Notes under the pieces: generated by a model
What the model saw: the letters and a program-made list of their open reading frames with translations, nothing else
The model's database searches: none
What the model was told of the DNA's origin: nothing
Shown here: positions 1-53,161 of the stretch, piece by piece
Position numbering within the stretch: position 1 is the stretch's first letter
Layout: each line of letters starts with the position of its first letter
Source: Bacteroidetes bacterium QS_3_64_15
Lineage (GTDB): Bacteria; Bacteroidota; Rhodothermia; Rhodothermales; Salinibacteraceae
NCBI GenBank assembly: GCA_003022565.1
Contig: PXTN01000075.1
Coordinates: 1 to 53,161, forward strand
Direction of reading: 5' to 3'
Length of the DNA stretch: 53,161 bases
Made by a program: the position numbers and the translations under genes

Positions 1-621
1 GCTGATGCCCGCGCCGGGGGCCGCGTCGCCCTGCGTGACCTTCACGCCGGCCACCGTGCCCTGGAGCGCCTGCTGAAACGACGACGTCGCCGTCGCCTCA
101 ACATCCTCCGTACCGACCGACGAAATCGCTCCGGTTACCTCTCCCTGTTGCCGCTCGCCGTAGGCTACGACGACCACCTCCTCGCCCGTTACCCCCGGTG
201 CCAGGCGGAAGTTGACCTGGGTCGTCTCCCCTGCCTCAACCGAGATATCCTCAACTTCCTTCTCCTGGTACCCCACAAACGAGGCCCGCAGGCGATACGT
301 CCCGGGATCCAGGTCGGCAATGCGATACTGGCCCTCTGCGTTCACGGAGGCGCCCCGACTCTCTCCGACGATGACGACGTTGGCTCCGGGCAGGACCTGC
401 TCCGTCTCGGCGTCGATCACCGTGCCGGCAATCGTCCCGGTCTGTGCCCGAGCCGTGCCGGGCAGGATCGAGCCCTCAACCAACAGCAGCGCGCCCGCAA
501 GGCACAGCGCCCACAAAACCGAGGCGAATCCGCACGCTGAAGACGAGGATCCGCGATGGAAAGCCGATAACGAACCCGGGGACGGAGAACTCCACTGGGC
601 AGGTCGTTTCAGTACGTACAT
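1..621 (-). CDS. SusC/RagA-type TonB-dependent receptor, N-terminal part
   Basis: This is the first 207 codons of an outer-membrane TonB-dependent transporter; the gene runs off the left edge of the window. After a long basic leader comes a hydrophobic signal core (LWALCLAGALLLVEG) ending near ARAQ. A carboxypeptidase-regulatory-like beta-sandwich follows (TGTIAGTVIDAETEQVLPG to about residue 140). The family hallmark EEVVVVAYGERQQGEVTGA then precedes the plug domain, which is cut at GAGIS. SusC receptors import oligosaccharides or peptides together with a SusD lipoprotein, which is not visible here. The ATG at 621 is the only upstream Met in frame. A sigma70-like promoter and an operator-like palindrome lie 120-185 bases upstream. 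Family assignment is firm; the substrate is unknown, although a ROK regulator and a GH97 glucosidase in the window make a glucan plausible. Confidence 0.88.
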   Translation of the reverse strand, partial: MYVLKRPAQWSSPSPGSLSAFHRGSSSSACGFASVLWALCLAGALLLVEGSILPGTARAQTGTIAGTVIDAETEQVLPGANVVIVGESRGASVNAEGQYRIADLDPGTYRLRASFVGYQEKEVEDISVEAGETTQVNFRLAPGVTGEEVVVVAYGERQQGEVTGAISSVGTEDVEATATSSFQQALQGTVAGVKVTQGDAAPGAGIS

Positions 622-744
622 GATTGCAGAAAAGCTTATTGAAGAGAAGGACGCACCAGGGCACATCGGGATTCTCAGAAAGACCCACAGGGTCCGATGA
701 GCGCATTGCGCAGAGTGCCGATGGAGAACAAAATTCTCCGTATC

Positions 745-758
745 CGGAACCGCTTCCG
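745..758. promoter_or_regulatory. LacI/ROK-like operator palindrome upstream of susC
   Basis: CGGAACCGCTTCCG is an imperfect palindrome (arms CGGAA/TTCCG) lying about 20 bases downstream of the -10 element of the susC promoter. A near copy (CGAAACCGCTTCCG) occupies the equivalent place at 3486-3499 in front of the ferritin-like genes. The position and symmetry suggest a repressor site. Which protein binds it is not known; the nearby ROK regulator is one candidate. Confidence 0.5.
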
Positions 759-776
759 CCCCGGCAGCACATTTGC

Positions 777-805
777 ACGGTAAGAGACTTGTTTTATAAA
801 GTCAA
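777..805 (-). promoter_or_regulatory. susC promoter, TTGACT-17-TACCGT
   Basis: On the minus strand a -35 TTGACT (800-805) and a -10 TACCGT (777-782) are separated by exactly 17 bases. The same two boxes with the same spacing occur at 3518-3546, and the adjoining AAGTCAAATTGATTTACT sequence is identical at both places. Transcription would run leftward into the receptor gene with a leader of roughly 150 bases. The rest of the gap between 622 and 985 shows no gene. Confidence 0.6.
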
Positions 806-920
806 ATTGATTTACTAAAATAATCTTTACGTTTTGTCGGGGGACCTCGTCCGTGAGACCGGCAAAAGGGATGCGTGAACGCGACCTGTAAGGGTGCTTT
901 TAACGACTGCTTCCACACCA

Positions 921-972
921 TCACGCAACTCATCACGCATCAGTCGTCACGCATCAATCGTCACGCATCACG
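921..972. repeat. Short tandem TCACGCATCA repeats
   Basis: Three copies of TCACGCATCA begin at 933, 947 and 961, with a partial copy at 921. They lie just beyond the 3' end of the ferritin-like gene. The same word occurs as an inverted pair near 11429-11477. Spacers are only 4 bases, so this is not a CRISPR array. Confidence 0.55.
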
Positions 973-985
973 CCTTCCACACCGC

Positions 986-2341
986 TCAGCCGCCGTTCGG
1001 CACGCTTTCGCGGCGCCGGAAGGTGTCGAATGTGATCGTTCCGGTGAAGGGGTCTACGTCTCCTTCGTTGAGGTGGAAGATAAACTCGTCGACGGAGTCC
1101 AAGCCGTCGTTGCCGGAGGCGTCGAAGTAGTACGTCGCCACGCTTCCGTCAGCCGGGACGTCCACGCGGCTCGTATCGTTGATCTGGCTACCGTCGCTGG
1201 TGAGGATCTGCCCGTGCACCGGGAGGGCCTTACTGGCGTCCCCGCTAACCCCGATGTCGATCTGGAGCACGGGAGTATCCGTGAGGTCCAGCGGCGTATC
1301 GAATCCGAGTCCGTCGGGCTTGACGCTCATGCCCGGGTATCTTCCGTCGCCGCCGTAGTTTTCGACCTCGGCGACGAACTGCCCGTTCACGACCTCCTGA
1401 CTGTTGATCCCGTCCCCGTACACGCTGATCGGCTCGCCTGAGCCTACGACGCCGGGGTTCTCGAAGCCGGTGATGAGGTTTTCGTCTCCGCCCCCGCCCC
1501 CGCCCCCACCGCCCACGAAGGGGTTGACGATGGCGTTCACCGCGCTCATCCCCAGCGGCTTGTCGTAGGCTTCGGTGACGAGTTCGTTGGAGTAGTCGCC
1601 GATGCCCGCCACGTCGCTGCCGGCCACTGTCATCTCGTCCTCGCCGGCATAGATGGCGTTGTTCTTGTAGTCGCTGAGGGTGCCGGGGGCCTGCGCGCCT
1701 GCGCCCTGGATCCAGGCGTCCTGGTCGGGGGCGAGGCCCTCTTCGGCCACCATGCGGCGCACGACGGACACGTGGCTCGCCTCCGTGGCGTGAATCTGCA
1801 GCGCCGGCGTGAGCGCGTCGCTGCCGACCAGTGCGGGGGCACCGCCCTGATAGGCGCGCACGCCCGTGTCCTCGAATGCCTGCGCCAACAAGAGGAACGT
1901 CGGGTAGTCGTCGAACGGGCCGGGGTCGAACATGCCGCCGGCCGTGAAGTCGAACGACGGCAGGTTTTCGTCTTCGTTCAGGCCGAGCTGGTCCTCCAGA
2001 AAGCGCACGTGCGCCAGTTCGTGGTCTCGAATCTCCGTGAACTTCGCCTCCGCATTGCCGGGGAACGAAAGTGAGCTATCGCTTGAGAGTGCCTGCTTGT
2101 AATACTGCCACTCCAGGTACTCCAGGGTCAGGGCGAAGGTGAGCACGTCCTCGGGCGTCATCTCCTGCGCGTGCGCCTCGCGCGAGAAGAGAAGCGTTCC
2201 CGGCACGGCGGCGAGCGCCAGCCCGAGTCCCACGTGCCCGGCCCGGCGAAACGCATCGCGGCGCGACGGCGAAGCGGACGACGAGGATTCTCCGGGAGAA
2301 TGAGAAGCGTCGGCGTCGGTGGTGGTTGGCATGGGAGACAT
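986..2341 (-). CDS. Tat-exported ferritin-like protein with a C-terminal glycan-binding-like domain
   Basis: The N-terminus carries a twin-arginine signal (SRRDAFRRAG followed by LGLALAAVPGTLLF and a cut near AHAQ). Residues of about 60-210 form a ferritin-like four-helix domain: LEYLEWQYYKQAL, RDHELAHVRFLEDQ and HATEASHVSVVRRM supply the Glu/His ligands expected for a di-metal centre. A run of nine glycines then leads to a beta-rich domain of about 150 residues (ENLITGFENPG to TITFDTFRR). That domain resembles galactose-binding/CBM11-type jelly rolls, an inference from pattern only. The gene lies 61 bases downstream of a second ferritin-like gene on the same strand, so the two are probably co-transcribed. 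An ATG at 2332 is an equally possible start. Function is unknown; exported ferritin-like proteins of this kind are common in Bacteroidota. Confidence 0.8.
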   Translation of the reverse strand: MSPMPTTTDADASHSPGESSSSASPSRRDAFRRAGHVGLGLALAAVPGTLLFSREAHAQEMTPEDVLTFALTLEYLEWQYYKQALSSDSSLSFPGNAEAKFTEIRDHELAHVRFLEDQLGLNEDENLPSFDFTAGGMFDPGPFDDYPTFLLLAQAFEDTGVRAYQGGAPALVGSDALTPALQIHATEASHVSVVRRMVAEEGLAPDQDAWIQGAGAQAPGTLSDYKNNAIYAGEDEMTVAGSDVAGIGDYSNELVTEAYDKPLGMSAVNAIVNPFVGGGGGGGGGDENLITGFENPGVVGSGEPISVYGDGINSQEVVNGQFVAEVENYGGDGRYPGMSVKPDGLGFDTPLDLTDTPVLQIDIGVSGDASKALPVHGQILTSDGSQINDTSRVDVPADGSVATYYFDASGNDGLDSVDEFIFHLNEGDVDPFTGTITFDTFRRRESVPNGG

Positions 2342-2402
2342 CGCGTTTGGAGAGAAAGGGTGGAGGCAAGGGGCGGCCAGGGCGGAGCCCGCGAAACGGC
2401 GT

Positions 2403-3366
2403 CTACCCGCCCTGTACATCGAAACGTTCTTCGACGAAGGAGGTGGCGACACCGAGCACTTCCTGCGGGTCGCGCGCTTCGTACAGGCCGTTGTCGTCGA
2501 TGGCAAAACTGCCGCCGATGGGAAATTCGCCGCTGAAGAAATGGTCCATCGGGTCGGTGAGGTCACGAATGGCGGCCGCGTGGCGCGCCTCCACGGACAC
2601 GATGGAGCCGGCGGCCCCCAAAAATGCCTCGCTCGAAAGCAGGTCGGCCGCTCCGTTGTAGGCGGACACGCGGCGAGCCGAAGTTAATCCCGCCGAAGCT
2701 GGGCGTGAGGTCGCGAATGGCGGCTGTCTGGAGCAGGGTCTGCAACGAGAGGCGATGGATGTCTTCATGCGCCGCAATGTCGCTGATGACCGCCTCCTGG
2801 CTGCCCGAGAACGTGCCTTCCTCGAGCACCCGGGCGTAGAAGGCCGCCTCGAGCTGCTCCAGCGCGTACGCATAGTTGAGCACGCCGATATCGTTGTTCA
2901 AGTTGATCGGCACGGGGCCGTCGCCGGGGTCTACGGATCCGACCGTCACTTCCTTGGTTGCCCGTGCCACCCCGCCCCGGCGGTCTGCAACGACGAGCCG
3001 GACGGTATATACACCCGGCCGATCGTACGTATACGTAGCAACGGGCGCCTCCTCTTCTTCGTTTTCGGCTCTCGTTCCGTCTCCGCCGAAGTCCCAATTG
3101 TACTCTGCGATGCTCCCATCCGGATCTTCCGAGGCGCCGGCGTCGAACGTGATTTTGAGGGTATTGCCTTCAGCCACCGAGGTGGAAAAGGAGGCCGAGG
3201 GGGACTCATTGCCGCCCACCCCGCCCCCGCTGTCGCAGCCCGAGACGAACAACGCGGTTCCGGCGGTGGCCCCGCCCACCGTCCGCAGGAAGCCGCGCCG
3301 GCTATGCCTCGTAGGGTCCGATTCGCGTTCCCGTTCGCGACCTGATGAGGCGCCAAGAAAAGCCAT
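2403..3366 (-). pseudogene. Frameshifted Tat lipoprotein: PKD domain plus ferritin-like domain
   Basis: The first frame (3366 down to about 2680) starts with a Tat signal (HSRRGFLRTVGG) and a lipobox (LFVSGC). A PKD-type domain follows (SPSASFSTSVAEGNTLK to ATKEVTV), then the first half of a ferritin-like domain (YALEQLEAAFYARVL, HEDIHRLSLQTLL). The matching second half (AYNGAADLLSSEAFLGAAG, VEARHAAAIRDL) continues in another frame and stops at 2403. The break lies around 2660-2700, where one frame reads GGINFGSPRV and the other SARRVSAYNG. Overall length is not a multiple of three. This is either a real one-base lesion or a sequencing error. It is the promoter-proximal gene of the ferritin-like pair. 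Confidence 0.75.
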
Positions 3367-3485
3367 GAGGGATGGAGGTCGGTATGTGAGAGGCTCCGAG
3401 AAGACTACGCGTTTCGATAATGCATCACGAATGCAGCAGACACTGGCCCTTGTCGGGTTGGCTTCGGAAGCGGACCACCCGTGCC

Positions 3486-3499
3486 CGAAACCGCTTCCG
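3486..3499. promoter_or_regulatory. Operator palindrome of the ferritin-like operon
   Basis: CGAAACCGCTTCCG lies just downstream of the promoter at 3518-3546 and differs by one base from the palindrome at the susC promoter. A related half-site (GGAAGCGG) occurs about 25 bases further downstream. A LacI- or ROK-type repressor site is a reasonable inference. Confidence 0.5.
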
Positions 3500-3517
3500 C
3501 CGCATCAACGCACCCAC

Positions 3518-3546
3518 ACGGTAGGAATTGGATTTTAAAAAGTCAA
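3518..3546 (-). promoter_or_regulatory. Ferritin-like operon promoter, TTGACT-17-TACCGT
   Basis: On the minus strand TTGACT (3541-3546) and TACCGT (3518-3523) are 17 bases apart and lie about 150 bases from the ATG at 3366. The -35 side is embedded in the same AAGTCAAATTGATTTACT sequence as the susC promoter. The remaining divergent gap up to the ROK gene shows no other recognisable element. Confidence 0.6.
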
Positions 3547-3782
3547 ATTGATTTACTTATACCGGCTTCACATTCAGGGGCGAATGCGACGCGAGTCCTG
3601 GAATCGATCTTGACGGCCCTCCGATTAAATAAACAGTTTTTACTTTCCGGCGGATCACGCCCATATTCTCAGTCCTCTCAGTCCGGCGACCACGCTTCTC
3701 AAGGAGGAGCTCTGCGCTCGGCATGGGTTCGCACGCCTCCTGGCGACCGCAATCATTCTCTTTCATTTCTCACTGCACCGTG

Positions 3783-5009
3783 ATGCTCACCGGAACGAAC
3801 TTGAAGTCCGCGAAGGCCCTCAACCATCGGATTGTGATGGAGACGGTGCGCCTTCACGCCCCCATCTCCCGAGCCGAAATCGCTCGACAGACCTCTCTAA
3901 CTCCCCAGACGATTTCCAACATCGTGGGGGAGTTGATCGAGGCCGATCTGATTCGGGAGGCCGGAAAGCGCCAACAGGGGCGCGGTGCGCCCTCCATAAC
4001 TCTTGGCATTAACGCCGAGGGCGCGTACTCTGTTGGCCTCGATCTTGACCGCGACCACCTGACGGGGGTGCTAATCGACCTAAGCGGAACTGTGCGACAG
4101 CGAACTCATCATCAGCTTTCGTTCCCAACCCCAGAGGAGGCCGTCGCCTTGATGGCGGAGTCCGTCCACGATCTGGTGGACCAGGAGGACCTCTCTCTCG
4201 ACAAGGTAAGCGGTGCAGGAATTGGGCTTCCTGGGCCCATTGAGGTTCTTTCGGAGGACCGAGAGATAGCAACAGTAAATCCAGAGGCCTTTCCGGGATG
4301 GGACCACTCTCCCATCGTCGATATGCTTGAGACGCGCGTCGATCTGCCGATTTTTCTCAAGAACAATGCGACAGCGGCGGCTGTCGGGGAGCGGTGGTAC
4401 GGCATCGGAAAGGAGGTGTCCACCTTTTTTTATCTCCTCTTCGGGATTGGGTTAGGGGGAGGAGTGGTCATCGACGGTCACCCGTATGAAGGGCATTCAG
4501 GAAATGCGGGCGAACTTGGGTACGTACCCACCCTGAATGATGAGACCGAGCAGCATGGTTTCAACGGGACCCAGCCAACTCATTTGGGAGAGCATTATCA
4601 CCTTCCCCGTCTTTACGAGCAGCTCCAGCAGAATAGCGTCAACGCAGACAGTCCTGAAGACTTAGCCGCTCCTTTCGCCGAAGAGTCTCCACTCATTAAC
4701 GACTGGTTGGATACGGTCGTGGACCAGCTCGCCCCTCTCCTGGTGTCGGTTGAGTACCTGATCGACCCGGCCGTGATCGTCTTCGGGGGCCGCCTTCCAT
4801 CTTCTCTTCTCGAAGCGCTCATTTCTCGTCTTGACCACCGGCGTTCTGAGATGCGAACAAGGCCGAAGGGATTCGTACCTGCACTCCGACAAGCCTCTGT
4901 GGGAACCGACGCTGCTGCAAAAGGCGTCGCAACCCTCCCGATTTACAATCTGTTTGCCCCTTCTCCGTATCTTGTTTCCGAAGAACAGCGTTCCCAGGTG
5001 CATACGTGA
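3783..5009 (+). CDS. ROK-family transcriptional regulator
   Basis: This 408-residue protein has an N-terminal winged helix (NHRIVMETVRLHAPISRAEI, LTPQTISNIVGELIEADLI). A ROK/ASKHA sugar-kinase-like domain follows, with YSVGLDLDRDHLTGVLIDL, GAGIGLPGP, KNNATAAAVGERWYG and GIGLGGGVVIDG. ROK repressors sense sugars or sugar phosphates. The usual ROK zinc motif (CxCGxxGCxE) is missing: after GNAGELGYVP the sequence has no such cysteines. The Met at 3783 was preferred over 3723 because homology to the winged helix begins directly after it. It is divergent from the ferritin-like operon, whose promoter carries an operator-like palindrome, so it may regulate that operon and susC. Base composition is slightly lower in GC than its neighbours. 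Confidence 0.85.
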   Translation: MLTGTNLKSAKALNHRIVMETVRLHAPISRAEIARQTSLTPQTISNIVGELIEADLIREAGKRQQGRGAPSITLGINAEGAYSVGLDLDRDHLTGVLIDLSGTVRQRTHHQLSFPTPEEAVALMAESVHDLVDQEDLSLDKVSGAGIGLPGPIEVLSEDREIATVNPEAFPGWDHSPIVDMLETRVDLPIFLKNNATAAAVGERWYGIGKEVSTFFYLLFGIGLGGGVVIDGHPYEGHSGNAGELGYVPTLNDETEQHGFNGTQPTHLGEHYHLPRLYEQLQQNSVNADSPEDLAAPFAEESPLINDWLDTVVDQLAPLLVSVEYLIDPAVIVFGGRLPSSLLEALISRLDHRRSEMRTRPKGFVPALRQASVGTDAAAKGVATLPIYNLFAPSPYLVSEEQRSQVHT

Positions 5010-5015
5010 GCCGAT

Positions 5016-5034
5016 CGGGGTGAATACAACCCCG
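5016..5034 (+). terminator. Possible hairpin after the ROK gene
   Basis: Arms CGGGGT and ACCCCG enclose a 7-base loop seven bases after the stop codon. There is no T-tract, so its role as a terminator is uncertain. Confidence 0.3.
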
Positions 5035-5183
5035 GTGGGACTGCACCAGCAACCGTGTCGACGCGCGACTCCCACCGTCGGGGTAGCCGTGATGACTGTC
5101 TCACAACCCTATGTCACACCGCTTTGAGCCGCGCCGGCCATCGCGTCCGGTGGGGCCTCGAGAGACAAGGCCATGAGCCGGTG

Positions 5184-5810
5184 TTAATTCCCAGCGCTAC
5201 TAACGTCAGCGGAGGCGTCGATGACCGGCGTGATGACCAGATTGCCCTGTGGGTTGCCCTTCAGGGACTTCTCTACATTCCAGTTGAGCGTCACGTTGGC
5301 CCGGTCGGCGGACTCGATCGCGACCGGATCGAAGTTCACCTTTAGGCCGGTCTGTTGACCACTTGCAATCATCACGTCCTTCTGAGAGCCGTCCTCGAAG
5401 GTCACGCTCGCCTCCTCGTTCGTAATCAAACGGACTTGGCTGTACTCGCCAGCGGGGATTTCGGTCTCAGCGAGGGTCGTATCGAGGCCCGTTTCTAGGT
5501 CGATGAGGTCGACTTCGAAGTTCTCGCTGCGCAGCACGGAGGTCCCAGCGTCAGAACCTTCATCGCTGGTGTCCTCCACGGGCACAATGGACATCTCGGC
5601 AATGGTCACCGCCGCCGCCTCAATGCTGTCCTGAGGGTGCGATGTCGTAGACGGCGTGTTTAGGCTCTTGGCGCTCGACGTGCCGCTCATGCTCACTTCG
5701 AGCGTTCCACGTCCGCCGTCGCTCAACGAGCCGGTCGAATCGCAGCCGGCGGCGAACAGAAGCCCGACGACCGCGACGATAGAGAAAAGAACAGAGAATC
5801 GGTGTCTCAT
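5184..5810 (-). CDS. DUF4382 domain lipoprotein
   Basis: The 208-residue product begins MRHRFSVLFSIVAVVGLLFA followed by AGCDS, a lipoprotein signal with Cys about 23. The mature part fits the DUF4382 beta-sandwich: GTLEVSMSG at the start, AVTIAEMSIVPV, FEVDLIDLETG, EIPAGEYSQVRLI and a closing GNLVITPVIDA. DUF4382 proteins are secreted or surface lipoproteins of unknown role, common in Bacteroidota and halophiles. The ATG at 5810 was chosen because it directly precedes the signal peptide. It stands alone between the ROK gene and metK, convergent with ROK. Confidence 0.82.
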   Translation of the reverse strand: MRHRFSVLFSIVAVVGLLFAAGCDSTGSLSDGGRGTLEVSMSGTSSAKSLNTPSTTSHPQDSIEAAAVTIAEMSIVPVEDTSDEGSDAGTSVLRSENFEVDLIDLETGLDTTLAETEIPAGEYSQVRLITNEEASVTFEDGSQKDVMIASGQQTGLKVNFDPVAIESADRANVTLNWNVEKSLKGNPQGNLVITPVIDASADVSSAGN

Positions 5811-6221
5811 GAGGGGCAGCTGATTATGATTGGGAATCGGGAGGAGAAAAAACGGTGCCCGGTCGGGGGAGCCGTTTGCATTTTGGGTCGGTCTCCCCGA
5901 GCGGCTCGCTGAGGGGAAGGAGCCCCCGGCAAAACTGCGGACAGTGGACGAGAAGGGTCGTGAAGGGTTACAGGCCGGCGACGGAAAGGAAGCATGAATC
6001 GGAGCGGGCCGCATTCGCACTCCGGCCAAATACCGACGTGTGAGAAAGTTTGTGAAGTGGGTCCTGCTTACCACGCTCGGGGCTGCTCCGACGCCCAATC
6101 GCTCGCACGCGTCGACACAGTCTTCAGAAACTTCTTCACAGATCGGTAAAACTCCAGCCAAACAAAAGAGCCCCGTCACCGACCGGCGACGAGGGCATCG
6201 AGAACAGAAACGGAGAGTGGC

Positions 6222-7382
6222 CTACGGAGCCATCTCAGCGGCGTCCCGCTTGAGGGCGTCCACGTGGGTGAGTTCCTCCCACGGGAAGGTGGGACGCCCG
6301 AAGTGGCCGTACGCGGCAGTTTTCTGGTACCGGGGCTTCAGAAGGTCGAGCCGGTCGATGAGGGCGGAGGGAGACAGCTCGAAGTGCTCGCGCACCATCT
6401 CACACAGTTCGGTGTCAGGCATGATGCCGGTGCCATTCGTCGACACGTCGATCGAGACAGGCTCGGGCACGCCGATGGCATAGGCCAGCTGCACGACGGC
6501 CTCTTCGCAGAGCTCCGCCGCCACCAGATTCTTGGCCACGTGCCGGGCGGCGTAGGTCGCGCTCCGATCCACCTTCGAGGGGTCCTTGCCGCTGAAGGCG
6601 CCGCCGCCGTGGGCCCCCTTGCCCCCGTAGGTATCTACGATGATCTTCCGACCCGTAAGGCCCGTGTCGCCGTGCGGCCCGCCGGTGACGAACCGCCCCG
6701 TGGGGTTGACGTGGAGGATGAGATCGTCGTCCAGCAAGTTCGTGGGGAGGGCCCGGGGCAATAGAATGTTGCCCACATCCTTCCGAATTTTCTTTTGGGG
6801 AACCCCGTCGTCATGCTGCGTGGAGACAACGACCGTGTGCACCCGCCGCGGAGTCGTTCGATCGTTCTCGTACTCGATCGTCACCTGGCTCTTCGAGTCG
6901 GGCCGCAGGTACGGCATCTTGTCCGTTTGCTTGCGGATGTGGGCCAGTTCCTGCACGAGCCGATGGGCAAATGTGATGGCCATCGGCATCAGCTCCGACG
7001 TTTCCCGGCAGGCGTAGCCAAACATGAGTCCTTGATCCCCGGCGCCCTGCTCCTCGCCGCCGTCGACCCCCTGGCTGATGTCCCCGCTCTGCTCGTGGAG
7101 GCTGCTAATGACGCCACACGAGTCGGCGTCGAACCGAATGCGGGGATCGGTGTACCCGATGTCGCGGATGACCTCGCGCGCGATCTTGCGGGGCTCCACG
7201 GTGGCCTGCGACGTAATTTCGCCGCTGAGCATGACGAGCCCGGAGGTGACGAGCGTCTCGACAGCCACCCGGCTCTGCGGGTCTTCGGCTAGGTGCGCGT
7301 CGAGGATGGCGTCGGAGATCTGGTCGGCGATCTTGTCGGGATGGCCCTCTGAGACCGACTCGGAGGTGAAGAGGTAAGCCAT
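6222..7382 (-). CDS. metK: S-adenosylmethionine synthase
   Basis: This cytosolic enzyme makes S-adenosylmethionine from methionine and ATP. The 386-residue product shows the family motifs in order: [20 protein letters not shown] at the N-terminus, [19 protein letters not shown], the active-site region [12 protein letters not shown], the P-loop-like [20 protein letters not shown], and [19 protein letters not shown]-like sequence (here SATYAARH). Length and ends are normal. The start at 7382 follows from [14 protein letters not shown] promoter lies at 7488-7516. The roughly 105-base leader shows no SAM riboswitch that I can recognise. Confidence 0.97.
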
Positions 7383-7487
7383 GAACGATCCGGTTCGTAT
7401 GAAAAGAAACGCCCCCTCTCGGAAGAGGAACGGATGACCACGCGCCAAAGACGGGAGAGGGCGGGAAAGTTTCGTGCAAGGACCGAT

Positions 7488-7516
7488 AATATAAAGAGCA
7501 CCCCCCTCATTGCCAA
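7488..7516 (-). promoter_or_regulatory. metK promoter, TTGGCA-17-TATATT
   Basis: On the minus strand TTGGCA (7511-7516) and TATATT (7488-7493) are 17 bases apart. The expected start of transcription is about 100 bases upstream of the metK ATG. The call rests only on the match to a sigma70-type consensus. Confidence 0.5.
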
Positions 7517-7798
7517 TGTCACTTTGTAAAGACGCGCTCAACACGGCCTGAGGGGCGAGGGCGCGTGTGCGAAGCTTGCATCAAATGGAGGGGGGGCGTT
7601 GCTTCTCCACGGCCCCCGTTGTAGGTTTTCACGGTTGAGTGCTTTGCGGTCCCCCGTAGGTCCATCGCTGAACTCCAGTGCCGTTTTCAACTGGGCGCCG
7701 GGCCAGCGGATGTTCCCCGAACCGATGACTCTTCCGGCAGAGGGGACCGGCATCGCTCGTGTGCGTACGCGATTCTCATCACCAACGACCCGCCAACC

Positions 7799-8038
7799 AT
7801 GGCAAGCGACATCGAAGACACGGTCAAGTCGATCATTGTTGACAAACTGGGCGTCGACGAGTCGGACGTCACCCGCGACGCCTCTTTCACGAACGATCTG
7901 GGCGCCGACTCGCTTGACACCGTCGAGCTCATTATGGAGTTCGAGAAGGAGTTCGACCTGACGATTCCGGACGAAGAGGCCGAAGAGATTGCGACGGTCG
8001 GAGACGCGGTTGACTATCTCGAAGAGAAGAAGGCGTAG
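7799..8038 (+). CDS. acpP: Acyl carrier protein
   Basis: This 79-residue acidic four-helix protein carries growing acyl chains for fatty-acid synthesis. The 4'-phosphopantetheine attachment site is Ser38 in [15 protein letters not shown]. It ends in the typical [17 protein letters not shown]. fabF follows 126 bases downstream on the same strand, the usual acpP-fabF arrangement. Length and start are normal. Confidence 0.97.
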
Positions 8039-8164
8039 CCCTTCTGCTCCCGCAGTCCGGCACCCCCTGTTTGGCCGTCTCGTGCGGCTCACCGGGCGTT
8101 CGTGTATGGACGAACATTGGGGCAGGAGGCACCGCATCTCTCCGTAGGCGCATCCAACAGAAGC

Positions 8165-9829
8165 ATGGCTGCCACGTCGCGTCGCGTCGTCGTTACGGGC
8201 ATGGGGGCGCTCACGCCCCTTGGGCTCTCAGTGGACGAGTACTGGGAAGGGCTCGTGGAGGGCCGGAGCGGCGCCGCCACTATTGAGTCGTTCGACCCGG
8301 AAGGGCTCCGCGTAACCTTTGCCTGCGAGCTCGACGGCTTCGATCCGGAAGATGTTCTCGACGCCAAGCAGGCCCGGCGCGTCGATCCGTTCAGCCAGTA
8401 TGCTCTCGTCACGGCCGACCAGGCCGTCGCGGACGCGGGACTCGATCCGGAAGCCATGCCCCAGGACGAGAAAGACCGCACCGGGGTGGTCTACGGCACC
8501 GGCATCGGCGGCATTAAGACGTTTCGGGACCAGGCCGAGGAGTTCATCGAAGGGGGCGAGAAGCGCACCTCCCCCTTCTTCATTCCGACGCTCATTCCCG
8601 ACATCGCCGCTGGTCAGATTGCGATGGCTCACGACTTTCGGGGTCCCAACCACGCGATGGTATCGGCCTGCGCCACGGGTAATCACAACATCGGGGACGC
8701 TTACCGCATGATCCAGGAGGGCGACATGGATGCGGCCCTGTGCGGCGGCACTGATGCGTGCGTGACGCGGCTCGGCATTGCAGGCTTTGCCAGCATGCGG
8801 GCCCTGTCGACGCGCAACGACGATCCAGCCCGCGCCTCGCGCCCCTTCGATGCGCACCGGGATGGCTTTGTGATGGGAGAAGGTGCCGGGGCCCTCTTTA
8901 TCGAAGACCTGGAGCGGGCGAAGGCCCGGGGCGCCGAGATCTACGCGGAGATTCTCGGCATTGGCATGTCGGCCGACGCCCATCACCTGACGGCGCCCGA
9001 CCCGGAGGGCGGGGGCGTGTGTCTTGCCCTGAACCGCGTACTTGACAATGCCGGCGTGGAGCCAACTGACATCGACTACATCAACGCCCACGGCACCTCC
9101 ACGCCCCTCGGCGACGAGGCCGAAACGAAGGCGCTCAAGAAGGTCTTCGGCGACCACGCCTATGAGCTGAACGTGTCGTCCACGAAGAGCATGACGGGGC
9201 ACCTGCTGGGGGCGGCCGGGGCCGTCGAGGCCATCGCCACCGTCCAGGCCCTCCGGCACGACGTGGTGCCGCCGACGATCAACTTCGAGGAGGCCGATCC
9301 GGCGTGCGACCTCGAGTACACCTTCAACGAGGCGCAGGAACGACCCGTCACCGTGGCGCTCTCCAACGCCTTTGGGTTCGGCGGCCACAACACCTCCCTC
9401 GACGAGATCCGACTCGAACTCGCCGTTGAGGCGCTCGCGCCACTTGCGCCGGTTCATGTGAAGCTCCTGGCGCCAGGCGGCGGACGTGATCTTGATGTAC
9501 AGCGTCGAGTCCTTCATCCAGGCCGATTCGGTGACCTCGTTGATCTTGTCGCCGGCCACGGACGCCCACGTCTCAATTACGCGCGCCTCGTCGATTTCTT
9601 TCCGCACCCCGAGCTCGTCGATCACCTCTTGGAGGACGTCCCCAAGCGGGCGGGGGCCGTCGTTGGTGGACATGGCGGGCGGCAATGGTTGAACACGAGG
9701 AAAAGCTGTCCCCTCCTACGCCGCACGGACCGGCATGTGCCAAGGATTGGCGCCCGGCGTCGTTACCTTTGCCTGGAGAACAGCGGCCCCCTTTCCGCTG
9801 CACAGGACCCCGCTGCGCAGGCCCCGTAG
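8165..9829 (+). CDS. fabF: 3-oxoacyl-ACP synthase II with a read-through C-terminus
   Basis: FabF condenses malonyl-ACP with acyl-ACP. The complete KAS fold is present up to about residue 412, with catalytic Cys169 in VSACATG, His309 in NAHGTSTPLGDE, and Lys341/His346 in STKSMTGHLLGAAGA. The family normally ends a few residues after NAFGFGGHNTSL, at about 415 residues. Here the frame has no stop at that point. It continues for about 142 codons through sequence that is the antisense of a DUF721 gene, so the last part (from 9401) is not a natural FabF domain. The start at 8165 (MAATSRRVVVTGMG) fits the family. Either a deletion removed both 3' ends or the assembly collapsed an inverted repeat. 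The catalytic core should be intact. Confidence 0.9.
   Translation: MAATSRRVVVTGMGALTPLGLSVDEYWEGLVEGRSGAATIESFDPEGLRVTFACELDGFDPEDVLDAKQARRVDPFSQYALVTADQAVADAGLDPEAMPQDEKDRTGVVYGTGIGGIKTFRDQAEEFIEGGEKRTSPFFIPTLIPDIAAGQIAMAHDFRGPNHAMVSACATGNHNIGDAYRMIQEGDMDAALCGGTDACVTRLGIAGFASMRALSTRNDDPARASRPFDAHRDGFVMGEGAGALFIEDLERAKARGAEIYAEILGIGMSADAHHLTAPDPEGGGVCLALNRVLDNAGVEPTDIDYINAHGTSTPLGDEAETKALKKVFGDHAYELNVSSTKSMTGHLLGAAGAVEAIATVQALRHDVVPPTINFEEADPACDLEYTFNEAQERPVTVALSNAFGFGGHNTSLDEIRLELAVEALAPLAPVHVKLLAPGGGRDLDVQRRVLHPGRFGDLVDLVAGHGRPRLNYARLVDFFPHPELVDHLLEDVPKRAGAVVGGHGGRQWLNTRKSCPLLRRTDRHVPRIGARRRYLCLENSGPLSAAQDPAAQAP
9398..9673 (-). CDS. DUF721 (DciA-like) small protein, 3' end lost
   Basis: The ATG at 9673 opens a DUF721 protein: RPLGDVLQEVIDELGVRKEI, VIETWASVAGDKINEV, DSTLYIKITSAAWRQELHMN and RRKWRERLN. 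Proteins of this family are about 95-100 residues, and some relate to the helicase loader DciA. After about 92 codons, where the family's last few residues and stop are expected, the frame instead runs on through the antisense of fabF to 8228. The convergent fabF gene has the mirror-image problem at the same point (about 9398-9403). The real 3' end is therefore missing. tolC starts divergently 200 bases away. Confidence 0.7.
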
Positions 9830-9872
9830 TCTTTGCTCGCAGCCCTCACCCTGCCGGAATCACCCCGCCGGA

Positions 9873-11342
9873 ATGATGCGTCTCGCTCTTGTCCGTGTTC
9901 TCGTGGTCGCCACCCTTATCGGGAGTGCGGTTGATCTTGCCGGGTCCGCCGTCGCGCAGGACGGGCCGGCGCCCCCCCCCGACACGGTGAGCGTCACGCT
10001 CACAGAGGCCCTCGTCCAGGCGCTCGAGGCCAGCCCGGAGGTCGACCGGCGGCGGGCCCAGCGTCGACTCGCGGCGGCCCGGAGGGAGGAGGCCCGGGCC
10101 AACAGGTTCCTGGCCGACGTGTCGCTCGACGTGGCGTCTTCGTTTGCGCCGGGCCTCACTGATTTCGGAGATGAAGCGTCCAACGTGCCGGAGGACCTAC
10201 AGTACCTCCATCCGAGCCGCCAGAATGACTGGTCCATCGACGCACTCCGCCCGTTCGGCCGGCTTGAAATTGCGGCTCGCCAGCCCCTCTGGACCTGGGG
10301 CGAGCTCTCCGGCAATATTCGGGCGGCGCGGCACGGGGTGGACGTCGAGACGGCCCGGGTGGACCAGAAGGCCCTGGAGGTGGCCGCCCGCGCGGGCAAG
10401 ACCTACTACAACTTGCTGCTGACCAAAGAGCTCGACCGGCTCGCCGATCGCACTCAGGACGTCATCGATCGAGCCAAGCGGGAAATTAATCGTCTGCTGG
10501 ATGAGGGCGACGAGAGCGTGAGCCAGGCCGACCTCTTCCAGACGCGCCTGACAGAGGAGGAGACCAAGCGCCGCATCGTGGAGATCGACCAAAACCGGGC
10601 GACGGCCCGCTCGGCCCTGCGGCGCCAGCTCTTTCTCCCGGACGGAACGACGGTCGTGCCGGCTGCCGACGAACTCCAACCGCTCTCGTTTTCCGTGCAC
10701 CCGGACTCGCTCGACTACTACGTCAAGCGGGGGCTGCAAAATCGGCCGGAGGTCGAACAGGCCGAAGCCGGAGTGAAGGCCCGTGAGGCCCTCGTGGACG
10801 TGGCACAGTCCGACTACTACCCCAAGATCGGCGTGCAGGCCAGCCTGTCGCAGAGCATCACGCTCCCGGAGCGGCCCAATCCCGACAATGCCTTCGTGGG
10901 CGACTCTTACATGGGCACCGGCACGCGCACCGGCATCGGCATCCAGCAAAACCTCAACTTTGGACAGACGGAGGCCCGCGTCGACCAGGCCAAAGCCGAG
11001 CTGGAGGAGGTGAAGCACCAGCAAACCGCGGCGCAGCAGCTCGTGCACTTCGAGGTGGAGGAGGCGTATCGGTCCCTCATCACCGCCAAGGCGAACGTCG
11101 AGTCTCGCGACCGGTCCATCACCATCGCCGGCGAGTGGCTCCGGACCGAGCAGGTCAACTTCGATCTCGACTTGGGGGACACGGAGGACCTCGTGAAGGC
11201 CGTGCGGGCGGACCTAGAGGCCCGTGCCCGGTACCTCGAAGCGGTGAAGCAATACAACGTAGCCGTCCTGAATCTCCTGCAGGCGACCGGCACGCTCGCC
11301 GACCGGGCCCGAACCGGTACGCTTCTTGAGACAGAAGAGTAG
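9873..11342 (+). CDS. TolC-family outer-membrane efflux protein
   Basis: The product has 489 residues with a signal peptide (MMRLALVRVLVVATLIGSAV to AVAQ). It has the two repeated OEP domains of TolC-type channels: a long coiled-coil region (EALVQALEASPEVDRRRAQR), WTWGELSGNI, and a second repeat with NRPEVEQAEAGVKAREALVD, SDYYPKIGVQASLS, QNLNFGQTEARVDQAKAELEEVK. Such proteins form trimeric export ducts with an inner-membrane pump, which is not adjacent here. The downstream mlaC-like gene, after a 330-base gap, hints at envelope lipid or toluene-tolerance functions. The start is one of two adjacent ATGs (9873 or 9876). Confidence 0.9.
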   Translation: MMRLALVRVLVVATLIGSAVDLAGSAVAQDGPAPPPDTVSVTLTEALVQALEASPEVDRRRAQRRLAAARREEARANRFLADVSLDVASSFAPGLTDFGDEASNVPEDLQYLHPSRQNDWSIDALRPFGRLEIAARQPLWTWGELSGNIRAARHGVDVETARVDQKALEVAARAGKTYYNLLLTKELDRLADRTQDVIDRAKREINRLLDEGDESVSQADLFQTRLTEEETKRRIVEIDQNRATARSALRRQLFLPDGTTVVPAADELQPLSFSVHPDSLDYYVKRGLQNRPEVEQAEAGVKAREALVDVAQSDYYPKIGVQASLSQSITLPERPNPDNAFVGDSYMGTGTRTGIGIQQNLNFGQTEARVDQAKAELEEVKHQQTAAQQLVHFEVEEAYRSLITAKANVESRDRSITIAGEWLRTEQVNFDLDLGDTEDLVKAVRADLEARARYLEAVKQYNVAVLNLLQATGTLADRARTGTLLETEE

Positions 11343-11428
11343 TGCGCATTGCGTAGTACAGCGTCAGGGCTCATTCTGGGGACGAGCATCCGTCCCGTTA
11401 CTGCCTTCCCGCCGTGATGCGCGAAGAC

Positions 11429-11477
11429 GTGATGCGTGAGGGAAGCGGCGTTTCACGGCTCACGCTTCACGCATCAC
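11429..11477. repeat. Inverted GTGATGCGTGA/TCACGCATCAC repeat
   Basis: GTGATGCGTGA at 11429-11439 pairs with TCACGCATCAC at 11467-11477, giving an 11-bp stem with a 27-base loop. A further GTGATGCGCGA lies just before it. The word is shared with the tandem repeats at 921-972. The remainder of the gap 11343-11672 shows no gene. Confidence 0.5.
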
Positions 11478-11672
11478 TTCTCACGTACTGCGCTCTGACT
11501 CACGCAGCACACTCTTCTCTCCGTTTGAGGAACTACGGTTGACGAAGTAGTAGTGCGTACTGCGCGGTTCGTGATGCGGGCCCCGGAAGCCCCGACGCAT
11601 CCCCATTCTAGGGGACATCGATTCTGGGGGACATTGCTTGCCGACTATCTGCTCATCACCGACCTCCTGCTT

Positions 11673-12308
11673 ATGACTCACGTCCGCCACTTCATCTCAG
11701 CCTTGCTCGCCGCCGTACTTCTCCTGGGGGGGGGCGTCACGCACGTTCAGGCGCAGGGCGAGAGCGCCACAGCGGCCGAGATCCGGCAAATGCTGGAGAA
11801 GCGGGACCAGCAAATCAAGTCCATTCTCAGCGGGACCGACGACTACACCGCCGAGCAGCGCGCACAGTTGAAGGAACTGATCAACGGCGTCATTGACTTT
11901 CGGGTCATGGGCCAGCGCGCCCTCGGGCCGCACTGGGAGGAGTTGAGCGCGGAGCAGCGGGACGAGTTCGTCTCGGTCTTCCGCGACGTGGTGCGGGCGC
12001 AGTCGATGAGCGATCGCGGGGTGTACAGCTCAAAGGTCACCTACGACCAGATTGAGGTACACAACGACAGTGCCTTCGTCCGTACTCAGACGAGGTACGA
12101 AGGACGCGCCACCCCTGTAGAATACGTGCTGAAGCGCCGCGAGGGCGAGTGGCGGGCCGAGGACATCATCGTAGATGGGGTGAGCACGGCGGAGGGGTAC
12201 GCCCGCTCCTTCCAGACCGTCGTCCGCCAGCATGGCTTCGACCGGTTGATGAAGAGCCTCCGGAAGAAGCGGGACGAGGTGATGGCCGAGAACAAGTCCA
12301 GCGGTTGA
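11673..12308 (+). CDS. mlaC: MlaC/Ttg2D-family phospholipid-binding protein
   Basis: The 211-residue exported protein begins with a signal peptide (HFISALLAAVLLLGGGVTHV cut near QAQ). The MlaC fold follows: IRQMLEKRDQQIKSIL, LKELINGVIDFRVMGQRALG, HWEELSAEQRDEFVSVFRD, a beta-rich middle (VEYVLKRREGEWRAEDIIVDG) and the closing SFQTVVRQHGFDRLMKSLRKK. MlaC shuttles phospholipids between the outer membrane and an MlaFEDB-type ABC transporter. No such transporter is next to it. The Met at 11673 was chosen because the signal peptide begins there. The convergent neighbour is a membrane protein. Confidence 0.88.
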   Translation: MTHVRHFISALLAAVLLLGGGVTHVQAQGESATAAEIRQMLEKRDQQIKSILSGTDDYTAEQRAQLKELINGVIDFRVMGQRALGPHWEELSAEQRDEFVSVFRDVVRAQSMSDRGVYSSKVTYDQIEVHNDSAFVRTQTRYEGRATPVEYVLKRREGEWRAEDIIVDGVSTAEGYARSFQTVVRQHGFDRLMKSLRKKRDEVMAENKSSG

Positions 12309-12360
12309 GATTAGATCCGGAAATCAGCGCCCCGGTCCGGGCTTGTTCTGACACCGGGAC

Positions 12361-12384
12361 GGCGGTCTGCCGTCGGCCGACCGC
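12361..12384. repeat. REP-like GC palindrome between convergent genes
   Basis: GGCGGTCTGCCGTCGGCCG starts here, and GCGGTC/GACCGC can form a stem. An almost identical 19-base word (one difference) is found at 42825-42843, also between convergent genes. Confidence 0.45.
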
Positions 12385-12392
12385 GGTCGAGG

Positions 12393-13385
12393 CTATGCCA
12401 GTTCGTCTGGGAGCGAAAGGTCCTCAAGCTCCTCGCGGTCGTCGACGGTCGCGGCGTCGAGGGCCGAGGTCCCGACGTAGGTCAGAAAGTTGAGGACGCG
12501 GTCGAGGAGTGTCTGGGCCAGGAGCATGCTTCCCAAGGCGGCCTCCGGAATCTGAAGGGCGCCCGCGAGCTCCAGCCCCGCCCCCATGAAAACGAGGTTC
12601 CGGGTCGGCACGAACGGGACCCGGTTCACGACGATGTGCAGGGCCAGCAGCGTAATCCAGCTCCCCACGGACACGTCGGGAATCACCACGGCCCACTGCG
12701 TGACCTGCAGGCCCGTGTTGATCAGAAAGCGCGTCAGGTGCGCCCCCCCAATCCACAGGAGGAGCGAGGAGGAGAGGGAAAAAATTGCGCGGCGAAACGT
12801 GACTCCGACGGCGATCACGCAGATCAGGACGGCAATGCCCGCCGCCACCGTCGAGCTCTCATCGGGGAAGAACCGGGCGAGTAGCTTGATTTGCCCGGAG
12901 AGAAAAAAGACCGCCAGCAGCAGGAAGGCAACGCTGGTGGACGCGACCGAGGAAATGATGGTGTTGTCCTTGATCGTTTCGAACGCCTCCCGGTACCCGA
13001 GGTTGGTGTTGCGCTGGGCCCAGAGGGAGAAGTACGCTTCCCCCGAGTAGCCGAGCACGTCGTTGTTGAGCACGCGCTTGCGGAGCAGAACCGGGAGCAG
13101 GCCCCGGGCGGTGGCGTTCCAGGCCTTCCCATAGATTGCCACCTCCGCAATGGGGAGGTTGACGTACATCAGGAGAAGCAGGACGTAAAACCAGGGCGTG
13201 GTGGGGAGGGCCCTCCATACCCGCCCCCATCCAATGTCGGTAAACTGGTACGCGAGGTAGGAGACGACCCCGGCCATGAAGAGCCAGCGGACGCCGGTGA
13301 GGAGGCGCTGTCCCCCCCGACTGTCCTGAAACTGCGCCCACCGGGTCCGGGCGGTGTCGAGACGATCGGAAAGCCACGTCTGCAT
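12393..13385 (-). CDS. Multi-span membrane protein, flippase/LPG-synthase-TM-like
   Basis: The product has 330 residues and about 7-8 predicted hydrophobic segments, including WLFMAGVVSYLAYQF, FYVLLLLMYVNLPIAEVAIY, VAFLLLAVFFLSGQI and VAAGIAVLICVIAVGVTF. The pattern, including PTRNLVFMGAGLELAGALQI near the C-terminus, resembles the YbhN/AglD membrane domain associated with lipid-linked sugar translocation. It starts 18 bases after a sulfotransferase gene on the same strand, so the two are likely co-transcribed and may act on the same cell-surface lipid or glycan. The family call is tentative. Confidence 0.65.
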   Translation of the reverse strand: MQTWLSDRLDTARTRWAQFQDSRGGQRLLTGVRWLFMAGVVSYLAYQFTDIGWGRVWRALPTTPWFYVLLLLMYVNLPIAEVAIYGKAWNATARGLLPVLLRKRVLNNDVLGYSGEAYFSLWAQRNTNLGYREAFETIKDNTIISSVASTSVAFLLLAVFFLSGQIKLLARFFPDESSTVAAGIAVLICVIAVGVTFRRAIFSLSSSLLLWIGGAHLTRFLINTGLQVTQWAVVIPDVSVGSWITLLALHIVVNRVPFVPTRNLVFMGAGLELAGALQIPEAALGSMLLAQTLLDRVLNFLTYVGTSALDAATVDDREELEDLSLPDELA

Positions 13386-13403
13386 GATGAGGGAGGGAAA
13401 AAC

Positions 13404-14372
13404 CTACAGGGGATCGTAGCCGAGGTCGCGCATCAGGCCCGCAATCTGCGCCTGCTCAATGCCCTCGTGGAAGCGATGTTCGGCGGTAGGGACGTCCGTC
13501 CAGCGCCGGCGTCGGCTGGGGTCGATGGTGCGCCGAGCGTGCTCGCGAACCGGATCGGAAAGGGGACGATTCTGGAGGTCGTAGATCGACCGGAGGGGGT
13601 CGCACGGGGCATCGCAGACATCCTCGTACCGGAGCCGCAGAGACCGCGGGCCGAACGCAGACTGAGCGTGGTGCTTGCACACCTCGACCTGCGCCCCCCA
13701 CAGGGCCAGCGCCTTCACGTACGGCGGGGCCTCGCGCACAGCCTCCAGGCGCTGGAGCGCGGAGTCGAGAACAGCGTTGCCCGGCCCGTCGTCGAGGAGC
13801 CGGAGTCCAGCCTCGAAGTACTCGTCGAGCTGGTACGCCCCGAAGTAGGCGTATTCGGAGAACGCCCGGCGCCGAGTGCTGGACGAGAACGGAAGCCAGC
13901 GGCCCAGAAGGGGCCAGTCCATCCGCACTCGCCCCGAATCGGTGGTCAGTTGCGACCACACGACGGCCCGGGGATCGCGCACGAGATGCACGAACGAGGC
14001 GTCCGGGAACGTCTGGGCAAGCCAGGGCACCATCCAGAACGCCCGGTTGAACTGCAGAAGCGGCTCCGCGTCGGTGTCGGTCAGGCAGTGCAGGTAGGTT
14101 GCCAGGGCCGGGGCCTCGTCATCGGTGTCGAGGCGGCAGGGCCAGTTCGGGAGAGGGGAGCCGAGCTTCGATTTCAGCCGGTCGAGCAGGGGCCCATATT
14201 CCGCGTAGAGCGACGACTTCGGGTGGTCGGGCCGGGCGTCGCGCGCCTCGCGGGTGTGGTGGAGCACGTTGGGATGAAGGGGCTCGTAGAAGCAGCGCAG
14301 CCGCTCGTCCCGGCGCAGCACCCGAAAGAGCGCCGTGGTGCCCGATCGGAAGACGCCCTGAAGGAGGAGCAT
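13404..14372 (-). CDS. Sulfotransferase family protein
   Basis: The 322-residue protein opens with a 5'-phosphosulfate-binding loop, GVFRSGTTALFRVLRRDE (residues 6-23). It carries the 3'-phosphate-binding pattern ASFVHLVRDPRAVVWSQL about residue 150. These are the two PAPS-binding signatures of Golgi-type sulfotransferases. Bacterial members sulfate glycolipids, glycans or small molecules. The membrane protein directly downstream suggests a lipid-linked substrate, an inference. Its start at 14372 puts the loop at the very N-terminus, as usual. Confidence 0.85.
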   Translation of the reverse strand: MLLLQGVFRSGTTALFRVLRRDERLRCFYEPLHPNVLHHTREARDARPDHPKSSLYAEYGPLLDRLKSKLGSPLPNWPCRLDTDDEAPALATYLHCLTDTDAEPLLQFNRAFWMVPWLAQTFPDASFVHLVRDPRAVVWSQLTTDSGRVRMDWPLLGRWLPFSSSTRRRAFSEYAYFGAYQLDEYFEAGLRLLDDGPGNAVLDSALQRLEAVREAPPYVKALALWGAQVEVCKHHAQSAFGPRSLRLRYEDVCDAPCDPLRSIYDLQNRPLSDPVREHARRTIDPSRRRRWTDVPTAEHRFHEGIEQAQIAGLMRDLGYDPL

Positions 14373-14429
14373 GACGCGGCGGGGAAGCAGCGGAGAGCAA
14401 CGTTGGAGACCGCACTCAGCGCCGTTCCA

Positions 14430-14681
14430 TCAAGGCGCTGCGGGATGGAAAGATTCAATCCGCAGGCGCATCCTCTGCAAAAATCGCCCGTACGCGGTCT
14501 CGCGGGCCAGGAGGTCGCGGATGCGGTCGGCGATGGCCCTGCCGCCCAAACAGGACTCGGGCCAGACCGAGGCGGGGCGGTCGACCGTCGCCGACTGGGT
14601 CCTGGAACCGCAGGAGAAGGGCTCGGTCTCGCGCTGGGCGCGCTCCCTGCCGGGGCGGCGGGCCACGACCTCAGTCCGCAT
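14430..14681 (-). pseudogene. Possible 3' remnant of an unrecognised gene upstream of the sulfotransferase
   Basis: This minus-strand frame ends in a helical, protein-like stretch (CLGGRAIADRIRDLL, ETAYGRFLQRMRLRIESF). It resembles the C-terminal helices of glycosyltransferase-type proteins, but upstream it dissolves into low-quality sequence without a start. It may be the tail of a decayed gene of the same surface-glycan cluster. The rest of 14373-14857 holds only the GH97 promoter candidate. Confidence 0.25.
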
Positions 14682-14788
14682 CCGCTACTGATCGGGGCGG
14701 AGAGTACCGTAGAGCGACTTCTGCAGAGCAACGCAGAAGGCGCTGACACAGTCAACCGAGCAGGTCCGTCGAAGGAACGGACCAATCC

Positions 14789-14817
14789 TTGTGTACGGTG
14801 CGTGACGGATCTACCGG
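14789..14817 (+). promoter_or_regulatory. GH97 promoter candidate, TTGTGT-17-TACCGG
   Basis: TTGTGT (14789-14794) and TACCGG (14812-14817) are 17 bases apart and lie about 45 bases upstream of the GH97 start. The -10 box is close to the TACCGT found at three other promoters in the window. Confidence 0.4.
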
Positions 14818-14857
14818 TTCGACTCGTCTTCTACCATTTCTATTTCCACCTGCATCC

Positions 14858-16753
14858 ATGCATAGAGCCCTTGCCCGTACTGCTCTGCTGTGGCTTGCGA
14901 TAGGGCTATCGCCTCCCCCAGTACTCGGTCAACCAGTAGAGTTGAAGAGTCCGAATGGTGAAGTTGCCGCCAGGGTCACGGTAAACGATCAGAACAATCT
15001 ACGACTTGCGATTCAGTATCGGGGCACGACCGTCGTCGAGCCCTCTTCCATAGGAGTGACCGCTGATGGACAAACGCTGGGACGGGGCGCGCAGTCGATA
15101 GAGGCCTCCGAGGCAGCCTTCCATACTCAAGAATATCCGACGCGTGGAGATCACACCACGGCCACCGGCCGCTACCGTGGCCAAACCCTTCGGGTTCAGC
15201 GCGCAGGCGAAGCCGATGACCAGCACGACACCTGGGCCATAGACCTCCGCGTTTACAACGATGGGGTGGCCTATCGATACCGCTTCCCGCCGCTTGGGTC
15301 CATTCCCGTTGGACGGCGGGAGGCCACGTGGCATACCGTTCATGGAGAGGCGTCGGCGTGGACCCTTCCGGAAAATACTGACGTGTGGTACCAGACCGAC
15401 GTGCACAACTACGAGGGCCTCTGGCGAAGCGCACCCGCGGACTCGGTGGGTGCCGATCTCGGACCTCCGATCGTCGCGGAGCTGCCGAGCGGGGGCTACG
15501 CCCTCATCTCGGAGGCCAACTCGTACGGCTACAGCGGGATGACGCTGTCGAGCACGACAGGAAGTCGGACTTTTCGGGCAACCTTCCTCGACGATTCGAC
15601 GTGGACCATTGCGGGAGGCAATTCCGCTCCGTGGCGGTTTGTGATGCTCAGCGACGACTTGGATGGACTAGTCAACAGTGACTTGGTGACGAACTTAAAT
15701 CCACCGCCCGATACGTCTTTGTTCCCGAAAGGACATCGAACAGAGTGGGTCACCCCCGGTCGGTCAGTTTGGCGCTGGTGGTCGCGGGGGACGGGGACAC
15801 CTGCGCAGGAGCGACAGTACATTGACTACGCCGCGCGCCTCGGCTTCGAGTATACGCTGATCGACGTGGACTGGGAGGGGTGGGACAACAAGTGGACGAC
15901 GATGAAAGAGCTCGTAGAGTACGGCCGCGAGCGTGGGGTGGGGGTGTGGCTTTGGAAGTCGTGGAGCACCGGCCCGCTCCGGCTCACGGACCCTGCCCAG
16001 CGACAACAGTTTTTCGCGAAGGTGTCCGAGACGGGGGCCGTCGGGGTCAAGATCGATTACATGAATAGCGAGTCGCAAGACCGACTGCGGTTCTACCAGC
16101 GCGTGCTGGTGGACGCGGCCCGCCAGGGACTGATGATCAATTTCCATGGGGCAAACAAGTCCGATGGAAGCTCTCGCACCTACCCGAACGAGATGACACG
16201 CGAGGGCCTGGCCGGGTTGGAAAAGAGTCCTGTGCCCCCGAGCCACAATGTGGCTCTCCCCTTCACGCGGGGGGCCGTTGGGCCTATAGACTACACGCCC
16301 GTTACGTTTGACTCTACGCAGCTGGGAAGCACGACGTTTGCTCACCAGTTGGCCACGGCGTACGCTTTTCCCTCGCCGGTGACGAACTGGGCGGACCATC
16401 CTCCGCGGTACTTCCGCGCCGAGAAGGCTCTTGATTTCATCAAAGCCACGCCGGCCACGTGGGACCAGACGGTGATACTGCCAGTCAGTGAGATTGGCGA
16501 GCTCGCAGTTGTTGCCCGACGCAAGGGAAACGTTTGGTTTTTGGCCGTTCTGAACGGCCAGGAAAAGCCCCGCACACTGGAACCCCTATCGCTTGGGTTT
16601 CTCGGAGAGGGGACCTACGAGTTGGTAACGCTGTCGGACAAGACTCGGACGTCTATGCGACGGAGTCGGCGCACGGGGGTGAGCCAAAATGATACCATTG
16701 AGGTATCCTTGCTTTCAGGAGGAGGGTTTGTTGGATGGTTCCAACCGAAATAG
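14858..16753 (+). CDS. Glycoside hydrolase family 97 (alpha-glucosidase/galactosidase type)
   Basis: The 631-residue protein has a signal peptide (ALARTALLWLAIGLS to VLGQ). An N-terminal GH97 beta-sandwich follows (VELKSPNGEVAARVTV, GVAYRYRFP), then the (beta/alpha)8 barrel (EYTLIDVDWEGW, RGVGVWLWKSW, AVGVKIDYMNSESQDRL, LMINFHGANKSDG, NEMTREGLAGLE) and a C-terminal beta domain. Asp400 in VGVKIDY sits where retaining GH97 members carry their nucleophile, so a retaining mechanism is likely. GH97 includes SusB of the starch system and alpha-galactosidases; the substrate cannot be settled here. Its presence with a SusC receptor and a ROK regulator in the same window fits glycan use. It is monocistronic, with a promoter candidate just upstream. 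Confidence 0.92.
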   Translation: MHRALARTALLWLAIGLSPPPVLGQPVELKSPNGEVAARVTVNDQNNLRLAIQYRGTTVVEPSSIGVTADGQTLGRGAQSIEASEAAFHTQEYPTRGDHTTATGRYRGQTLRVQRAGEADDQHDTWAIDLRVYNDGVAYRYRFPPLGSIPVGRREATWHTVHGEASAWTLPENTDVWYQTDVHNYEGLWRSAPADSVGADLGPPIVAELPSGGYALISEANSYGYSGMTLSSTTGSRTFRATFLDDSTWTIAGGNSAPWRFVMLSDDLDGLVNSDLVTNLNPPPDTSLFPKGHRTEWVTPGRSVWRWWSRGTGTPAQERQYIDYAARLGFEYTLIDVDWEGWDNKWTTMKELVEYGRERGVGVWLWKSWSTGPLRLTDPAQRQQFFAKVSETGAVGVKIDYMNSESQDRLRFYQRVLVDAARQGLMINFHGANKSDGSSRTYPNEMTREGLAGLEKSPVPPSHNVALPFTRGAVGPIDYTPVTFDSTQLGSTTFAHQLATAYAFPSPVTNWADHPPRYFRAEKALDFIKATPATWDQTVILPVSEIGELAVVARRKGNVWFLAVLNGQEKPRTLEPLSLGFLGEGTYELVTLSDKTRTSMRRSRRTGVSQNDTIEVSLLSGGGFVGWFQPK

Positions 16754-16860
16754 GGCATAGAGGAGTGGAGGAGCGCTTCGCGTCGTCGATGCAGCCGCTC
16801 GAATGCCCCGTAAAGGGGGGAGCGTTGCGGCTTTGCTCGCGCTCTACTCAATACTGTTAG

Positions 16861-17012
16861 CCCGGTTTTCTCACGAGAGGCGTAGCGAGACACAAGAGGC
16901 GGTTCAAGATGCCATTTGCGCACCGCAGGCGATGCTACGCATCGTCGAGGAGTAAAAATGAGCAGATTGGGCCGCCTCTGAAGTCGCAGTAGCGTCCCGT
17001 GAGAAATCCGGG
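16861..17012. mobile_element. 152-bp MITE-like element with TTAG target duplication
   Basis: The ends are inverted repeats: CCCGGTTTTCTCACGAGAGG on the left against CCCGGATTTCTCACGGGACG read inward from the right, 17 of 20 matching. Similarity extends to about 44 bases (both arms reach AGAGGCGG). Directly outside is TTAG on both sides (16857-16860 and 17013-17016), a 4-bp target duplication. No transposase is encoded. A non-autonomous derivative of a 4-bp-duplicating IS, such as the IS1380 type, is likely. The flanking parts of the gap 16754-17161 hold a CCCC/GGGG hairpin near 16805 and nothing else recognised. Confidence 0.75.
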
Positions 17013-17161
17013 TTAGGTGCTGGCTGGCCCCCGTGTTTTCAGAACCACTTCAGGGAAGACTTAGATTTCCTGGTTCCCGGTGGTACGCTCAGGGAGAGCC
17101 GTCGTGAAGCTTCAATTCGCGCGCGGTGCTCCACAGTCGCTTCCGCATCGCTTCCTCCCCC

Positions 17162-18625
17162 ATGCCCAACGCCGACCCCATCCTACAGGAGCTCTACCGC
17201 CATCGCTTCGAGGGCGTGGCCGACGAGATGGGCGTGACGCTCCGGCGCACCAGCTACTCGCCCAACATCAAGGAGCGGCTCGACTTCTCCTGCGCGGTCT
17301 TCGACGGGGACGGCGCTCTCGTGGCGCAGGCCGCCCACATCCCCGTCCACCTGGGGGCCATGCCGGCGAGCGTTGACGCCGCCCGCGCCGCCGTCGATCA
17401 TTGGGCCAAGGGCGACGTGGTGGTGCTCAACGATCCGTACAAGGGCGGCACGCACCTCCCGGACGTGACGATGGTCTCACCGGTGTTCGTGGGCGACGAG
17501 GCGGCGCCCTCCTTCTTCGTGGCAAGCCGGGCGCACCACGCCGACGTGGGCGGCATGACGCCGGGCTCGCTGCCCCTCGCCACCGAACTGGTGCAGGAGG
17601 GCCTCGTCATTCCGCCCGTCAAACTGTACGACGGCGGCACGCGCAACGACGCCCTACTGCGGACAATTCTCCGTAACGTGCGCACGCCCGCGGAGCGGCG
17701 GGGCGAGCGCCGGACACGGGCGGCCCTCGCCGACTGGCCCGAAGGCACCTACACGTTCGCGGACGAGCTGGAGGTTGAGGACGACGAGACGGCCACGATT
17801 CGCGTGACGGCGACGGTGGGCAACGACACCGTCACGTTCGACTTCGAGGGCACTGACGACGCGGTCGACGGCAACCTGAATGCCGTGCTCCCCATCACCG
17901 AGTCGGCCTGCTACTACGTGGTACAGGGCCTCACCGGCGGCGAGATTCCGGTCAACGCGGGCAGCCTCGCCCTCGTCTCCGTGACGGCACCGACGGGAAC
18001 TCTCGTGAACGCCGAGGCCCCGCACGCGGTGGCGGGGGGCAACGTGGAAACCTCCCAGCGCATCGTCGACGCGGTGCTCGGGGCACTCGCGCACGCCCTT
18101 CCCGACCGCGTCCCGGCTGCCGGGCAGGGCACGATGAACAACCTGACGCTCGGGGGCACAGGGCCCGAGGGCTCGTCCTTCGCCTACTACGAGACCATCG
18201 GGGGCGGCATGGGCGCAGGGCCGAACGGGGAGGGTCTCAGCGGCGTCCACGTGCACATGACGAACACGCTCAACACACCTGTCGAGGCGCTGGAGCAGAC
18301 GTATCCGTTCCGCATCGTCGCCTATCAGGTGCGGCCCGGCAGCGGCGGCGCGGGCCGCGTCCGCGGGGGCGACGGGCTCGTGCGCGTCTACGAGCTGCTC
18401 GTGCCCACCACCGCGACCATTCTCAGTACACGGCGCACCACGGTGCCATGGGGGCACGAGGGGGGACACGATGGGGCGCCGGGGCGCACGGTGCTCATCC
18501 ATCCGGAGGGGACTAAAGAAGAACTGCCGGCGCACTTCTCCCGGCAACTTCCGGCGGGCAGTCGGCTGCGCATCGAGACGCCAGGCGGCGGAGGATTCGG
18601 CTCGCCGTATGCCCCAACAGAATAA
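17162..18625 (+). CDS. hyuB: Hydantoinase B / oxoprolinase-type protein with an apparent internal deletion
   Basis: The 487-residue protein matches the HyuB/oxoprolinase beta family: ADEMGVTLRRTSYSPNIKER, DFSCAVFDGDGALVAQAAHI, NDPYKGGTHLPDVTMVSPVF, SRAHHADVGGMTPGS, YYETIGGGMGAGP and TPGGGGFGSP at the end. These proteins form the ATP-dependent hydantoinase or 5-oxoprolinase with a HyuA partner, which is not adjacent. Between NVRTPAERRG and ERRTRAALADWPEGTY the family normally has some 40-45 extra residues. Here the two flanks are joined through a repeated GAGCGNCGG-like word, so an in-frame deletion is likely. The start at 17162 matches the family N-terminus. Confidence 0.88.
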   Translation: MPNADPILQELYRHRFEGVADEMGVTLRRTSYSPNIKERLDFSCAVFDGDGALVAQAAHIPVHLGAMPASVDAARAAVDHWAKGDVVVLNDPYKGGTHLPDVTMVSPVFVGDEAAPSFFVASRAHHADVGGMTPGSLPLATELVQEGLVIPPVKLYDGGTRNDALLRTILRNVRTPAERRGERRTRAALADWPEGTYTFADELEVEDDETATIRVTATVGNDTVTFDFEGTDDAVDGNLNAVLPITESACYYVVQGLTGGEIPVNAGSLALVSVTAPTGTLVNAEAPHAVAGGNVETSQRIVDAVLGALAHALPDRVPAAGQGTMNNLTLGGTGPEGSSFAYYETIGGGMGAGPNGEGLSGVHVHMTNTLNTPVEALEQTYPFRIVAYQVRPGSGGAGRVRGGDGLVRVYELLVPTTATILSTRRTTVPWGHEGGHDGAPGRTVLIHPEGTKEELPAHFSRQLPAGSRLRIETPGGGGFGSPYAPTE

Positions 18626-18869
18626 TTCGGACAAAAAAAGGGCGACTTCACCCCCGGCGTTGTTCGTGGAAGCTTGCCGCACCGACGGGCGTTGACGCTG
18701 GAGGAAACCCGTCCAAGGGCGGACGACTCTCCGGCCGATCGTTTTCGTAACGATGGGCTGCCGGGCCCATCGAAGCAATACCACAGGGTCCGAGCGCGTT
18801 GGGTGACCCTGTCCCTCCGAGTCTCGGGGCGCTCCGACTGGTTTCCTCTCGTAATTCCGTCTCCTTCCC

Positions 18870-21800
18870 ATGCGCCCTCGTTTGCTGAAGATTCCCGCCC
18901 TGCTGCTCGCACTGACGACGCTCGGAGTGCTCGGCGTGCCGGACACGCACGCGCAATATTTCGGGAAGAATAAGGTCCAGTACGACACGTTCAATTTTAA
19001 GACGCTGGAGACCGAGCACTTCACCTTCTACTTCTACCCGGAGAAGGAGCAGGCCGTGCGCGACGCGGCCCGCATGGCCGAGCGCTGGTACGAGCGTCAC
19101 ACGGAGATCTTTCTGCACCGCTTCGACGAGAAGAAGCCGATCATCTTTTACGCGAACGACGCCGACTTTCAGCAAACCAACGTTACGCAGGCGCCCCTCG
19201 GCCCCGGCACCGGCGGCTTCACCGAGCCCCTCCGCGAGCGGGTCGTGATGCCCCTTTCCCCGTCATACGGCGAGACGAGCCACGTGCTGGGCCATGAGCT
19301 CGTGCACTCCTTCCAGTACGATCTCGGACTCAATGCGGACAGTCTCGGCGTCAGCCTTCAGGATCTCCCGACGTGGCTGGTGGAGGGAATGGCAGAATAC
19401 CTCTCGGTAGGCCGGCAGTCCCCGCACACGGCCATGTGGATGCGGGACGCGGTGCGCCGCGACGACATGCCGTCCTTCGAGGACTTGGCCAATCCGCGGG
19501 AATACTTCCCGTACCGTTACGGGCAGGCCTATCTCGCCTACATCGGGGGCAAATACGGCGACCAGTCCGTGACGGATCTCTTTAAGCGGGGGGGACAGGT
19601 GGGGCTCGACTCCGCGTACGTAGAGCTCTTCGGTGTCTCGCCCGACTCGCTCACAAGGGAGTGGGCTGAGGCGACCCGCGACGCCTATCTCCCGCTCATG
19701 GAGGGACGAACGCCGCCCGACTCGGCCGGGCAGAATGTGCTGGCCCCAGAGACAAATGGCGGCCGAGTCAACATTTCTCCCTCCCTCAGCCCTGATGGGC
19801 GCTACGTGGCGTTCATCTCGGAGCGGGAGCTCTTTTCCTTCAACCTGTACGTGGCGGACGCCCGGACCGGCGAGGTGATCGCGGAGCTCGACCGGGCGGG
19901 CACCACGACCCACTTCAACGCGCTGCGCTTCATGAGCTCGGCGGGCACGTGGTCGCCCGACGGCCGCCGCCTTGCCTTCGTGAGCTTCGAGGACGGGGAC
20001 AATCAGATTACGATCTGGAACGTCCTGGACGAGGAGATCGAACGGAGCTTTTCGGTAGAGGGGGTCACGTCGATGAAGAATCCGGCGTGGTCGCCGGACG
20101 GATCGAGGCTCGCCTTCGCGGGCACCAACGGCGGCATCAGCGACCTCTACGTGCTCGACCTGGAGACAGGGTCGGTGCGGCAGCTCACCAATGACCGCTA
20201 TGCGGACCTCCAGCCCAGCTGGGCGCCGGACGGCGAGACCCTTGCCTTTACGACCGACCGCGCGGAGACGGACTTCAAAACGCTCACTCCCTCCTCGAAC
20301 ATGGACCTCGGGCTGGTGGACGTGTCGAGCGGAGAGATTACGGTGCGCGAGCCCTTCGACGATGCGCTCCACCACAACCCGCAGTTCGCGCCGGACGGAC
20401 AGAGCCTCTACTTCATTAGCACTCAGGATGGGTTCAAGGACGTCTACCGCATGGAACTGTCCAGCGGCGATTGCTTCCGCGTGACCCGCCTGAAGACGGG
20501 CGTCAGCGGCATCACGGCCCTCTCCCCGGCTTTCTCCGTGGCCCGGCAAAGCGGCGACCTGATGCTGTCCGTTTACGGGGATGGGCGCTACACTGGCGTC
20601 CGCCGTCCTGCAGATGAAGGGCAGGGCACCCCTCTCGACGCGACGACGGCAGAGGGCACGCCCGTTCCCCCGCCCCCGCCCACAAAAACGGACACGACGA
20701 AGGCCGCTGAGGAGGGGACCGCAGCTCCGCTGGACACGACCGGGTGGGCGGGCACCTTGCCCCCGTATTCGCCGCAGGACGTGGGGCTCGTGGCGGCGAA
20801 TCTCGACGACCCGACAACCGGGCTCCCGCCGGCCTCAACGAACTACGAGGTCGACGACTACGAATCCACGCTCTCCCTGGAGGCCATTGCGCCGCCCAGC
20901 GTGGGGGCCTCCGTCGGCGGTCCGTTTGGCGGGGGGCTGTCCGGCGGCGTCGGATTTAAGTTTGGCGACATGCTGGGCCACCGGCGTCTCACCGCGGTGG
21001 TGCAGGCACAGGGCACCTTCCGCGACATCGGGGGCGGCGTGTCGTATGTGAACCGACGAGGTCAATTTGACTGGGGCGGCTCGCTCAGCCATACGCCGCT
21101 TATATTTGGGTCAAGCACAATTCGGCTCGGGCGAACCCGGGCTGTAAGCGTCGTCCGCCGTGCCTACATCACGTCCGCCAGCGGAAACTCTACATATCCG
21201 CTGAGTCCGACCCGCCGGTTCGAGTTCTCGCTCGGTGGCACGCGCTACGGCTTCGGGACAAACGTGCGAGAGATTGGATTTCAGGAAGACCTCACGATCG
21301 CCGATCTCAATCAACTTCTCATCGATCAAATCCCGGACGTCACTCAGCCCGTCTTCTCTGAGGGACGCACCCCGAAGTACCTCGGAACGGCAAATGCGGC
21401 GTACGTGCGCGACTTTACGACGAACGGCCTCACGGGTCCCCTTCAGGGGGGACGGTGGCGGCTGGGGATAACCCCGACCGTCGGCTCGCAAAACTTCGTG
21501 ACGGCGCGTGCCGACGTGCGACGATACTTCTACGCGTCGCCCTTTACGTTTGCCTTACAGGCCCTGCACGTGGGGAACTACGGGGCCTCGTTCAACGACG
21601 AATTCGGCATTGGAAACGAGTACATCGGCGAACCCTACAGACAAGGCTTCGTGCGCGGATACAGCGTGCGGAGCATCGCGAACGGCATCCGGGAGAGCGA
21701 TAGCGGCTGCACGCGGGTTGACAACGCCCCGACCATCTCCCAGTGTGCTGAGATCGATCGCCTCTTCGGAACCCGCGCCATCACGACGCGGGCGGAGCTT

Positions 21801-22088
21801 CGCATCCCGCTCCTGGGTCCGGAGCGCCTCAGCCTCATTCCCTTTCGGTATCTGCCCACCACCCTGGCCCCGTTCGTCGACGCGGGCGTGACGTGGACCG
21901 GCGACGAGGGACCGGATTTCACCTTCGAGACGAACAGTGCCGACACGACCATTCCGGTGGTAAGCACAGGCATTTCTGCCCGCTTCAACATCCTGGGCAG
22001 CTTCCTGCTGGAGGCCTATTACGCACGCCCCTTCCAGCGCCGCGACACGACCTGGGAGCTCGGCTTCCGCATCTCGCCGGGGTTTTAG
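18870..22088 (+). CDS. Fusion of gluzincin peptidase, TolB-like propeller and outer-membrane barrel
   Basis: The 1072-residue product has a signal peptide (LLALTTLGVLGVPDTHAQ). A peptidase-MA-like zinc metallopeptidase domain carries H142-E-L-V-H146 and the downstream EGMAEY at 172-177 that supplies the third ligand. A PD40/TolB-type beta-propeller follows (repeats such as SPSLSPDGRYVAFIS, GTWSPDGRRLAFVS, NPAWSPDGSRLAFAG, about residues 290-560), then a Pro/Thr-rich linker (PVPPPPPTKTDTTK). The C-terminus of about 380 residues is predicted to be beta-barrel, with Omp85/surface-antigen-like features ending in WELGFRISPGF. It is likely outer-membrane anchored with the protease in the periplasm. 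The start follows the signal peptide. The gene stands alone and is convergent with rqcH. Confidence 0.85.
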   Translation: MRPRLLKIPALLLALTTLGVLGVPDTHAQYFGKNKVQYDTFNFKTLETEHFTFYFYPEKEQAVRDAARMAERWYERHTEIFLHRFDEKKPIIFYANDADFQQTNVTQAPLGPGTGGFTEPLRERVVMPLSPSYGETSHVLGHELVHSFQYDLGLNADSLGVSLQDLPTWLVEGMAEYLSVGRQSPHTAMWMRDAVRRDDMPSFEDLANPREYFPYRYGQAYLAYIGGKYGDQSVTDLFKRGGQVGLDSAYVELFGVSPDSLTREWAEATRDAYLPLMEGRTPPDSAGQNVLAPETNGGRVNISPSLSPDGRYVAFISERELFSFNLYVADARTGEVIAELDRAGTTTHFNALRFMSSAGTWSPDGRRLAFVSFEDGDNQITIWNVLDEEIERSFSVEGVTSMKNPAWSPDGSRLAFAGTNGGISDLYVLDLETGSVRQLTNDRYADLQPSWAPDGETLAFTTDRAETDFKTLTPSSNMDLGLVDVSSGEITVREPFDDALHHNPQFAPDGQSLYFISTQDGFKDVYRMELSSGDCFRVTRLKTGVSGITALSPAFSVARQSGDLMLSVYGDGRYTGVRRPADEGQGTPLDATTAEGTPVPPPPPTKTDTTKAAEEGTAAPLDTTGWAGTLPPYSPQDVGLVAANLDDPTTGLPPASTNYEVDDYESTLSLEAIAPPSVGASVGGPFGGGLSGGVGFKFGDMLGHRRLTAVVQAQGTFRDIGGGVSYVNRRGQFDWGGSLSHTPLIFGSSTIRLGRTRAVSVVRRAYITSASGNSTYPLSPTRRFEFSLGGTRYGFGTNVREIGFQEDLTIADLNQLLIDQIPDVTQPVFSEGRTPKYLGTANAAYVRDFTTNGLTGPLQGGRWRLGITPTVGSQNFVTARADVRRYFYASPFTFALQALHVGNYGASFNDEFGIGNEYIGEPYRQGFVRGYSVRSIANGIRESDSGCTRVDNAPTISQCAEIDRLFGTRAITTRAELRIPLLGPERLSLIPFRYLPTTLAPFVDAGVTWTGDEGPDFTFETNSADTTIPVVSTGISARFNILGSFLLEAYYARPFQRRDTTWELGFRISPGF

Positions 22089-22096
22089 GGTTGGCA

Positions 22097-22149
22097 CGTT
22101 GGAAGGTTGAAGGTTGAACGTTCCAACGTCAAACGTATCAACGTTCAAC
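22097..22149. terminator. Competing hairpins between convergent genes
   Basis: CGTTGGAA (22097-22104) pairs with TTCCAACG (22121-22128), while GTTGAACGTT (22113-22122) pairs perfectly with AACGTTCAAC (22140-22149). The two stems overlap and exclude each other. They fill the gap between two convergent stop codons and could act as a bidirectional terminator, though neither is followed by a T-tract. Confidence 0.5.
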
Positions 22150-22152
22150 GCA

Positions 22153-23799
22153 TTACTCCGGCAGTCCCGGCTCCACCATCACGACCTCCTCGCGGTCGAC
22201 CCGCACCACGCCGGGGTCCGCGCCCTTCGGGCTGGTGACGTACTTGCGCTCGGTGACCATGACGGGCGCCACGTCGCTGCCCTGCGCTTTGCTGTAATGG
22301 GCGGCGATGGCCGCGGCGGTACGGATGCGCCGCTTTCCCGGCTCGGCGTCGCGGTTGGGGAGGTGGAGCACAGTGTGCGCCCCCGGCACGCTGCGTGCGT
22401 GGAGCCACAGGTCGTAGGGCTGGCTGGCGTGGAACGTGAGCTCGTGGTTCTGGCGCGCGTTCTTGCCCACCCACACCTCGAAGCCACCCCCGAGGTCGAA
22501 CCGCCGGTACGGGAAGCGATCCACGTCGGCGTCGTCCCGCTCTACGAACGGGGCAACCTCCTCTTCGCGCTCGGCCCGGAAGTGCTTGATGCCGTCGAGC
22601 GTGTCGATCCGGCGGAGGGCCTCGAGAAGCGCCTCGGCCTGGGCGGCCCGCTCGAGGGTCTCGTCGAGCCGCGCCTCAGCCTCTTCGCGGGAGCGGCGTG
22701 TGCTTCGGGCGCGCTCGTAATAGTGCTCCGCATTCTCGACGGCGGACTTGGCGGGGTCGAGCGGGATGGTGACCGGCTCGCCGTCCTCGAAGAGATCGGG
22801 CAGCTCGATCTCCTCCGTCCCGTCCGGCACCTGATCCTGCTGAGCCATGAGGAGGTGGCCCCACCGCTCGTAGCGGCCGGCGCGGCTCTCGCTCTGGAGC
22901 TCTTCCCTCATCCGCTCGGCGCTGCGGCGCTCGTGCTTAGCCGCCGATTCGAGGGCCTCCTCCAGCGGGTCGTAGAGGCGGTGGAAGTGCTGCTCGGCCA
23001 GCGAGCGCCGCACAAAATCGGCCACCGCCGCATCCACCGTGTCGAACCGCGCGGCGGGATCGGCCTCGCGGTGGCGCAGTGGGATCAGCGAGAACGCATC
23101 CGGAAACTGGCCCGCGCCGTAGAGGACCGGCTCGGGATCCTTGAGCGCCTCGCGCAGCGCCATGGACGCGTCGAAGAGCGCCCGGCGCTCCGCCTCCGTG
23201 CAGTCCTCGGGCGCATCCGTGGGGACGCCGGCCCGGTGCAGCGTCTCCCGCGCCAGGTCGGCGCCGAAGAGCGACACGGCCGACTGGACGGCCTGGCGCG
23301 TTTTGTTGCGATCGGTCGTCCATCGCTCCTCAAGCTCCGCGAACGTGTCTGGCATTGGCGCCGAATAGGGCGTAGGCGCCTCGGTACTGGCAAGCTCCTC
23401 GTGACGTTGGAAGGCGGCGACGATCGTGTCGTCGGGGGCGACGTAGAAGGCATTGGCCCGCGCGCCGAAGAGCTGCCACAGGATTCGCGATCCGCCCTCC
23501 AGCTCGATGGACACGAGCCGGTCCCGGTCGGCAATAGAAACGTCCGCCACGCCCTGCCCGATCGCGCCTTCGAAGAGGGTGGCGACGTTGCGGCGCGCCT
23601 TGTGGTAGCCGGGGCGGCGGAAGAGGTACAGAAACGGCCGCTGCACCGACCCACGGACCATCCAGTCCCGCTCGGTGCCGCCCAGCGCGACGGTCAGTTC
23701 GTTCTTGTTCTGCGAGTAGACGTCCCGGACCGTCGTGCCGTCCAGGTCGGGCTGCCACTCGCGGACGAGGGCGCGGAGGGTGTAGTAGTTGTTGACCAC
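22153..23799 (-). CDS. rqcH: RqcH/NFACT-family ribosome quality-control protein
   Basis: RqcH binds stalled 50S subunits and recruits Ala-tRNA to add C-terminal alanine tails. The 548-residue product has the NFACT-N domain (NNYYTLRALVREW, SIADRDRLVSIEL with the Asp-Arg pair needed for tailing in characterised members). Helix-hairpin-helix and coiled-coil regions follow (LDETLERAAQAEALLEALRR), then the NFACT-R domain (GFEVWVGKNARQNHELTF, PYDLWLHARSVPGAHTVL). The GTG at 23799 is preferred because the family begins with (M)VNNYYTLRALV; the upstream Met would add an unrelated leader. Length is normal. Confidence 0.9.
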   Translation of the reverse strand: MVNNYYTLRALVREWQPDLDGTTVRDVYSQNKNELTVALGGTERDWMVRGSVQRPFLYLFRRPGYHKARRNVATLFEGAIGQGVADVSIADRDRLVSIELEGGSRILWQLFGARANAFYVAPDDTIVAAFQRHEELASTEAPTPYSAPMPDTFAELEERWTTDRNKTRQAVQSAVSLFGADLARETLHRAGVPTDAPEDCTEAERRALFDASMALREALKDPEPVLYGAGQFPDAFSLIPLRHREADPAARFDTVDAAVADFVRRSLAEQHFHRLYDPLEEALESAAKHERRSAERMREELQSESRAGRYERWGHLLMAQQDQVPDGTEEIELPDLFEDGEPVTIPLDPAKSAVENAEHYYERARSTRRSREEAEARLDETLERAAQAEALLEALRRIDTLDGIKHFRAEREEEVAPFVERDDADVDRFPYRRFDLGGGFEVWVGKNARQNHELTFHASQPYDLWLHARSVPGAHTVLHLPNRDAEPGKRRIRTAAAIAAHYSKAQGSDVAPVMVTERKYVTSPKGADPGVVRVDREEVVMVEPGLPE

Positions 23800-23928
23800 A
23801 GGTTGGCGTACGGGTGTATGGGCGTGAGGGCGACGGGCGTCCGCCACGCACACTCTCACGCATCCACACTCCTGTGCGCCGAGGGTGGTTCACAGGATCG
23901 GGGACTCCCTATCCGTCTCCAAGAAGGG

Positions 23929-24151
23929 CTGGCCGAAAGAGCAGCCCAACGCCTTCGCCTGGAACAGTTCCCAAGCTATGTCCCGGACTTAAACCCCCAG
24001 GAGGGAGTTTGGAATTATCTCAAAAACGTGGAGATGAAGACCCTCTGCTGCCGGAGCTTGAAGCAGCTCAAGACCGAGTTCCGGAGGGCTAAAGAGCGGC
24101 TTCGACACAAGGACGAGGTCCAAAGTTTTACCCAGGAAGTCGCCGTTGTTT
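23929..24151 (+). pseudogene. IS630-family transposase, C-terminal remnant (copy 1)
   Basis: The frame reads LEQFPSYVPDLNPQEGVWNY, then LKNVEMKTLCCRSLKQLKTE and ERLRHKDEV. This is the DDE-superfamily C-terminal part of IS630 transposases, including the NPQE acidic residue. The N-terminal two-thirds are absent. The stop present in copy 2 is lost here (TAG became TGG). The last 120 bases are repeated at 24760-24901, on the other side of the Uma2 gene. Confidence 0.75.
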
Positions 24152-24172
24152 GGGTATTTTCTCACACGTCGG
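24034..24172 (+). repeat. Direct repeat (left copy) flanking the Uma2 gene
   Basis: About 140 bases are shared with 24760-24901 at high identity, from ATGAAGA through the end of the transposase frame to ACGTCGG. One copy has a 3-base insertion relative to the other. The two are in the same orientation and bracket the Uma2 gene. Confidence 0.75.
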
Positions 24173-24235
24173 TAGGCGAACCAAGCCCTTGCTCCTCTGT
24201 TTCATCAATGCTTCTCACGCCCAACTCCAGCAGCC

Positions 24236-24742
24236 ATGCCAACCACAACCACGCGAGCAGAGGAGCATCAGAAGCGGTGGGGCGAGATCGTAAGCGATCC
24301 GTCGCTGAGGGACCTCCCCTACAAAGTCGAGACCAATGCACAAGGCCAGATCGTCTTGAGTCCGAATCGAAATCGGCACACCCGTCTCCAGAAGGTCGTC
24401 CAAAAGAAGCTCGATGTTCTGCTCCCCGGTGGTGAAGCGTTTCAGGAGTGGGCAATCGCCACTGCGGAGGGTGTGAAGGTGCCGGACGTCATCTGGGCAA
24501 GCCTTGAGCGGCAGCAAGAAATGGAAGAGACCGGCGACCCAGCGACGCTGGCCCCGGAGATTTGTGTTGAGGTCCTCAGCTCCTCCAATACTGGAGGCGA
24601 GATCCGGAAGAAGCGGGCCCTCTATCTGAAGACCGGGGCTGAAGAGGTGTGGGTCGTCAATGAAGATGAGCGCGTGCGGTTCTTCGCGGAGGAGGAGATG
24701 GAGCGGTCGGAGCTTGTTCCGGACTTCCCGGAGCAGTTGTAG
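24236..24742 (+). CDS. Uma2-family (DUF820) putative endonuclease
   Basis: The 168-residue protein fits Uma2, a PD-(D/E)XK-like family that is abundant in cyanobacteria and in some Bacteroidota: YKVETNAQGQIVLSPNRNRH, EWAIATAEGVKVPDVIWAS, LAPEICVEVLSSSN, EIRKKRALYLKTGAEEVWVV. The D in VPDV and the ExxS/xK pattern of the nuclease core are visible. Biological role is unknown. It lies between two direct copies of an IS630 transposase end, which suggests that it moved with, or was captured by, that element. Confidence 0.85.
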   Translation: MPTTTTRAEEHQKRWGEIVSDPSLRDLPYKVETNAQGQIVLSPNRNRHTRLQKVVQKKLDVLLPGGEAFQEWAIATAEGVKVPDVIWASLERQQEMEETGDPATLAPEICVEVLSSSNTGGEIRKKRALYLKTGAEEVWVVNEDERVRFFAEEEMERSELVPDFPEQL

Positions 24743-24759
24743 CTACGTGCTACCTCTAG

Positions 24760-24901
24760 ATGAAGAACCCCTGCTGCCGGAGCTTAAAGCAGCTCGAGAC
24801 CGAGCTCCGGAGGGCCAAGGAGCGGCTTCGATACAAGGACGAAGTCATTCAAAGCTTTACCCAGGAAGTCGCCGTTGTTTAGGTGCTTTCTTGCACGTCG
24901 G
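24760..24901 (+). mobile_element. IS630-family transposase 3' end (copy 2)
   Basis: A 40-codon frame from 24760 to 24882 encodes CCRSLKQLETELRRAKERLR and ends at TAG. It matches the C-terminus of copy 1. The shared sequence goes on about 20 bases past the stop (TTGCACGTCGG), which may be the terminal inverted repeat of the lost element. The gap from there to 25012 has no gene. Confidence 0.7.
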
Positions 24902-25012
24902 GAACAGTGGAATGCATGTCCGGGACGCGTGCCGCGGCAATCAGGACAAACGACCGTCACGTCCCCGCAACGATTCGTCCCGCGGGCGCCGCAGGGTCGA
25001 TTCGGAGAGGCA

Positions 25013-27625
25013 TCACGCCGGTTCGGCAGCGAGCATCGTCTCGGGAGCGGGCGGGCGCAGGTTGTACTCGTTGCGCATGCTCGCCCCGTAGGCGCCCGTC
25101 GTCGCTACGAGCAGCGTGTCGCCCGGCTCGGTGGGCGGGAGGCGTCGGTCGTGGCCCAGCACGTCGCCGGTCTCGCAGATCGGTCCCACCACGTCCGCGG
25201 TCAGGGACGGGGCGTCGTCGAGCCGACTGAGGTTGACAATCTCATGGTGGGCGCCGTAGAGGGCCGGGCGAAGGAGGCTATTCATGCCGGTGTCGAGCCC
25301 CACGTATCGCACGGACTCCTTCGTTTTCGTCTGCGTGACGCGGGCGAGCAGTACCCCAGCCTCGGCCACGAGATAGCGCCCCGGCTCCATCCAGAGGGAA
25401 TACTGCGGATGCCGGTCGGCAGCGTCTTTGAGAAGGTCGCCGAGCGTGGCGAGGTTGAGCGACTGGGCGCCGGATCGTCCCGAGACCCCGAGCCCACCGC
25501 CCACGTTGAGCGTGTTCGCCTCGGGAAAGTCGCTCGCGAGGGTGGCCAGCAGGTCTACAAGATTGGCCCACGTGCTCTCGTCGGTGATGCCGCTGCCGAC
25601 GTGTGCGTGCAGCCCCACAACGGTCGCCCCAGCCTGGTCGGCTGCGTTCCGAAACTGCTTCAGATCGTCGGGTACAACGCCGAATTTGGACTGCGCGCCC
25701 GCCGTGCGCACCTTCTTGTGGTGTCCGTGTCCCTGCCCCGGATCTACCCGCACGAACAGGTCCTCACCGGCAAATACCTTCGGATGCCTGGCCAGCGGCT
25801 GCACGTTGTCGACCGTCACGTGCACGCTGCGCTCGAAGGCGTCGGCGTACTCGTGGGGCGCCGCAAAGTTTGGCTGGAAGAGGACGCGGCCCGGATCGAG
25901 GTCGGGGAGCACCTCAAACACCCGATTCAGTTCACCGGGCGACACGCACTCGAAGCCCAGTCCCTGTCGCTCCAGCACTCGGAGCACGTCGGGGTGCGGG
26001 TTCGCCTTGATCGCGTAGAACGCCCGGTCGATCGGATCGAGCGTCCGCACCTCCTGACTGCGCTCCAGGAGCGTGGCCGCGTCGTAGACGTAACGGGGGG
26101 ACTGCTCGTCGGCCAGCTGCAGCAACTCGTCGCGACGATCGCGCCACCACACCGCAGGGGCCTCGCTCTCATCCTCATTGATCGCAACCAACTCCTCCCA
26201 CCGCGGCCCAAAGACGGCGTCTGGGGCGCGCCCGCCAAAGAACTGGGCGTGCAGCTCACGCACGAGGCGGTCGGCCTGGGCCTCGTCCACTACGAAGCTC
26301 ATATTGAGATCGCTGGCGGCCTGGGTCACGAGGTGGACCTTCTGCTCGTCGAACACCTCGAACGCGGGGCCGAGCTCGTTGAGCAGCGAGCGGATCCGGT
26401 GACCTACGAGGCTCACGATGGCACACGGTCCAATGAGCTCAGCGTCGCAGTACCGGTTCAGGTCGTGGAGGAGCCGATCCAGCACGTCGGGGTCGAGCGC
26501 ATTGGCCGTGGGGTCGAGCGTCACCGTCACGTTCGCCTCCGACGTGGCCACCAAGTCCACGGACAGGCCGTGGTGCTTAAAGATCTGGAAGACATCGGCC
26601 AGGAAGCCCACCTCCTGCCACATGCCCAGCGTGTCCATGCTCACGGCCGTGATGTCGGTTTTGGCCGAGATGGCCTTCACCTGCGGGCCTACGTCGGGGC
26701 CCTCGTCGGCGATGCCCGTCCCCTCTAGCGACGGGTGCTCGGTGCTACGAACGTGAAGCGGAATCTGATGGCGCCGCACGGGGTCGAGGCAGCGGGGATG
26801 GAGCACCCGCCCGCCCATCGTGGCCAGTTCCTGCGCCTCGTCGTAGCCGAGACGGCGCAGCAGGCGTGCGGATGGGACCTCGCGCGGGTTTGCCGTAAAC
26901 AAGCCCGGCACGTCCGTCCAGATGTCGAGCTGCTCCGCCCCCAACTTCGCCGCAAAGTGGGCCGCCGAGGTGTCCGAACCGCCCCGGCCCAGCAGTACAG
27001 TTTCGCCGAGGGCATTGCTCGCGATGAAGCCCTGCGTGAGGTAGACCGTGTCCGGCGCGTCGGCGAGGTGCGCTTCCAGAACGGGATCGGAGTGAGAGGT
27101 GCAGGTGGCCTGGAGGTACTGGCGGCGCGGGGGCACGTGCGGATCATCGCTAGCCCGCAGAAACTCGCGGGCGTCGAGCCACTGCACCGGCAGTCCCTGC
27201 GTGGACAGGTACGCGACGCCGAGCCGCGTCGACAGCAGCTCGCCCGAGGCCAGCACGGCGGCCTGCTGGCGGGGCGATGGCCCATCGGAGTCCCGAATCT
27301 CGTCCGTCCACTGCTCCAAGCGCTCAAGCGCGTCCGCTAGTACCGGGTCCGCGTCGACCCCGAGTTCTTGCGCCAGTGCCCGGTGCCGGTCCCGAATGGT
27401 CGCAAGCGTAGACCGCGGATCGCTGTGCCCGTCGGCCCCGAGCTGGCGGCACAGCGCCTCCAGCTGGTCCGAGACGCCTTGCAGGGCTGAACAGACGAGG
27501 AACGGACGCCGTTCCTCCGCCCGGTGGGTGCGTACGACGTCGGCAATCGTGTCCCAGCGGGCCCGGCTGGAGACGCTCGTTCCACCAAACTTGCACACGA
27601 CCCACGGGGGGTTCGATGTCGACAT
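25013..27625 (-). CDS. lysAC: Bifunctional aspartate kinase / diaminopimelate decarboxylase
   Basis: The 870-residue fusion contains the first and last enzymes of lysine synthesis. Residues 1 to about 460 are aspartokinase: VCKFGGTSVSS (11-20), LLGRGGSDTSAAHFAAKLGA, WTDVPGLFTANPR, then two ACT repeats (ITAVSMDTLGMWQEVGFLAD and a second one starting CAIVSLVGHRI). Residues of about 480-870 are the PLP-dependent LysA: AFYAIKANPHPD with the PLP lysine at K540, HAHVGSGI, EPGRYLVAEAG, GPICETGDVLG and TTGAYGASMRNEYN. The same fusion is known in Xanthomonadales and Salinibacter. ACT domains imply feedback control, presumably by lysine. The start at 27625 gives the standard WVVCKFGGTSV N-terminus. Confidence 0.95.
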   Translation of the reverse strand: MSTSNPPWVVCKFGGTSVSSRARWDTIADVVRTHRAEERRPFLVCSALQGVSDQLEALCRQLGADGHSDPRSTLATIRDRHRALAQELGVDADPVLADALERLEQWTDEIRDSDGPSPRQQAAVLASGELLSTRLGVAYLSTQGLPVQWLDAREFLRASDDPHVPPRRQYLQATCTSHSDPVLEAHLADAPDTVYLTQGFIASNALGETVLLGRGGSDTSAAHFAAKLGAEQLDIWTDVPGLFTANPREVPSARLLRRLGYDEAQELATMGGRVLHPRCLDPVRRHQIPLHVRSTEHPSLEGTGIADEGPDVGPQVKAISAKTDITAVSMDTLGMWQEVGFLADVFQIFKHHGLSVDLVATSEANVTVTLDPTANALDPDVLDRLLHDLNRYCDAELIGPCAIVSLVGHRIRSLLNELGPAFEVFDEQKVHLVTQAASDLNMSFVVDEAQADRLVRELHAQFFGGRAPDAVFGPRWEELVAINEDESEAPAVWWRDRRDELLQLADEQSPRYVYDAATLLERSQEVRTLDPIDRAFYAIKANPHPDVLRVLERQGLGFECVSPGELNRVFEVLPDLDPGRVLFQPNFAAPHEYADAFERSVHVTVDNVQPLARHPKVFAGEDLFVRVDPGQGHGHHKKVRTAGAQSKFGVVPDDLKQFRNAADQAGATVVGLHAHVGSGITDESTWANLVDLLATLASDFPEANTLNVGGGLGVSGRSGAQSLNLATLGDLLKDAADRHPQYSLWMEPGRYLVAEAGVLLARVTQTKTKESVRYVGLDTGMNSLLRPALYGAHHEIVNLSRLDDAPSLTADVVGPICETGDVLGHDRRLPPTEPGDTLLVATTGAYGASMRNEYNLRPPAPETMLAAEPA

Positions 27626-28117
27626 AGACCTCCACTCCGTCTGCGAAAGAAAGCAACGCGGCGCCGCACAACATCGGGAGGACGCCGGGCAGTGGCAAGC
27701 CTCTACGCATTCGCTCCTGCGCGCCTCCTCGCACTGCTATCCACAATACCGCTTCTCCTCTGAGGCCGCCGCGAAGCGTTGCTCGACCGGCCTCGAGACG
27801 GGGTCTCGGAAGAACTCTCCTGACGCGGGACGAACGCATCTTGCGAACGGGGAGCACACAGGACCGCGCGGACACGACGCCCGAGGCGCTGCATCGACCA
27901 AAACGGCTTGGTCAATACAGCGCCTCAGGCGATCCGTCCCGCGGCACTCAGGCTGCCCGTGACATTCATTTCCTGGGCGGAAGGGCAGTTCCCGGGCGGA
28001 AGGGTGTGCCCGAGCCCGCCCCACTCGACCTCCGTTCTGCCGAGCGCGGGGACTCTTTTCCCACTGAGCGTGCCCTCAGGCGAAGGTCGGAGGAAGCCGT
28101 CTGCTATGTTCCGGACG
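27626..28117. other. Leader region of lysAC without a recognised element
   Basis: This 492-base stretch separates lysAC from the GbsR-type gene, which is on the same strand. I looked for a lysine riboswitch core and did not find it. Open frames in it lack protein-like features. Confidence 0.4.
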
Positions 28118-28648
28118 CTAGCGCGACACCACCGGCTCCCCGGAACCGAGCTCTCCGTTTTCAAGGCGCTTCTGCTTTACCTCCATCCAGCGCTCAGAAA
28201 AGTCCTCGAAGAACGACTCCATGAGGTCGTAGAAGACCCGCATGTGCTCGAGGCTTTCCTGTGTCTTTTCGGTTTCGTCTCCTTCGGGATCGACCCGGGA
28301 AAGGAAGCGCTCGGCGAGCTGCCGATTCTCCCGGACCGTCTTCATGTTGAACTTGAAGTTGTTGAAGAAGATGTCAGGGTGAGAAGTGTAGTAGTTGCGG
28401 CGGTTGTTGGGCCCCTCCACCTTACGGACGAGGTCGTAGTCGTCGAGGCGCCGCACAGAAATGGAGATCGGTCCCTTCGAGCGGTCTAGAATCTCGACCA
28501 TGTCGTCAAGGGACACGGGTTCGCCCCTCGTAAGAAGGAGCCCAACGATCAGACCCTGCAACCGCCGAAGGCCGTACGATTCATAGATGTTGCCAAATTC
28601 CTCGATCAATTCTCGTTCGACTGGAGATGGTTCCTTTGAGTGGCTCAT
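28118..28648 (-). CDS. GbsR/MarR-type transcriptional regulator
   Basis: The 176-residue protein has the winged-helix DNA-binding pattern of the GbsR branch of MarR: IYESYGLRRLQGLIVGLLLT, EPVSLDDMVEILDRSKGPIS, SVRRLDDYDLVRKVEGPNNR, YYTSHPDIFFNNF. A long helical C-terminus follows for dimerisation. GbsR proteins often control osmoprotectant (choline/glycine betaine) genes, which would suit a halophile, but no such genes are adjacent. The Met at 28648 starts the conserved domain. A tandem CATGAACYGGT repeat about 120 bases upstream may be its own operator. Confidence 0.82.
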   Translation of the reverse strand: MSHSKEPSPVERELIEEFGNIYESYGLRRLQGLIVGLLLTRGEPVSLDDMVEILDRSKGPISISVRRLDDYDLVRKVEGPNNRRNYYTSHPDIFFNNFKFNMKTVRENRQLAERFLSRVDPEGDETEKTQESLEHMRVFYDLMESFFEDFSERWMEVKQKRLENGELGSGEPVVSR

Positions 28649-29281
28649 GATTCTGTTGAGAACGGTGATGAAGAATGCCAGCCCAGAGGACTGGCGAACG
28701 GTGGGGTTTTCTTTAGATGTTGAAGCGGTCAAATAGTTGCAACATGACGGTTTTTTGTCACAATTACCCATGAACCGGTCATGAACTGGTTGTACCCGGA
28801 GCTCGGGAGTACAAATTTTCCGGATCCGCAGCGGTTAGTGCTCGCAGTGCCCCCTCTCTGCACAGGGTCGTGGGGACGGCGCCGAGTCCGGTTTGCCGCC
28901 GCACTGAGCGAGACGGAGAGAGGGTCCCCAACTCTCTGCTCTCGAATGTCCTCCACAATGGATACGACGACCTGCACTTTCAACCGTCTTTTCGTCTCTT
29001 GCCGGGTGAGAGTCGGCGCGCTTGCAGGGCCGGGTATTCTTCTCTCCCTCTTCCGGACACTTGTCTCGCTGAGTCAAGCGAGCGCCGTCCACCGAACCGC
29101 CGGTGGTCCGGGGAGGAACAGAAGGGTGCGGGGTCGTCCCGAGAGACGCGGCCGCCCCCGACAATGCGAGTTGGCCCCCACTACGCAGATGCGCTCTACC
29201 CCGACCAGTCGGGCGCACCGCTCTCAGGTCGCACGTCGTGAGTGTTCGCGCGCCCGTCCGCCGGGAACAGGTGCAGTTTCG
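28649..29281. other. Gap between gbsR-like gene and nrdJ
   Basis: Apart from the tandem repeat at 28769-28790, this 633-base region shows no gene. A GTAGAGCGCATC segment on the minus strand near 29200 looks tRNA-like at first sight but lacks a T-loop. Confidence 0.4.
28769..28790. promoter_or_regulatory. Tandem CATGAACYGGT repeat, likely operator
   Basis: CATGAACCGGT and CATGAACTGGT are directly adjacent, with no spacer. They lie just upstream of an AT-rich stretch that could hold the gbsR promoter. Two 11-base repeats are one DNA turn apart, as expected for cooperative dimer binding. Confidence 0.45.
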
Positions 29282-32200
29282 TTAGCTGCACCGCGAGTGC
29301 CCGCAGTCCGCGCACTCCATGCAGCCCTCGACGTGGCGAACGTTTGCGGACCCACACTTGTCGCAGGTGACCTCGTGGTCGGTGGCATGGGCGCGAAGCG
29401 CCTTCGCCATGGACTGACCGAACGAGGCGATCGAGCCCTCCGCCTTCTCCAGTTGCTCCACGAGGAAGTCGATCTTGGACCCGTGGCGCAGCGCCGTAGA
29501 CACGAGCCGCGTCTGCTCGCGCACCTCGTCGGACGGCATGTGGCTCGTGATATCCTCAATCACGACATCGCCCTCGGCAGTGAGCAGGGAGTAGTGGCGG
29601 CTTTCGTTTTTTCGAATGTGTCCTTCGTCGACCCGCTCCTGGTCGTCGCCAAAAAGCGGGGCCTCACCCTCTGACTTGAAGGCGAAGATCTCGTAGGGGG
29701 CGTCCTCAAGGAAGCCGACGAGAATCGTCCAGTGATCGCCGCGGTACCGCACGCGGTGGACGGCGCACGGCAGGGTCTCTGGGCGGTCGGGCGCCTCGGT
29801 GCGGGGCACGGTCTGCTCGTCCTCCTCGTCGCCGGAGAGGACGGCACTCATCGTTCCGGCGCGGTAGGTGGTGACGCCTTTGATGACACCCGTTGCGTGC
29901 GCCTTCTTGTAGAGCTCCTTGAAGTCCTCGAAGGGGTAGTCGTTCGGGACGTTGACCGTCTTGCTCATGGAGCTGTCCACGAAGGGTGCCAGCGCCTTCA
30001 TCTGCGTCAGATGATCGTCCACGTCCAGGTCGCGGGTCGTGACGGCCCAGTCGGCGTTCGGGTCCCAGGTGCCATCCTGCTCCATGTGGCGGACGGCGTA
30101 GTCTTTTACCTCCTGGTCCTTGCAGATGTCGCGCGTGGGATGAATCTGCCAGTGGCGAAAGCCCTCTTCCCGGCAGCGGAGCACCGTCTCATCGCCCTGC
30201 TCCTCCGCGGTCCAGGCCGTCCCGTCGGCGTCGATGTCCTGCCCTACCTCGTAGGCGCCGGGAGACATCGGTGGGCGATTGATGCCCTCGGGCAGGGCCG
30301 GCTGTTCGGACGTGCGAATGTAGCTGTGCATGAACACCGGCTCGATGCCGCTCGACGGCGCGTTGCCCAGTGTGGACGTATTGCCCGTCGGCTGAATGGA
30401 GAGCAGGTGGCTGTTCCGAAGGCCCAGGTCGCCGATCATCTCCTTCGTCTCGTCCGAGAGGCGCTGCACGAAGGGACTGCTGAGGTACTCGTCCTTGTCG
30501 AACAGCGGGAACGCCCCCTTCTCATCGGCGAGGCGCGCGCTGGCCTGGTAGGCCCGGTTGGCGAGGTGCTCCTGGAACGTCCGCATCACGCGAGCGCCCT
30601 CGTCCGAGCCGTAGCGCTTTTTCATCATCATGAGGGCCGAGCCGTCGCCGTAGTGGCCGAGGCCGATGCGGCGCTTCTCCTGCAGGTTGCGCTGCTGCTC
30701 CTCCAGGGGGACGTAGCTCAGGTCGTTGACGTTGTCGAGGAACCGCACCGCCAGGGGGACGAGGTCGTCGAGGAGGTCGTAGTCGATTTGACCTTTCTCT
30801 TTATCTACCAACTGCGTCACATTTAAGTTACCAAGTAGGCATACACCTCCAACTGGGAGAACTTGCTCTCCGCAGGGGTTTGTGGCATTTATATGTTCTA
30901 CGTAACCTAGGTTGTTTTCTTTATTTATTGTGTCGACGAAGATGACACCGGGCTCGTTGCGATTGTAGGTGGAATCCATGATCCGATTCCAGATCTCCCG
31001 CGCCTCGTAGACCGCGGGCTCGCCGGTGGCCGGATCCTTCCACGTCTTCACGGTGCCGCCCTTCTCCTGGTAGGCCTTCAGGTTGCCGTCCCAGTGCTCC
31101 TTGTAGAATTCTCTTTCGTTCTCGTAGTCGGGGAACCGGAGCGCCCATGCGTCGTCGTTCCGCACCGCTTCCATAAACTCGTCGGTGATGAGCACCGACA
31201 TGTTGAACTTGTGGAGGCGCCCGGGCTCCTGCTTCGCTTCAATGAACTCGATCACGTCGGGGTGCCAGATGCCCATCGTCACCATCTGGGCGCCCTTCCG
31301 GATCTTGTCCTTCACGTCGTCGCGGTCAGACTTCATGCCGGAGCCGGCCACGATGGTGGCCGCCTGCTTATTCCAGACGTCGAGCATCTGGACGGCGCCG
31401 GGCGTCATGGAGCCGACCCCGCCGATACGGGCGCCGCGAGGACGCATCACGTGGGCACAGAAGCCGTAGCCGCCCTCACTGGCAAGGATCTTGGCCTGAC
31501 GGGTGAGCTCCGCCTGGATCTCGTCCATCGAATCCCGATCATACCCTTGGAAGCCGGAGACGAAGCAGTTGCCGGTGAGGATGCCGTTGTCGAGGGCAAA
31601 GGCCTTCTCTTCCGGCACCTCGGCGCAGTAGACGGTCTCGTAGCGGTCGGTCTCCTCCACCGACTCGACGGTCCAGTGATAAGTGAGGCTCCGATCGCCG
31701 TGCTCGTTGAAGCGGATGCGATGCTCGTCGAGCACGAAAAACTCCTCCCGAAGGGACTGAGGATTGAGACGCACGTAGTACCGCGTCGAGTTCTCGCCCG
31801 TCAGGTTGGAGGTGCGATCTTGGGTCTTGAGCCCGTAGTGGTCGATGCCGAGCACCTCAATGACGTCGATGAAGTGCTCGATGTGCTCTCGGGTGCAGGA
31901 GTCCATAATGACCTCGCCGTTCTCACTCACGCACCCGTCGGCGGCAAAGTAGCCCGCGGCCCAACCGTAGAGCGTGGCCGAGTTCTCGTCAAGATCGACC
32001 GGCGTCGTCTTCCAGGCGTCCGGGAGGCCGCAGTAGCGCGTCACGCCGGTACTGCAGGGTCGACCGGCCGGTCGACCCTCGCTGCGCCCAAAGGGGGCAA
32101 AATAGTTTTCCAGCGACTCGTCTTTTTCGCCCACCAGGTTGACGTTCGCCGCGGCGTCCGGCGACGTGGACACGAGGCTTCCGTCTCCAAACGTAAAGCC

Positions 32201-32728
32201 CCGCGCGATGCCGACGGGCGAGGGCGACACGGAGGTATGGCGACGGGAGTGAACCCGTTCGAGGCGGTGGTGCGACTGGAGATCGTCCGTCTCAACGACA
32301 TCGTATCCGCTCGTTGCCTTCGTCCCTACGTACCAGCGATGGTTGGGCGTTGTATAGATGACGCGCTCTTGCCCGTTTCGGCTCAACGTCACCTTTCGCA
32401 GCGGCTGCCTGCCGTAGCTCTTCACCGGGGCCTCCACCCACTTTCCGTTTCGCGTGAGCAGCGTGGGGGTCGATCCTGCGAGCTCCTCAATGGGCGTCCG
32501 GCCCTGGTCGGTAAGGACGAGCGTCTCGCCCGCCAGACAGTTAATGAGCGTGGCTTTGCCCAGGCCGGTGCCCGCGTTGGCAAAGATGCGGCCGCCCGGG
32601 GTGAAGGGAAACGGACCGGTGTCCAGCCCCTTGCCGCTTAGAAGCTGATAGAAGCGCTGCGTCCAGAGCTCAATGTCGTCTTCGACCGACGCCATGGCCC
32701 GCGCATTGCGGTACCACGTGTCCGGCAC
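29282..32728 (-). CDS. nrdJ: Adenosylcobalamin-dependent ribonucleotide reductase containing an intein
   Basis: This class II enzyme reduces ribonucleotides to deoxyribonucleotides. The frame has 1148 codons: an 824-residue extein plus a 324-residue intein at 64-387. Extein motifs include LASEGGYGFCAHVMRPRGA, INATNPCGEQVLPVGGVCLL (with the thiyl-radical Cys in NPCGE), SIQPTGNTSTLGNAPSSGIE, and a C-terminal zinc-ribbon/redox tail (CDKCGSANVRHVEGCMEC). The frame begins at a GTG (32728). The natural N-terminus appears to be encoded from ATG 32928 in another frame, so a frameshift near 32760 is suspected. Codons for about 50 residues around NPCGE (30785-30932) are strikingly AT-rich. Upstream there is a cobalamin riboswitch with its own promoter, consistent with B12 control. 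Confidence 0.93.
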   Translation of the reverse strand: MPDTWYRNARAMASVEDDIELWTQRFYQLLSGKGLDTGPFPFTPGGRIFANAGTGLGKATLINCLAGETLVLTDQGRTPIEELAGSTPTLLTRNGKWVEAPVKSYGRQPLRKVTLSRNGQERVIYTTPNHRWYVGTKATSGYDVVETDDLQSHHRLERVHSRRHTSVSPSPVGIARGFTFGDGSLVSTSPDAAANVNLVGEKDESLENYFAPFGRSEGRPAGRPCSTGVTRYCGLPDAWKTTPVDLDENSATLYGWAAGYFAADGCVSENGEVIMDSCTREHIEHFIDVIEVLGIDHYGLKTQDRTSNLTGENSTRYYVRLNPQSLREEFFVLDEHRIRFNEHGDRSLTYHWTVESVEETDRYETVYCAEVPEEKAFALDNGILTGNCFVSGFQGYDRDSMDEIQAELTRQAKILASEGGYGFCAHVMRPRGARIGGVGSMTPGAVQMLDVWNKQAATIVAGSGMKSDRDDVKDKIRKGAQMVTMGIWHPDVIEFIEAKQEPGRLHKFNMSVLITDEFMEAVRNDDAWALRFPDYENEREFYKEHWDGNLKAYQEKGGTVKTWKDPATGEPAVYEAREIWNRIMDSTYNRNEPGVIFVDTINKENNLGYVEHINATNPCGEQVLPVGGVCLLGNLNVTQLVDKEKGQIDYDLLDDLVPLAVRFLDNVNDLSYVPLEEQQRNLQEKRRIGLGHYGDGSALMMMKKRYGSDEGARVMRTFQEHLANRAYQASARLADEKGAFPLFDKDEYLSSPFVQRLSDETKEMIGDLGLRNSHLLSIQPTGNTSTLGNAPSSGIEPVFMHSYIRTSEQPALPEGINRPPMSPGAYEVGQDIDADGTAWTAEEQGDETVLRCREEGFRHWQIHPTRDICKDQEVKDYAVRHMEQDGTWDPNADWAVTTRDLDVDDHLTQMKALAPFVDSSMSKTVNVPNDYPFEDFKELYKKAHATGVIKGVTTYRAGTMSAVLSGDEEDEQTVPRTEAPDRPETLPCAVHRVRYRGDHWTILVGFLEDAPYEIFAFKSEGEAPLFGDDQERVDEGHIRKNESRHYSLLTAEGDVVIEDITSHMPSDEVREQTRLVSTALRHGSKIDFLVEQLEKAEGSIASFGQSMAKALRAHATDHEVTCDKCGSANVRHVEGCMECADCGHSRCS
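31568..32539 (-). other. Intein within NrdJ (324 residues, LAGLIDADG type)
   Basis: The intein starts with Cys in CLAGETLVLTDQGRTPIEEL (block A). It has TTPNHRWYV (block B), a LAGLIDADG-like endonuclease motif LYGWAAGYFAADGCV, and ends ETVYCAEVPEEKAFALDNG to LTGN (blocks F/G with terminal Asn). Splicing would join LIN to CFVSGF. The +1 Cys corresponds to the conserved redox-active Cys of class II reductases, so insertion is at a functional residue. One homing motif is clear and the second is weak, so the endonuclease may be degenerate. Inteins at this RIR1 site are known in Salinibacter and haloarchaea. Confidence 0.92.
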
Positions 32729-32759
32729 GCGGTCGTCGGTGCCGTACTGATAATTCTGT

Positions 32760-32928
32760 CGTCCGTCGTGAGGTCGCTCTCCGAGAGCGAATACTGATGC
32801 GATCCATTCTTGGCCGACCGGGTGGCGACACTAATCCCGTTGGAGGCGTGTCCATCGGTGGATTCCTGTGGGGAGGTGGCGACATCGGCCGACGAAGATT
32901 CCGGTGGCGAGGAGGATTTCTGGGACAT
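32760..32928 (-). other. nrdJ: Out-of-frame N-terminal segment of nrdJ
   Basis: From ATG 32928 a frame reads MSQKSSSPPESSSAD, then NGSHQYSLSESDLTTDDR. There it would need to switch to the main frame, which continues QNYQYGTDDRVPDTWYRN. Both sides look like natural halophile protein sequence, and the switch point is about 32755-32765. Either a small indel has separated them or translation of nrdJ truly starts at GTG 32728. Confidence 0.5.
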
Positions 32929-33121
32929 GACTGTGCGCTCTAATGAATAAAAAGACCTCGGACGGTTGGGCGCGTCGCGAAGCCCAGGGCGCGCTGAAGA
33001 GATGCGACTCGGGGTCGCCCTACTTCGGGAAGCAGAAGTGCACTGCCCGGAATGGACCCAGCCAGCGCCGTCGATCAACTCTTTACGCCACGGACCACGT
33101 GCCCTCAAGACGCGCAGGGGG

Positions 33122-33152
33122 GCCTCCGCCGACCAAACGTCGGACAGGAGGC
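33122..33152 (-). promoter_or_regulatory. Riboswitch expression-platform hairpin
   Basis: On the minus strand GCCTCC pairs with GGAGGC and an inner CCGAC with GTCGG, a two-part stem directly after the cobalamin aptamer and before the nrdJ start. It is followed by a C-run instead of a T-tract, so it may act on translation or by a Rho-type mechanism. Confidence 0.5.
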
Positions 33153-33157
33153 GTGGT

Positions 33158-33290
33158 CGCTCTCCGAGCGGGCATTCGGGCTCTTACCGTTGCGCGGCAG
33201 CGCCGGACTTCCACCGGACTTTCCCCGAGACACAGCCCCGACGGGTATCGGGACTGCCGTCATGCCACGACAGCACGACCCCAGAGAGCG
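33158..33290 (-). promoter_or_regulatory. Cobalamin riboswitch upstream of nrdJ
   Basis: The minus strand shows the conserved cobalamin aptamer core: GGGGAAAGTCCGGTGG, then AAGTCCGGCGCTGCC, CGCGCAACGGTAAG and a B12-box-like GAGCCCGAATGCCCGC. The ends CGCTCTC (33284-33290) and GAGAGCG (33158-33164) pair as stem P1. The order and spacing match the family, in a compact form of about 133 bases. B12 riboswitches in front of class II or alternative reductases are established knowledge. Here binding of adenosylcobalamin, the cofactor of NrdJ itself, probably adjusts its synthesis. Confidence 0.85.
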
Positions 33291-33313
33291 CGTGCTCAAT
33301 AAGCGTGCTATAT

Positions 33314-33342
33314 ACGGTAGCTTTCCGGCACCAAAGTATCAA
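33314..33342 (-). promoter_or_regulatory. Promoter of the riboswitch-nrdJ transcript, TTGATA-17-TACCGT
   Basis: TTGATA (33337-33342) and TACCGT (33314-33319) are 17 bases apart, and transcription would start about 15 bases before the aptamer. The -10 box equals that of the susC and ferritin promoters. Upstream, ACAATAACAGCA recurs in the second promoter at 33788-33815. Confidence 0.6.
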
Positions 33343-33573
33343 GCGCTTTCGATTAACTGCTGTTATTGTCTAAGCACTAAGAATCCCGCCTAGCGCCGAT
33401 GCGAGGGGTTTGGGCAGGAATGTTGCTTTATGAATTCCTCGATCCGCACATTCCATTATGCTCCAGTGAAAGCCGCCCGGGTGCCCGGAGCTTTCGCAGC
33501 AGTGAGTTTGACGCATAAGAATCCCTGGCCGTCGCCAGCCGGGAATCAGGGTTCCTCGCAAGCAGGTGCCACG

Positions 33574-33723
33574 TCAAGCCCCAACTCCCATCGTGAGCGC
33601 GAGCAGGGCGAAAGCAACGATCATCGCCAGGGCCGCACAGATCGGGTGGCCCCAGACTTCAAGGTCTGCATCAGCCGCAGTAAAACACGGAGTTGGTTCG
33701 AGGGAGGCCCGCCTTTCAGCCGG
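33574..33723 (-). pseudogene. Orphan C-terminal membrane-segment frame
   Basis: A frame of 49 codons without a start codon ends at TGA 33574-33576. It reads ADADLEVWGHPICAALAM followed by IVAFALLALTMGVGA, a convincing transmembrane helix with a natural-looking stop. An in-frame TAA lies just upstream of the open stretch. It may be the tail of a decayed small membrane protein once driven by the promoter at 33788-33815. I do not recognise the family. Confidence 0.3.
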
Positions 33724-33787
33724 TTATCCTTCAGGGCGCGGTCCTCCAAGGATCGGGGCTCTTTGCATCTACGCCGTTGCCGCCTGC

Positions 33788-33815
33788 ACGGTAGATTTCC
33801 AGGGCAAAGCATCAG
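33788..33815 (-). promoter_or_regulatory. Second promoter resembling that of nrdJ, CTGATG-16-TACCGT
   Basis: The sequence CTGATGCTTTGC, then GGAAATCTACCGT, parallels TTGATACTTTGG, then GGAAAGCTACCGT of the nrdJ promoter. Both follow the word ACAATAACAGCA. Downstream comes a leader with a stem AUCCUU/AAGGAU and then the orphan membrane frame. No intact gene follows before the nrdJ promoter. Confidence 0.45.
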
Positions 33816-33900
33816 GCAGCGCCGGACTATTGCTGTTATTGTTTGACCTCGAAAAACATTTTCTCGACCCAAGTTTGCTACGTCCGACGGAGCGCCATCG

Positions 33901-33937
33901 CCGGGAGAGTCCAGACCTGACTCCCGGTGATCAGGTC
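33901..33937 (-). terminator. Two mutually exclusive hairpins after the exported protein gene
   Basis: GACCTGA/TCAGGTC (33914-33937) and CCGGGAG/CTCCCGG (33901-33927) are both perfect 7-bp stems and overlap. They lie about 50 bases past the stop at 33985. No T-tract follows either stem. Confidence 0.45.
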
Positions 33938-33984
33938 CAGGCAAAGCCCTGAACTCTCTTCACAGCCGGCCACTTTATTCATAT

Positions 33985-35370
33985 TCAATCCTCCCCGTTC
34001 TCGTCCCCCTCGTATCGGAAGTTGTACGCGACGCTAATCTCGGGCGTCCCCTGGACCACGTCGACTCCGCCGTGGAGCACGAATCGCCCAAGATTGCCCA
34101 CGAGGCCGACCGAGACGATGGGCTTCCAGTCGCGACCGGCGCCGGGATCGTTGTGGGCTCCAACTCCTACGGCCGGCTGGAGGCGAGACTCGAAGACATT
34201 GTAGAAGCCGAGGGCCTTGACGCTGAGCTTCTGATCGGATTTATCCTCAATGACGGCTTGGTTGACAGCGGCCTGAAGCTGCACACCTCCCTTCGGATGC
34301 GCATAGCCCGAGGTGAGTCCGATCGGCGTACCGCCTCGGCCGTAGAGCCCGGCGGTGCCCCCCGAGGCCGCAATGATGCCTACGGCCGCGGCCGCGGCCA
34401 CGGCGGGTGTGCCGAGGTCCGCATCCTCTTCGTCCTCGTCGTCGTCATCGTCCTCCCGGCCTGCTTCACCCCGGGACCGGTCGGTGCCGTCTCCGTCCGT
34501 CTTTCCCTCGTCTGCGTCCTCTCCGTCCCCTCTTCGTCCCTCCGTCTCGTCGTCCCGATCGGTACCACGAGGACGATCCGCACCGGCGGTGGGCGTCCGC
34601 CCGATCGTCTCGCCGCGGGGGCGCCGGGTTCGTCGGTCGCCGTCTCCATCCCCGTCGTCGACATAGTACGGCTGCGGGGCCACGCGCCAGCCGATGAGGA
34701 TCCGGGTCCGTGGGCGGTAGATGCTCGGCGTCCGAGATGGCTCCTCTTGGCGCTGACGCGCATCCGGCGATCGGTCCCCCCGCCGCTGATCCTCCCCCGC
34801 CGAAAAGCCCATGCGCTCGACGACCAGTCGTTCGAGCGTCGCCCCCTCCGACAGAATCCGGCGGGCCTCTGCGGGCGACGTGTCGAGAAAGACGCGCTCG
34901 TGGGGCACGGTCACGTTGAAGGCAAAGCGATTGGGCGTGGGGCGGAGCGCCATGCTGTCGATCCCGATGATCATCTCGGCCCGCTTTTCGCCGTCGACCC
35001 GCACGGTGGCCCGGAACTCGGCGTTCGTCATGCGGATGCCCTGCGGCGCCTCGCGCCGGGGAAGCACTTTGCCCTCGTACAGCACGCGCTCGGCGGGGCG
35101 CCAACTGACCACGAACGACCAGCGCGACGAGGTGTCCGTCGCGGCGTAGCGGTAGTCGAGCGCCAGCGAGTCGATGCGGGGAAGCAGATAGGGCGCCCTC
35201 TGCCCCATTTCGTCCAGCAGGGTTGGCAGGGAGCGGGGCCAGCCCTCGATTGTGGCTGTTCCCTCTTCCTCCCCGAGGGGCGCCTGTGCATACCCGACAC
35301 TCGCCGCGTCAAGCGACAGCGCGCAAATGAGCAATACGAGTCGAAAAATAGAGGAGACGGGCCGTCTCAT
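33985..35370 (-). CDS. Exported protein with an Asp/Arg-rich middle, unknown function
   Basis: The 461-residue product has a signal peptide (SSIFRLVLLICALSLDAASV, then GYAQ). An N-terminal domain of about 180 residues follows (RAPYLLPRIDSLALDYRYAA, SFVVSWRPAERVLYEGKVLP, FAFNVTVPHERVFLDTSPAE). The middle is extremely charged, with alternating Arg and Asp/Glu (DDGDGDGDRRTRRPRGE, then a run of Asp/Glu). A glycine/alanine segment (VAAAAAVGIIAASGGTAGLY) leads to a beta-rich C-terminus (KALGFYNVFESRLQPAVGVG, FVLHGGVDVVQGTPEISVAY) that resembles short outer-membrane barrels. The family is not recognised. The Met at 35370 was chosen for the signal peptide. Confidence 0.7.
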   Translation of the reverse strand: MRRPVSSIFRLVLLICALSLDAASVGYAQAPLGEEEGTATIEGWPRSLPTLLDEMGQRAPYLLPRIDSLALDYRYAATDTSSRWSFVVSWRPAERVLYEGKVLPRREAPQGIRMTNAEFRATVRVDGEKRAEMIIGIDSMALRPTPNRFAFNVTVPHERVFLDTSPAEARRILSEGATLERLVVERMGFSAGEDQRRGDRSPDARQRQEEPSRTPSIYRPRTRILIGWRVAPQPYYVDDGDGDGDRRTRRPRGETIGRTPTAGADRPRGTDRDDETEGRRGDGEDADEGKTDGDGTDRSRGEAGREDDDDDEDEEDADLGTPAVAAAAAVGIIAASGGTAGLYGRGGTPIGLTSGYAHPKGGVQLQAAVNQAVIEDKSDQKLSVKALGFYNVFESRLQPAVGVGAHNDPGAGRDWKPIVSVGLVGNLGRFVLHGGVDVVQGTPEISVAYNFRYEGDENGED

Positions 35371-35586
35371 GGGAATTCGGCGATCAAAAAATAGGAGCGG
35401 GTGCTGTGGACCTATACAGTCGCGCTGTGTCCCGATTTCGTCACAAAAACTCGTCCCCGCCGCCGTCCGGTTCGCCCTCCGACGGCGGGAGGACACATGC
35501 TCTCTGATCTTTCCGTGCCTTTCCCTTGGGGATAACGAATGAACGCGGAATCGATGCCCAAATGACGGATGATCCCGATCGCGATG

Positions 35587-37419
35587 TTACGCGTGCTGGC
35601 GAATCGTGTCGAGGAAGAGGTCCCCGTAGCGCTCCAGCTTCACGTCGCCCACCCCGTGAAGGTCGCGGAAGGCGCCTCGGGTCTGCGGGCGGTGCTCCAC
35701 CATGGCCCGGAGCGTCTTGTCGTTGAAGATGACGTACGGCGGCACGTCCTGCTCCTGGGCGAGCTGGGTGCGTCGACTGCGGAGGGCCTCGAAGAGGTCC
35801 CGATCGGGGCCGTGCTCGGGGAGCGCGTCTCGGTCGGCCGTCTTCGATGAACGCGAGGACGAGGTCCCGGATTCGCCTCGAAAGTCGTCACGAAACTCGA
35901 CCGTCTCGTTCCCACGAAGGACCGGGCGGCAGGCTTCCGTGAGGGTGAGGCTGCCGTACCCGGTCACGTCCACCTCCACCATGTCTTTTGCCACGAGTTG
36001 CCGAATGATCGTGCGCCACTCCGTTTTGGAGCGGTCGCCCCCCACGCCGTGGGTGGAGAGCGCGTCGTGGCCGTGGCGCTGGATTTTTTCAGTCTCGGCG
36101 CCGCGGAGGACGTCGACCACGTGGCTGCTGCCGAAGCGCTGGCCGGTGCGGGCGATGCAGGAGAGCGCCTTCTGCGCGGCCACGGTGCCGTCCCACGTGT
36201 CGGGCGGCTGCAGGCAGTTGTCGCAGTTGCCGCAGGCGTCCCCGTCCATTGTCTCGCCGAAGTAGTTGAGGAGCACCTTGCGGCGGCAGGTCACGGTTTC
36301 GCAGTAGCCGCGGAGGGCGTTCAGCTTGTGACGCTGGGTCCAGCGGCGGTCCTCGTTCTCGGCGGAGTCGTCGATGAGTCGGCGCATGCGCGTCACGTCG
36401 CCGCGGCTGTACGCCATCCAGGCCGTCGCAGGACGACCGTCGCGGCCTGCGCGGCCCGTTTCCTGGTGGTAGGCCTCCAGCGTCTTCGGCACGTCGAGGT
36501 GGGCCACGAAGCGCACGTCGGGCTTGTCGATGCCCATGCCGAACGCGACCGTGGCGACCACGATGAGATCGTTCGCGCGCTGAAACTGGGCCTGGTGCTC
36601 GTCGCGCGTGGCATCGTCCAGGCCCGCGTGGTACGGGAGGGCACGATGTCCGTGGTCGTTGAGCCACGACGCCGTCTTTTCCACGTCCGCTCGCGTGAGG
36701 CAGTACACGATGCCGCTCTCGCCGGGATGCTCCCGCTCGATGAAGCCGTGGAGCTGGCGGCGGGGATTGTCCCCCTTCGGTTCCACCACGTACCGAATGT
36801 TGGGGCGGTCGAAGCCGGCGATAACCCGGGCGTCTTCCGCCATGCCGAGGCGGTTGAGCACGGCCCGCTGCGTGGGCGGATCGGCGGTGGCGGTAACGGC
36901 GATGCACGGCACCGATGCGAAGTGCTGGCGCAGCTCCGCGAGCTCCAGGTACTCGGGGCGGAAGTCATGCCCCCACTGCGAAATGCAGTGCGCCTCGTCG
37001 ATGGCGAGAAGGGACGGATTTGCCCGCCCCAGGAGGTTTATGAACGACGAGCGCGTGGCCCGCTCGGGGGCGACGTAGCAGAGGTCGAGCTCGTCGCGGG
37101 CCATCTTCTCCCGTATCGTCCGGCGCTGGTCCGGGCCGAGGCTGGAGTTGAGCATGGCGGCTCGCACGCCGCGCTGGCGAAGGGCGTCGACCTGATCCTG
37201 CATCAGCGAGATGAGGGGGGACACGACGATGCCGCAGCCGGGGCGCACCAGGGCCGGGAGCTGGTAGCAGATGGACTTGCCCCCGCCGGTGGGCATCACG
37301 AGGAACGCGTCCCGCCCCTGCACTACCCGCTCCACGACGGATTCCTGATAGGGCCGGAACGCCTCGAAGCCGAATACGGATTGAAGGACGTGCGTGGGAT
37401 CGGTACCGGTGACGTTCAT
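35587..37419 (-). CDS. recQ: ATP-dependent DNA helicase RecQ
   Basis: RecQ is a 3'-5' helicase acting at stalled forks and in RecF-pathway recombination. The 610-residue product has the full layout: Walker A MPTGGGKS (42-49), DEAHCISQWGHDFRPEYLEL, TATADPPTQRAVL, motif VI ETGRAGRDGRPATAWM, the RQC zinc cysteines (YCETVTCRRKVLL, CGNCDNC), and a winged helix. A C-terminal HRDC domain follows (DLFEALRSRRTQLAQEQDVP, PQTRGAFRDLHGVGDVKLER). An acidic/Ser-rich linker precedes the HRDC. The Met at 37419 gives the usual N-terminus (LQSVFGFEAFRPYQ). Confidence 0.96.
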   Translation of the reverse strand: MNVTGTDPTHVLQSVFGFEAFRPYQESVVERVVQGRDAFLVMPTGGGKSICYQLPALVRPGCGIVVSPLISLMQDQVDALRQRGVRAAMLNSSLGPDQRRTIREKMARDELDLCYVAPERATRSSFINLLGRANPSLLAIDEAHCISQWGHDFRPEYLELAELRQHFASVPCIAVTATADPPTQRAVLNRLGMAEDARVIAGFDRPNIRYVVEPKGDNPRRQLHGFIEREHPGESGIVYCLTRADVEKTASWLNDHGHRALPYHAGLDDATRDEHQAQFQRANDLIVVATVAFGMGIDKPDVRFVAHLDVPKTLEAYHQETGRAGRDGRPATAWMAYSRGDVTRMRRLIDDSAENEDRRWTQRHKLNALRGYCETVTCRRKVLLNYFGETMDGDACGNCDNCLQPPDTWDGTVAAQKALSCIARTGQRFGSSHVVDVLRGAETEKIQRHGHDALSTHGVGGDRSKTEWRTIIRQLVAKDMVEVDVTGYGSLTLTEACRPVLRGNETVEFRDDFRGESGTSSSRSSKTADRDALPEHGPDRDLFEALRSRRTQLAQEQDVPPYVIFNDKTLRAMVEHRPQTRGAFRDLHGVGDVKLERYGDLFLDTIRQHA

Positions 37420-37723
37420 AGAGCGTGGAGAGTCCCAACGAGACGACGAGTTTGAAATGACACGGTTCTGTGTCGGAGCGGACATAATCCTCTCCCCACG
37501 AGAGATGACATCTAACCGGTTCGCTTGCACACCGTTGCCAACATCTTGTCAGGAATTACGCCTCGCCACCGCAAGGAGGGCAGAATGGAGGTATTCCCGA
37601 GTCGTCACGGCTGGGCCTTGACACTCAGCGGCGTGACCTCCTTGCTGTGACTACCTGCACGATGGCCGCAGCGAACTGTCCCCGGTCCGCATTCTCCCTG
37701 ATGCATTCTCCCAACGCAGAAAT
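37420..37723. other. Divergent gap between recQ and the FAD oxidoreductase
   Basis: About 300 bases without a convincing gene or promoter. Both neighbours start from here in opposite directions. Confidence 0.4.
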
Positions 37724-38776
37724 ATGACTGCCAGACTGGGCGTGATCGGCGCGGGGGCCGGTGCTGCGGCCGCCACGTACATCATCGACCATGCGCTCCC
37801 AAATGCCGAGATCACCGTCTTTGAAAAGTCGCGCGGCGTCTGTGGCCGCGCCGCCGCACGGAGACGCGAGACGGGCACCACCGCGTACGTCTACGAGTAC
37901 GGCGCAAACTACCTCAAGGACGCCGACGACCGGGTCAGCAGCCTCATTGTTGGGAAATTCAACGACAGGCTCGTCGAGGTCGAGGGCCCAATCTGGACCT
38001 TCGACACCGACGGTACGGTGTCGGAGGGCCGCGATGGGGACGCGCGGCGGTGGACGTACGCGGACGGCATCACGCGATTGGCCAAGCACCTCTTCGGAGC
38101 GACGGGCGCGACAGTCGAGCGCGAGACGCGCATCGCCGACGTCTACCACGACATCGGATGGCGGATCACCGACACCGAGGGCGGTGCATACGGCCCGTTC
38201 GACGCTCTCCTGCTCAATCCTCCAGCCCCCCAGACCGCCGACCTTCTCACCGACACGGATGTTCGGGCCGTCGACCGCCTCGGCGAGGCCGCCGCCGCGG
38301 TCGAATACCGAACCGTATGGACCGCCGTCCTGGGATACGATTTCGAGATCGACGCGCCCTACTACGCGCTGGTGAATGCCGACAAGGAGCACGAGGTCGG
38401 CTGGATCGGGCGCGAAGAGTGCAAGCCGGGACACGTGCCGAACGGCGAGACGGTCCTCGTCGTGCAGGCGAGCCCCGACTGGTCGACCGAACGGTACGAC
38501 GACCCGCCCGCGCACAACATCGCCGACCTCGCGCGTCACACCGCCGAGATTAGGGGCGACCAGCGCCTGGCCGATCCCGACTGGGCCGACCACCAGGGAT
38601 GGCGCTACGCGCTGCCCGACGAGGACGTCCAGGACGAGGCGGTACGGGCCGCTGCCCGCGACGGAGTGTACGTGACGGGCGACTGGGTGGCCGGCGAGGC
38701 CCGACTGCACGCCGCGGTCCGGAACGGGCTGAAGACTGGAGATACCGTGGCCGATTCGTTCCAGGAGGGACCATAG
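37724..38776 (+). CDS. FAD-dependent amine-oxidase-like oxidoreductase (renalase type)
   Basis: The 350-residue protein begins with a Rossmann dinucleotide-binding motif (ARLGVIGAGAGAAAATYII, then EITVFEKSRGVCGRAA). Its end YVTGDWVAGEARLHAAVRNG binds the FAD ribityl chain in renalase-like proteins. GANYLKD, DALLLNPPAPQTADLL and VQASPDWS are also typical. The family oxidises nicotinamide isomers or amines; the substrate cannot be read from sequence. A long minus-strand frame covers the same region but is an antisense artefact. Confidence 0.85.
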   Translation: MTARLGVIGAGAGAAAATYIIDHALPNAEITVFEKSRGVCGRAAARRRETGTTAYVYEYGANYLKDADDRVSSLIVGKFNDRLVEVEGPIWTFDTDGTVSEGRDGDARRWTYADGITRLAKHLFGATGATVERETRIADVYHDIGWRITDTEGGAYGPFDALLLNPPAPQTADLLTDTDVRAVDRLGEAAAAVEYRTVWTAVLGYDFEIDAPYYALVNADKEHEVGWIGREECKPGHVPNGETVLVVQASPDWSTERYDDPPAHNIADLARHTAEIRGDQRLADPDWADHQGWRYALPDEDVQDEAVRAAARDGVYVTGDWVAGEARLHAAVRNGLKTGDTVADSFQEGP

Positions 38777-38902
38777 GAAGATTGCCCCCCGCTTGACCCG
38801 ACGGAGCAGACGGGGGCCGCTCCGCGAAGGCGCTGAACGCCTCCGGACGCGGGTCGTACCAACGGCATTGCTTTTCGCTTCCTTCACACCACCCGTTCCA
38901 TC

Positions 38903-39551
38903 ATGGACACCAATGTTTGTACCTATGAGGGCGATGAGGTTACCGTCACCTGGGACCGGAGCGCTGCATCCACGCCCAGGCCTGCGTGGACGGGCTGCCC
39001 GATGTTTTCAATCCGGAAAGACAGCCCTGAATTGAGCCCGACCGGGCCGATCCCGACGCGGTGGAGGCGGTGGTGCCGCGGTGTCCCACCGGGGCCCTGC
39101 ACTCTCACGCGCACCAGCGAGGACCCCGCACCAGTGCCCGACGAAAACCGCATCTCCCTGTTTCCCAACGGCCCCCTTCTCGTTCACGGCGACGCCGAAC
39201 TGCTCGATGGCGACGGCGACACGTTGCTCACCGACACGCGCATGGCGCTCTGTCGCTGCGGCCGCTCCGGCAACAGGCCCCTCTGTGATGGAAGCCACGA
39301 TGAGGGCTTCGAAGACGCCGGACGTATCGCGGTCGACCACCTTTCCACGCCCGACGACGGCGAGGACGACACGCTCCACATCCGGGCCACCGAGGACAGA
39401 CCGTTCGTGGTGGAGGGGCCCGTCACGATTGAGGCCGCCGATGAGGAGACCGTTGCGGGGCACCGGGGACGCGCTCTGCCGCTGCGGCGCCTCCGAAAGC
39501 AAGCCCTTCTGCGACGGGAGCCACGCGGAGATCGGGTTCGAGACGGGCTGA
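38903..39551 (+). pseudogene. Broken CDGSH iron-sulfur protein with an N-terminal Fer4-like domain
   Basis: An intact homolog would have an N-terminal mono-cluster domain and two CDGSH zinc-finger-like Fe-S motifs. Here the parts lie in different frames. MDTNVCTYEGDEVTVTWD is followed, after a one-base loss near 38957, by ERCIHAQACVDGLPDVFNPE. An in-frame TGA occurs at 39028-39030, then EAVVPRCPTGALH. After a shift near 39100-39118 comes ENRISLFPNGPLLVHGDAEL with the first motif CRCGRSGNRPLCDGSH. After another shift near 39460 comes the second motif CRCGASESKPFCDGSH, ending at 39551. With four lesions it cannot be functional as written. Such proteins likely handle Fe-S or redox functions. Confidence 0.85.
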
Positions 39552-39609
39552 TCGACCTTCCGTCGATGTGCCGAATCCATACGGAGTGCCTCCTGCGAAC
39601 CAAGATGTA

Positions 39610-39704
39610 GAGCGTGGGGGCGTGGGAGCGCGGGAGTTTCAGCGTTTCGCCTTCACTCTCCCACCCCCATACCCTCTACTCCCGCGCCCTCTACTCCCAC
39701 GCTC
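39610..39704. repeat. Long imperfect inverted repeat of GTGGGAG-type sequence
   Basis: The arm at 39610-39636 (starting GAGCGTGGGGGCGTGGGAG) is complementary, with a few mismatches, to 39679-39704 (ending CTACTCCCACGCTC). It separates the CDGSH pseudogene from the CDF gene and could form a large hairpin. Its right side merges into CTCCCAC-rich and CACAC simple sequence. Confidence 0.55.
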
Positions 39705-39742
39705 CCTCTCCCACACGCAAACACGCCCACACACAGACAAAC

Positions 39743-40693
39743 ATGGCTTCGTCGAAAAAGGCGATCTACGCCGCCATCCTCGGGAACTTTGCCATCGCCG
39801 TCACCAAGTTTCTCGGTGCCGCCGTGAGCGGCAGCTCCGCCATGCTGGCCGAGGGCATCCACTCCCTCGTCGACACCGGCAACGGGGGCCTGCTCCTGCT
39901 CGGCATTCGTCGCAGCAAGCGCCCGCCCGACGAGCAGCATCCCTACGGCCACGGCAAGTCGCTCTACTTCTACACCCTCGTCGTTGCGGTTCTCATCTTC
40001 GGGCTCGGGGGCGGCATCTCGCTCTACGAGGGCATCCTCCACACGCTCGATCCCGGTCACGTGGGACCGGGCACCGCCACGATCCTCGGCGTCACGATTG
40101 GCGGCCTCACCGTCAACACGATCGTGCTCGGGGCGGCCATCGTGTTCGAGGCCTTCGCGCTGCGGACGGCGGTGCAGGAATTTAACAAGCAGCGCGGAGA
40201 CACGCCGTTCTTTGAGGCCATCGTGACGAGCAAAGACCCCACGACCTTCACGGTCTTGTTCGAAGACACCGCCGCCATCTCCGGACTCGTCGTGGCCCTG
40301 GTCGGCGTCCACCTCGCCAGTGCCCTGCACATGCCGGTCCTCGACGGTGTGGCCTCCATCGTCATCGGCCTCATCCTCTGCGGCGTGGCCGCATTTCTCA
40401 TCTGGGAGAGCAAGAAGCTCCTGATCGGCGAGGCCGCTACCCCGGAGATGCGCGAGGGCATTCATCAACTTGCCGAGGAGGACCCGGACGTCACGGCCGT
40501 TGGACGCCTGCTCACGATGCACATGGGCCCACACTCGCTTCTCCTCAACATAAACCTGCAGTTCCGCGACGGGCTCAAGGCCGATGGTGTGGAGGCCGCC
40601 ATCGATCGGCTCGAACGGACCATTCGTGAAAACCACCCCAGCATCCGGTATATTTTCATCGAGGCCGAGTCCATTTCGAGAAAACGGGAGTAG
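39743..40693 (+). CDS. CDF-family divalent cation exporter
   Basis: The 316-residue inner-membrane protein matches cation diffusion facilitators, which export Zn, Fe, Mn or Co by proton antiport. Visible features are TM1-2 with KKAIYAAILGNFAIAVTKF and SSAMLAEGIHSLVDTGNG (metal site Asp in HSLVD), YGHGKSLYFYTLVVAVLIFG and DTAAISGLVVALVGV. VLDGVASIVIGLILCGVAAF holds the second pair, and a C-terminal cytosolic domain ends the protein (LLTMHMGPHSLLLNINLQF). The metal-site pattern HxxxD/DxxxA deviates slightly from ZitB, so the ion is uncertain. Start chosen at 39743 before TM1. Confidence 0.92.
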   Translation: MASSKKAIYAAILGNFAIAVTKFLGAAVSGSSAMLAEGIHSLVDTGNGGLLLLGIRRSKRPPDEQHPYGHGKSLYFYTLVVAVLIFGLGGGISLYEGILHTLDPGHVGPGTATILGVTIGGLTVNTIVLGAAIVFEAFALRTAVQEFNKQRGDTPFFEAIVTSKDPTTFTVLFEDTAAISGLVVALVGVHLASALHMPVLDGVASIVIGLILCGVAAFLIWESKKLLIGEAATPEMREGIHQLAEEDPDVTAVGRLLTMHMGPHSLLLNINLQFRDGLKADGVEAAIDRLERTIRENHPSIRYIFIEAESISRKRE

Positions 40694-40780
40694 AAGCGAG
40701 TGGGCATAAAATTCGCGTGTCCCTCCTCCCGACGGCGAGCACGCTCCGCAAGCGATGGTCCCCGCCGCCGGCATCGCTTG

Positions 40781-40809
40781 TTGACGATGACCTGTGGATT
40801 CCGTATCCA
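40781..40809 (+). promoter_or_regulatory. Promoter TTGACG-17-TATCCA for the transglycosylase gene
   Basis: TTGACG (40781-40786) and TATCCA (40804-40809) are 17 bases apart. A transcript from here would have a leader of about 150 bases before the ATG at 40967. The rest of the gap 40694-40966 shows nothing else. Confidence 0.5.
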
Positions 40810-40966
40810 TCATTCATCGGCGACTGGGACTTCAGAGTCTGTTTTGATTTTGGGTCGGATCGCGAGAGCGAGAATTGACGGAGCGAAAATCGCACCCTGA
40901 ACGAGGCCTGTAGTGGGGCTACCGGTCGAGCATCACCCACATTCCTCGATTGATTCTCAGTTTTCC

Positions 40967-42730
40967 ATGTCGATTTCTTCCTCTCGCGCGCTCGTCGCTG
41001 GGAGCTGCACCGGCTTCGTCTTGCTGATTCTTACCGGATGCGGGGCCCTCTCCTCGCTCGCGCCCACCCCGGAACCGAAGCGCGTGCCCACGGACACCAT
41101 TCTGGTGGCCGATGAAGACACTGCGGCCCTCGACCCGGAGGTGGCGCGCCTCTACGTTCTGAAATCAGAGCTTCTCGCCGCGGAGGACAGCGTGCGCCGG
41201 GCTCAACTGCTCAACCAAGCCATGGCAGAGCTCTCTGCCCTGCTCCGGTCTCAGCCGGAGGCCCTCAGAGAGAGTGCCGTCCGGTCGGTCTACGGCGGTC
41301 TGACGGCCGAGTACCGGCGCTTCCACGGGTATCCCAGCGAGCCCGACTCGACGCTGCTGGCCCGGGGGCAGATTTTTTCCGTTCGCGCCCGTCTGTTCGC
41401 GTCCCTCGAACAGGTCGAGAATCCCCTCTTGAACACGGAGGGCCCTCGGCCCGGGGCGGAGGTCGAGAACACCGAGATCCCGATGACCTCAAACCGGCTG
41501 GTGAGCGAGAGCGTGACGTACCTGAAGGACGACCCCAGCAAGCACGTCAACCGCTGGCTGAAGCGCGTCCAGGTGTACGGGCCCATGATTGATCACATCC
41601 TGGCGGAGGAAAACGTCCCTCAGGAGCTCAAGTACCTCGCCATGATCGAGAGCGGCCTCACCCCCGACGCCCGAAGCTGGGCCGGGGCCGTGGGCATGTG
41701 GCAATTCATGGCCTCCACCGGTCGGCGATACGGCCTCACGGTCAACGCGTGGGTCGACGAGCGACGGGACCCTGAAAAAGCAACACGAGCGGCTGCCCAA
41801 CACTTGAACAATCTCCACGACGAGTTCGGCGACTGGCACTTGGCGCTGGCCGCGTACAACTGCGGGACGAACTGCGTGCGCCAGGCCCTGCGGCGCAGTG
41901 ACGCCGAAACCCCGTCGTACTGGGACATCCACGAATCCCTCCCCCGAGAGACCCAGGGCTACGTGCCCATGTTTATCGCCGCGGCCCGCCTCATGGAAAA
42001 TCCAGACGCGTTCGATCTCAAAGCGCCCGATCCGGCCTCGCCCCTCGCCTACGACTATGTGCCCGTCCACGGAAGCCGCCTCTCGCTCAGCACCGTGTCG
42101 AGGCTCGCCGACACCACGCGCAGTGCCCTCGAGTCGCTCAACCCCGAGCTGCGCCGGGCCCGCGTGCCGCCGTCGAAGGAGCGGTACTACCTACGCATTC
42201 CGGTGGGCAGCTACCCACGCTTTGCCTGGAACTACGCCGACCTGCCGGACGAGAAAAAGCGGCCGGCCACGACGTACGCCGTCCGCCGAGGCGACACGCT
42301 CTCTGAGATTGCCGTTCAGTTCGGCACCTCGACGGACGTCCTGCGGCGGCTCAACGGCATTCGAGGCTCCACGATTCGCCCGGGCGACCGGCTGGTCGTG
42401 CCCGTTCAGGAGTATGCGAGCGCCCTCAGCGCTTCCGATCAGCAGCAGCCGATGCGCGTGCAGTACGGCACGTCCTCCCCCGTGCGAACCCTCGAGACAA
42501 TTGAGACGGCCCGTGCCGGTTCAGATACGGAGTCGCCCGAGCCGGAGTCGGCCTCCTCGTCGTCCTCCAGCACGGCCGCTACCTCCCCTACGACCTACCG
42601 TGTCACACGGGGGGACACCCTCGGGGAAATTGCCCAGCGGTTCGGGGTCACCATTCGGCAACTTCAGGTTTGGAACGACCTCGACGGCACGCGCATCCGT
42701 CCGGGCCAGCGCCTCCAGATCCGCGACTAA
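40967..42730 (+). CDS. mltD: MltD-like lytic murein transglycosylase with two LysM domains
   Basis: This 587-residue lipoprotein (lipobox LILTGC) cleaves peptidoglycan glycan strands. The SLT catalytic domain has Glu228 in LAMIESGLTPDARSWAGAVG, then MWQFMASTGRRYGL, AAQHLNNLHDEFGDWHLAL, AAYNCG and YVPMFIAAARLM. Two LysM repeats at about 437-480 and 540-585 (TYAVRRGDTLSEIAVQFG, TYRVTRGDTLGEIAQRFG) bind peptidoglycan. A Ser-rich linker separates the LysM repeats. Length is close to that of MltD in Bacteroidota. The Met at 40967 was preferred because the lipoprotein signal starts there. Confidence 0.93.
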   Translation: MSISSSRALVAGSCTGFVLLILTGCGALSSLAPTPEPKRVPTDTILVADEDTAALDPEVARLYVLKSELLAAEDSVRRAQLLNQAMAELSALLRSQPEALRESAVRSVYGGLTAEYRRFHGYPSEPDSTLLARGQIFSVRARLFASLEQVENPLLNTEGPRPGAEVENTEIPMTSNRLVSESVTYLKDDPSKHVNRWLKRVQVYGPMIDHILAEENVPQELKYLAMIESGLTPDARSWAGAVGMWQFMASTGRRYGLTVNAWVDERRDPEKATRAAAQHLNNLHDEFGDWHLALAAYNCGTNCVRQALRRSDAETPSYWDIHESLPRETQGYVPMFIAAARLMENPDAFDLKAPDPASPLAYDYVPVHGSRLSLSTVSRLADTTRSALESLNPELRRARVPPSKERYYLRIPVGSYPRFAWNYADLPDEKKRPATTYAVRRGDTLSEIAVQFGTSTDVLRRLNGIRGSTIRPGDRLVVPVQEYASALSASDQQQPMRVQYGTSSPVRTLETIETARAGSDTESPEPESASSSSSSTAATSPTTYRVTRGDTLGEIAQRFGVTIRQLQVWNDLDGTRIRPGQRLQIRD

Positions 42731-42814
42731 TGTGTTAAAGATTGGACGGTTGAACGGTCGGACCTCGGGGCGCACTTCGACACTGTGAGTCGTTCGGGGA
42801 AGCGGCTGCGCGAC

Positions 42815-42843
42815 GACCGCGGTCGGCGGTCCGCCGTCGGCCG
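42815..42843. repeat. REP-like GC palindrome (second copy)
   Basis: CGGCGGTCCGCCG is a perfect palindrome around a central T, followed by TCGGCCG. Together with the flanking GACCGCGGTC it makes a GC-rich hairpin. The 19-base word matches 12361-12379 with one difference. It lies between convergent genes. Confidence 0.45.
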
Positions 42844-42891
42844 TCCTCTTTAAAATGCCCCCTGAACATTCCAGCCCACAGACGTGAGACT

Positions 42892-43272
42892 CTACGCGTC
42901 TCCCGACTCAGACTCATCGTCGTATACCGACCGCACCGTCTCGGCCACCTCCAGGGCCACGTTTCGGTTATAGCGGAGCGCGAGGTCCTTGTACTTGATG
43001 ACGTCGTAGATCGTCCCGATGAAGCAAAAGCCTGCGGTGAAGAGATAGATGAGGCCAAGGGCAAACTCCTCCAGGTAGAGCTGGTGGAGTCCGGCGGCGC
43101 CGACAAACCCGAGCGCCGCGAGAAGCAAAATGTGGACGGGCTCGCGCCGGCGCGACTGGTAGATCCGCGCGAAGTGCTCGGCCTGCTCATCGCTCATCTC
43201 GTTGAGCAGCCGGGCGACTTCGACCTGTTCATCACCGTCGAGTTCGGGGAGGTGGCGGAGAACCTTGGACAT
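42892..43272 (-). CDS. TM2-domain membrane protein
   Basis: The 126-residue product has a soluble helical N-terminus (LDGDEQVEVARLLNEMSDEQ). Two transmembrane helices form the TM2 pattern: HILLLAALGFVGAAGLHQLY with the turn LEEFALGLIYLFTAGFCFIG and TIYDVIKY. TM2 proteins are small and of unclear role. It starts 27 bases after a DUF2752 gene, and the pairing of TM2 with DUF2752 is common in Bacteroidota. Confidence 0.88.
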   Translation of the reverse strand: MSKVLRHLPELDGDEQVEVARLLNEMSDEQAEHFARIYQSRRREPVHILLLAALGFVGAAGLHQLYLEEFALGLIYLFTAGFCFIGTIYDVIKYKDLALRYNRNVALEVAETVRSVYDDESESGDA

Positions 43273-43299
43273 GGCACTGGGGGTGGAGGCGAGCGAGGA

Positions 43300-43617
43300 T
43301 CAGCGGGATGGGCGGGCCGACGCGCGACAGAGCGCCCCGATGTGGTACACGAGCACGCCGACGGTGGGAGCCGCGAAGGGATGGGCCTTCCAGGAGGCGA
43401 CCCACTGGCCGCGGGCCAGGTGCGCGATGGCCGTGCCGAGGCCGTCGCCCGGGCAGGGCAGGCCCAGGCGCTCGATCAGGCACAGGTTGACCCCGCCCGA
43501 GGCCTGCGGATCGATGCTCGCCGCGGCGACGAGGGCCGCCGTCCAGAAGGCGGCTTCGAGCGGCACGGCCCGAAGCCGCTGCGCGATGGCCTCCACAGCC
43601 GTCCGAAGCGTCGACAT
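43300..43617 (-). CDS. DUF2752 membrane protein
   Basis: The 105-residue protein has two hydrophobic stretches. Between them lies the DUF2752 core: NLCLIERLGLPCPGDGLGTA, with a Cys-Pro-Gly motif and GQWVASWKAHPFAAPTVGVL. Function is unknown. It is the first gene of a two-gene unit with the TM2 gene. Confidence 0.85.
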   Translation of the reverse strand: MSTLRTAVEAIAQRLRAVPLEAAFWTAALVAAASIDPQASGGVNLCLIERLGLPCPGDGLGTAIAHLARGQWVASWKAHPFAAPTVGVLVYHIGALCRASARPSR

Positions 43618-43689
43618 TGTGGGCGAAGGGATCGGGGAAGGGCTCTGGTTCTATCCTACACTACGCCCCGACGCATCAACTGTTACTCC

Positions 43690-43842
43690 TCCTCGCACGG
43701 CAGCCGCATCCTGACGATGGTGGACCGCACAGCCATGCGCCGTCGGCTCCAGGCCTACGACATTCCGGCTACATTCCGCACCTTCGACGGCGGGCACTGG
43801 CTGGACGAGCCCCTGATCCGAGCCCTGGCGAACGACGCGTAG
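43690..43842 (+). pseudogene. C-terminal remnant of an esterase/dienelactone-hydrolase-type protein
   Basis: The frame ends AMRRRLQAYDIPATFRTFDG, GHWLDEPLIRALAND, which fits the last strand-helix unit of alpha/beta hydrolases with the catalytic His in GGHW. The preceding Asp region and the rest of the enzyme are missing. Upstream lies the divergent DUF2752 gene, so the 5' part has been lost. Confidence 0.55.
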
Positions 43843-43986
43843 AGGACTGTCGCGGGGGCGTTCCTCGAAGATCGAAGTTGCGCGGGTGCCCTGCTCCTTC
43901 ATAGATTCGTGCGAGGAGAACGCCCGACGAGCAGGGCACTTCCGTCCGGGTGGTGCTCCTTTTTTCTTTCCCAGCGTTCATCGTCG

Positions 43987-45369
43987 ATGCGGTCATTTAC
44001 GTTCGCAAGGGTGGGGTTCGCCCTTTCGCTTATGGTGATTGCGTTTGTGTACGGCTTCGCGGCCCGCTGGCACGGGTGGTTCCCGAATGATTTCCTTGAG
44101 CAAGCGTCTCAGCAGGCGACCCGATTGCGCAAGGTCTGGTCGCCCGGCCCTGCCGCCCCGGCTCCTCATGTGTACGACCGCACAGGTGTCCGCGTCCCAC
44201 GGCCCGACTCTGTTCAGCCCGGCATCACGCTCCTCGTCTCCTCGTGGGAAGACGAGGACGGATGGAAGCCGGAGCTCCGGCTCATCGACCATCAGGGACG
44301 CGTTCTGCACAGGTGGCGTGTCGACCGGAAGGATCTGTTTTCGGGCTCCTCCACTTCGCGAGGGGGACTTCCGAGCGGGCGCATCCTCCACGGGTCTCAC
44401 CTTTTTCCGAACGGAGATGTGGTCGTGAACCTCGCGTACATCGGCACAGCGCGCCTGGATGCCTGTGGAAACGTGCTCTGGCGATTGCCGCAGGGGAGCC
44501 ACCACTCCGTCGAGCGGGCCGACGACGGGTCGTTCTGGATTTCCGGGACTAGACTGGAGCCCCGCGCCCGGAGCGATCGCTACCCCAACGGCTTTCCGGG
44601 CATTGACGAGCCAACGTGGCTCGACCAGATCCTGCACGTCTCCGCGGATGGCACCCTGCTCGATAAGATTGGCGTCCTTGACCTGCTGTACGCGAACGAC
44701 CTGGAGCGCTACATTGTCCAGGAGTACCAGCCCGAAGCCGGCACGGGCGATCTGCGGTCGAAGGACCTCACGCACATGAACGACGTGGAGCCGCTCTCTT
44801 CGTCGATGGCGGACGAGTACCCACTGTTTGAGGCCGGGGACTTGCTTGTTTCTCTCCGAGACATCCATCTGGTGTTTGTCGTCGATCCCCAGTCCAAGAC
44901 CATCAAGTGGCACGTGTCAGCCCCGTTCATCCAGCAGCACGATCCGGACTTCATCGGAGACGGATGGATTGGCGTGTTTGACAACCGCGATGATTTCGTC
45001 AAGCGAGGAAAGATGCTTGGCGGAAGCCGCATCGTCGCCCTACAGCCGCACACGGACTCGACGAGGGTTCTCTTCCCGACGCGTCACTCGGCTCCCTTCT
45101 ATACGGACGTCCGGGGGAAGTGGCAACAGCTAGAAAACGGAAATATGTTGCTCACAGAAGCCATGGCGGGCCGCGTCGTGGAGGTGGCCCCGGATGGACG
45201 TGCGGTCTGGGAGTGGGTGAAAGACCCCTACACCGAATCGAAGGTGCCTGCGGTGCTGGAGGGCACGCGCTACGACCTCTCGCCAGACGAGATTCGCCCC
45301 TGGTCCTGCTCTCCGGCGCCTCCTTTCCAAGATTCATCGAGGAGCACAGGCGGCCATCAAGCGTCCTGA
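43987..45369 (+). CDS. Arylsulfotransferase-like (ASST) protein
   Basis: The 460-residue protein has one N-terminal membrane anchor (FARVGFALSLMVIAFVYGFA). Its domain resembles the propeller of arylsulfotransferases: GITLLVSSWEDEDGWKPELR, IDHQGRVLHRWRVD, HLFPNGDVVVNLAY, LDACGNVLWRLPQGSHHSVE, THMNDVEPLSSSMADEYPLF, QHDPDFIGDGWIGVFDNR. The HH and LTHMNDVE histidines are candidates for the catalytic His of PAPS-independent sulfate transfer, though eukaryotic-like Arylsulfotransf_2 members are often uncharacterised. It is followed 157 bases on by a small membrane protein on the same strand. Confidence 0.82.
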   Translation: MRSFTFARVGFALSLMVIAFVYGFAARWHGWFPNDFLEQASQQATRLRKVWSPGPAAPAPHVYDRTGVRVPRPDSVQPGITLLVSSWEDEDGWKPELRLIDHQGRVLHRWRVDRKDLFSGSSTSRGGLPSGRILHGSHLFPNGDVVVNLAYIGTARLDACGNVLWRLPQGSHHSVERADDGSFWISGTRLEPRARSDRYPNGFPGIDEPTWLDQILHVSADGTLLDKIGVLDLLYANDLERYIVQEYQPEAGTGDLRSKDLTHMNDVEPLSSSMADEYPLFEAGDLLVSLRDIHLVFVVDPQSKTIKWHVSAPFIQQHDPDFIGDGWIGVFDNRDDFVKRGKMLGGSRIVALQPHTDSTRVLFPTRHSAPFYTDVRGKWQQLENGNMLLTEAMAGRVVEVAPDGRAVWEWVKDPYTESKVPAVLEGTRYDLSPDEIRPWSCSPAPPFQDSSRSTGGHQAS

Positions 45370-45526
45370 ATGCCCGTCCTCCCCTGATCCTCCTCCCGGT
45401 CCGGCTCCCAAGCGCCCCTGGGTCCCGGTGCGGCCTGGACCCACGCGGCGGACCGGCACTCACGTCCGGCGACGAGGCGCCGCGCGTTGTCCTCCTCCGC
45501 CCCCTCCAGCAGTTGACCCCCAGTGG

Positions 45527-45910
45527 ATGAATGTGTTGCTCGCCACGTTCGTCGTAGTCGGCTTTGCCGTCACGCTCGAGTCTCTCCACCTCCCAGCCCG
45601 AGCCCGCGAGGTGGGACAATGCAGCACCGAGTGCCTCGACGTGCTGCGGGATGACTCGCTGAGTGACCGGGAGAAAGAAGAGGCCCTGCAGCAGCGGGCT
45701 CGGCGTCTCTTCAAGCTCCTAGGCATCCTCGTTGGGGGAAGCGCACTCGCGCTGGGCCTTCCCCTGTTCGGAGTCTGGCTCGTCGAACAACTCGGGATCG
45801 GTTCCTGCGGGAGAACCCTGGCGGTGCTGCAGCGAATCGACTTTCTCGCAGGGGTGACCGTCGTGGGCGTGCTCGGGTATCTCGTTGTCCAGCGGGTTCG
45901 CGCATCCTGA
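45527..45910 (+). CDS. Small membrane protein, unknown
   Basis: The 127-residue product has three hydrophobic segments (VLLATFVVVGFAVTL; LFKLLGILVGGSALALGLPL; AGVTVVGVLGYLVVQ) and a helical linker (LRDDSLSDREKEEALQQRAR). No family is recognised. It probably belongs with the upstream ASST gene. The Met at 45527 starts the first membrane segment. Confidence 0.65.
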   Translation: MNVLLATFVVVGFAVTLESLHLPARAREVGQCSTECLDVLRDDSLSDREKEEALQQRARRLFKLLGILVGGSALALGLPLFGVWLVEQLGIGSCGRTLAVLQRIDFLAGVTVVGVLGYLVVQRVRAS

Positions 45911-45992
45911 CCGTCGCCGACGGCTGGGGAACCGTCGCTTCTTCACGGTCCGCGGTCGCCGAGGGCTCGACCGATAAGCGCGGACCCCGGCG

Positions 45993-46889
45993 CTACCCCT
46001 CAGCCGCTAGGTGATCGCGCAGGAGCTGATTGACGGTCGCCGGGGCGTCGTGCTGCACCCAGTGCGTGGCATCGTCGAGCACCTCGAGGTGCCCGTCGGT
46101 GCACATCGCCGCGCTGGGAGCGGCCATCCGGCGGTGGAGGGCCACGTCCTGGGCGCCCCACACCACGAGCGTCGGCACGTCGATCGGAGCCGACGACGGC
46201 GCCGTCCGCAGGGCCCGGCGGGCGGCGGCCCGGTACCAGTTTAGCATGCCGCGGAGCCGACCTGGTCGTCGCCACGCCCGGCGGTAGAGCGCCAGGTCGG
46301 CCTCGTCAAACGTATCGGAATGGCTGCTCCACCGAAGCAGGGCGGCGAGCCCCTGGCCGTCGTTGCGCCCGAGGAGCCATTCGGGAAGGGCCGGAACCTG
46401 GAAGAAGAGGGCGTACGTGCTCCGCAGCAGTTGCGCGGGACTCGACCGGAGCGTCCTCCGGAAGACGAGTGGGTGAGGCACGTTGAGAATCGCGAGGCGG
46501 CGCAGGCACTCCGGATGGGTGTGGGCAAGGTGCCAGCCCACCATGGCGCCCCAGTCATGCCCCACGACGGATGCGCGGTCGCGACCAGCGGCCTCGATCA
46601 GCGCGCACACGTCGTCGGCGAGCAGGTCGAGGTCGTAGGCGGCCACGGCCCGCGGCGCACCGCTCCGGTTATAACCTCGCTGATCGGGGACCACCACGCG
46701 GCAGCCCGCCTCGGCGAGGGCCGGAATCTGGTGCCGCCAGCCGTACCAGAACTCGGGGAAGCCGTGGAGGAGCACCACGAGCGGGCCGTCGTCGGGCCCT
46801 GCCGCCCGCACATGCAACTTCACGCCCCGTCTCTGCACCCAGTGCTGCTCAAGAGGGACTGAACACCGCGTCGCCGGATCTCTCATCAT
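45993..46889 (-). CDS. Alpha/beta hydrolase, epoxide-hydrolase-like
   Basis: The 298-residue protein has the epoxide hydrolase pattern: VVLLHGFPEFWYGWRHQIPA (oxyanion HGFP), VVPDQRGYNRS, the nucleophile elbow VVGHDWGAMVGWHLA with an Asp, GAQDVALHRRM, and a closing TDGHLEVLDDATHWVQHDAP with the catalytic His. These enzymes hydrolyse epoxides or halogenated compounds. It is last in a run of four minus-strand genes, 69 bases after a DUF4385 gene. Starts at 46889 and 46886 are equivalent. Confidence 0.88.
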   Translation of the reverse strand: MMRDPATRCSVPLEQHWVQRRGVKLHVRAAGPDDGPLVVLLHGFPEFWYGWRHQIPALAEAGCRVVVPDQRGYNRSGAPRAVAAYDLDLLADDVCALIEAAGRDRASVVGHDWGAMVGWHLAHTHPECLRRLAILNVPHPLVFRRTLRSSPAQLLRSTYALFFQVPALPEWLLGRNDGQGLAALLRWSSHSDTFDEADLALYRRAWRRPGRLRGMLNWYRAAARRALRTAPSSAPIDVPTLVVWGAQDVALHRRMAAPSAAMCTDGHLEVLDDATHWVQHDAPATVNQLLRDHLAAEG

Positions 46890-46958
46890 CGATGGTGGTC
46901 TCTCATCAAGCCGTTTTCGATGCTCTCTTACATTCCCCAATTTCCCAACCTTTCCCCT

Positions 46959-47423
46959 TCAACCCTCCATCGGACTCGCATCCGGGTCGTACACCTTTTC
47001 CTGGTGGCGCTCCTTCAGGCGCTGGTAGGCCGGATTGTCGGTCAGGTCCTGCCACGCGTCGCGGAAGACGATGGCGGACGCTCGCTTCTCGGGGTCGGCC
47101 CACTGTTCGGGCTCGCGCTCGGTGCCGTCCTCGTCGTACTTCTGCCCGCCCGGATACTTTGCGTACCGCATGGCCCGGGTGAAGCCCATTTGCAGGTACT
47201 TGCGCGCCATGTCCATCCCCACGAAGTCCTCTTCGGCTCGATAGTCCTCGTACTTTTCCTGCAGCGCGGCGACGCTCTCTTCGGCCGCAGGCTCGTCCTT
47301 GAAGCTCCAGTCGGGGAGAAGTTCGTCCTTGTACGGCTGCACCTTGAAGACGCCCTGCTCGCCGGACTGGTACCGGTAGGCCTCCGGCCGTTCTCGGAAG
47401 TTCACCTCGTACTCGCCTGCCAT
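46959..47423 (-). CDS. DUF4385 protein
   Basis: The 154-residue protein matches DUF4385: NFRERPEAYRYQSGEQGVFK, QPYKDELLPDWSFKDE, DFVGMDMARKYLQMGFTRAM, RYAKYPGGQKYDEDG. It is highly charged and probably cytosolic. Function is unknown. It starts 37 bases after a glycosyltransferase stop. Confidence 0.85.
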   Translation of the reverse strand: MAGEYEVNFRERPEAYRYQSGEQGVFKVQPYKDELLPDWSFKDEPAAEESVAALQEKYEDYRAEEDFVGMDMARKYLQMGFTRAMRYAKYPGGQKYDEDGTEREPEQWADPEKRASAIVFRDAWQDLTDNPAYQRLKERHQEKVYDPDASPMEG

Positions 47424-47460
47424 TTTATAAACTTATAAACTGGGTTGACGATGCAGAACG

Positions 47461-48465
47461 CTATTCTCTCGACACTGGACCGTCCTTCTCCGACTCCACC
47501 CGCCGGGGGGTCGCGCGCTCGGCGGAGAGACGCGACCAGGTCCGCTCGGCAAAATCGCGGAAGGGCTCTTTCTGATGTAGCCAGCCAAAGTGGAGAACGT
47601 ATGGCGTCAGCTCCATGTATTCTCCCATTCCTGGAAGGCACTTCGCAACCCCCAGCAGAGCGTCCCGCACTCGGGCGTTCGGGAGGCCTCGGAGGCTGTA
47701 GACGAAAGAATTCGTGTAGAGGCGGTACGAGACCTCACGGAAGTCCGGGTCGTGATCGGTCAGCGTATCGATGTAGTCGAGCTGAGGGCTATTTCGTCCC
47801 TGCAGCCACGGAAACACGTGCAGGTCAAGGTCACTCATTGCTAGGGCGAGGCTCCACTCGCACGTCTCTTCGCTACGCCCCTCGTTGAGACGACTTCGGA
47901 AGTGGGTCTTGTCCGCCCGGTCGAGGTAGCTCGCGGCGACTTGCCCGACCTCGCGGGTGCGGCTTTCATCCTGCGCGTAGATCATTCCGGCCTGCACGCG
48001 GGGAAGTCGTGTGAGGCCCAGCCGTCGAAGCGTGCGCGGACGCCGCCCCAGCAGCACGTCCACGACGACCCCGATTCCCTTCGGGCCGCCAAAGAAGTGG
48101 TCCGCGTTCTGCAGGCCGGTGGCCGTGAAGGGGAAGGCGGCGAACTGCTGCCAGAGCGGATCCGGGCTGCGGCACCACACCATGTCTGCGTCTACGAACA
48201 GCGAGCGGTCAAACGCCTTGAACCGGTGGAGATGATGCTTGAACCCGACGATCGACTGATGCTTCGGGGGCAGGTCGCCGAGCACGTCGAAGAGCGTGTC
48301 CAGCCCCCGGCGCTCCAGCAAGCTGCGATGATGCTCCGGACAGAAGAGCGCCACGGGACGCTCCGTGTCGTGTCGTCGGAGCGTGTGCACCGACGCCACG
48401 GCGTGCTTCACGTATCGGTCGGGGCCGTAGCTGTGCAGAACGTAGCCTTCGCGGGGCGTGGTCAT
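47461..48465 (-). CDS. Glycosyltransferase-like protein (GT-A, family 8 type)
   Basis: The 334-residue product begins EGYVLHSYGPDRYVKHAVAS and carries a DxD-type motif (FVDADMVW, about residue 92) following HRFKAFDRSLF. Both match nucleotide-sugar-dependent GT-A enzymes. The later parts (VQAGMIYAQDE, RLYTNSFVYSLRGLP, YVLHFGWLHQKEPFRDFAER) look like acceptor-domain sequence. The substrate is unknown. It is preceded by a DUF3047 gene 105 bases upstream and followed closely by DUF4385. Confidence 0.75.
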   Translation of the reverse strand: MTTPREGYVLHSYGPDRYVKHAVASVHTLRRHDTERPVALFCPEHHRSLLERRGLDTLFDVLGDLPPKHQSIVGFKHHLHRFKAFDRSLFVDADMVWCRSPDPLWQQFAAFPFTATGLQNADHFFGGPKGIGVVVDVLLGRRPRTLRRLGLTRLPRVQAGMIYAQDESRTREVGQVAASYLDRADKTHFRSRLNEGRSEETCEWSLALAMSDLDLHVFPWLQGRNSPQLDYIDTLTDHDPDFREVSYRLYTNSFVYSLRGLPNARVRDALLGVAKCLPGMGEYMELTPYVLHFGWLHQKEPFRDFAERTWSRLSAERATPRRVESEKDGPVSRE

Positions 48466-48570
48466 AGCGGGGGAGACCAGGTCGCGCAGTCGACGATGCC
48501 TTCAAGACCCCAAGGACCCGATTGGTCCGCTCCCGCTTGTTCCAGGAAGGCCCACGGGCGAGACCATTCG

Positions 48571-49335
48571 TCACTGAGCCGGAAGCAGCCTGATGTCGTC
48601 AATGTCGACCTTCGAGACCCCGTTGGTCGAGTCCGAGTCTCCAGAAATCGTGATCGAGACCGGGCGGCGGGGCGGCTTTTCCCCAAACACCTGTCGGTAG
48701 TCACTCGCGACGTCTCGCTGCACGGATTGCCACGCCCCCTGGCGGGGCTCAGCCGCCGAATTGGCGACGATCACCGTTAAGGAGCCGAAGGAGACGACCG
48801 TTCCTACAGGAAGCGATGAGCTGTAGGTATACTTGATGCTCTTGGGACGCCCGAGCCAGTCTTTTCCGAACGTTACGTACACGGCTCCGCCCGTGTCGTT
48901 CGTGCCTTTCTCGCTCGCCCCCTCCGGAAGCTCCAGCGCACGCCATCGCCACGCCAGTCGGGGATGAGTGTTCAGATTCCACTCAAACTCCTTCCCGGTG
49001 CGCTGAGAAAAGCGAATATACTCCCCCCGAGTGTAGAGACGCACAAACTGATCTCCGTCCTGCTCGACCACCGCAAACTCTTCTCCGTCTCCTATCGCCT
49101 GCTCCGCCGAGCGGACCTCCGTCTCGGAATTTACGCGCACCCACTGGTCCGGGGGCTCCCCCGCATCGTACCGCTCAAAATCGTCCACGGTGATCGGTCC
49201 GGCACTCGGTGCATTCTGATGCGCGCCCCCCTGCGCCCACGTTTCCGGCGAGGCCCCACCTCCGAGCAGAGTCATCGCGAGGAGCATCGCTCCTGGTTGG
49301 AGGGGCGCAACTGAGAAGTGTTCGAACGAAAACAT
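48571..49335 (-). CDS. DUF3047 exported protein
   Basis: The 254-residue product has a signal peptide (GAMLLAMTLLGGGASPETWA, cut after QGG or AQ). Its DUF3047 jelly-roll domain is visible: ITVDDFERYDAGEPPDQW, NTHPRLAWRWRALELPEGA, GGAVYVTFGKDWLGRPKSIK, GAWQSVQRDVASDYRQVFGE and SKVDIDDIRLLP at the end. DUF3047 proteins are secreted and possibly glycan-binding. It starts the run of four minus-strand genes. Confidence 0.85.
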   Translation of the reverse strand: MFSFEHFSVAPLQPGAMLLAMTLLGGGASPETWAQGGAHQNAPSAGPITVDDFERYDAGEPPDQWVRVNSETEVRSAEQAIGDGEEFAVVEQDGDQFVRLYTRGEYIRFSQRTGKEFEWNLNTHPRLAWRWRALELPEGASEKGTNDTGGAVYVTFGKDWLGRPKSIKYTYSSSLPVGTVVSFGSLTVIVANSAAEPRQGAWQSVQRDVASDYRQVFGEKPPRRPVSITISGDSDSTNGVSKVDIDDIRLLPAQ

Positions 49336-49627
49336 CGGTGGTGTAGGCGCGTGGTGAGCAGAAGTCCTGGGAGGCCTCAGGAAAGAGCGGGCCGCTTACT
49401 CCTCCTCACAGGTAACGCGGAGCGCGGGAGCCGGAGCCACCTCCCATGATGAAAATACGGGGTCCCTGTTTGCACAATCAATACTGAGCCAAGCTGTATG
49501 CGCGTTTCGTGTGCCCCAACCGTTTCGGGCGGCTTCTGTGCGGAACCCTACGCCTCGCCGCCCGATACGGATTGGCGATATTTGCGGGTCCGGCATCGGT
49601 GCTGAGTCCCCGAGGTTTCGGTATGGC

Positions 49628-50608
49628 ATGAGTGACCCAACCCTCTACATTCACGTAGGCCCCTCCAAGACGGCCACGACGTTTCTTCAGCGGGACGTCC
49701 TGGGGCGGATTGCGTCGGCGGAATGCCTTCCGGTGCCCGAAATTGAGGTGGAGGGACGGCGCCTGCGATTCGGGGATCTGTTTAGCCTCTCCCCCGAATT
49801 CTGGCGCGGACTGGAGACGGACCCCTTCGCCGACAGGGTCCGACATTCAGGGCGAGACGTGGTGATTTCGGACGAGCGGATCTGCGGGGGGCTCGTCGCT
49901 CCGCAGCCCTGGATTCCGGGATCAGTCCCGGGCCGCGGTCTTCCCCCAAGTCCGCGGCTCCATACGCACAGCCGGGTCGATCCCTACTCCGTGTCTAGCC
50001 ATTTTCGAGAATTACGCCGGGCGGCCGACGCGTGGGGGTACGAGCGCGTTCGGGTGCTCCTGACGCCCCGTCGACAAGACACCAAACTGGCCTCCAGCTA
50101 TGCGCAGCTCTCCAACCGAGTCCGAGGGGCCGGGCAGCAGAACTTTGAGACGTGGGTCCGGCACCTCCTGCATGACGCGATCGGCCACAACAAGGGCGGG
50201 GGCGTGAACCTGGACTATTCCCTCTGGTGGCGGGAGCTAAGGACAGCCGTGGGCACGGAGAACGTCTTTTTCCTGCCCTTCGAGCTGCTCCGCGAGGACC
50301 GGGCCACGTTCCTGCGGCAGTGGCTCGGGGTTCTTGGCGTGCCGGAGGCGGACTCGATCGTGGACGCTCTCTCGGGGTCCGAGGGGACCGAGAAGAACGT
50401 CCGGTCGCGGTCGGCGGACACGTGGACCCTGCGGACGCCCATCAAGAAGGGGCGCTTCCTGCTCCGGTGGCCCGATTTTTCGCGGGAGAGCGAGATTCGA
50501 CTCACGGAGGCACTGAGGGCGGAGATCCTGGCGGCCTACGAGGAGGGAAACCGGTCGCTGGACGAGAGGTGCTCCCATCTGAACCTCGGCGAGTACGGAT
50601 ACTACTAA
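49628..50608 (+). CDS. Sulfotransferase-like protein
   Basis: The 326-residue protein opens with a PAPS-binding loop (LYIHVGPSKTATTFLQRDVL) typical of bacterial sulfotransferases. A helical second half follows: GYERVRVLLTPRRQDTKLAS, YAQLSNRVRGAGQQ, ENVFFLPFELLREDRATFLR and QWLGVLGVPE, a pattern also seen in family members. The middle (GLVAPQPWIPGSVPGRGLPP) is unusually Pro-rich. The Met at 49628 puts the loop at the N-terminus. A GT4 glycosyltransferase follows, so it probably sulfates a surface glycan. Confidence 0.75.
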   Translation: MSDPTLYIHVGPSKTATTFLQRDVLGRIASAECLPVPEIEVEGRRLRFGDLFSLSPEFWRGLETDPFADRVRHSGRDVVISDERICGGLVAPQPWIPGSVPGRGLPPSPRLHTHSRVDPYSVSSHFRELRRAADAWGYERVRVLLTPRRQDTKLASSYAQLSNRVRGAGQQNFETWVRHLLHDAIGHNKGGGVNLDYSLWWRELRTAVGTENVFFLPFELLREDRATFLRQWLGVLGVPEADSIVDALSGSEGTEKNVRSRSADTWTLRTPIKKGRFLLRWPDFSRESEIRLTEALRAEILAAYEEGNRSLDERCSHLNLGEYGYY

Positions 50609-50753
50609 TCAGTCCCTCTCGTCTCCGTGGAGCCTGAGCCTTCGGCCCGCCGCGGTGTTGAGCATCACGTGCCGGGCGGGGCCGTATCTCATTTCTAGAA
50701 ATCATCCTCGCGCCGGTCGTGTCCGCCGTACGCCTCTTCAATCTGGTGTGCCC

Positions 50754-51902
50754 ATGCGCCTGCTGTTCGTCACCCAGGACTTCCCACCCGACATCGGCGG
50801 CATCCAGACCTATTCGTGGGAGGTGGCCCACCGCCTCGCGGATCGGGCGGCGCACCTGACCGTCATGGCCCCAGATCGGCCGGAGGCGACGTCGGTCGAC
50901 CGCGCCACCTCGTTTCCCGTGGTCCGACTGCCGGGCCGTTCGGACCTCCTTCCGCTCTTCCTCCTTCCGATGCTCCCGGCTCGGGCCCGGCGGATGCAGG
51001 CCGACGTTGCCTTCCACGCCCAGTGGCAGACCGTGGGGGCCTCGGTCCTGGCTCGAGCCCTGTTCGGCCGGCCGCGTCGCATCGTGTGTGCGGCCCACGG
51101 CCGCGAGTTGCTGTTCAATCCGGCCACCGGGTATCCGGGGCTCGGCGCGGCGTACGACCGCTTGCGGCAGACCCTTCTCCACCAGGTAGATGCGTTTCTT
51201 CCCGTCAGCCGCTATACGGCCGGCCTGCTGCATGAGCGCGACGTTCCGCCGGGGCGCACGCACGTGGTCCCGAATGGCACCGATCCGGACTGCTTTCGCC
51301 CCCGCGACGACACCTCGCTGCGGCAGCGCCTCGGCCTCGCCGACCGCTCCCTGCTGCTGACCGTGGGACGCCTCGTGCGCCGGAAGGGCATCGACACGGT
51401 CCTGCGGGCCCTCCCGACCATTATCCAGACCTGCCCCGACGTAGCATACGTCATCGCAGGGACAGGGCCGGATCGGGCTCGCCTCGAACGGCTCGCCACC
51501 CGTCTCGGCGTCCGCGAGCGCGTCCGGTTTGTAGGCGAGGTCGACCACGACCGGCTCCCGCTCTACTACAGTGCCGCCGATCTGTTCGTCATGCCGGCCC
51601 GCGAGGATCCGCCGGATGTCGAAGGATTCGGGCTCGTCTTCCTAGAGGCCAATGCCTGCGGCACGCCCGTCATCGGGGCCCGCACCGGCGGCATCCCCGA
51701 CGCCGTACAGGACGGCGAAACGGGCCTGCTCGTGTCGCCCAACGCCCCCGGCCCCTTCGCCGAGTCCGCCCTTCGCGTTCTTACAGATCCCGACCTCGCC
51801 GAGACGCTTGGCCGACAGGGCCGTCGCCGGGCCGTAAGCGAAGCGAGCTGGGACCACATTGCCGGCCGCATCCATGCCCTCTTGAGGCGTGAACTGGCGT
51901 GA
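50754..51902 (+). CDS. Glycosyltransferase family 4
   Basis: The 382-residue GT-B enzyme has an N-terminal acceptor domain (MRLLFVTQDFPPDIGGIQTY) and a donor domain with LLTVGRLVRRKGIDTVLRAL, YVIAGTGPDRARLERLA, VRFVGEVDHDRLPLYYSAAD. EGFGLVFLEANACGTPVIG is the EX7E motif that binds the nucleotide sugar. It likely builds surface polysaccharide or a glycolipid and sits next to a sulfotransferase on the same strand. The start at 50754 gives the canonical N-terminus. Confidence 0.93.
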   Translation: MRLLFVTQDFPPDIGGIQTYSWEVAHRLADRAAHLTVMAPDRPEATSVDRATSFPVVRLPGRSDLLPLFLLPMLPARARRMQADVAFHAQWQTVGASVLARALFGRPRRIVCAAHGRELLFNPATGYPGLGAAYDRLRQTLLHQVDAFLPVSRYTAGLLHERDVPPGRTHVVPNGTDPDCFRPRDDTSLRQRLGLADRSLLLTVGRLVRRKGIDTVLRALPTIIQTCPDVAYVIAGTGPDRARLERLATRLGVRERVRFVGEVDHDRLPLYYSAADLFVMPAREDPPDVEGFGLVFLEANACGTPVIGARTGGIPDAVQDGETGLLVSPNAPGPFAESALRVLTDPDLAETLGRQGRRRAVSEASWDHIAGRIHALLRRELA

Positions 51903-51937
51903 GCAATGCGGGGGCTCACCGGTGCTTGAAGCATCTG

Positions 51938-51957
51938 CCTGAAGCAGTTGCTTCGGG
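51938..51957. terminator. Hairpin between convergent GT4 and uvrA genes
   Basis: CCTGAAGC and GCTTCGGG pair around AGTT, an 8-bp stem with one G-T pair, 36 bases past the GT4 stop. No T-tract follows. Confidence 0.4.
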
Positions 51958-52093
51958 CACTGAGGCCGACGGCTCTCCCTAGGCGTCCCACCTCCCGTCC
52001 GAGCGGCCTCAGATCGTCCCCGACAGGTCCGGGAAGGCGCCCCTCTCACGAGGGAACCAACGTACCAGCTCTCAACCGTCCCCTCTTACACGG

Positions 52094-53161
52094 CTACAGC
52101 ACGTCCCGGAGAAACCGCCCCGTGTGACTGTCGGGACACGCCGCCACCTCTTCGGGCCTCCCCGCCACGACCACCTCGCCCCCCTCGTCCCCACCCTCCG
52201 GCCCGAGGTCGATCACGTGGTCGGCGGCCTTGACTACATCGAGATTGTGCTCGATGATGAGGACCGAGTGGCCGTTCTCGACCAGCTGCTCGAAGGCGCC
52301 GAGGAGCTGCTTGATGTCGTCGAAGTGGAGGCCCGTCGTTGGCTCGTCGAAGATGTAGAGCGTGCGGTCCGAGGAGCGGCTGTTGAGGTGGCTGGCGAGC
52401 TTGATGCGCTGGGCCTCCCCGCCGCTCAGGGTGGTGGAGGGCTGGCCGAGTGTGAGGTAGCCGAGGCCAATGTCCTGCAGCACCTCCAGCTTGTTGAGGA
52501 CGGCGCGCTCCCCCGCGAAGAACTCGGCGGCCTCGTCGACGGTCATGTTGAGCACGTCGGCGATGGTCTTGCCCTGGTACGTTACATCGAGCACTTCCTT
52601 CTTATAGCGCTGCCCGTTGCAGGCCTCGCACTCCAGATAGAGGTCGGCCAGGAACTGCATCTCCACCTTCACCACTCCCTGCCCCTCGCATTCCTCGCAC
52701 CGGCCGCCCTTGGTGTTGAAGCTGAAGGTGCCCTGGTCGTAGCCGTGGACCTGCGACTGCCGCGTCTTGGCGAAGAGCCGTCGGATGCCGTCAAAGGCGT
52801 TTGTGTAGGTGGCGGGATTGGAGCGGGGCGAGCGCCCGATGGACGACTGGTCGACCATCTCCACGGCGTCCACCTTGTCGTGGCCGCGAATGGTGTCGTG
52901 CGCGCCCACCTTGCCGTCCCCACTGCCACCCTTCAGACGGTGGAGCCCCTCGTAGAGCGTCTGGTTCGTGAGGGTCGACTTGCCGGAGCCGCTCACGCCG
53001 GTCACGCAGACGATCTGGCCGAGCGGGATCTCCACGTCGATGTGCTTGAGGTTGTGCTGCCACGCGTTCTCCACGACGAGCACGTCGTCTTCGTCCACCG
53101 AGCGACGCTCGTCGGGCACCTCCACCTCCTTGCGCCCACTCAGGTACTGTCCCGTGAGCGA
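52094..53161 (-). CDS. uvrA: UvrA excinuclease subunit, C-terminal part
   Basis: UvrA recognises DNA lesions in nucleotide excision repair. This is the C-terminal 355 codons; the gene continues past the right edge. Visible are the second Walker A (VCVTGVSGSGKSTLTNQTLY), the zinc finger (CEECEGQGVVKVEMQFL to ECEACNGQRY), the ABC signature TLSGGEAQRIKLASHL, and Walker B TLYIFDEPTTGLHFDDIKQL. The end (HTGRFLRDVL) is typical. No upstream start can be assigned. Confidence 0.97.
   Translation of the reverse strand, partial: SLTGQYLSGRKEVEVPDERRSVDEDDVLVVENAWQHNLKHIDVEIPLGQIVCVTGVSGSGKSTLTNQTLYEGLHRLKGGSGDGKVGAHDTIRGHDKVDAVEMVDQSSIGRSPRSNPATYTNAFDGIRRLFAKTRQSQVHGYDQGTFSFNTKGGRCEECEGQGVVKVEMQFLADLYLECEACNGQRYKKEVLDVTYQGKTIADVLNMTVDEAAEFFAGERAVLNKLEVLQDIGLGYLTLGQPSTTLSGGEAQRIKLASHLNSRSSDRTLYIFDEPTTGLHFDDIKQLLGAFEQLVENGHSVLIIEHNLDVVKAADHVIDLGPEGGDEGGEVVVAGRPEEVAACPDSHTGRFLRDVL

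Follow-up and report, generated by a model that had tools for sequence, protein, structure and literature searches.

An AT-rich, almost purely synonymous patch over an empty intein site in nrdJ of a Salinibacteraceae bacterium

The nrdJ gene of Bacteroidetes bacterium QS_3_64_15 raises a simple question: how did one short tract of a GC-rich gene come to be AT-rich with its reading frame uninterrupted? The window analyzed here is a 53,161-nucleotide stretch of contig PXTN01000075.1, with an overall GC content of 64.5%. By direct count, 60 of the 148 bases at positions 30785-30932 are G or C (40.5%), exactly the figure that the initial annotation had estimated by hand. Shifting this stretch by one base, to 30786-30933, gives 39.9%, the minimum among all 148-base stretches of the window, and the runner-up stands at 43.2%. 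As a coding feature, the patch comprises nrdJ codons 600-647 (TINKENNLGYVEHINATNPCGEQVLPVGGVCLLGNLNVTQLVDKEKGQ; 30788..30931, minus strand), delimited from the codon table and from comparison with 12 relatives. GC3 is 0.33 in these codons versus about 0.89 in the remainder of nrdJ, and the borders are abrupt, with 30-codon blocks at 0.87 before the patch and 1.00 after it. The binomial probability of finding 16 or fewer codons ending in G or C among 48 is about 3e-19, and nowhere else in nrdJ does a 10-codon window reach a GC3 of 0.3 or below. The GC-rich flanks, sharp borders, and intact frame described in the initial annotation are thus all borne out. An Rfam search of the patch for an RNA element gave zero matches above the gathering score.

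The gene (29282..32728, minus strand; identified from the open reading frame listing, TIGR02504, and Pfam PF02867) encodes a class II, adenosylcobalamin-dependent ribonucleotide reductase, scoring 421.8 bits against NCBIfam TIGR02504, for which the cut-off is 399.95. The listed start is a GTG at 32728, and the frame stays open upstream to about 32830. One intein is resident, a 324-residue element (31568..32539, minus strand; CLAGETL...GILTGN) at a second nrdJ site, ATLIN|C (here and below, the bar marks the junction), recognized by its sequence and by Pfam matches to Intein_splicing and, weakly, LAGLIDADG_3, both under cut-off. The codons flanking this resident intein are GC-rich and carry no AT-rich patch. 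The source is a draft metagenome bin (2.62 Mb in 131 contigs, with a completeness of 84%); its genus comprises 13 genomes here, among them Salinibacter altiplanensis AN15. At 32747-32767, 52 bp that the four relatives used for comparison possess (coding for roughly RTNDDIFETEISEEVYG) are absent from nrdJ, so that the N-terminal frame is shifted near 32758 relative to those genes; this gap could be either a true deletion or an assembly error.

Is the patch a property of the motif that it encodes? In all 12 relatives compared (11 congeners and one further member of the family), GC3 over these 48 codons is 0.85-0.98. Thus, the patch occurs only in the QS_3_64_15 genome, is not shared by all Salinibacter nrdJ genes, and is not a motif property. 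Intrinsic AT-richness of the conserved motif was rejected, as the region is GC-rich in several intein-free relatives and in all occupied ones. The encoded protein is nonetheless the lineage's own: 45 of the 48 residues are identical to those of the closest congeners, G005 and G006, including all of the first 44, and the three residue changes (R>K, A>K, and T>Q) lie in the final codons of the patch and are multi-base (CGG>AAA, GCG>AAA, and ACG>CAA). Among codons that specify the same residue as in G005, 32 of 45 differ within the patch versus 155 of 670 elsewhere in nrdJ (Fisher p about 8e-11), but residues change at the same frequency (0.06) in the patch and in the rest of the gene; the recoding is therefore almost entirely synonymous.

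These comparisons bear directly on the proposal, made in the initial annotation, that the tract was converted from a low-GC, Haloquadratum-like archaeon. Such an origin would account for the AT-rich codon composition, and haloarchaea and Salinibacter do have intein sites in common (PMC4071816). But the protein is of the Salinibacter type, presumably no closer to haloarchaeal NrdJ, and the non-genus sequences compared (from the order, viral contigs, and Bdellovibrionota MAGs) reach at most 83% identity over the patch. A protein of this type makes an archaeal source of low GC unlikely, and we regard the already disfavored proposal as barely credible. Nor did DNA searches of the sampled phylum, phages, and plasmids show a closer match to any low-GC lineage, an outcome that the initial annotation had named as refuting its proposal. 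At the DNA level, the patch had zero matches in phages and plasmids, and among 395 genomes of the phylum it matched only congeners, at 74-76%, plus one 32-bp match. At the protein level, the best non-genus match within the order was 65%; viral contigs and Bdellovibrionota MAGs gave about 75-83%, the upper value being the maximum outside the genus among the sequences compared, and identity did not exceed 75% when viral contigs, phages, and plasmids were searched with the protein. Searches with degenerate patterns of the patch peptide hit no viral contig in IMG/VR and seven genome contigs, all from Salinibacteraceae or Bdellovibrionota. Across the sampled genomes, viruses, phages, and plasmids, then, the tract matched no identifiable donor allele.

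In three relatives, tblastn matches with nrdJ break at query residue 233, and inteins extracted there lie between NP and CGE (361 residues in G012 and G013, 364 in G008). The corresponding NP|C site in the present QS_3_64_15 gene is empty (30872..30877, minus strand, with the junction between 30875 and 30874, as placed by the split matches and the extracted inteins), and it sits inside the patch, with 57 nt of the patch upstream of it and 87 nt downstream. The inteins of relatives at this site carry a predicted endonuclease domain, with Pfam LAGLIDADG_3 scores of 93.3 bits in G012 and 45.9 bits in G008. As no intein occupies NP|C in this genome at present, a past visit can only be inferred, a point that weighs against reading the patch as a homing scar. 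Of the two inteins in the G008 gene (L036), that at NP|C has the odd C-terminus ...GYVQRG, where splicing inteins usually have HN.

The same genome provides a second case. We scanned it for coding blocks of low GC3 between flanks of high GC3, covering 1.46 and then 1.76 of the 2.62 Mb (1245 open reading frames). In the 1.76 Mb there were only two equally strong outliers, the nrdJ patch and a patch in the family B DNA polymerase gene polB (L194). The remaining low-GC3 windows were dismissed as N runs, non-coding upstream extensions, or wrong frames. The polB patch covers the intein site KVLIN|SFYG, at which ten members of the family, G005 and G006 among them, have inteins. Its GC3 is 0.27 against a background of 0.90, and its synonymous difference is 0.66-0.82 versus 0.21-0.48, with residue change at or below background in most pairs. 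A third, short AT-rich stretch begins at polB EGHN|, where G004 has an intein, and beyond these two patches the polB gene of QS_3_64_15 has no 10-codon window with a GC3 of 0.3 or below. As for the nrdJ patch, no donor of the polB patch was found among viruses or phages; isolated Salinibacter phages (H81-H90) encode their own family B polymerase, which in the region of the intein site shares only 44-48% of its residues with that of the host. An assembly artefact or bin chimera might be suspected in a draft bin in which nrdJ is missing 52 bp and is frameshifted, but the patches lie on separate contigs, distant from contig ends, in frame, and on intein sites, and related footprints occur in other genomes. 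We consider such an origin very improbable.

Those related footprints extend the pattern to relatives and viruses. In the polB genes of the Salinibacteraceae, the one family that this test covered, we located the 10-codon window of lowest GC3 in each gene. In 8 of 16 intein-free genes (G004, G007, G008, G010, G011, G012, G018, and G022), this window falls on the N|S site, starting at codons 459-467; occupied genes hardly ever show a minimum there (Mann-Whitney p = 0.014 for free versus occupied, with kinship ignored and relatives non-independent). A naive binomial probability for the clustering of minima at the site, likewise ignoring ancestry, is 4e-10. In nrdJ of G008, the lowest window sits at the empty LIN|C site. 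At each of the two polB sites, intein occupancy is not the same in the sister genomes G003 and G004, and it is at these two sites that synonymous differences between them concentrate. Occupied alleles in Salinibacter and one neighboring genus share AGY at serine codon 465 of polB, and Salinibacter alleles without an intein have TCN, a pattern that co-conversion of the flanks during homing would produce. G004 and G012, although of different clades, are identical in 12 of 13 codons at the polB site. Finally, the polB genes of two viral contigs (L318 and L319; IMG/VR 2830247124_000001 and 3300019924_000119), otherwise close upstream, show nine successive synonymous codon differences at the intein site, including AGT/TCG, and one of the two carries an AT-rich footprint. 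Together, these data make the link between AT-rich patches and intein sites well supported, and we hold it with high confidence.

As to how the patches arose, gene conversion, mutagenic repair, and selection could each contribute, repair and resistance selection being possible alone or in combination. The direction of change is strongly uniform: 25 of 26 changes in nrdJ and 20 of 23 in polB (45 of 49 in total) run from GC to AT. Transitions dominate, and C/G swaps account for only 3 of 42 changes in the patches versus 69 of 142, about half, in the background. The GC-to-AT bias and the missing C/G swaps imply that the patch was shaped under a compositional regime other than that of its surroundings. 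We think it somewhat more probable than not that this is a scar, left at an intein homing site that is now empty and acquired by conversion from an unsampled AT-rich allele. The LAGLIDADG endonuclease of an intein would have opened nrdJ at NP|C, or the site would have lost an intein, and repair would then have copied a short tract, reaching about 57 nt upstream and 87 nt downstream from NP|C, from an AT-rich allele encoding a Salinibacter-type NrdJ. The recoded site may be poorly recognized by the endonuclease, allowing the intein-free allele to persist; possibly, the patch has been kept for the very reason that the site is hidden from the endonuclease. Conversion from a diverged allele is favored by the codons in which several bases are replaced, the abrupt borders, the codon blocks found in more than one clade, the scarcity of C/G swaps, and the nine successive codons changed in the viral pair. 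Against it, the collections searched yielded no donor, and an allele this diverged at synonymous sites should also depart from the host at variable residues, whereas codons 1-44 of the patch match G005 and G006 in every residue. For the original suggestion of gene conversion left by gain and loss of an intein at a second ribonucleotide reductase site, the outcome is mixed: the scar is likely, with NP|C occupied in G008, G012, and G013 and two AT-rich patches on polB intein sites, but neither a Haloquadratum-like donor nor any identified low-GC donor is supported.

A different possibility is that the patch formed in place, through repeated endonuclease cutting and mutagenic repair that produced clustered GC-to-AT mutations, with purifying selection sparing the protein. 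The directional, transition-dominated changes resemble a raw mutation spectrum, the protein is the lineage's own, all footprints are AT-shifted, and Repar and Warnecke in 2017 proposed mutagenic repair as one reason for the raised polymorphism beside mobile introns, at the borders of exons (PMC5378118). Formation in place nevertheless seems unlikely. CGG>AAA, GCG>AAA, ACG>CAA, and the AGT/TCG difference of L318 require several simultaneous changes, the codons common to G004 and G012 imply exchange, the patch is 144 bp long, and there is no strand asymmetry around the cut, which would be expected from simple deamination of resected ends. Alternatively, while inteins circulate, synonymous mutations that break the recognition site could be favored singly, which from a GC-rich starting point would give an AT-rich look. 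The short footprints of about 9-12 codons on empty sites fit the size of a LAGLIDADG recognition site, but patches of 44-48 codons are larger than any such site, and C/G swaps, equally useful for escape, are nearly absent. Moreover, homing endonucleases are described as tolerating single synonymous changes in a statement cited in PMC3024317, which concerns single changes, not many at once. Selection for resistance thus appears improbable as the source of the patch.

If conversion did occur, it would resemble the co-conversion that accompanies homing of inteins and group I introns, in which a short tract over the homing site is replaced during repair of the endonuclease cut. It would differ in that the site is now empty, the tract is AT-rich and almost purely synonymous, and the donor was not found in the sampled sequences. 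A second parallel comes from yeast populations, where raised SNP density was reported at the exon borders of mobile mitochondrial introns, with outside-donor co-conversion versus mutagenic repair left open as the cause (PMC5378118). There too, synonymous change concentrates beside the sites of mobile elements, but here the elements are inteins, the host is a GC-rich bacterium, the change has a single compositional direction, and the sites are empty. In haloarchaeal mcm, invasion-resistant alleles carry a proline change that blocks splicing, although the endonuclease still recognizes the site (PMC10643990). In that case, as putatively in ours, the sequence of the empty site keeps the intein out, but the change here is synonymous. 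A survey by Soucy et al. in 2014 (PMC4071816) described S. ruber polB inteins (polB-a and polB-b) and haloarchaeal and bacterial ribonucleotide reductase inteins (rir1 sites). The host genes are the same, and our sites probably correspond to the named alleles, but that survey maps the presence and absence of inteins, not the DNA of empty sites. A search of the open-access PMC literature turned up no description of recoded, AT-rich blocks at intein sites that are empty.

Sequence change beside mobile introns and inteins may stem from donors outside, from repair that is mutagenic, or from selection for resistance, and the choice among them is still debated (PMC5378118). Here, the direction of the change can be seen because the host is GC-rich, and sister species of the Salinibacteraceae offer both occupied and empty alleles, so that the three causes become separable. 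We advance only tentatively the broader idea that bacteria hold recoded, AT-rich, protein-preserving blocks that hide homing sites and that move between species and viral polB as short tracts. Such blocks, if they exist, would be a natural counterpart of the resistance alleles encountered by gene drives, and if recoded sites do resist cutting, they would confer a natural, protein-neutral resistance to homing gene drive.

Two further observations concern the inteins themselves. The polB KVLIN|SFYG intein (L304 of G005 and L302 of G003) ends in ...WTGQ, not in Asn, and a Pfam search of the G005 copy found no LAGLIDADG match. The genus as a whole is rich in inteins, and by eye their host genes include gyrB, dnaE, rtcB, ruvB, and uvrB (L325-L350).
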